In this document: piece by piece, positions 1 through 33,530 of the stretch
Position numbering within the stretch: the stretch's first letter is position 1
Layout: each line of letters starts with the position of its first letter
From: Candidatus Kaiserbacteria bacterium
GTDB lineage: Bacteria > Patescibacteriota > Minisyncoccia > Phycocordibacterales > UBA2100
DNA: 33,530 nt
Assembly: GCA_003164215.1 (NCBI GenBank)
Contig: PLSR01000003.1
Coordinates: 116,298 to 149,827 of the forward strand
Reading direction: 5' to 3'
Notes under the pieces: model-generated
Seen by the model: only the letters and a program-made list of their open reading frames with translations
Told to the model about the DNA's origin: nothing
Databases searched by the model: none
Program-made: the position numbers and the translations under genes

Positions 1-116
1 TAGCGCGCGCCGGATTTGAGCACGTTGTGCGCGTGCAGGCGTTTCGTAAGATCATTGGTCGAACCAACGTAGAGCGTATGATCGGCGCATTCGAGGATAT
101 AGACGAAATATGCCAT
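1..116 (-). CDS. GIY-YIG nuclease family protein, N-terminal part (runs off window start)
   Basis: Reverse strand reads [39 protein letters not shown]; the YVYILEC..TLYVGST.DL..RL..HN motif is typical of GIY-YIG/UPF0213. Not in the supplied ORF list because it is truncated. Confidence 0.9.
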
Positions 117-119
117 GGA

Positions 120-1895
120 CTAACTCGCACGCTTGCCGTGGAGCAACATATCAACGGCGTGCTCCATGGTTCCCGCTTGCGTCACGGTGCCGGCGTTCAC
201 GAAATAGATCTCGTCGGCATTCTCGATCGTGTTCAAACGGTGGGCGATGATGACGCGCGTCGTCGACGCCGGAAGTTTCTTCAGGATGTCATCAAGCAGC
301 TGCTCGGTGACCGTGTCGATGTTAGCCGTCGCTTCGTCGAGAATGAGGATGTCGGGTTTGCGCAAGACCGCGCGCATGAACGCGATCAATTGTTTTTGAC
401 CCAAGCTGATCGCATCGTTGCTCGAGGTGACCTTTGTCTCAAGTCCTTCGCTGAATCGCGAGAGCAGCGACGCGAGATTCGCACGTTCAAGAAGAGCGGC
501 AACTTCTTCGGTCGTATATGAAGCGTATTCGTCGTTGCCGTAGAGGATGTTCTCCCGCACCGTTCCAGAAAAGAGGAATGGCTCCTGCAGAATGAATCCT
601 ATTTTGTTCGAGCGTTCCTTCGGGTCGTACGAACGAATGTCGCGCCCCGCCAAATAGACCATTCCTTTCGTCGGATCGTACAAGCGCGCCATAAGACTTG
701 CCGTTGTGGTCTTACCGCCTCCTGTCGGACCGACGAGCGCATAGGTCTTGCCCTTGGCCAACGTGAAGCTGATATCGTGTAAGACATCAATGCCCGCGTC
801 TGGGTATCCGAACGATACATGATCGAAGGTGAGTATTGAATCATCACCGGGACGATCGCGTGTTTCATCCGTCGCAACCGTCATATCACTTTCAAGCGCG
901 AGGACTTCGGAAATACGATCGAGACCGGCGAGCGCGAGCTGGAGCGACGACCAGACCGATGCGAGCTGGCGCAACGGATTATAGAAATTGTTCACATAGA
1001 GAATGAAGCCAATGAGAAGGCCGATCGTAAAGCTTCCGGCTGAAACGAGATAGATGCCGTAGGCGAGAACGATGAGCTGACCGATCGTCGAAGCGAGCGT
1101 GTAGATCGGCGTGAAGGTATTGTTGGCGATGCCGGCCTTGATCGATGCGGCATAGTTTGCGGCATTGGACTCCTTGAACTTATCGCGGAAGTAATCAAGA
1201 CGATTGAATGCAACGATGACTTTAAAATTATTGAGGCTCTCCTGTATCTCGCCGCTCATGCCGCCGAGCGTGCGCAGGCTCGCGAGATTCGTGCGCTTGA
1301 CCCACGGCGAAAGCAACTGCGTCATGATGAGCACGATCGCGGCCGGTACTAAGGAAGCCGCGCCGAGCCGCCAATTGATGACGAGCAGGAATACGCCAGC
1401 TCCCACGATGAGCACGAGGTTGCTCGCGAATTGCATCAACGCCTGCGAGAAGAATTGGTTGAGCTTGTCGGTGTCGTTGTTGATGCGCGAGATGAGATCG
1501 CCTGCTTTGTTCTGATTGAAGAACGCGACCGGCAGCGATTCGAGCTTGTTGAAGATCGAATTGCGAAGATTGAAAAGTACGCGACGGCCGACCGCGCCCA
1601 TGGTGCGAACCTGAATGTAGTTGGATATCGCGCCGACGATGTAGATAAAGAGCAACAACAGGGAGAACTCGACGACGCCGCTGAAAATTTTGTTCTGTAT
1701 GTACGTATCGATCGTATGCGCAATGATGACCGGAGCGATCAAGGTCGTCGCCGACGTGATGAAGATCGCGACGAGCGCGATCGCGACCGCTCGTTTTTCT
1801 TCTTTCATCAGCGGCAATAGTCGGCGCACAGCGGTACCGAGCACGCTCTTTTCGCGTTCTTGAGCCGCATCCGCTTTTTTAAGTCTGTAATTCAT
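120..1895 (-). CDS. ABC transporter ATP-binding/permease (exporter half-transporter)
   Basis: N-terminal TM domain; Walker A GPTGGGKT, Walker B ILILDEATA, H-loop IAHRL; degenerate signature ISLGQ. Start placed at MNYRLKK; the ORF extends to 1934. Confidence 0.92.
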   Translation of the reverse strand: MNYRLKKADAAQEREKSVLGTAVRRLLPLMKEEKRAVAIALVAIFITSATTLIAPVIIAHTIDTYIQNKIFSGVVEFSLLLLFIYIVGAISNYIQVRTMGAVGRRVLFNLRNSIFNKLESLPVAFFNQNKAGDLISRINNDTDKLNQFFSQALMQFASNLVLIVGAGVFLLVINWRLGAASLVPAAIVLIMTQLLSPWVKRTNLASLRTLGGMSGEIQESLNNFKVIVAFNRLDYFRDKFKESNAANYAASIKAGIANNTFTPIYTLASTIGQLIVLAYGIYLVSAGSFTIGLLIGFILYVNNFYNPLRQLASVWSSLQLALAGLDRISEVLALESDMTVATDETRDRPGDDSILTFDHVSFGYPDAGIDVLHDISFTLAKGKTYALVGPTGGGKTTTASLMARLYDPTKGMVYLAGRDIRSYDPKERSNKIGFILQEPFLFSGTVRENILYGNDEYASYTTEEVAALLERANLASLLSRFSEGLETKVTSSNDAISLGQKQLIAFMRAVLRKPDILILDEATANIDTVTEQLLDDILKKLPASTTRVIIAHRLNTIENADEIYFVNAGTVTQAGTMEHAVDMLLHGKRAS

Positions 1896-3654
1896 ATTGA
1901 TTGGTGCTCCGTTGGGATTCGAAAATTTGCACATATTCCGGGCTCGTCTTCATGAGTTCTTCGTGCGTGCCGCGCGCGAGCACTTCCCCTTCCATGAGAA
2001 GGATTATCTGATCGTATGCTTCGACCGTCGCTATCTTCTGGGTGACGGAGACAAGCGTGATACCCGGATAATTCTTGAAGATATTTTCGAAGATGGTTCG
2101 TTCGGTCTTGGTGTCGACGCGCGCGGTGAATTCGTCGAGCAAAAGGATCTTCGGGGAGAGCGCGAGCGCTCGCGCGAGCATGATGCGCTGTTTTTGCCCA
2201 CCGGAGAGGCTCGTACCACGCTCGGATACTATCGTATCAAGCCCTTGCGGAAGCGTATCGATGAAGTCGTCGAGCTCGGCTGTACGGATCGCGAGATCGA
2301 TATCCGCATCTTTAACCGTATTACTGAATGCGATGTTCTCGCGCAATGATAGATTGAACAATACGCTATCTTGAAAAACGAAACCGATCTGGTGGTGCAA
2401 ACTTTCTTTGTCATATTCGTTGATGTCGCGGCCGTCGAATTCGATCGTACCGGATGTCGGCGCGAGAAGTCCGGTCAGAAGATACAAAAGCTGCGTCTTT
2501 CCTGCCGCTGTCGGGCCGATGATGGCCGTCTTCGTGCCACCTTTCGCTTCGAATGAAACGTCTTTGAGCGCGGCCTTCTCGCCAAATAGAACCGTCACAT
2601 CGGAGACCTTAATGTCGCCCATGAGCTCTACCTTGAGGCTACCGGTCTTTTTCTCATCGGGCGCGTGCAGGACAAGCGCGATACGACCGTATGAGGCAGT
2701 CGCCTGCGCGATGACGTTGCTCATGAATCCGATGATGAGGATCGGAAAAATGAGGATCATGAGATAACTGTTGAACGCGGTGAAATCGCCCAAAGTCATC
2801 GAGCCCTGTATGACGAAGTGCCCGCCCAGAGCGAGAATGACGAGCGTTGCGAGGTTCGTGCAGAGCGTGATAACTGGAATGAGACTCGAGAAAAGTTTCA
2901 GGATGCTCATGCCGATCGAACGGGCCTCCGTGTTCGCAGCGAGAAATTTTTGGTATTCGTACTGCTGAGAATTGAGCAATCGGATCAATGCAGATCCGAG
3001 GATGCTTTCGTTGATGACAGAATTGAGCCAGTCGATCGCCTCCTGCGAGCGAGTGAAGAGCTTTCGCACCCGGCCGAGCACGTAGAAGAATGTCACCGCG
3101 ATGATGGGAACGATGGAGAGCACTGCGAGTCCGAGTCGCCAGTCCAAGAGTAAAAGAAGCACGGTCGCGCCGACGATCAAAAAGACCGATGAGATCAATG
3201 CTACGATCGCCTGTGAGACGAATGATTTCACCGCATCGATGTCGGAGGTGAGGTTCGTGAGAAGCTTGCTCGGCGTGATGCGGTCGATGTATTCATACGG
3301 CTGAACGGAGATCTTCGCAGAGAGGTCGAGACGCAGATCGCGCGCGACTCGTTCCGACGCATAGACCTGCACGATGTTCTGCGCGTAGGTCAGGAGAAAT
3401 ATAAAAAGCGCGACGAGCGAGAATTCGAGGACAAGATCCGCGAGCACGAAATGTCCGCCTGCATAGGTATCGATCGCGCGCGCCATGATCTGCGGCACGG
3501 CCAGGTTCAGGGCGTTGGCCCCAATCGTGAGCACGACCAACAAGACGATAAGGAAGGTGTATGGACGCAACAAGCCCCAGATGCTCGGTTGTTTCGAGGT
3601 CGGTTGTGAGATTTTATCCGGCATGCATTTCGATACGGACTCCTGCGTATTCAT
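1879..3654 (-). CDS. ABC transporter ATP-binding/permease (partner half-transporter)
   Basis: Walker A GPTAAGKT, signature LSGGQKQR, Walker B LLLDEFTA; 3' end overlaps the next ABC gene. Start at MNTQESV is tentative. Confidence 0.92.
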   Translation of the reverse strand: MNTQESVSKCMPDKISQPTSKQPSIWGLLRPYTFLIVLLVVLTIGANALNLAVPQIMARAIDTYAGGHFVLADLVLEFSLVALFIFLLTYAQNIVQVYASERVARDLRLDLSAKISVQPYEYIDRITPSKLLTNLTSDIDAVKSFVSQAIVALISSVFLIVGATVLLLLLDWRLGLAVLSIVPIIAVTFFYVLGRVRKLFTRSQEAIDWLNSVINESILGSALIRLLNSQQYEYQKFLAANTEARSIGMSILKLFSSLIPVITLCTNLATLVILALGGHFVIQGSMTLGDFTAFNSYLMILIFPILIIGFMSNVIAQATASYGRIALVLHAPDEKKTGSLKVELMGDIKVSDVTVLFGEKAALKDVSFEAKGGTKTAIIGPTAAGKTQLLYLLTGLLAPTSGTIEFDGRDINEYDKESLHHQIGFVFQDSVLFNLSLRENIAFSNTVKDADIDLAIRTAELDDFIDTLPQGLDTIVSERGTSLSGGQKQRIMLARALALSPKILLLDEFTARVDTKTERTIFENIFKNYPGITLVSVTQKIATVEAYDQIILLMEGEVLARGTHEELMKTSPEYVQIFESQRSTNQYELQT

Positions 3655-3714
3655 GACAGTATACCAAATGGCTTTAAATAGTATGAAGCCGGCCAAGCGG
3701 GCTTATAATCGAAG

Positions 3715-4125
3715 CTATTCCGCGCGATTGAGCATCATCACGGTGATCTGCAATCCGGACGCGAAACAGACCCATGCCAGATACGGAATATTAACGATGC
3801 TGATCCACGACGCGTATGAATGGATCGCCGCCATCGCCCAAATGAGCGTGATGAGAATGAGAAAGACATCGACGGTCGCGAGCTTAAAATTATGCAACTG
3901 GAATTGGATCGGTGAGTATGCGACATTCGCGATGAGATTCAGGAGGAACGGAAGCGCGACGAGACCCGGAATAGCGCCGACCAAGAAAAAATAGCCAACG
4001 TAACCGAACGAGATCGCAATGATCACATATAAGACCGCCCAGACGGGACCAAAGAGCCACGACGGTGGCGCCCACGAAGGTTTTGTATAATTTTGATACT
4101 GTTTTTTTGTTTCTACTTCAGTCAT
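3715..4125 (-). CDS. TspO/MBR family tryptophan-rich sensory protein
   Basis: KPSWAPPSWLFGPVWAVLYVIIAISFG matches the TspO/MBR N-terminal motif; about five TM segments. Start at MTEVETKK; TATAAT at 4144-4149. Confidence 0.88.
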   Translation of the reverse strand: MTEVETKKQYQNYTKPSWAPPSWLFGPVWAVLYVIIAISFGYVGYFFLVGAIPGLVALPFLLNLIANVAYSPIQFQLHNFKLATVDVFLILITLIWAMAAIHSYASWISIVNIPYLAWVCFASGLQITVMMLNRAE

Positions 4126-4157
4126 GAGTTCATTGTGAAGTTCATTATAGTCGATGT

Positions 4158-4961
4158 TTAGAGCGTTCGCGTCCACAGCCCGATCTGCCCCATGATCGGC
4201 AGGTACCGTCCGATCTTCGTGCGTCTGATCGAATATGCGAGTCCGTGCGTACCGAGGGATCGCGCGATCAGCGGCGCGAGCGTACGGATATAGGTGCCCG
4301 CGCTCACCGTCGTCTCAAAGCGAAGGACCGTGCACGGCGTCTTGCGACGGTCCTGCAAGCTCCACCATTGCTTGATGATCTCTTCTTTGCGAAAACCCGC
4401 GCCAAGCTCGTCGATATCGTCACGAATTTTCAAGAGATCGATCTTGTTCAAAACATGTTCGATCAGCTCATCCTTCGGCAAAACGATGCGATCCAGATAG
4501 CGCATCGAATGCACACGTATGTCCTTGCACGGTATTTCTATCGATGAAAGCTCATGCTCGAGCGCATATTTGAAAAGCGGCTTCCCTTTCACGGTCTTTG
4601 ACGAGAACGCGGGGTATGGATATGTATGCGCGCCGACCTGCGAACGCGCTGCTGCGACCGCCGCATGATCCGAAACATTAATGATCGTTCCGGGTTCGGA
4701 AAGTCCGAGTACGTCGCCGGTGTCGGTCTGGAATCCGAGCAAGACTTCGAACACGTACGACTTATCGAGATGGTCGTATTTTGCGCGGCGTTTGCATTCG
4801 TCACCTATAAGTACCACAAGCTTACCGCTCGCCATCGGATCGAGTCGCCCTGCGTAGGACATGGGATATTGCGAGAGCGTCAGATTCTCCTTGCGAAATG
4901 CCTCGACTGCCATCAGGGGCGTCTCGCCAATATTTTTTTCTATCACTGCGTACCTGCGCAT
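4158..4961 (-). CDS. truB: tRNA pseudouridine synthase B (TruB-like)
   Basis: YAGRLDPMASGKLVVLIGDECK carries the catalytic GRLDP motif of TruB; GTYIRTLAPLIARSLG also matches. Confidence 0.88.
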   Translation of the reverse strand: MRRYAVIEKNIGETPLMAVEAFRKENLTLSQYPMSYAGRLDPMASGKLVVLIGDECKRRAKYDHLDKSYVFEVLLGFQTDTGDVLGLSEPGTIINVSDHAAVAAARSQVGAHTYPYPAFSSKTVKGKPLFKYALEHELSSIEIPCKDIRVHSMRYLDRIVLPKDELIEHVLNKIDLLKIRDDIDELGAGFRKEEIIKQWWSLQDRRKTPCTVLRFETTVSAGTYIRTLAPLIARSLGTHGLAYSIRRTKIGRYLPIMGQIGLWTRTL

Positions 4962-4976
4962 ACCGTCCGACCGCAC

Positions 4977-6131
4977 CTATTGATATTGAATATAAGAGGG
5001 AGCGGGAATGAGATTCAGGACCTCGGCCGGAGTCATGAGACGCATCGAGGGCGGTTGCAGGTCCGCCTTGTAGAAAAGTTTGAACCCGGTGAACTGCACC
5101 GGCTCGTCGGCAATGACATACGTGTAGGTATTTATCTTCTTCGCTGGATATCCCCATCCGTCCATGTCCATAACGATCTGTACCTGTGGAAGCGGACGGA
5201 TAGCCTTGTAATTCGTCACCATGTCTTCGGTGAATCGGTGTATGACGAGGATCTTCGGCGGCAGGTTATATTCCGTCACGAGCGCGGCAAGATAGTTCGC
5301 GGCAAAATTTATGTCTGTCGCGTCGAGCGTGCCGATGACCGTTCCCGGCGGCCGGCCACTCGTCTGCATCGCGAATTCTGGATCGAGCGAAAGATGCACC
5401 TGCGGCATCATGAGATATTTTCGCAGCAGCGGCACCTCCGTCTCCACATTGCTCAGCCCGACCTGCACATCAAGAAAAACGAGCCCGTGAACTTGTGCCG
5501 CCATGTCGAGCGCCTTCTGTATTTGATCATCCGGCATTCGCAGACGATATTTGCCGTCGCTTCCCGGTGAACCCTGCGCGGTGACGGCAATGTAATCGAT
5601 CGCGGGAATGACCGGTGTCGTTGGATCGGCGGCCTGCCATCGCGCGGTCGTTGATGCGAGCATTTGTAAGACCTGTGCTTCAGGATATTCACCGAGAATG
5701 CCCATACCGGTCGAATAAAAATTCCCGTAGTACGCGACGATGCGATTGAATGGCAACAGTGCGCCCGGAAGCGGTAAGACTGCTTTCGCCGGCCACAGGC
5801 GATGGGGAACAGTAGAGGTGGCTTGTGGTGAGCTTGTCGAAACCATGAGCGGCGTTTTGTAGTTGGCGAGCGCGAGTAATTTCTTGTTGTAGGCGGCGAC
5901 ATCCAAGACCGGTGTAGTGCTCGAAATGGAGCTGCTTGTAGTCGTGCTGGTGCTTCCGTTTTGTCGCACGTATGCGACGGTTCCGGATCCGAGGAGCGCG
6001 AAGACCGTCGTATAGCCGACCATAAATAGCAACCCGCAGGCGATGCCGACACCGATCGCACTTATGATGAACCACGGACGCGTTTTTGCGACATCATTTC
6101 GCTTATGTTTTTGATCGTCAGCGTGACCCAT
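4977..6131 (-). CDS. Membrane-anchored extracellular protein, putative glycosidase-like TIM-barrel lipoprotein family
   Basis: Single N-terminal TM, Ser/Thr-rich linker, then YYGN..GILGEYP.....IPAIDYIAVTAQGSPGSDGKYRLRMPDDQIQ...GLVFLDVQ, resembling a conserved family of actinobacterial secreted proteins. Function unknown. Confidence 0.6.
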   Translation of the reverse strand: MGHADDQKHKRNDVAKTRPWFIISAIGVGIACGLLFMVGYTTVFALLGSGTVAYVRQNGSTSTTTSSSISSTTPVLDVAAYNKKLLALANYKTPLMVSTSSPQATSTVPHRLWPAKAVLPLPGALLPFNRIVAYYGNFYSTGMGILGEYPEAQVLQMLASTTARWQAADPTTPVIPAIDYIAVTAQGSPGSDGKYRLRMPDDQIQKALDMAAQVHGLVFLDVQVGLSNVETEVPLLRKYLMMPQVHLSLDPEFAMQTSGRPPGTVIGTLDATDINFAANYLAALVTEYNLPPKILVIHRFTEDMVTNYKAIRPLPQVQIVMDMDGWGYPAKKINTYTYVIADEPVQFTGFKLFYKADLQPPSMRLMTPAEVLNLIPAPSYIQYQ

Positions 6132-6188
6132 AGACAATATCATCGCATTGTACATTGCTTGCGCGAATTAGCGTAATTTATCTAGCAG

Positions 6189-6213
6189 AACGGCCCTCAT
6201 TATGAGGGCCGTT
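6189..6213 (-). terminator. Perfect hairpin, likely terminator of the DUF5666 gene
   Basis: aacggccctcat-t-atgagggccgtt, 12-bp perfect stem just downstream of the 6240-7301 stop. Confidence 0.65.
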
Positions 6214-6239
6214 CGTGACTCGACTGCCGAGGATCTCAA

Positions 6240-7301
6240 CTAGAATCCGAAGAGATGCTGGAAGAATCCGCCGATGCCGCCCAGGAGACCACCAAGGAAG
6301 CCACCATGACCGCCCGATGTCGACGGAGTCGCCGATGTGGAAGCCGTCGGCGCCACACCCTGGTCAATGACCGAAGATGCGACGACAGCGTTGCCGTTCA
6401 CCGTCCCCTGGACGATGACCGCGTCACCCGTCGCGATCGCGGAGACCGTTGAGGTCGCGCCGCCCTTGTTAACGGTCGCATTGCTCGTATCAACAGTGTA
6501 CGTCACATTGCTCTTGTTGGTGACCGTAAGTGAAGTACCGCTGATCGAAGCTACGGTGCCACCGATGATCGGTTCGCCGTTGCCGGTGATATTAGCGACT
6601 GAGGCACCCGCACCTTTCGGTCCGCCGCCCATGCCACCCATTACACCATCATTGATCTTCGTCGCGGTAACACTCGTGCCGCTGACCGTTCCTTGCACCA
6701 TGACCGTGTCGCCTGTTGCAATCGCAGAGACGGTCGAAGCCGCACCTGCTTTCGTGACGGTCGCGTTCGTCGCATCGACCGTATAGGTCGTCGCAGTGCC
6801 GCCGTTCGGCCCGGCCTTAGATGTCACCGTAAGCGAGTTACCCGAAACCGATGCAACGGTGCCCATGACGCCGGAGCCTTTTCCGCCCATCATGCGTCCG
6901 CCGCCTGCACCACCCATGACACCGTCACGGATCGTCGTCGCAGTCACATTGGTGCCACTCACCGTGCCCTGCACCATGAGTGTGTCACCGTCAGCGATAG
7001 CTGAAACACTTGAGGCCGCACCCGCTTTCGTAACGGTCGCATTCGTCGCATCGACCGTGTAGGTCTTCGCAGTCGCATTAGATCCGAAACCTTTGCTGGT
7101 AACGGTGATCGTATCACCGCTGATAGAAGCGACTGTGCCGAATACGCCTGGCGCACGATGCGTACCGCCGCCCCAACTACCACCGGTAGGCGGAGTTGCC
7201 GTCGTCTGTGCGAAGGCAACGCCCCCGAGCGCGAGCGTGCTGATGATCGCCGCGCTTCCAATAATAGCCCCGAACTTCGTCCGGACTGATGAACTCTTCA
7301 T
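6240..7301 (-). CDS. Secreted protein with three DUF5666-type repeats
   Basis: Signal peptide; three copies of GTVASISG.(S/T)(L/I)TVT..(A)TYTVD..NATV.K.GA.S.VSAIA.GD.(V/L)(M/I)VQGTV.G..V.A; Gly-rich C-terminus. Confidence 0.85.
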   Translation of the reverse strand: MKSSSVRTKFGAIIGSAAIISTLALGGVAFAQTTATPPTGGSWGGGTHRAPGVFGTVASISGDTITVTSKGFGSNATAKTYTVDATNATVTKAGAASSVSAIADGDTLMVQGTVSGTNVTATTIRDGVMGGAGGGRMMGGKGSGVMGTVASVSGNSLTVTSKAGPNGGTATTYTVDATNATVTKAGAASTVSAIATGDTVMVQGTVSGTSVTATKINDGVMGGMGGGPKGAGASVANITGNGEPIIGGTVASISGTSLTVTNKSNVTYTVDTSNATVNKGGATSTVSAIATGDAVIVQGTVNGNAVVASSVIDQGVAPTASTSATPSTSGGHGGFLGGLLGGIGGFFQHLFGF

Positions 7302-7410
7302 ATGAGTTATATGCTTAATCGACTAATTAATGGCGCGCCGGACCCGCCCCAGAAGACGCGCTACACACCTAATACATGGGGAGGGGGTGAATTATGACAG
7401 CGTGAAAGTA

Positions 7411-7438
7411 TTGACATGTTTTCGAATGATTGTAATGT
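7411..7438 (+). promoter_or_regulatory. Candidate sigma70-type promoter for the EamA-like gene
   Basis: TTGACA (7411-7416), 16-nt spacer, TAATGT (7433-7438); SD-like GGGAG before ATG at 7467. Confidence 0.4.
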
Positions 7439-7466
7439 TGCGCCAGCGAACAACGGGAGCGCGCCA

Positions 7467-7898
7467 ATGCCACTATCACCTCTTGGGCTTTTCCTTGCCA
7501 CCGCTGCAGGACTCGTGTGGGCTGCAGCAGCTATCATCGGCCGCGTGTCCGGAGCGCCGTCACAAGCGATGCCGCTCATCATTTCGGCCGGCAGCTTCAT
7601 TGCATGCCTGCCGACGATCTTCTTCATCAACACCAGCAGCTTGCAAATGCGCGGCATCTCGATCGCGTTCGTCGCCGCATTGCTCAACGGCATCGGCATG
7701 GCCATAGGTTGGCAGGGACTGATCGGCGGAGCAGCGGAGGGCAAGTGGGAGCTCTCAGTCGTCATGCCAATCGCGTATTCCCTGCTCTTCCTCTTCATCG
7801 CGGCCGGAACAGCGATCTTCCTCAAAGAGCCGGTATCATTGAAGCAAGCGTCAGGAATGTTGCTCGCCTGCGTGGCGATCTATCTCATGCGCGGCTGA
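7467..7898 (+). CDS. EamA/DMT-like small multidrug-type transporter
   Basis: Hydrophobic ~143-aa protein ending in FLKEPVSLKQASGMLLACVAIYLM, typical of an EamA repeat; SD gggag before MPLSPLG. Confidence 0.7.
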   Translation: MPLSPLGLFLATAAGLVWAAAAIIGRVSGAPSQAMPLIISAGSFIACLPTIFFINTSSLQMRGISIAFVAALLNGIGMAIGWQGLIGGAAEGKWELSVVMPIAYSLLFLFIAAGTAIFLKEPVSLKQASGMLLACVAIYLMRG

Positions 7899-7924
7899 GA
7901 AAGATTCGCACTTCCAACAAAAAG

Positions 7925-7951
7925 GAGCGGCTACATCGTGGCCGCTCTTTT
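7925..7951 (+). terminator. Rho-independent terminator
   Basis: gagcggc-tacatcgtg-gccgctc-tttt. Confidence 0.85.
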
Positions 7952-8172
7952 GACTTTCTGTAAATTTGGAATATAAGTCTGCGTTGCATTTTTCTACGTT
8001 TTTCTGTGCAAACCGAACGGAAGTTTGGGCGGAAATTGGAACCATTTTATCCTACGAACGCTATTAATCCTGGAAATTCTTAAGTGCCGGAGAATTTGCT
8101 TTTTTGCCAAAATATGTCATATTCAAGCCTGTTGCAGTTTTGTTTCTGCGACTACAGATCGGGAGAAGTTCA

Positions 8173-8982
8173 ATGACATTACTCAGTAGGACCGGCGAGA
8201 TGACCATCGCCGAACTCGTTCGTCCCATTGTGACGGACGGAAAAATCGCCTACGTCGGATCGATCACGATCGATGAGGACGCACTCGACGCCGCCGGCAT
8301 CCTGCCGTGCGAAATGGTCTACATCGACGACGCGGACCGAAAAGGCCCGCCGTGGCGCACCTACACCTTGGCCGGCACGCGCGGCAAGGGCGACATCGTC
8401 AATAATGGGCCTCCGGCGTATCACTTCGCCGAGGGTGACCACGTCACCATCCGCGCGGCAGCACAAATAGCTTACGAGGACATGGCGCAGGTCGCCGGGA
8501 TGCACACGAAGGTGTTCTTCAAGCAGGCCGCCGGCGCACCCAATCGCGTTATCGCGCCGACACATCAGTTGGTGTTGCCGCCGAAACATTGGCGGAAGAT
8601 GTGCACCTCGAAGCTTCACCGGGCTCGCGTTACCAAAGCGTCCAAGAACGGCCCGGAGGCGTTGATTGTGGATGGCGACATTCTCGAGGCGGCCGGTTTC
8701 CAGGCCGGACTCGAGGTGCAGTTCACCAGTCTGCGCGATGGCGTGCTGCGCCGCACTTCAATGCAAGCGGGCCCACGCGGCACCGGCGCGGTCGAAGTCT
8801 ACGGCTCCGGCGCGTGGCATATCGAGGTCGGCACACTTCTGATCACGCTCGCCGAAGAATGGCTCCCGTACGAAGACGCGGTCAAGAACACCGAACCGCG
8901 CGTGGTCTTCTTCGATGAGTCGATCACGGGTCGCAACGTCATCCGGCACGAGATGACCAAGGTTGGCTGGCGTCCATCCTGA
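8173..8982 (+). CDS. Tandem-fused aspartate 1-decarboxylase (PanD)-like protein
   Basis: First half: AYVGSITIDEDALDAAGILPCEMV...WRTYTLAGTRGKGDIVNNGPPA...EGDHVTI; second half: SKLHRARVT...GDILEAAGFQAGLEV...GTGAVEVYGSGAWHIEVGTLLITLAEEWLPYEDA....PRVVFFDE. Both align by eye to PanD. SD gggagaag before ATG at 8173. Confidence 0.8.
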   Translation: MTLLSRTGEMTIAELVRPIVTDGKIAYVGSITIDEDALDAAGILPCEMVYIDDADRKGPPWRTYTLAGTRGKGDIVNNGPPAYHFAEGDHVTIRAAAQIAYEDMAQVAGMHTKVFFKQAAGAPNRVIAPTHQLVLPPKHWRKMCTSKLHRARVTKASKNGPEALIVDGDILEAAGFQAGLEVQFTSLRDGVLRRTSMQAGPRGTGAVEVYGSGAWHIEVGTLLITLAEEWLPYEDAVKNTEPRVVFFDESITGRNVIRHEMTKVGWRPS

Positions 8983-8996
8983 CAACTTGCTCTATG

Positions 8997-9032
8997 GCGC
9001 CGCGACCTCCAGGTCGCGGCGCATCTTTTTTT
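8997..9032 (+). terminator. Rho-independent terminator
   Basis: gcgccgcgacc-tcca-ggtcgcggcgc-a-tcttttttt, 11-bp perfect stem. Confidence 0.92.
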
Positions 9033-9036
9033 AAAA

Positions 9037-10068
9037 TTAAACTCTCCGGACGATGCAGAACGGCGTCATTTCGTCGGATTGACCGAGCGGGTTGTCGCGA
9101 AAGAGTTTGCCGATGAAAGATTCTGAAATTGCGTTTGAAGATTTCCCTAAACTGAATGCGCCGCGATAATTCGCGTCGAGAATGACGACATCACTTACGC
9201 CAAGCTTTTCTTTGATCTTCCGCGCGGCCCCAGACGGATCATTCGGAGCGAGCTTCACCGAGTGCGCATATTCGAGAATGAGGAACGACATCGGACAGTC
9301 GATCGATTTCGCGCGCAAGCCGCAGATGCGATAGAAAAGTCCACGAATGCCGAAGGGGCGCGTGATCGCCGAAACGAGTGCCGCGAAGATTATGCGCGGA
9401 TATCCCGCCTCATCAATGAACGCCTGCATCGCGATAGCCGTACCGTGACCGAAGCCTTTGAAATCGTTCGAACCGTAATTATTGCCAACGTTCTTTGCGA
9501 AAAGATGCGCAAGCCATGATGGTTTGAGCGTGCTCATGTCGACGACTCTGCCCTGCGTGATCGTGAGCGCTTTTTCGCTAATATACAACGTGTCATCGGA
9601 TTTTATATACGGCTTCACATAATCGTCGAGTAGCGGCTGGATATCGGTATCTTGCATCGTAATGAGGCGCGTGCGCACCGGCAGACGCTGATACTTTACT
9701 CCGTCTACGTCGATGACTATCTCCTTGCCCGGATTCGGAATAAATTCGCCCGACGGTGCTCGCGGCGCCATTGGCGGAGGCGGGAACGAGACTTCTTCTC
9801 CGCGGAAAAGCGCGGACAATTTTTCAACTGTCTCCCGAATGCTTGCGGGATCTTCACCCATCTTCGCGCGCGAACGCAAAAGCTCTGTCACTTCCATATA
9901 CAAAATATGCGCCTCATCTATGCGTGATTTCGAAAATGTCGCTTCGATCGGTGCCGCACTATCACCAACCGCCTGCAATGTTGCGCCACCGTCTTGTTGT
10001 GGCACATACAAAACCGTGAGCCCGGTCTTATCCTTCATTTCTGCGTAGGTAATTGATTGTTCTTGCAT
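9037..10068 (-). CDS. Coenzyme F420-0:L-glutamate ligase (CofE)-like protein with N-terminal extension
   Basis: YQRLPVRTRLITMQDTDIQPLLDDYVKPYIKSDDTLYISEKALTITQGRVV resembles the CofE N-terminal fold; ~120-aa extra N-terminus with Pro-rich linker. Start MQEQSIT; TACAAT-8nt-ATG. Confidence 0.55.
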   Translation of the reverse strand: MQEQSITYAEMKDKTGLTVLYVPQQDGGATLQAVGDSAAPIEATFSKSRIDEAHILYMEVTELLRSRAKMGEDPASIRETVEKLSALFRGEEVSFPPPPMAPRAPSGEFIPNPGKEIVIDVDGVKYQRLPVRTRLITMQDTDIQPLLDDYVKPYIKSDDTLYISEKALTITQGRVVDMSTLKPSWLAHLFAKNVGNNYGSNDFKGFGHGTAIAMQAFIDEAGYPRIIFAALVSAITRPFGIRGLFYRICGLRAKSIDCPMSFLILEYAHSVKLAPNDPSGAARKIKEKLGVSDVVILDANYRGAFSLGKSSNAISESFIGKLFRDNPLGQSDEMTPFCIVRRV

Positions 10069-10099
10069 GAATTTGGATTGTAACATATGAAAATAAAGC

Positions 10100-10126
10100 G
10101 GCCCGGCTGCGCGATGCAGTCGGGCC
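10100..10126 (-). terminator. Terminator of the PLP-enzyme gene
   Basis: ggcccggctgc-gcgat-gcagtcgggcc (11 bp including one G-T), followed on the minus strand by GCTTTATTTTC. Confidence 0.8.
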
Positions 10127-10136
10127 ACGAGGCCGG

Positions 10137-11159
10137 TTATTTTCCGGCATTGATCACCTCGATAATCCGCTCCACAGAGATGTCCCGGATCTCGAAGTCT
10201 TCCACACCGTGAAGGGCGGTTTTGGCGACCTCTTGATACAGGGTCATCGCATCCGGGAACATGATCCCCACACGGAGAATGCGGGACTGATCGAACTCGT
10301 GCCAGTGTTCCGCGAGGAATTTCAACGCGCCGGCGTACGTCATCGAGCCGGTCGGCCCGACATCCAGCTGGCGAAGTTTCTCCCCTAACGCGGCAGCTGC
10401 GACGAACGCTGCGCGCCGACCGATCTTGATCGGCGGCCCGAATTCATCCAACGCATCTTCACCGACCACTTCTTTGATGCTCGCGACGGTACGTGCGGCC
10501 GGTATCTCCTGGCCGTCTTCGCAGACGACCGGGATAACTTTAGTCGCAAGTCCGTGAGCATCCGCATACCACTTGATGCCGCGTGCGGTGCCCATTGTTC
10601 CACAAGGAACAAAGACGATGTCGAAATAGCCATTTTGCGGCGCGAACAGTTGCGCTGCAGTGTAGTCGCGATGTCCGAGTGCATTGGCGGGATTCTTGTA
10701 CTGATTGGTATTGAACCCATCCAATGCGATCGCCAATTGCTCCGCCTCGACCTGTGTCGACTCCGAGGTGAGCAGCACCTTGGCAAGTCCGCGCTGCATT
10801 GCGACCCGGCTCGATTTTGCGGTGATCGTGTCGGCCTTCATGATCGTCCAGCACCGCAATCCAAGCGGCCTGCACATTTCCGCAAGCTTGAACCCGGTTT
10901 GTCCGCTCGATGCCGCGAATACCGGAGTACCTTCGCGAATGACCTCGTTGATGATGCCCTGTTCGAGCATCGCGAACACCGGAGCATGCTTGTTATACGA
11001 TCCGGTGCCATACATCACGGCCGCTCGCATCTCGACACCGGAAAAGGTATTGAGATTTTTGCCGAACGGTTTAGTCACGTGGACGAGATCGAACTTGGAT
11101 GGATGGAATTCACCCCTCAATTGTTCGAGGGCCCGTTCTTTCCATGGAACTTGGGTCAT
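10137..11159 (-). CDS. Fold-type II PLP-dependent enzyme (cysteine synthase/CBS-like)
   Basis: GSYNKHAPVFAML (putative PLP lysine), ASSGQTGFKLAEMCRPLG (SGNTG-like phosphate loop), FVPCGTMGTARGIKWY (Gly-rich loop), C-terminal PTGSMTYAGALKFL. Confidence 0.78.
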   Translation of the reverse strand: MTQVPWKERALEQLRGEFHPSKFDLVHVTKPFGKNLNTFSGVEMRAAVMYGTGSYNKHAPVFAMLEQGIINEVIREGTPVFAASSGQTGFKLAEMCRPLGLRCWTIMKADTITAKSSRVAMQRGLAKVLLTSESTQVEAEQLAIALDGFNTNQYKNPANALGHRDYTAAQLFAPQNGYFDIVFVPCGTMGTARGIKWYADAHGLATKVIPVVCEDGQEIPAARTVASIKEVVGEDALDEFGPPIKIGRRAAFVAAAALGEKLRQLDVGPTGSMTYAGALKFLAEHWHEFDQSRILRVGIMFPDAMTLYQEVAKTALHGVEDFEIRDISVERIIEVINAGK

Positions 11160-11210
11160 TTCGTGAACCTCGCCGGTTGATCTTTTGGCCTATAGAAGGC
11201 CCTAACGACG

Positions 11211-11239
11211 ATACTACGCTTGACATTGTCCTTTGTAAA
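11211..11239 (-). promoter_or_regulatory. Candidate promoter of the PLP-enzyme gene
   Basis: Minus strand TTTACA-N17-TAGTAT. Confidence 0.5.
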
Positions 11240-11274
11240 TGTGTCTCTGTGGCGTCCTGAATTCCCTATTTCTG

Positions 11275-11898
11275 TTAAGATTTCTCTTCCCCTTTCTCCT
11301 CCACCTCCGTCTCTTTCAAGAACTTTCTACGCATGCGCCAGCTGAAGATGTAGTAGGCCGTAATGACGAGGCCGATGCCGCCGATCACATACTGAATGTT
11401 GGAGAGAATATTCGAGATGCTCCCGCCAAATGAGTTGCCGAAGAAATAGCCGAGCGCGAGCAAGGACCAGTATTGCGTTACCGCGACTAGCGCACCGTAC
11501 TTGAAGAACGTCGTAAAGCGGAATTTCACCATGCCGGCGACGGCGACGAATGTCGATCCGATCCCGTATGAAAGTTTGCCGATGAACATCGTGGACATCG
11601 GATGATGCTCCCACAGAAGCCGCACGCCTTCGAGATGATCATGCGTAACGTGTATTTTTCGCAGCAGTCGGTCGGCGAACGCGGTGCGTCCGCCAAAGTA
11701 TCCGAGCGCGTAGTAGCATCCGTCCATCCCCATGTCGCGCACGAAGAAGAAAAGTGCGAGGAAGTAAATATTGAAATAGCCGAGCGCAGCGAGCGTTCCT
11801 GCGATGAACGCAACGATCGGACCCTCGATAATGGCGAGCGGTATCATGATCAGATACCGGTATTCAATGATGAGTTGCGCCGTGCTTGAAAGGTTCAT
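11275..11898 (-). CDS. DedA family membrane protein
   Basis: IIEGPIVAFIAGTLAALGYFNIYFLALFFFVRDMGMDGCYYALGYFGGR and GKLSYGIGSTFVAVAGMVKFRFTTF. Confidence 0.8.
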   Translation of the reverse strand: MNLSSTAQLIIEYRYLIMIPLAIIEGPIVAFIAGTLAALGYFNIYFLALFFFVRDMGMDGCYYALGYFGGRTAFADRLLRKIHVTHDHLEGVRLLWEHHPMSTMFIGKLSYGIGSTFVAVAGMVKFRFTTFFKYGALVAVTQYWSLLALGYFFGNSFGGSISNILSNIQYVIGGIGLVITAYYIFSWRMRRKFLKETEVEEKGEEKS

Positions 11899-11972
11899 AG
11901 ACGATCATTCGCAGTATAGCAAGCGGTGCCATAGACCGCATGGAAGTAAAAACAGCTATATTTGCGACACGG

Positions 11973-12704
11973 CTAGATGCCCGCGACGCGGAAAATTTTG
12001 CCGATTGTGTAGGTGATCGCCATTGCGATGGCGCCTCCGATGATGACGCGGATCGTCGCTTTCATCTTCTTTGAGCCTCCCACGTATGCCGAAAGTGAAC
12101 CGGTGATCGCGAGCGCGACGACGACCGATACGAACGTGATAGGGATGCGAAGCGGCGCCGGTGGCAAGAGGATCGCAATGAGTGGGATGATCGCACCGAC
12201 AAAGAATGAGAGCGCCGAAGCGATCGCGGCGTACCACGGATTGGTCAGATCATCCGGATTAATATGCAATTCCGCGTCCACGTGCGCGGCGAATGCGTCG
12301 TGCGCGGTGAGCTCCAGGGCAACGGTACGCGCAGTCGCTTTGGTCAAACCTTTCTTTTCATAGATGCTCGTAAGCTCGCTCAGTTCTTCATCGGGCAAAT
12401 TTTCCAATTCCCAGCGCTCTTTTGCGAGCAATGCTTTTTCCGTATCGCTTTGTGTGCTTACTGAGACATATTCCCCCGCCGCCATGGAGAGGGCTCCCGC
12501 GACGAGCCCGGCGACGCCGGCGGTAAAGATGAAGCTCGGAGAATTATTCGAGGCACCGGCGACACCGACGACAATAGACGCGACCGAAACGATCCCGTCA
12601 TTGGCGCCCAAGACGGCGGCGCGGAGCCAATTGAGCCGAGAGCCCGCATCGGTCGCCGAATGCGGTTCGTTATGCGTGTGATGGGTGTGATACACGATGG
12701 CCAT
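11973..12704 (-). CDS. VIT1/CCC1 family transporter
   Basis: LRAAVLGANDGIVSVASIVVGVAGA...FTAGVAGLVAGALSMAAGEYVSVSTQSDTEKA is the diagnostic VIT1 N-terminus. TATGAT-9nt-ATG. Confidence 0.92.
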   Translation of the reverse strand: MAIVYHTHHTHNEPHSATDAGSRLNWLRAAVLGANDGIVSVASIVVGVAGASNNSPSFIFTAGVAGLVAGALSMAAGEYVSVSTQSDTEKALLAKERWELENLPDEELSELTSIYEKKGLTKATARTVALELTAHDAFAAHVDAELHINPDDLTNPWYAAIASALSFFVGAIIPLIAILLPPAPLRIPITFVSVVVALAITGSLSAYVGGSKKMKATIRVIIGGAIAMAITYTIGKIFRVAGI

Positions 12705-12805
12705 ATCCGGCACATCATACTACAGAAAACTACAGAAAATAAACCCTGACATTCCTCGCCAAGATTTTCATCTATCCTTCACGGCTATGTCGGTACTATC
12801 GGTCT

Positions 12806-12985
12806 ATGAACTCGATGCAAGAGTCATTGCGGGAATATATGACAGATTCTATCGATATTGAGGAACGACTTTCAGAATCTGTCTCGCAATTGTATCCGCA
12901 CTACCAACCGCCGGAGGACGATCTTTTCGCGTTCGATGGGCTAGGGCACGAGCCGCGCATGCCGAAAGTACTCGGCGATCGATGA
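12806..12985 (+). CDS. Small 59-aa hypothetical protein
   Basis: MNSMQESLREYMTDSIDIEERLSESVSQLYPHYQPPEDDLFAFDGLGHEPRMPKVLGDR; preceded by TACTAT-6nt-ATG, the same architecture as larger genes here; ends exactly at the convergent gene's stop. Confidence 0.5.
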   Translation: MNSMQESLREYMTDSIDIEERLSESVSQLYPHYQPPEDDLFAFDGLGHEPRMPKVLGDR

Positions 12986-14068
12986 TCAACGAGTAGTTAC
13001 AGAAAACGTTGCCGTGCCATTCACGATCTGCGTGAGCGAGACACTGTAATTTGCGGACGTGTAGGTTTGACCGACTGAAAGTGTCTGCGGGGGGATCGGC
13101 ACCATCGCGAGCATACAGCGCATCTGCGGCGATGCATCAGACGGGAATGAATTCCAACATCCGACCGGAGTGATCTGGATCGTCGCTGAATATTGCGTTA
13201 ATCCCTGTAGCGTGAAGTACATGCTTTCATTTCTGATCTCTGCGATGCCGCCCGAGGTGAGCGAGACGCTTCCCGGCGCATTCAACTGTTGAATGGTTGG
13301 GGCAACGGCGGTCGAGCCGACGGTAACCGTCGCGGTGCCAAGGATCTGCATGTTGGGACAATTGCAGATGCCGCCAGCGGGACATGCACAGGCGCCAGCA
13401 GTCAACGTCGCGGTATAGGTGCCGGCGGTGGCGAATGTGTGTGAGACGATACCCTCGGCGTTGCAACTTGAACATACCGGAACGACGCCAAGCGTTCCGC
13501 TGGTGCCATCGCCGAAGTTCACCGTATTGCCGATAGAACTTCCCTGCGGTGCGGATGAGGTAAATTGCACGGTAAGCGGAGCTGCACCAGCCGTGGGCGA
13601 TGCCGTGAAATTCGTGCCAGTGGTCGTGGTCGTCGTCGTGTCGCCACATGATCGAAGCAGGGAGGCGCGTGAAAGCGGACCGAAGATGCCATAGCCGGCA
13701 CTACCGGATGATGCCACACCGTTCTGCTGCTGCCAGAGACCGACAGCCGCTTTGGTCAATACGCCGAAATAACCGGTCGCCGAGACATTGAGAAATCCTT
13801 CAGAAGAAAGAAGTTTCTGGAGCGCGATGACGTCGCTCCCTTGCGCACCGATCGAAAGCGACCTGCTCAACGATAGACACGACGACATCGTCGGACTTGA
13901 ACTTACCGTACCTGATACCGATGTGCCGCTTTGCGATTGTAGCAACTGTATTTCAGCGAGGAGATTTTGGATCTGCGTTTGTAGATCGCTTATGGCTGAG
14001 GCCGAAGCGACGAACGGAGACGCGAGGAGCGCAATGCTGAGGCCGATGAAAAGTGCCTTTTTGATCAT
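12986..14068 (-). CDS. Secreted protein with peptidoglycan-binding (PGBD) and PKD-like domains
   Basis: Signal peptide, coiled-coil ISDLQTQIQNLLAEIQLLQSQ, PGBD LSIGAQGSDVIALQKLLSSEGFLNVSATGYFGVLTKAAVGLWQQQNGV, PKD ASPTAGAAPLTVQFTSSAPQG...VNFGDGTSG. Confidence 0.88.
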   Translation of the reverse strand: MIKKALFIGLSIALLASPFVASASAISDLQTQIQNLLAEIQLLQSQSGTSVSGTVSSSPTMSSCLSLSRSLSIGAQGSDVIALQKLLSSEGFLNVSATGYFGVLTKAAVGLWQQQNGVASSGSAGYGIFGPLSRASLLRSCGDTTTTTTTGTNFTASPTAGAAPLTVQFTSSAPQGSSIGNTVNFGDGTSGTLGVVPVCSSCNAEGIVSHTFATAGTYTATLTAGACACPAGGICNCPNMQILGTATVTVGSTAVAPTIQQLNAPGSVSLTSGGIAEIRNESMYFTLQGLTQYSATIQITPVGCWNSFPSDASPQMRCMLAMVPIPPQTLSVGQTYTSANYSVSLTQIVNGTATFSVTTR

Positions 14069-14227
14069 ATTTCAAATTGTTAGTTGCTACGTAGTAATAG
14101 ACGCGGTATTACACGAAAGCTTACATCTTGCCGGATTCGCAGGACTATCGTCCACACTGTCGGATTCGAACGCGACTTGAGCGCAGTTATCGCGCTCGAG
14201 TCACTTGACAGACTCGGGCGCACGCGT

Positions 14228-14301
14228 TGGCTGCGGGATTTGGATTCGAACCAAAATACACTGCTCCAGAGGCAGTAGTCCTACCATTAGACGATCCCGC
14301 A
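14228..14301 (-). tRNA. tRNA-Gln (CTG)
   Basis: Cloverleaf TGCGGGA...ACTGC-CTCTGGA-GCAGT...TTTGG-TTCGAAT-CCAAA-TCCCGCA, discriminator G, encoded CCA. Confidence 0.92.
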
Positions 14302-14371
14302 AAGACGCGCGGAGACCCGCGACGTACAGGCAACAATACCCGAAAAACGGCCTGAATTCAACCGTCGAAGA

Positions 14372-15133
14372 TCACAAACGGGTGATAGTCGCCGTGATCG
14401 CGCAGTGGTCTGAAACGCCGGTGTGGAGAACGACGTTGGATGCGGTGTAGGCAGGCGTGGTGAAAAGTCCGTCAACCATCTTGTCCGCTTGCTCCTCAAG
14501 CGATGCACGATGACGTGCCGGATCAAGGCTGGTCGCATAGCTTGCCGGGATGTTATCTTTATACGTATCGGAAAGCTGAGTAAAAATTTCTCCCGGCACA
14601 CCATCGTGAATGCGCGGCGCATTGAAATCCCCCGAGAGAACGAATTCGCCGGATGTCGCAAGAACACTGATCAGCGCTTTTATATCTATTCGCTGGAAAT
14701 CATTCGCGCCGCCCTTCGGAGTCCAGGTGAAATGCGTCGTTCCGATCTTAAATTTGATCCCGTCTTTCTCCACTTCGCAAAAAAGGACACCGAGATTTTG
14801 CGTATGGTATTTCGTATCGAGGTTCGTTTCGTCATAATCGCGAAGAGCCGCCGGATCGCCGCGATAATACTCCAGAGAGCTGGCAGTGATCGGCAAGCTC
14901 GTGAATATGCCGACGCCACGAAGATTCATATCGCCGCGCTGATCATCCCGGCGCATCATCGGAAGAAATTTCGCATGCGCATTACCCAGTGACGCCGAAA
15001 TGCGCTCGATATCGCGCTCGAAAAGTTCCTGTATGCAAACCACTTCCGGCGCCTGTGCCTTCAAAAACGTCTCTACAAGGTCGAGATGTTTCGCCCCTTC
15101 AATATTGACGGACACGAACGAAATCGACGCCAT
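14372..15133 (-). CDS. Endonuclease/exonuclease/phosphatase (EEP) family protein
   Basis: FVSVNIEG, VVCIQELFE, LSGDFNAPR and SDHCAITATI motifs. Confidence 0.88.
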   Translation of the reverse strand: MASISFVSVNIEGAKHLDLVETFLKAQAPEVVCIQELFERDIERISASLGNAHAKFLPMMRRDDQRGDMNLRGVGIFTSLPITASSLEYYRGDPAALRDYDETNLDTKYHTQNLGVLFCEVEKDGIKFKIGTTHFTWTPKGGANDFQRIDIKALISVLATSGEFVLSGDFNAPRIHDGVPGEIFTQLSDTYKDNIPASYATSLDPARHRASLEEQADKMVDGLFTTPAYTASNVVLHTGVSDHCAITATITRL

Positions 15134-15139
15134 ACCCGA

Positions 15140-16843
15140 CTATTTATTTTTCGAACGTTCCATCGAAGCCTTGATGAATGCGGTAAAAAGCGGGTGTGGA
15201 GCAAGCGGGCGCGCACGGAGTTCGGGGTGGAATTGCGTGCCAAGCATAAAGGGATGCATATGCTTCGGCAGTTCTGCGATCTCCATGAGCGAACGGTCGG
15301 GAGACTTGCCGGAAAATACGAGACCCGCCTTTTCAAGCTGCTCGATGTATTCGGGATTGATCTCGTATCGGTGTCGATGACGTTCAGAGGTCGATCCGTC
15401 GACGCCGCTCTCGATCCTTCCCGCCGCCACATATGCATCGTGCGCGGCAGTCCCCTTAACGAGATCACAGGGGTACGCGCCGAGGCGCATCGATCCGCCG
15501 TAGTCTTTGCGCGCGAGCTTCTCTTTTTGCTCGGGAAGAATATCCACAATCGGGTGCGCGGTGTCTGGATTGATCTCGGTCGTGTTGGCATCTTTAAGGC
15601 CCGCGATATGGCGAGCGAATTCAACGGTCATGAGTTGCATGCCGTAACAAAGTCCGAAATACGGGATCTTATGCTCACGGGCATATTTGATACCGAGGAT
15701 CTTCCCTTCGATACCGGTCTCGCCGAATCCGCCCGGCACGATGATGCCGTCGTATGCTTTGAGATCGGAGACTTTGTCGGGATCATTTTGGTAGTCTTTC
15801 GCGTTGAGCCAATCGATCTCGGGCTTCACACCGAGCGTGTACGATGAGAATTTGATCGCCTCGATGACCGAGAGATATGCATCCGAGAGAATGAAGTCTC
15901 CCGTATCGAAATATTTTCCGACGATGCCGATCTTCACCGTACCGTTGCCGTTGTGCGCGTGCTCCGCAAATTTCTTCCATTCAGAAAGATCTGCCGCCGG
16001 CTGTTCCTCCTTGCCCAAGGCTTCAAGCAGGGTGTCGGAGAAATGGTCGCGTTCAAAATTCATGGGGACATCGTAGATCGAATGCACGTCGGGCGCGGAG
16101 ATGATGCGGTCGGGCTCGACATTGCATGAGATCGCAAGTTTCTCTTTGCGCTTGTTATCTAAGGGGTGCGTGGATCGCGCGATGATGAAATCGGGCTGGA
16201 CGCCGTAGGAATTGAGCTCGCGCACGGCGGTCTGGGTCGGCTTCGTCTTCATTTCACCGATCGTGCTCGGCACCGGCAGATAGGAAACGACAACAAAAAC
16301 GACATCATCAGGATGGCGCAGGTGAATGACGCGCGCGGCGTCGATAAAAAGCGCATTTGAAAAATCTCCAATGGTCCCGCCGATCTCAATGACTGATACG
16401 TCGGAACCGGATTGTTCTGCGGCACGGATGAGCCGTGAGAGGATCTCATCGCGTACGTGCGGGATCGCCTCCACGCACTTTCCGCCGTACCCGAGATTGC
16501 GCTCACGATCGATGACGGAGCGATAGACCATGCCGGAGGTCATGTAGTCGTCGGCTCCCAGATCGCGATTGAGAAAGCGCTCGTAGTTGCCCATGTCTTG
16601 ATCGGTCTCAAGCCCACTATCGAGCACGAATACTTCGCCGTGCTCGACGGGATTCATCGTACCCGCATCGACATTGAGATACGGGTCGATCTTCACGAGA
16701 TTGACCGAAAGACCACGCGAGGAAAGGATCTTCCCGATCGAAGCGACCGCAATGCCCTTGCCGACGCCCGACATCACTCCTCCGAGAACGAAAATATATT
16801 TATGTCCCGATTTGTTCTCACTGCGCGCACGCCTATTAGCCAT
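15140..16843 (-). CDS. pyrG: CTP synthase
   Basis: KYIFVLGGVMSGVGKGIAVASIGKIL, DPYLNVDAGTMNPVEHGEVFVLDSGLETDQDMGNYERFL, amidotransferase IPYFGLCYGMQLMTVEFAR. Confidence 0.97.
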   Translation of the reverse strand: MANRRARSENKSGHKYIFVLGGVMSGVGKGIAVASIGKILSSRGLSVNLVKIDPYLNVDAGTMNPVEHGEVFVLDSGLETDQDMGNYERFLNRDLGADDYMTSGMVYRSVIDRERNLGYGGKCVEAIPHVRDEILSRLIRAAEQSGSDVSVIEIGGTIGDFSNALFIDAARVIHLRHPDDVVFVVVSYLPVPSTIGEMKTKPTQTAVRELNSYGVQPDFIIARSTHPLDNKRKEKLAISCNVEPDRIISAPDVHSIYDVPMNFERDHFSDTLLEALGKEEQPAADLSEWKKFAEHAHNGNGTVKIGIVGKYFDTGDFILSDAYLSVIEAIKFSSYTLGVKPEIDWLNAKDYQNDPDKVSDLKAYDGIIVPGGFGETGIEGKILGIKYAREHKIPYFGLCYGMQLMTVEFARHIAGLKDANTTEINPDTAHPIVDILPEQKEKLARKDYGGSMRLGAYPCDLVKGTAAHDAYVAAGRIESGVDGSTSERHRHRYEINPEYIEQLEKAGLVFSGKSPDRSLMEIAELPKHMHPFMLGTQFHPELRARPLAPHPLFTAFIKASMERSKNK

Positions 16844-16846
16844 AGA

Positions 16847-17776
16847 TCAAATATTAAGATACCGCCGCACGGCAAGAAAACTTGATAATGTGCCGAGCGC
16901 GATGCCTGAGCCCATGACCACGAGGAAAATCAGGCCGAAAGACGTAATGTAGTAGGTGAAAACATTGAACGTACCGAGGAATTGTTCCGATGATGGTCCG
17001 ATCCACGCACACAACGGATACAACAGCGCCAAGACGATAATGCCGGATATCAACCCATACAAGACGCCCGCGATCATAAAGGGACCGCGCACGTACCAGT
17101 GCCCCGCGCCGACGAGATTCATTATTTCGATCTCATCGCGGGATGTATAGATCGCAAGTCGGATCGTATTGAATGCGATCAGAAGCGATGCGAGGGCAAG
17201 TACGAGCGCGATCGCGATCCCGAGCTGTTTCGACGTCTGAATGATGTTCGTTAAATGCCCGATCGCGGTCTCATTCTGCGAGTAATTGACCTTGTCGATC
17301 GCGGAGCCGGCGCCGTTACCACTACTTTGCTGAGCGGTCAGGAATTGCGCGATCGTCGCGTATTGTGAGGTATCTTTGGCGCGAACCTCAAGTGATGCCC
17401 CCAGGGGGTTATCAGGTAATTCTTGTAGGGCCTGCATGGTGAGTTGGTCGTTCGCGTGTCGTGCCTGGAATGCCGCGAGCGCTTGATCCGCGGAAACATA
17501 CGTGACGGATTGCACTTCCGGCAATGCTTGTAGTGAGATCTCGATCTGCTGTATCTGATCTTGCGTGGCAACGGTCGTCATATAGACGGTGACATCGACT
17601 TTGCTCGTGAGATCAGAAAGTACGGATCGGAGAGCAGCTCCGGAAATGAGGAGCGTCGCTGCGACGAAGAGCGTGATCGTCATGATGAGGATCGCGGAGA
17701 GCGAAACGAAACCATTCCGAAGGAAGCCGACGAACCCATATCGTGCGACTCTTTTTGACGTGACCCAAAATGACAT
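16847..17776 (-). CDS. ftsX: Cell division protein FtsX
   Basis: Four-TM FtsX topology, next to FtsE; RLAIYTSRDEIEIMNLVGAGHWYVRGPFMIAGVLYGLISGI. TATAAT-6nt-ATG. Confidence 0.93.
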   Translation of the reverse strand: MSFWVTSKRVARYGFVGFLRNGFVSLSAILIMTITLFVAATLLISGAALRSVLSDLTSKVDVTVYMTTVATQDQIQQIEISLQALPEVQSVTYVSADQALAAFQARHANDQLTMQALQELPDNPLGASLEVRAKDTSQYATIAQFLTAQQSSGNGAGSAIDKVNYSQNETAIGHLTNIIQTSKQLGIAIALVLALASLLIAFNTIRLAIYTSRDEIEIMNLVGAGHWYVRGPFMIAGVLYGLISGIIVLALLYPLCAWIGPSSEQFLGTFNVFTYYITSFGLIFLVVMGSGIALGTLSSFLAVRRYLNI

Positions 17777-17819
17777 ACTCAGATTATACTACCCGCGAGC
17801 GGCATTCTCATAATCGCGA

Positions 17820-18503
17820 TCATAGTGCATATTTCCCCTCCTTGTCGTCGCGGACGATTCGACCTTGATCCATGGTGACGACGCGGCGGCCGACTGAGTC
17901 GACGACCATTTTGTTGTGCGTGGTGAGAAGAACGGTCGTGCCGAGATCGTTGATCTTCTTCAAGATCTCGACGACATCGTGCGCATTGATCGGGTCAAGG
18001 TTGCCGGTCGGTTCGTCGGCGATGAGGACATCGGGCTGGTTGACGATGGCGCGGGCTATGGCAACGCGCTGCTGTTCGCCACCGGAAAGTTCGCGCGGAA
18101 AATTCCAGATCTTGTCGGAAAGGCCCACGAGCTCAAGCACGTGCGGCACATCGGCCTGAATATCGTCGTCGCTTCGTCCCGCTACCTCCAAGGCGAACGC
18201 GATGTTCTCGTAGACATTCTTCGTCGGCAGAAGCCGGAAATCCTGGAAAATGGTGCCGATGCTACGGCGCAAGCGTAGCAATTCCTTGCCCGAAAGCTTA
18301 GCTATTTCGCGACTGCCAAAGAATACCGCGCCTTCCGTGGGGGAAACTTCGGCGAAAAGCATCTTGAGGAGCGTAGTCTTACCGGCGCCCGAATGGCCGA
18401 CTATAGAAACGAATTCGCCCGGTTCAATGCCGAGCGTAATATCTTCAACGGCCGGTGCCGCACCATCGAAATAGACCTTGGTGACTTTGTCGAAGTAGAT
18501 CAT
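17820..18503 (-). CDS. ftsE: Cell division ATP-binding protein FtsE
   Basis: [82 protein letters not shown]. Confidence 0.95.
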
Positions 18504-18624
18504 AAACAACGGGTTTCATTATACCCTGTCTTCTGCAGTATCAAAATCAACAACCTGGACAGAACAAGACTCGACACATTTTGATGTGCTTAATACTGTT
18601 TTCCTGTATCAGATACATATAATT

Positions 18625-18981
18625 TTATCCGAATAAATCACCGCTCTTTTTTGCATATGGCCTCATTATTAGATATGCATCGTACAATTTACACATCATT
18701 TCGTCTCTTTTAGAATCGGTTTCTTTTATCATTGGATGTCCTTCCTCATCGAGATCAAATTCTTCAAAGTCATATCCTTGAAGTTTAGCCGCAAGCGTCT
18801 CAAATTCGGGATGGGCCGTGACACAATTTTTGTATGCAGGCGTATCCCTATATATATCGCCCATCATAGTCCCGATAGGTGCAAAAAACATATGAAAGTT
18901 TCCTCCTTTCTTTTTGAACTCTTCAAGTGAAAGCGGCTTGTTACTTTCTGGGCCTGTAAACCTGTCTGGGTTGTGCGACAT
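18625..18981 (-). CDS. Hypothetical protein
   Basis: ORF starting MSHNPDRFTGPES; TATAGT-7nt-ATG upstream supports expression. No family recognised. Confidence 0.6.
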   Translation of the reverse strand: MSHNPDRFTGPESNKPLSLEEFKKKGGNFHMFFAPIGTMMGDIYRDTPAYKNCVTAHPEFETLAAKLQGYDFEEFDLDEEGHPMIKETDSKRDEMMCKLYDAYLIMRPYAKKSGDLFG

Positions 18982-19098
18982 TGATACCACTATACCACCC
19001 TCGATGATATGGCGATTGACTTCCGCCCGACATGCCTCATACTTTCTGGTACAGTTGGCTTCGGCCTCGCCCCCGACTGGTGTTGGGGGAAAGAGTTT

Positions 19099-19133
19099 GA
19101 AAAGCCGTTAGAGCATGTCTCTGGCGGCTTTTC
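19099..19133. terminator. Hairpin overlapping the 3' end of the mazF-like ORF
   Basis: gaaaagccg-tt-agag-catgt-ctct-gg-cggcttttc, 9-bp outer stem plus 4-bp inner stem. Confidence 0.65.
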
Positions 19134-19491
19134 GTAATTTTACAAACGTGCTTTTTTCAAGGAATCCTATCTTTCTCATGAGCCGGCGCGTGTCGACAAC
19201 ACGGATTTGCGAGACATTCGCCCTTGCGTGTTGTCCCTCGATCATTCCGATTGGAATACGCAGTACATGGTCGCGTTCAGATGTCGTGAGTGGAACTACC
19301 AAACACGCATCAGAACCGAACCCTCTCAAGATCACGCACGGTCGAACATACCACTCGCCTTTTCCATCTTGCTCAGTTCCGATATTCACACCAAGTCGGC
19401 ACCACCAAATCTCGCGCACCGTATAAAATCGCGGGCTCTCCGCGTTGGTTTCTTTCTTGCGCTCATTCCACGCGTCAAAATCTTTTTCCAT
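19108..19491 (-). CDS. Type II toxin-antitoxin PemK/MazF family toxin-like protein
   Basis: REIWWCRLGVNIGTEQDGKGEWYVRPCVILRGFGSDACLVVPLTTS...ANVSQIRVVDTRRLMRKIGFL. Confidence 0.85.
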   Translation of the reverse strand: MEKDFDAWNERKKETNAESPRFYTVREIWWCRLGVNIGTEQDGKGEWYVRPCVILRGFGSDACLVVPLTTSERDHVLRIPIGMIEGQHARANVSQIRVVDTRRLMRKIGFLEKSTFVKLRKAARDML

Positions 19492-19525
19492 GACCCCTCA
19501 TGGACTGAATTATATCACGCAGGTT

Positions 19526-20401
19526 TTACAAATTTTTCTCTGCGTCAATAAATGACTGAATATCGCCCTCGAGCACATTATCCACATCCCGGCGCTCGTG
19601 TTCGGTGCGATGATCCTTCACCAACTGGTACGGATGCAGGACATATGAGCGGATCTGACTTCCCCATTCGATCTTTGTACCGGCTCCGGCTGACATGCCG
19701 CGCGATTCGGCCTCTTGTGCCGCCTCACGAAGTGCGTAGAGCTTGCCGCGGAGCAATTCAAGCGCCTTCTCGCGATTTTGCGCCTGGCTACGCTCGGACG
19801 TGACATGCACCGAGAGACCGGTCGGTGTGTGAAGCATACGCACGGCGGTGTCGCGTTTGTTCACATTCTGGCCGCCGGGGCCGCCGCTTCGCGCAATCGA
19901 GATCTCGATGTCGCCTTCCGGTATATGGAGATCGCCGGCATCGGGGATCTTCGGCATGACTTCAACGAGCGAAAATGAAGTCTGTCGTTTACCCGCAGAA
20001 TTAAAGGGTGACATGCGCACGAGCCGGTGCACGCCGCCTTCGCGCTTTAACGTGCCATATGCATTTGCGCCGTTAACCTCAAAAGAAACACTACGAAATC
20101 CGCCCACTGAGTTCTCATTAGAATCAATGAGGGACGTTTTCCAACCCTTGGAGGCGGCATATTTCTGATACATCGAAAATAAGATGCGTGAGAAATCCTC
20201 GGCATCGTCGCCACCCGCGCCGGATATGATCGAAACGAGTGCGTCACTCTTGTCGTATGAACCGCCGCCCGCGAGCTTCGTCTTGAGGTCCTGATATTCC
20301 TTCAACGTCGACTGTGCTTTGTCTTTGTCGGACCAAAACTCCGGCGCCGCCATTTGCGTCTCTATTTCCGCGATCTGCGCCTCGATCTCATCTTTCTGCA
20401 T
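19526..20401 (-). CDS. prfB: Peptide chain release factor 2 (shortened N-terminal domain)
   Basis: SPF anticodon-like motif in [23 protein letters not shown] motif [25 protein letters not shown]. Start [15 protein letters not shown]-6nt-ATG. Confidence 0.93.
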
Positions 20402-20425
20402 TGATGCAGTATAGCAAAATGAGTC

Positions 20426-20451
20426 GAGGGTGCTCTTAGTGGAGCACCCTC
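20426..20451 (-). terminator. Terminator of the 20460-20711 gene
   Basis: gagggtgctc-ttagtg-gagcaccctc, 10-bp perfect stem. Confidence 0.75.
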
Positions 20452-20459
20452 TTATCCGT

Positions 20460-20711
20460 TTATTGCAAATAGTGAAGCGAGGGATGATCCTCGACGAGAT
20501 CGAAATGAGCAAGGATCAACCCGCCCAGCGTCCGCTCTTCACTGATATTCCAAATAAGGTAGTCCCGCGAGACCCCTGAAACTGTCAGGTCCATTATGTA
20601 ACCGATCTCCAGAGAGTTCGGATCGAACCTAGGATCTGCGGCCGACGCCAGAACGTCCAGCCTTCCGTCCACCTGCCTCAGAATGTTAAAAACGGATACG
20701 TTGGCCTGCAT
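20460..20711 (-). CDS. Hypothetical protein (83 aa)
   Basis: [29 protein letters not shown]...; GGGAG SD-like sequence upstream and hairpin downstream. Longer ORF to 20777. Confidence 0.5.
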
Positions 20712-20793
20712 GACGGTCTCCCATTCCCCTCGGTGGCCACCTGTCCTGTTTCCAGTATCGCATTTTTTGACCAGCATTCAACAATCGTTACGA

Positions 20794-20813
20794 ACTTGAG
20801 CCGACTCCCGGAT
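20794..20813. repeat. 20-bp direct copy of the tRNA-Thr 3' end
   Basis: acttgagccgactcccggat, identical to 20978-20997, which covers the tRNA-Thr(CGT) acceptor end. Confidence 0.9.
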
Positions 20814-20916
20814 AAGAACGCCTGGGAAATGCCACGAGGGTACTTCCATTTCACTAACATCGGGATACCGACGAAGTGAAATTGGTCGCCCTCGGTTTTC
20901 CCAATCCTTCCTCCAC

Positions 20917-20937
20917 GGGGAAACAGCGTGTTTCCCC
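20917..20937. repeat. Perfect 9-bp stem hairpin
   Basis: ggggaaaca-gcg-tgtttcccc, downstream of tRNA-Thr on the minus strand. Confidence 0.75.
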
Positions 20938-20982
20938 GACCCCCTTCCGGTTCAAATCCGTTCGCGTCTCGCGCTACACTTG

Positions 20983-21055
20983 AGCCGACTCCCGGATTTG
21001 AACCGGGGACCTACGCTTTACGAAAGCGTTGCTCTACCAGCTGAGCTAAGTCGGC
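20983..21055 (-). tRNA. tRNA-Thr (CGT)
   Basis: GCCGACT..ACGCT-TTCGTAA-AGCGT..CCCGG-TTCAAAT-CCGGG-AGTCGGC-T; CCA not encoded (CAA). Confidence 0.93.
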
Positions 21056-21123
21056 GTGCCGCGCATTCTAGTGTATTTTGGGGCGATTATCAATCGATGC
21101 AGTGCACTATCCACTGGTTATAT

Positions 21124-21152
21124 TTGACATTTGATATTAACCGGCGCATAAT
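21124..21152 (+). promoter_or_regulatory. Sigma70-type promoter
   Basis: TTGACA-N17-CATAAT, upstream of the 42-aa ORF at 21196. Confidence 0.75.
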
Positions 21153-21195
21153 GAGATATGAAAACCGCGGGTGCGGTTAATATGAAGAGGCACTC

Positions 21196-21324
21196 ATGTT
21201 GATCTTTGCCACGGTCGCTGCGTTGCCGGTGACCGCAAAGGGGCTTTTCTTTGTCGCGACATTTTTCGGCGGCGGTGGGCTATACGCCCATATGACCGAT
21301 CCACGGCGGCCGCGACGAAAGTGA
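21196..21324 (+). CDS. Small membrane protein (42 aa)
   Basis: MLIFATVAALPVTAKGLFFVATFFGGGGLYAHMTDPRRPRRK; promoter, SD (gaagagg) and terminator all present. Confidence 0.65.
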   Translation: MLIFATVAALPVTAKGLFFVATFFGGGGLYAHMTDPRRPRRK

Positions 21325-21341
21325 GCGGGGCTGAACAATAC

Positions 21342-21376
21342 GGGACGAGCGCACATCGCGCCCGTCCTGTTTCTTT
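21342..21376 (+). terminator. Rho-independent terminator
   Basis: ggacg-a-gcgc-acatc-gcgc-c-cgtcc followed by tgtttctttt. Confidence 0.75.
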
Positions 21377-21390
21377 TGTAATTCCTTTTG

Positions 21391-21463
21391 AGCCGACGCC
21401 CAGATTTGAACTGGGGACCTACTCCTTACCATGGAGTTGCTCTACCAACTGAGCTACGTCGGC
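21391..21463 (-). tRNA. tRNA-Thr (GGT)
   Basis: GCCGACG..ACTCC-ATGGTAA-GGAGT..CCCAG-TTCAAAT-CTGGG-CGTCGGC-T. Confidence 0.93.
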
Positions 21464-21580
21464 TTGTCATGCCACACACCTAAAAATGAATGGCGAGATA
21501 GATACTATCACGCCGTCCATCATTTTTGAAATTGAGAGCGCGACTTTGAAGTTCGACTTTCAAGTTCTCAGAGATCACGA

Positions 21581-22240
21581 TCAGGCGATCGGGTAGTCGC
21601 GCAATTCATCGATGATGGATGCGATGGACGCATCGTCGATATCTCCAGGCTGAACGTTCGTCTTTTCGAAAATCTGTTGCTCAACCGAATGCGCGGCCGC
21701 GACGAGCTCGTTGAATCGCACCTCATCCTCCGGTGTCTCAACTCCCGGTGTTCCAGCATATCGCGCCTTGATGTCCATCACCCGGTCGTCGAGCGAAAGA
21801 ATGCCATGGGGGCCAACGCGCAGATCGGCATACTCGGAGATCTTCTGTTCGAACGAGCCGTCGTCTCGCGTGATCTCCAATCGCGAGAAACTGATGTCGT
21901 CGATCAATTGACGTACCTCATCTGGTAATCCGAGCTCTCGCGCGATGGAGAGATTCGCCTCATGAGTGTTCGAGCCATACTTTTCGATATAATCCCGTTT
22001 AACTACTTCCCAATATTCACGTGTCTGCGGCCCACGAAATGAATCGGGGAAATGATCGAAATTTGATTTAATGATGTTGCCCATGTCGTGAAAAAGACAT
22101 GCCGTGACGATACTCTTCACATCGATCGGTTCTGCGAATGCCCCGCATACCATTTTGGCGACGGAAGCGACGCGCAGTTGATGCAACTGCAAATTCGGCA
22201 TGATGCGATATGCCTCGTATATTTCAGCCGGGATCTTCAT
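21581..22240 (-). CDS. HD domain-containing protein
   Basis: LHQLRVASVAKMVCGAF...IVTACLFHDMGNIIKSNFDHFPD. Confidence 0.8.
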   Translation of the reverse strand: MKIPAEIYEAYRIMPNLQLHQLRVASVAKMVCGAFAEPIDVKSIVTACLFHDMGNIIKSNFDHFPDSFRGPQTREYWEVVKRDYIEKYGSNTHEANLSIARELGLPDEVRQLIDDISFSRLEITRDDGSFEQKISEYADLRVGPHGILSLDDRVMDIKARYAGTPGVETPEDEVRFNELVAAAHSVEQQIFEKTNVQPGDIDDASIASIIDELRDYPIA

Positions 22241-23511
22241 ACGAACATCGAAACGACCGCCGCGATGCCGGAGACTGCCATAAAGCCGGTGATAAGCCAG
22301 CCGACGAACGAAGTCGATGGCTTGTTCGTGCGATGGCCCATGACTTTCTTGTCGCCCGCGAGGCGCATGATGAAAAAGAGGATGACCGGCGCAACGATGC
22401 CGTTGCCGACCGCTGACCAGATGAGGGCTTTGATGGGATTGATGCCCAAGAGGTCAATGCCGATCGCAATGATCATCGATACGATGATCACACCGTAGAA
22501 TCCATGCGCCTGGCGCATTTTCTTCGAGAGCCCTTCGTGCCAATGGAATGTCTCCGCGAGCGCATATGCCGACGACCCCGCAAGTACCGGGATCGAGAGC
22601 AAGCCGGTGCCGATTATACCGAGGGCGAAGAGCAGGTACGCCCAGTTGCCTGCAAGCGGTCGCAATGCCGCCGCCGCATCGGCTGCCGTGCCGATATTGG
22701 TTATACCGTGCGTGAAGAGCGTTGATGCGCACACCGCGATGATGAAGAACATCACGAGTTCGGAAAAGAACATACCGGAAACAACATCAATGCGCATATC
22801 TTTTATCTCCGTGTCGTTGGTGCCGCGTCGCGCGCGTATCGATGTTCTCCCCTCTTCGACTTCTTCCTCGACTTCCTGTGACGTCTGCCAGAAGAAAAGA
22901 TACGGCGATATGGTCGTGCCCAGGATCGCGCACACGAGAAATATCTGATCTCTGGAAAAGGTCATCGACGGGATGATCGTGTGTGCGAGGAGTGAGCCCC
23001 AATCCATGTGGATGAGGAGCCCGGTCGCGACGTACGAGAGCAACACGAGCGCGAGGATCTTCAGATACTGCGCGTACAAGGGATACGAGAGAAATATCTG
23101 TAGCCAGAGGCTGATGAGCGCGAAGACGATGACGATCGCAATAAAGCTCACGCCGGGGATCAAAAGTTTGATCCCACTCGCCATTGCGGAAATGTCGGCA
23201 GCAATATTGAACGTGTTCGCTGCAAAAAGAAGCGCGACACAGACGTACAGAATAGAGCGTGGAAATGCGTGCCGGATATTCTCGGCGAGGCCTCGGCCCG
23301 TCACCATACCGATGCGCGCGCACATTTCCTGCACAACGATCGCCATGGGCAATGCGAAGAGCGACATCCAGAGCAGTTGGATCCCGTATGCAGCACCCGT
23401 CTGGCTGTAGGTCGCGATGCCCGAGGGATCATCGTCAGCCGCACCGGTAACAAGCCCCGGCCCCAAGATACGCCAGTATCTGATCAGTCGGTCGCGAAGC
23501 TTGGCTTCCAT
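22237..23511 (-). CDS. Nramp-like divalent metal cation transporter
   Basis: LGPGLVTGAADDDPSGIATYSQTGAAYG, GTTISPYLFFWQTSQEVEEE; ~11 TM segments. TAGAAT-9nt-ATG. Confidence 0.9.
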   Translation of the reverse strand: MEAKLRDRLIRYWRILGPGLVTGAADDDPSGIATYSQTGAAYGIQLLWMSLFALPMAIVVQEMCARIGMVTGRGLAENIRHAFPRSILYVCVALLFAANTFNIAADISAMASGIKLLIPGVSFIAIVIVFALISLWLQIFLSYPLYAQYLKILALVLLSYVATGLLIHMDWGSLLAHTIIPSMTFSRDQIFLVCAILGTTISPYLFFWQTSQEVEEEVEEGRTSIRARRGTNDTEIKDMRIDVVSGMFFSELVMFFIIAVCASTLFTHGITNIGTAADAAAALRPLAGNWAYLLFALGIIGTGLLSIPVLAGSSAYALAETFHWHEGLSKKMRQAHGFYGVIIVSMIIAIGIDLLGINPIKALIWSAVGNGIVAPVILFFIMRLAGDKKVMGHRTNKPSTSFVGWLITGFMAVSGIAAVVSMFV

Positions 23512-23543
23512 AGTGACCCTATTCTAGCATCGCACCGACGAAC

Positions 23544-24464
23544 CTATATGCTTGTCAGGTACTTCGTATACGCCGGATTTGCGCCGTGCAAAACATCTGC
23601 ATGCACCTTCCGCAGGCGCGCGGCCACCGGGCCCATTGTGCCCGCGCCGATGGCACGCGCGTCGATTTCCTTCACGAACGCAATGAATGCGGACGTACCG
23701 CAGACGAAGACCTCATCCGCAACATAAAGCTCGGTGAGATCGATCGAACGTTCAATTGTCGGAATGCCGAGCACCCGGGCGACTTCGAGTATCGTCTTGC
23801 GATTGATGCCCTCGAGGATATCGCTCGTCGCGTCCGGTGTGATGAGCGTGCCGTCGCGCACAATGAAGATGTTGGCCGCGCTCAATTCACAGACGTGTCC
23901 CGACACGTTCAGGAAGATGCAGTCATCGTAACCGCTATCGATTGCGTCTTGCTTGCCGAGCACGGAATTCACGTACGCGCCGTTCACTTTCGCGCGCGAC
24001 GGGATGGAGAAATCCGGTATGCGCCGCCACACGCTCGTCTTGAGTCGTGCGCCGTCTTGCGGAACGATGGGCTTCGCTTCGTAGATGAACATGCTCATGG
24101 TGATGCCGAGCCCGCGCGAACGCGTCCCCGCGACGAGCTCGTGTACGTGCACTGTTGCGCGCACGAACACGTCTTCGGTCGGCCCGTTCGCCGCGACCAA
24201 TTCCCGCGCAGCCTTCTCGAACCGTTCGTAGCTCCATGCGGGTTCAAAGGTATCCATCCCAATGATGCGGGCGGAATTGACCAACCGCTGATAGTGGTCG
24301 CGTAGGCGGAACGCGGCACGTCCTTTTACGGTCATGCATACCGGGAATACCGTATACACGCTCAAGCCGTACAAAACCGCCGAGCTCGCGACACTCACGT
24401 GCGCATCAACGAGTGGAACGAGTCTGTCACCGAAATATGCCTTTTCGTATATCCGTGATGCCAT
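23544..24464 (-). CDS. Class IV aminotransferase (branched-chain aminotransferase-like)
   Basis: FRLRDHYQRLVNSARIIGM, AKVNGAYVNSVLGKQDAIDSGYDDCIFLNVSGHVCELSAANIFIVRDGTLITPDATSDILEGINRKTILEVA. TATACT-7nt-ATG. Confidence 0.9.
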   Translation of the reverse strand: MASRIYEKAYFGDRLVPLVDAHVSVASSAVLYGLSVYTVFPVCMTVKGRAAFRLRDHYQRLVNSARIIGMDTFEPAWSYERFEKAARELVAANGPTEDVFVRATVHVHELVAGTRSRGLGITMSMFIYEAKPIVPQDGARLKTSVWRRIPDFSIPSRAKVNGAYVNSVLGKQDAIDSGYDDCIFLNVSGHVCELSAANIFIVRDGTLITPDATSDILEGINRKTILEVARVLGIPTIERSIDLTELYVADEVFVCGTSAFIAFVKEIDARAIGAGTMGPVAARLRKVHADVLHGANPAYTKYLTSI

Positions 24465-24485
24465 AGGTCTGAGTATAGCGCCATT

Positions 24486-25655
24486 TTACGGCGTGTGTGC
24501 CATCGCCGTGCGATAGAAATCCTCAAATCGTTCCATGACCGTGTTGACATCGTGATCCGCGATGATCCCGCGGCTCTTCGCCCCCATCCGTCGTCGCAGT
24601 GCGGGGTCGTTGAAAAGTTCGACGATGCGACCTGCAAGCTCCCTGTAGTCGCCCGGTTCGAAAAGATAGCCGTTCTCACCGGATTGAACGAGCTCCGGAA
24701 GTGCGACCGCACGCGCCGCAAGGATCGGCAAACCGGTCGCCATCGCTTCCATCGCGACGATGCACTGGAGCTCCGCAATGCCCGCGATAACAAAACAATC
24801 GGCGGCGGCATACAGTGACGGCAGAAGTCTGTCGGGTACGAAACCGGTGAACGTGACCTCCGATCCGATCCCGAGTTTGTGTGTGAGCCGTTTGAGGCTC
24901 GCGGTCTCTGCTCCATGGCCGGAAATGACGAGATGAAAATCCGCTTTCGATCGTGCTAAGGCGACAGCTCGCAGAACGACATCCACGTTCTTTTCCTTAT
25001 CGATGCGGCCGACGAAAAGCAATATTGGCTTTCGGGGAAGTTTGTACGCTTCACCCGCGGGTTCCGGATCATTTTTGGGATTGAAACGCGCAAGATCAAT
25101 CCCGTTGGAGATCACCTGCATCTTCTTTGTGATCTGCGGCTGCATGAGATCAACGCTCGTCTGCGTCGGCGCAGAGATCGCCTGTGCCCTTCCCAAGACA
25201 CGCGACGCGTCCCACCACATGGCGGAATTAATGGAACGCGTGACCGCGCTCGGCAAATGCAAATAGTGCGTGAGATTATCCGGCATGAAATGATTGGTCG
25301 CGACGACAGGGATCCCCCGCTTGCGCGCCTCGTGGAGGACGGTGCGGCTGACCGGAAAATGCATCTGTATGTGCACGATGTCAGGTTTGAAATCGCTCAT
25401 CACGCTGCTAATACGACGGCTGATCGCCCACGGAAAGACAAAACGGAACTTCGGCACTAGCAAGATCGGGAACGAATGCACACCATAGATGTGCACCTTG
25501 CCGCGCAGCAACGTGTCGTTGTGCACCGTGAGCGATGGCGCGATGACACCGACCTCATGCCCACGCTCGGCGAGCGCGTCGGCGAGTCGCTGAGTAAAAT
25601 AAGAAGCCCCATTCACGTGGGGGTAATACGTGTCCGATGCAATGAGGACTTTCAT
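24486..25655 (-). CDS. Glycosyltransferase family 4
   Basis: MKVLIASDTYYPHVNGASYFTQRLADALAERGHEV; ILLFVGRIDKEKNVDVVLRA; AMATGLPILAARAVALPELVQSGENGYLFEPGD. Confidence 0.93.
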   Translation of the reverse strand: MKVLIASDTYYPHVNGASYFTQRLADALAERGHEVGVIAPSLTVHNDTLLRGKVHIYGVHSFPILLVPKFRFVFPWAISRRISSVMSDFKPDIVHIQMHFPVSRTVLHEARKRGIPVVATNHFMPDNLTHYLHLPSAVTRSINSAMWWDASRVLGRAQAISAPTQTSVDLMQPQITKKMQVISNGIDLARFNPKNDPEPAGEAYKLPRKPILLFVGRIDKEKNVDVVLRAVALARSKADFHLVISGHGAETASLKRLTHKLGIGSEVTFTGFVPDRLLPSLYAAADCFVIAGIAELQCIVAMEAMATGLPILAARAVALPELVQSGENGYLFEPGDYRELAGRIVELFNDPALRRRMGAKSRGIIADHDVNTVMERFEDFYRTAMAHTP

Positions 25656-25718
25656 GTGCTTCTCGTGAACACGATTAAATCACAATATCGTTACGGTCAC
25701 AATCGTCGATATTGCGTG

Positions 25719-25893
25719 AGCGAGCGGGACTGGTATAGGTGTTTTGGGGTCTTTGCAGGCGAACCCAGTAGGTGATTCTGCTGAATCATGGGCGAAACAG
25801 AGGGATTTTTGATTCTGCAGAATCATGTCGCGCACTGTCCTTTAAGGCGCGACGATTCCCGACCCCAAAACACCTATACCAGTCCCGCTCGCT
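25719..25893. mobile_element. MITE-like element with perfect 33-bp terminal inverted repeats
   Basis: Left TIR 25719-25751 agcgagcgggactggtataggtgttttggggtc; right TIR 25861-25893 is its exact reverse complement; interior has two near-identical palindromes and a further hairpin. Mobility is inferred. Confidence 0.7.
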
Positions 25894-26731
25894 AATCCGA
25901 AACTGTTCGCACAAAATCGACGATATACCCCGCCGTCTCCTCAATATTATTAAGGATGAGAACGTGGTTGGCGCCGGGAACGATCTCCAATTGCGAGCCT
26001 TGTATCTTCTCGTGCATTTTTTTTGAGATGGCGAGCGGATAGATACTGTCATTCTCACCGGCAACGATCAGGGTCGGCACTTTGATCTCTGCGAGCCGAG
26101 ACTCCAGATCAATGCTCACGAGTTCCCTGCTGATCAAAAGATAACTTCGCAGTGAATTGCGCATGATCGTGCGCGTGAGTCCCCACGGTTCGTATTCGCG
26201 ATTGAATTTCTCCCTCGGGTACGTCGAGTGCCACGGCCCAAAGTGCGGCAGGCTGATGAAGGCACCGATCGCGATCATGGCGTGCGCAATATATTTCGTA
26301 AATTGCGAACGCATATATGCGGGCGCGCGGTACGATCCGGCAAGCAAGACGAGTGCCTGCAATCGATCTTGATGTGCAAGCGCAAAATTCAGCGCAAGGA
26401 TCGCACCGCCGCTGTGGCCGACCAAGACCACACGATCGAGATGTTCCGCATCAAGCACGTGCAAAATGTCTTTCAACATCAGATCCAATTTGTAATCTTT
26501 GAATCGACGCGGGTGCGCCGAGAATCCGTGCCCGCGCACGTCGAGCGCGATCGTGGACATTCCGTTCCCGATCAAAATGTCGCGCACATATTCCCAACCA
26601 TCCACATCGCCGCCGATCCCGTGCACCAAAACGACGACCGGGGCTTTTGCATCTGCAATTGAAGTCTCGTAATAGATCGTATGTCCGTCCGCGCTCTTGA
26701 TGTATTTGCTCTCAATGCCGGGCTTTGCCAT
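25892..26731 (-). CDS. Alpha/beta hydrolase
   Basis: VVVLVHGIGGDVDGWEYVRDIL...IALDVRGHGFS...VVLVGHSGGAILAL...LIVAGENDSIYP...GANHVLIL. Start MAKPGIE; TATAGT-7nt-ATG. Confidence 0.9.
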   Translation of the reverse strand: MAKPGIESKYIKSADGHTIYYETSIADAKAPVVVLVHGIGGDVDGWEYVRDILIGNGMSTIALDVRGHGFSAHPRRFKDYKLDLMLKDILHVLDAEHLDRVVLVGHSGGAILALNFALAHQDRLQALVLLAGSYRAPAYMRSQFTKYIAHAMIAIGAFISLPHFGPWHSTYPREKFNREYEPWGLTRTIMRNSLRSYLLISRELVSIDLESRLAEIKVPTLIVAGENDSIYPLAISKKMHEKIQGSQLEIVPGANHVLILNNIEETAGYIVDFVRTVSD

Positions 26732-26811
26732 GGCGGATACTATACACCGATTTTCCGAAATGAGGCTGAACACGATGTTATTGGGGGCTCAATAGGGCGG
26801 TTCTTGAATGA

Positions 26812-26840
26812 TTGACGCATGTACTTTCTCGTGCCATTAT
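26812..26840 (+). promoter_or_regulatory. Sigma70-type promoter
   Basis: TTGACG-N17-CATTAT. Confidence 0.65.
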
Positions 26841-26894
26841 TCTTCCGGCTATCGCGGGCAAGAAGCACCTTGCTCGATCGCGGGGAGAAACGTC

Positions 26895-27356
26895 ATGATG
26901 AACCGGCTCTTTATCATAGTGCTCGCTCTCGTACTCGACTATGCCGCCATATATGCCGGCGACACTCTCGGAGCTTGGGGAGCGTCGGGCAGTTGTGCGC
27001 TGACTGATCAACACGGCGCATGCATCGTACTCGTCGTCCTTTCTTCGTTTTTCGCAGGCGTCTGCGGCGGTCTCGTATGGCTGATCTCCTCTTTGGCCCC
27101 GCCACATAAGAGCCGGAGAGAAGACGTGGATGCACAGGTTCCGGCTTCTATCACTGCGTGCATCCTGTTCGGTCTCACGTTCGGTGTCGTCGCCACCCCG
27201 TTCACCAATTTTGGCGTTTCGCCGATATATTGGGCAAGTGGGTGGGATGTCGTCTTGCTGATATCGCTGCTGCCGATGACCCCGTACATGCTTGAGACAC
27301 TCGCTGACATCGTAGCTGCTAGGCAGAACCGTAAGCACGGTGTCACGCCAATTTGA
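26895..27356 (+). CDS. Hypothetical membrane protein
   Basis: MMNRLFIIVLALVLDYAAIYAGDTLG..., four hydrophobic segments; SD ggggagaa upstream. Confidence 0.7.
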   Translation: MMNRLFIIVLALVLDYAAIYAGDTLGAWGASGSCALTDQHGACIVLVVLSSFFAGVCGGLVWLISSLAPPHKSRREDVDAQVPASITACILFGLTFGVVATPFTNFGVSPIYWASGWDVVLLISLLPMTPYMLETLADIVAARQNRKHGVTPI

Positions 27357-27378
27357 TCTTCGTTCCTTTCACTGTCCG

Positions 27379-27406
27379 ACCCCGGGTAATTTGACCCGGG
27401 GTTTTG
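27379..27406 (+). terminator. Rho-independent terminator
   Basis: accccgggt-aatttg-acccggggt-tttg. Confidence 0.88.
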
Positions 27407-27438
27407 CATTTTAAGAAAACGTCGTCGTTTGAAACGGA

Positions 27439-27467
27439 TTGACATATCCCCTTTCCAATATCATGAT
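27439..27467 (+). promoter_or_regulatory. Sigma70-type promoter
   Basis: TTGACA-N17-CATGAT. Confidence 0.7.
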
Positions 27468-27545
27468 GCAGACCGGTTTGTTCGGGCCCGGTTTCTTACC
27501 GCGGCTCTTTGACGTCATTCACAGGCGAACAGAAGGAGTTGCGCC

Positions 27546-28361
27546 ATGGGCGCTTTCTCAGCTTGGAGACCGCGGACCATCAATGTTGGCGGTCATCTCG
27601 TAGGCGTATTCGATATCGTTCCTGATAACCCGGTGTCGCCTATTCCCGTTGTCATATGTCCGGGATGGGTTGAGGTTCCGGCATCGTGGACCTGGCATGC
27701 CGAGCGATTGGCAGAGCGCGGACGCCGAGTCATCGCCTACGACGCACCACACGGCTTGGCGATCCCAATGGAAGTTGGGGTTCCGCGAACGCACCACATC
27801 GAACTGCAAAAAATGCAGACCTGTGTCGCCGTCATGCGTACGTTGGGGATCGACCGCGCCGATCTCGTCGGTCGGTCAGAGGGTGCGATCTGGGCGTTGC
27901 TCACCGCGGTCTATTATCCGCAAATGATCCACAACATCGTTCTGCAAAATCCCGCAGGACTCATCGGCAGGGATTGGTTCCTTCCTTTCCTCATTCGATG
28001 GCTCCGCGATATGAAGCAAACGATTCGCAATGAGACCGGCGATCCCAAACCATTCGCTCCGGTTCCGGCCCCATCGGTAATGGCTCGCGATTGGCAAAAG
28101 ACCGTCCAAGAGATCTGGGCGATCATGCACTGCGACTTAAGGCAGGCGTTGCAGGAAGTGCACTCGATCGGCATCAAAATCGCGGTCGTTACGACCGATC
28201 ACGATCGACTCTTCCCCGTTGAACTGATCCGCAAACACTCAGGGGATTGGATCGACGTACTCCGCACTCTCAACGGCGGCCACACGTCTTTCTTTTGTCG
28301 ACCGGAGGAATTTTCCGACGCGATCGCGAAAGTACTGGATGAGTTCGACCGACTCGACTGA
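27546..28361 (+). CDS. Alpha/beta hydrolase
   Basis: VICPGWVEVPASWTWHAERLAERGRRVIAYDAPHG...DLVGRSEGAIWALLTA (GxSxG)...NGGHTSFFCRPEEF; SD agaaggag upstream. Confidence 0.85.
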   Translation: MGAFSAWRPRTINVGGHLVGVFDIVPDNPVSPIPVVICPGWVEVPASWTWHAERLAERGRRVIAYDAPHGLAIPMEVGVPRTHHIELQKMQTCVAVMRTLGIDRADLVGRSEGAIWALLTAVYYPQMIHNIVLQNPAGLIGRDWFLPFLIRWLRDMKQTIRNETGDPKPFAPVPAPSVMARDWQKTVQEIWAIMHCDLRQALQEVHSIGIKIAVVTTDHDRLFPVELIRKHSGDWIDVLRTLNGGHTSFFCRPEEFSDAIAKVLDEFDRLD

Positions 28362-28378
28362 ACACAGGAGAGGTCACC

Positions 28379-28555
28379 ATGACCCCGCAACGAATTCTGC
28401 TACGAGTCGTCATCGCCTTCCTGACCGCCACGATACTTCTCGGAAGCTTAGGGACGGCGATCGACAATCAGACGCTACTGAAATTGTCCGTCTTGTCGGC
28501 AATAGGAACCATTCTCGCACTCGGGTTCCTTCAACTCGGTTTTCCGCGCGGATGA
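28379..28555 (+). CDS. Small membrane protein (58 aa)
   Basis: MTPQRILLRVVIAFLTATILLGSLGTAIDNQTLLKLSVLSAIGTILALGFLQLGFPRG; SD ggagagg, 17 nt after the hydrolase stop, terminator downstream. Confidence 0.65.
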   Translation: MTPQRILLRVVIAFLTATILLGSLGTAIDNQTLLKLSVLSAIGTILALGFLQLGFPRG

Positions 28556-28575
28556 GACGCTCGGCACACCACTGC

Positions 28576-28611
28576 ACCCCGGACCATTTGGCCCGGGGTC
28601 GCTTCTTTTTA
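28576..28611 (+). terminator. Rho-independent terminator
   Basis: accccgg-a-cc-attt-gg-c-ccggggt followed by cgcttcttttt. Confidence 0.85.
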
Positions 28612-28628
28612 TGGTCTATAATAGATAC

Positions 28629-29381
28629 ATGTTTCCGAGGGTACGATTTTTTAGCTTGCTCGTCGTCGCCTGTCTCGTCACAGTCGCCGGAATTCAGTTG
28701 CCGACATATCAGAGCGCGCTCACCTTCTATACGCACTTCGCGATTCCCGTTGCCGGCAATGCAAATGTCGCGGCTGCCGCAGCATCGGGATTCAATAGCA
28801 CACTGCAATATGTGATCGCCGGAGGGTATGTTGTCATGTTCATCGGTATGGTCGTCGAGGGACCGGTCATCACGGCCGCCGCCGCGTTCGCCGCTGCGCT
28901 TGGTTTTTTTAATATTTTCTTCGTCTTCTTGCTCGCGATCCTCGGCGATCTTGTCGCTGATGTCACCTATTACTCGATCGGTTATTTCAGCCGCGTCGCG
29001 TTCGTCGAAAAGTACGGACATCGTTTCGGAATGTCGAAAGCGCGCATGGAACATCTCGAGCAATTATTGAAGCGGCATCCAGGTAAGACGCTTCTCGTTC
29101 TCAAACTCATTCCTGGCATTGCGACACCCGGCCTCATGATGGTCGGTGTCACGCACATGCCATGGCGGAAGTTCACCACCTTGTGCACATCGATTATTTT
29201 GCCGAAAGTCATCCTCTTCATGGCACTCGGCTATTTCTTCGGCCGCACCTATGACGCCATCTCGAAGTACGTGGACAACGGCGAATATTTCATTATCTTC
29301 GCGGTCATTGCTACCTTGTGCATCTACTACGTCTACAGCAAAGCAACGAGCTCGTTCGCATCGCGCCTGGTCACGATCTAA
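28629..29381 (+). CDS. DedA/SNARE-associated family membrane protein
   Basis: GMVVEGPVITAAAAFAAALGFFNIFFVFLLAILGDLVADVTYYSIGYF...LKLIPGIATPGLMMVGVTHMPWRKF. Start moved to MFPRV because TATAAT-6nt-ATG lies in the upstream 18 nt of the ORF. Confidence 0.88.
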   Translation: MFPRVRFFSLLVVACLVTVAGIQLPTYQSALTFYTHFAIPVAGNANVAAAAASGFNSTLQYVIAGGYVVMFIGMVVEGPVITAAAAFAAALGFFNIFFVFLLAILGDLVADVTYYSIGYFSRVAFVEKYGHRFGMSKARMEHLEQLLKRHPGKTLLVLKLIPGIATPGLMMVGVTHMPWRKFTTLCTSIILPKVILFMALGYFFGRTYDAISKYVDNGEYFIIFAVIATLCIYYVYSKATSSFASRLVTI

Positions 29382-29492
29382 CAAGTTTATTTATTAGAAG
29401 ACCGACAGACTCGTCTCTCACGATGTCTTCACCCACACTTCGTATGATGAGTCGATTGGTCGGTTACAAATTCGTAGGAAGAAAGAAATTAT

Positions 29493-29678
29493 ATGCACGA
29501 CGAAGATCATGAGGAAGAGGGGGGTTGTGAAGGCCATGCACACTGCATGCATGGACCGATGAAGAAAGAATTCAAGCTGGCTATGCTTGAGAAAGAGGAA
29601 AAGGTGCTGCACGCGAAATTAGATTTCATCGGCAAGATGAAAGAGATCGTCTCGAAAATGCCGGAAGGCAAAGAGTAA
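29493..29678 (+). CDS. Small His/Cys/acidic-rich protein (61 aa)
   Basis: MHDEDHEEEGGCEGHAHCMHGPMKKEFKLAMLEKEEKVLHAKLDFIGKMKEIVSKMPEGKE. Confidence 0.6.
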   Translation: MHDEDHEEEGGCEGHAHCMHGPMKKEFKLAMLEKEEKVLHAKLDFIGKMKEIVSKMPEGKE

Positions 29679-29694
29679 TCTGTTTTAGTTTCCG

Positions 29695-29725
29695 ATCAAA
29701 ACGCCCCGACCAGGGGAGTTTTGAT
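29695..29725. terminator. Bidirectional terminator-like hairpin
   Basis: atcaaaac-g-cccc-gacca-gggg-a-gttttgat between the convergent 61-aa ORF and tRNA-Asp. Confidence 0.8.
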
Positions 29726-29727
29726 AC

Positions 29728-29804
29728 TGGCGCGGCCGGCCGGACTTGAACCGGTAACCTCTCGCGTGACAGGCGAGTGCTCTAACCAGTTGAGCTACGG
29801 CCGC
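29728..29804 (-). tRNA. tRNA-Asp (GTC)
   Basis: GCGGCCG..CTCGC-CTGTCAC-GCGAG..ACCGG-TTCAAGT-CCGGC-CGGCCGC-G-CCA. Confidence 0.93.
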
Positions 29805-29827
29805 TGACTAACGCGGATACTATACCA

Positions 29828-30091
29828 TTATGCGGCGGATTTTACACCCCTCCGTTTCTTCAGGAAATATTTAACAACGTCGATCCCGGAAACGACAGCC
29901 CAGACCGAGTTGGTGAGCATAAATGGCACGCCGTTTATCGAGATCGCATAGATAACGAGCCCGATGCCGGAGAACATATTCATCGCGTCGTAGCGGATAT
30001 CGTCGTTACTGAGCATACCGTATTGATTCATGATGAACGCGCTCAATGTCAGAAGTGCCGAAAGAATGCCGAGAATCTCAATGTTATTCAT
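29828..30091 (-). CDS. CBU_0592-like small membrane protein
   Basis: MNNIEILGILSALLTLSAFIMNQYGMLSNDDIRYDAMNMFSGIGLVIYAISINGVPFMLTNSVWAVVSGIDV. TAGTAT-8nt-ATG. Confidence 0.7.
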   Translation of the reverse strand: MNNIEILGILSALLTLSAFIMNQYGMLSNDDIRYDAMNMFSGIGLVIYAISINGVPFMLTNSVWAVVSGIDVVKYFLKKRRGVKSAA

Positions 30092-30214
30092 AACAATGGA
30101 TACTAGTGTACCATCAATTTTCGCACACACATTTTCTCAACATGTAGAAAAAGATCCGCGAATAGGCTATTATCCATCTGTTCTCGTTGCCGACAGGTAT
30201 TCGAAAGCACATAA

Positions 30215-30288
30215 GCCGGCGTAGCTCAGGTAGTTAGAGCATGGGACTCATAAACCCAAGGTCGAAGGTGCAAGTCCTTCCGCCGGCA
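30215..30288 (+). tRNA. tRNA with CAT anticodon (Met, or lysidine-modified Ile2)
   Basis: GCCGGCG TA GCTC..GAGC A TGGGA-CTCATAA-ACCCA..GAAGG-TGCAAGT-CCTTC-CGCCGGC-A; CCA not encoded; unusual T-loop. Confidence 0.85.
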
Positions 30289-30326
30289 CTGATAGTCAAA
30301 ATCGCAAAACATCATACAATGGCGGT

Positions 30327-30509
30327 ATGAGGTTCCTCAAAATACTTATGTTCATCTGCAGTATCCTATGGGCCGCAGCCCTCATTTATTTTATCTACTC
30401 GATCGGAATGTCTATCCTCACCCTGAACATCGGTCCCTTTGTCACGGGCCTCATCATTATGGTATTCGCCACGATCGCCGAGATCACGCTCGCGGTGATC
30501 ACCGACTAG
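30327..30509 (+). CDS. Small membrane protein (60 aa)
   Basis: MRFLKILMFICSILWAAALIYFIYSIGMS...; TACAAT-6nt-ATG. Confidence 0.6.
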   Translation: MRFLKILMFICSILWAAALIYFIYSIGMSILTLNIGPFVTGLIIMVFATIAEITLAVITD

Positions 30510-30931
30510 ACGCCAGCCTTTAATACGAGCGGCACGACCGACTCGAAGAATTCGCGATCTTTGGGATTCGTCAGCATCTCGCTCACGAGATCGATCGTCA
30601 CCCACCGCGACTCAGGATTGCCCGGATCGATCGGCACGAGTTTCTCCTCTTCGGTCGAAAATAGGTACATCCGAATCGTTTTAAATTCGCTTTTGTCGTC
30701 ACCTCCCGATGGCATTCCTTTGTAGCGTGTATACGAACCTAGATCGAGCTTGAGCGCAACGTGTATAAGACCGGTCTCTTCGGTGACCTCTCGACGTGCG
30801 GCAGTGAGCGTATCTTCTCCCGGATCTACGTGACCTTTCGGGAATCCCCAAAAATCAGGTCCATTCTTAACGAGCGCGACCTCTCCCCTCCCGTTCAAGA
30901 CGATTCCACCAGCGCTGACGGTCTCTTTCAT
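30506..30931 (-). CDS. NUDIX hydrolase
   Basis: GFPKGHVDPGEDTLTAARREVTEETGL is a Nudix box. TAGAAT-6nt-ATG. Confidence 0.92.
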   Translation of the reverse strand: MKETVSAGGIVLNGRGEVALVKNGPDFWGFPKGHVDPGEDTLTAARREVTEETGLIHVALKLDLGSYTRYKGMPSGGDDKSEFKTIRMYLFSTEEEKLVPIDPGNPESRWVTIDLVSEMLTNPKDREFFESVVPLVLKAGV

Positions 30932-31010
30932 GCCACTATTCTACACCCGAATTTCCAATGCCGTCCTTAGATCGATCACTGGTATACTGTCGAAGTTACC
31001 GCTTGCTCAT

Positions 31011-31223
31011 ATGACTGATGCTGAACACGAAGAGTGGCTGCGCGATCGCGAGGCTCAACAGAATCCGCAGAAAAAACATATCATCGTGGGCGGATTACAG
31101 ACCGATGTGCCCGAGGATGCGGATCGCCCCGCCCCGGCCAAGGCACCCGACGCGGACGAAGACGATGACGACGATGAGCCTGAGAGCAATGTCGCATCGA
31201 GTGACGATGCTACCGATGCATGA
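31011..31223 (+). CDS. Small hypothetical protein with acidic tail
   Basis: MTDAEHEEWLRDREAQQNPQKKHIIVGGLQTDVPEDADRPAPAKAPDADEDDDDDEPES...; overlaps next start (ATGA). Confidence 0.55.
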   Translation: MTDAEHEEWLRDREAQQNPQKKHIIVGGLQTDVPEDADRPAPAKAPDADEDDDDDEPESNVASSDDATDA

Positions 31224-31846
31224 ACGCCCTCACCCGTTCGAGAATTCCATTTCCTCGTGTGCGATCCATCATCAATAACGTGGTGATCGCGGCATTTTTT
31301 TCCGTCTTCGTCTACATAAATCTCAAGGCGTTCGGTACCGCAAGAGACGCGAGTTATCTGCTCGTGGCGTTCAACGAGAGTCTGTATGTGTTCCTCTATG
31401 TTATTCGCCGGAGACCCGTCGCCACCTCGATATCGCTCTCTGACTGGGGCATCGGGTTCTCGGGGACGCTTATCGGAACACTGCTGCGTCCTGCGAGCCC
31501 GTTCAACACTGCGTGCGGCGGCGTTCTCATCGTGATCGGCACCGTCGTGAATATCGTCGCCGTCACATCGCTTAACAGGAGTATCGGCACGGTGCCGGCT
31601 CTGCGCACTATCAAGACGCGCGGGGTGTACCGATATATCCGGCACCCGATGTATGCGAGCGAACTATGTGTGCTCTTCGGATATCTTCTCGCGAACATGT
31701 CGTTCGCCAATGGTGCGGTCGTCGTGTGTAATACGATCCTACTGCTCATGCGTATCGATCGTGAGGAACGTTTTCTTTCACGTAATGAAGCATATGCGGC
31801 ATTTGTCGCGCGGACGCGATGGAAGCTCCTTCCATTCGTCTATTAA
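31220..31846 (+). CDS. Isoprenylcysteine carboxyl methyltransferase (ICMT)-like membrane protein
   Basis: TIKTRGVYRYIRHPMYASELCVLFGYLL...REERFLSRNEAYAAFVARTRWKLLPFVY. Confidence 0.82.
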   Translation: MNALTRSRIPFPRVRSIINNVVIAAFFSVFVYINLKAFGTARDASYLLVAFNESLYVFLYVIRRRPVATSISLSDWGIGFSGTLIGTLLRPASPFNTACGGVLIVIGTVVNIVAVTSLNRSIGTVPALRTIKTRGVYRYIRHPMYASELCVLFGYLLANMSFANGAVVVCNTILLLMRIDREERFLSRNEAYAAFVARTRWKLLPFVY

Positions 31847-31940
31847 ATTCACACCCGGAGATGGTCGCGAGGCGCGGGTTATCAACTTCTGACCGGACGG
31901 AAATTGGAGCGTGAACAGTTACAGGTATATACTCCATCCT

Positions 31941-33071
31941 ATGAAAAATACCTTTGTGCATTTAGTGGGGGGGTCGTACCGCGCGGTCGCGCCGCTTATT
32001 TTCCTTGCCGATTCAGAACCGGCGCACGATTTCGTGCTCGATATGAGCGAGTTCATGAGCAAGATCCCCGGCGTCCCGGCCCTCATGCGCGCGTGCCTCA
32101 ATGTGTCGCATCCATCTCTGAAGACCACCGTCGCCGGGATCGATTTCGATAATCCGATCGGACTCGCCGCCGGATTCGATCATGAAGGACAGATGCCCCG
32201 CATCGTTGACGGTATCGGATTCGGTTTCCAAACCGTCGGCACGGTGACCAATGGCTTTTATGAAGGCAATCCGTATCCACGTATCAAGCGTTTGACGAAA
32301 TCGCGTACATTGCTCGTGAATAAAGGACTCAAATCGACCGGCATGATCTCGGTCCTCGGGCGCCTCAAAGGTCAGGTATGGCATGTCCCGATCGGCATTT
32401 CGATCGGCCGCACGAATCCCATGAAAGAATACACGTATTCTGCTTCCAACGCTGACATCATTGAAGCATTCACGAAAGCGCGCGATTCCGGCGTTCCGTT
32501 CTCCTATTTCGAGCTCAACATCAGCTGTCCGAACATGCTGCACGAAGTCTCGTATTACGAACCCGAACCGCTCGGCGCACTTCTCGGTCTCATCCGTGAT
32601 CTCAAATTGACGAAACCGCTTTTCATCAAGATGCCGATCAGCCTCACCGACGAAAAAACGAAGGCACTTCTTGATGTCATCATGCAGTACCCCGTCGCGG
32701 CGATCATCCTCGGCAACTTGCAGGTCGATCGCACCCTTCCAATGTTCGACAAGGAAGAGCTCGCACCGTATGCGGACAAACGTGGCAACTGGAGCGGCAT
32801 GCCCTGCCAAGCGCGCTCCGATGATCTCGTGAAGCTCGCATACAACCATGTGAAGGGTAAGCTTTCAATCGTCGGGTGCGGCGGTATTTTCACCGCCGAA
32901 GACGCATACCGCAAGATCCGCAACGGCGCGAACTTAGTACAGCTTGTGACCGCGACGATCTTCGAGGGCCCACAGGTGCCTGCCGAGATCTGCGCCGAAC
33001 TACCGAAACTTCTCAAGCGCGACGGGTTCGCGCACGTCGCCGACGCGGTCGGAGTCGATGCCGGTAAATAG
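31941..33071 (+). CDS. pyrD: Dihydroorotate dehydrogenase (quinone-type-like)
   Basis: DSEPAHDFVL, VAGIDFDNPIGLAAGFDHEG, GFGFQTVGTVT, NPYPRIKRL, ELNISCPN, VGCGGIFTAEDAYRKIRNGANLVQLVTA. ATG at 31941 preferred over GTG at 31911 because TATACT-7nt-ATG. Confidence 0.93.
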   Translation: MKNTFVHLVGGSYRAVAPLIFLADSEPAHDFVLDMSEFMSKIPGVPALMRACLNVSHPSLKTTVAGIDFDNPIGLAAGFDHEGQMPRIVDGIGFGFQTVGTVTNGFYEGNPYPRIKRLTKSRTLLVNKGLKSTGMISVLGRLKGQVWHVPIGISIGRTNPMKEYTYSASNADIIEAFTKARDSGVPFSYFELNISCPNMLHEVSYYEPEPLGALLGLIRDLKLTKPLFIKMPISLTDEKTKALLDVIMQYPVAAIILGNLQVDRTLPMFDKEELAPYADKRGNWSGMPCQARSDDLVKLAYNHVKGKLSIVGCGGIFTAEDAYRKIRNGANLVQLVTATIFEGPQVPAEICAELPKLLKRDGFAHVADAVGVDAGK

Positions 33072-33119
33072 GAAGACTGGTCAAGTGATCTCCTACTGAC
33101 GATCGAGATGATACCCGAT

Positions 33120-33530
33120 CTATGTAACTTCGTAGAATAATTTTATGCACGCATCCTCGTCTTGGATGAGCGGGAGTTGCAACGCGTCATGCGGCGTCAT
33201 CCATCGATATTCTTTGTGCTCCGACGGCTCGATGACGATGTCGGGTCTCGTAGGAACCGTATGATGAAAAATGTGATACGTGAAATCATATTCCGGATAT
33301 CGGACATACTCCGTCTCGAATAGTGTGATCGACGACTCGATCTGATGACCAGTTTCTTCTGCTATCTCACGTCGGATCGAATCTTCTTTTGATTCACCTT
33401 CATCGACTTTCCCCGCTGGAACTCCCCACGTGTTCCCCTGCGGTTTATGATCCTGGCGCAACAACAAGAGAATCTTCCCGTCATATTCGAGAAAACAGCT
33501 GACCACATCGAATCGAGAGGAAAAGCCTTC
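33120..33530 (-). CDS. NUDIX hydrolase (5' end runs off the window)
   Basis: WGVPAGKVDEGESKEDSIRREIAEETG Nudix box; the frame stays open upstream of 33506 to the window end (EGFSSRFDVVSCFLEYDG). Confidence 0.9.
   Translation of the reverse strand, partial: EGFSSRFDVVSCFLEYDGKILLLLRQDHKPQGNTWGVPAGKVDEGESKEDSIRREIAEETGHQIESSITLFETEYVRYPEYDFTYHIFHHTVPTRPDIVIEPSEHKEYRWMTPHDALQLPLIQDEDACIKLFYEVT

Follow-up and report, generated by a model that had tools for sequence, protein, structure and literature searches.

A tandem PanD-family protein from a Kaiserbacteria genome as a probable built-in pseudo-heterodimer

Bacterial PanD is formed from chains of ∼126 residues that assemble into homotetramers, and the active site is shared between two of the subunits. 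Arg54, one of the residues donated by the partner subunit, binds the side-chain carboxylate of aspartate. In the site as described, one chain provides Pyr25, Thr57, and Tyr58, and the other subunit of the dimer contributes Lys9* and Arg54* (PMC3314653). The structure of PanD from Mycobacterium tuberculosis (Mtb) confirms the origin of Arg54* in the neighboring subunit (PMC6969166), and in the Bacillus subtilis enzyme the strands of the pocket region that face the adjacent subunit comprise residues 2 to 14, 41 to 48, 52 to 59, and 82 to 94 (PMC11808261). With an active site of this kind, a fused pair of PanD domains in which each retains only the residues of its own side is a natural experiment in the transition from symmetric to asymmetric enzymes. 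Eukaryotic AdoMetDC is regarded as a duplicated and fused form of the bacterial-type AdoMetDC. In trypanosomes, AdoMetDC and its prozyme present a pyruvoyl decarboxylase working together with a catalytically dead paralogue (PMC5201418).

The window, the whole stretch of 33,530 nucleotides of Candidatus Kaiserbacteria DNA analyzed here, encodes a PanD-family protein of 269 residues with two domains in one chain (Table 1), a format that departs from the single-domain chains of the known enzyme. PF02261 matches the open reading frame twice, each time above the Pfam cutoff of 25 bits, and the whole protein scores 122.9 bits. TIGR00223 gives 111.1 bits against a cutoff of 106, drawn from two stretches of the protein. 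Among PDB chains, phmmer matches are to PanDs only and come from both halves. The tandem PanD fusion read from the sequence in the original prediction is thus borne out. The protein is the sole PanD encoded in the host genome (1.0 Mb, 93.7% complete). The GC content by codon position is strongly periodic and similar in the two halves (0.62/0.46/0.78 in half 1 and 0.64/0.48/0.77 in half 2), as in a maintained coding sequence. Of the flanking signals first proposed, a Shine-Dalgarno-like element and a hairpin followed by a T-run are both present; hairpins overall are not above shuffled sequences, with two sites found against 1.8 expected. Just upstream, at 7416 to 7898 (+), lies a 160-residue open reading frame with no Pfam match, by eye part of an EamA-type transporter and possibly truncated.

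Table 1. Coordinates of the tandem panD gene, its residues of interest, and neighboring features in the window
Feature	Position	Strand	Basis or remark
Tandem PanD open reading frame	8173..8982	+	269 aa + stop; PF02261 twice
Half 1, PanD domain with pyruvoyl-side residues	8173..8526 (residues 1-118)	+	PF02261, 72.3 bits; AF2; Foldseek
Linker, approximate	8527..8580 (residues 119-136)	+	Alignment
Half 2, PanD domain with subunit-donated residues, no cleavage site	8581..8979 (residues 137-269)	+	PF02261, 54 bits; AF2; Foldseek
Shine-Dalgarno-like GGGAGA	8161..8166	+	6 nt before ATG at 8173; sequence read directly
Terminator-like hairpin, 11 pairs (10 GC), then T-run	8997..9032	+	Hairpin scan and sequence
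Gly29-Ser30, predicted self-cleavage/pyruvoyl site (E. coli Gly24-Ser25)	8257..8262	+	Alignment
Glu14 of half 1, in place of the lost Lys9	8212..8214	+	Lys in 94/94 single-domain PanDs
Thr63-Tyr64 (E. coli Thr57-Tyr58), kept in half 1	8359..8364	+	Alignment
Asn78 (E. coli Asn72), kept in half 1	8404..8406	+	Alignment
Lys147, Leu148, His149 (E. coli Lys9-Leu-His11), kept in half 2	8611..8619	+	Alignment
Glu162-Ala163 in place of Gly24-Ser25, half 2 cleavage site lost	8656..8661	+	Alignment
CofE-like (F420 ligase family) gene	9037..10128	-	PF01996, 28.7 bits (cutoff 25); adjoins panD in most relatives
PLP-dependent fold-type II enzyme (SbnA/CysK-like)	10137..11159	-	PF00291, 72.7 bits; adjoins panD in most relatives
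DUF5666 protein, left-hand synteny marker common with G034	6240..7301	-	PF18914; 73% identical in L004

Each half is predicted to adopt the double-psi beta-barrel fold of PanD, the second half included. In an AlphaFold2 (AF2) model of the tandem built with 26 single-domain relatives, all aligning to half 1, the pLDDT of half 1 is mostly above 90, and its top Foldseek matches are the PanD structures of E. coli and Mtb, with TMt values of 0.84 to 0.86. Half 2 falls below 50 in this model, an uninformative value since the alignment covered half 1 only. Folded with its own alignment, half 2 reaches a pLDDT of 86.4 and a pTM of 0.78, and its top Foldseek matches are again PanDs, including that of E. 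coli (TMt of 0.89 to 0.95).

An alignment of the two halves with E. coli PanD and 94 single-domain PanDs allows the active-site residues to be accounted for half by half. Lys9, Tyr22, Gly24, Ser25, Thr57, Tyr58, Asn72, and Gly73 occur in all 94 single-domain proteins and His11 in 93; the invariance of Tyr22, Gly24, Ser25, Asn72, and Gly73 is partly due to selection because these residues lie inside the search patterns used, while Lys9, His11, Thr57, and Tyr58 lie outside the patterns that gathered the proteins. Half 1 retains Tyr22, Gly24, Ser25, Thr57, Tyr58, and Asn72 but carries glutamate at position 9 and valine at position 11. Half 2 retains Lys9, His11, and Arg12 together with Thr57; it shows Glu-Ala in place of Gly-Ser, glycine at Tyr22, serine at Tyr58, and tyrosine at Asn72. 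The residues first assigned by eye to both halves therefore hold on the larger alignment. That reading had overlooked the loss of His11 in half 1, the retention of Thr57 and loss of Tyr22 in half 2, and the absence from both halves of Arg54, which is present in 83 of the 94 single-domain PanDs and is replaced by proline in half 1 and leucine in half 2.

The division of these residues between the halves follows the side of the subunit interface on which they act. Sixty-one columns are conserved in at least 12 of the 14 closest single-domain relatives; 48 of them are retained by at least one half, 18 by half 1 alone and 13 by half 2 alone. The pyruvoyl-side columns fall 9:0 to half 1, among them Tyr22, Gly24-Ser25, Tyr58, Asn72, and Pro74-75. 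The neighbor-side columns (9, 11, 47, 86, and 88), all lost from half 1, fall 5:0 to half 2, the placing of 11, 47, 86, and 88 resting partly on interface-facing strands rather than on measured distances. There is no crossover between the two classes (Fisher p = 0.0005), a value that is indicative only because the split was made post hoc, the classes having been compiled from the cited papers after the residue table was seen. Since Lys9 and Arg54 come from the neighboring subunit in the published structures, each pair of domains should retain one composite site and no more, and the tandem is most likely to be a pseudo-heterodimer in which the number of active sites is halved. It suggests, without mutagenesis, which PanD residue acts from which side.

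The reading favored here, and considered likely, is that of a fused PanD-family decarboxylase whose two domains would form a built-in pseudo-heterodimer with one composite site, within a subfamily that lacks Arg54 and does not appear tied to pantothenate. We infer heterodimer folding, self-cleavage, and catalysis. Self-cleavage of half 1 at Gly29-Ser30 would generate the pyruvoyl group, with Tyr27, Thr63, Tyr64, Asn78, and the Pro-Pro loop also coming from this half. Half 2, unable to cleave, would pack against half 1, donate Lys147 and His149, and form the wall of the pocket with positions 47, 54, 86, and 88. The composite site of half 1 pyruvoyl and half 2 donors would be complete and the reciprocal site dead, so that a dimer of tandems would be left with two functional sites out of four. 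Since half 1 has also lost other neighbor-facing residues, folding into a homotetramer should not be taken for granted. Among the observations against the proposal, the tandem is a single example in everything searched, and both of its halves sit on very long branches.

The closest relatives of both halves belong to a subfamily of PanDs with tryptophan at position 55, found in small-genome bacteria of the Patescibacteria type. The 14 single-domain members (L003 to L005, L008, L017, L021 to L023, L025, L027, L108 to L110, and L114) have phenylalanine, leucine, serine, or threonine at position 54 and usually threonine at 47 and Pro-Pro at 74-75, with the other residues kept. These proteins form one clade together with half 1 and half 2 (support 98/99.9). 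Half 1 shows the Trp55 and Pro-Pro of the subfamily, and half 2 shows its Thr47 and a leucine at position 54; each half thus holds the subfamily's version of its own interface side. The loss of Arg54 appears to predate the tandem and to be already present in the parent subfamily, so the tandem would have arisen within a PanD group already without this residue. The absence of Arg54 from both halves would count against aspartate decarboxylation, and together with the absence of Trp55 from half 2 it means that the pocket differs even from that of its own subfamily.

The original prediction derived the tandem from a duplication, and this part goes beyond what the sequences show. The halves are only 27% identical, and each is closer to an outside single-domain PanD (half 1 to L021 with 53% identity and half 2 to L017 with 39%) than to the other half. 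A fusion of two separate panD paralogues, instead of an internal duplication, is a reasonable possibility, though not the expected outcome. It concerns the origin only and is compatible with the same pseudo-heterodimer function. Besides the identities, a paralogue fusion is favored by the finding that just one aligned derived residue is common to both halves and absent from the subfamily. Against it, no sampled genome carries two Trp55-type panD genes, both halves fall in one clade, and a tree with the two as sisters is not rejected, though not supported either (p-AU 0.20). The last residues of half 2 are GWRPS, and the single PanDs L021, L022, L025, L109, L124, and L126 likewise finish with GWRP plus one residue, which may hint at where half 2 came from.

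Contrary to the first description of the gene as standing alone, the tandem lies in a conserved neighborhood that includes genes for a PLP enzyme and a CofE-like ligase. In the same-genus genome G034, too, the genes run in the order VIT1, DedA-like, PLP enzyme, CofE-like, panD, DUF5666, and then the homologue of the gene at 4977 to 6155; the panD in the slot occupied here by the tandem is single there. In G034, a gene resembling a REP-type transposase by eye (L102:9423-10076) lies between the CofE-like gene and panD. The CofE-like proteins of the two loci are 79% identical, while the PLP enzyme and its positional counterpart (L102:7251-8288) share only 39%; the PLP enzyme beside the tandem appears either to have diverged quickly in step with panD or to be a replacement. 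The CofE-like protein has an N-terminal extension of ∼120 residues that is at least partly present in L102 and L122 but not in other relatives. A gene for the PLP enzyme, the CofE-like protein, or both is found close to panD at 16 of the 18 other Trp55-type loci and at none of the 17 Arg54-type loci of the same phylum (Fisher p = 4e-8), several of the latter having a flank of just 1.5 kb, which lowers the chance of a neighbor match. The PLP gene was found at none of the PanD loci of other phyla within the flanks examined. The aligned PLP enzymes retain their catalytic PLP lysine.

Neither PanC (PF02569) nor CoaBC (PF04127) was found in ten genomes with a Trp55-type PanD, that of the tandem included, with control searches positive in 9 and 14 of 14. 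The lack of pantothenate genes first noted around the tandem therefore holds and extends beyond the locus, to this whole genome and nine others. With both genes absent from the ten genomes, the Trp55-type PanD probably has no part in making pantothenate or CoA, and the subfamily has most likely been neofunctionalized. A decarboxylase without the aspartate-binding arginine, hosts without the CoA pathway, and two linked enzyme genes point to a hitherto unknown small-molecule pathway. One tentative and rather doubtful sketch has the tandem working as a pseudo-heterodimeric pyruvoyl decarboxylase of an amino acid other than aspartate. Here, the SbnA/CysK-like PLP enzyme might make a beta-substituted amino acid, which the Arg54-less PanD could decarboxylate, followed by the joining of the resulting amine to a carboxylate by the CofE-like ligase; small-genome bacteria would then possess a pathway that is so far undescribed.

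No second tandem was found in 52 genomes of the same genus, 380 of the phylum, 384 of the class, and 397 of the order, nor in 327 genomes (170 with a PanD) from the phylum of an Actinomycetota locus. Overall, 1,626 genome searches, with a query that was partly the family and partly the protein and with some genomes repeated, returned no further example; this rarity is a result from a sample and no proof of uniqueness. Genome contigs searched with the tandem protein likewise gave no other tandem, and in an alignment search of genome contigs the best 80 of 585 relatives are all single-domain. Viral contigs contain single PanDs only, and in phages and plasmids the PanDs are single-domain, with both halves aligning to one place. 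Two candidates were discarded: L020, which contains stops, is a chance match, and G1385, read past a stop, is a single-domain PanD. Among open-licence papers, none was found that deals with a tandem PanD or with the PanDs of candidate phyla. In these searches no two-domain homologue with an intact Gly-Ser in both halves came to light; together with the PanD-like model of half 2 and the interface-side split, this leaves the division of labor and the halved number of sites proposed for the tandem standing after the tests run.

The long branches of both halves are also what would be expected of a decaying gene, in which the tandem would have drifted after losing its original role, the complementary pattern would be partly luck, and the protein would be inactive. 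In the same direction point the missing Arg54, the low identity of the PLP neighbor compared with that of the CofE-like neighbor, and the scarcity of PanD in the genus, where a match occurs in 6 of 52 genomes and is spurious in one of these. This explanation is unlikely in view of the intact frame of 807 nt, the periodic codon-position GC, the Pfam scores of both halves, and the clean partition of the conserved columns. A noncatalytic or regulatory role, in which half 1 would retain cleavage or ligand binding and the tandem would act as a sensor or scaffold, would agree with the altered pocket residues 54 and 55, the absent CoA pathway, and the unusual neighbors. It is decidedly improbable, as half 1 retains all known self-cleavage and proton-transfer residues and half 2 retains Lys9 and His11, a partition needless for a pure binder. 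An assembly or binning artifact, suggested by the draft state of the genome (28 contigs) and the lack of a second example, can practically be set aside, as synteny on both flanks agrees with the same-genus genome, the frame is continuous, and a longest DNA match of 11 bp between the halves shows that the tandem is not a misassembled repeat.

Among the known systems close to the pseudo-heterodimer proposed here are the single-domain Trp55 PanDs without Arg54, with which it shares a sequence clade, synteny, the PLP-enzyme and CofE-like neighbors, and a residue other than arginine at position 54; these proteins differ in having one domain and a full catalytic set per chain. The tandem resembles bacterial PanD in general (PF02261/TIGR00223; E. 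coli 1ppy and Mtb 2c45) in the fold of both halves, in the Gly-Ser, Thr57, Tyr58, and Asn72 of half 1, and in the Lys9 and His11 of half 2. It is set apart by two domains per chain with complementary losses, the lack of Arg54, and a genome without PanC or CoaBC. Trypanosome AdoMetDC with its prozyme offers a parallel in the pairing of an active pyruvoyl decarboxylase with a dead paralogue, but has another fold and two separate genes and is activated by a conformational switch, in contrast to the residue donation presumed for the tandem. Eukaryotic AdoMetDC differs in fold and substrate and stems from an independent event, yet is alike in the duplication and fusion of a pyruvoyl decarboxylase of which only one half is processed.
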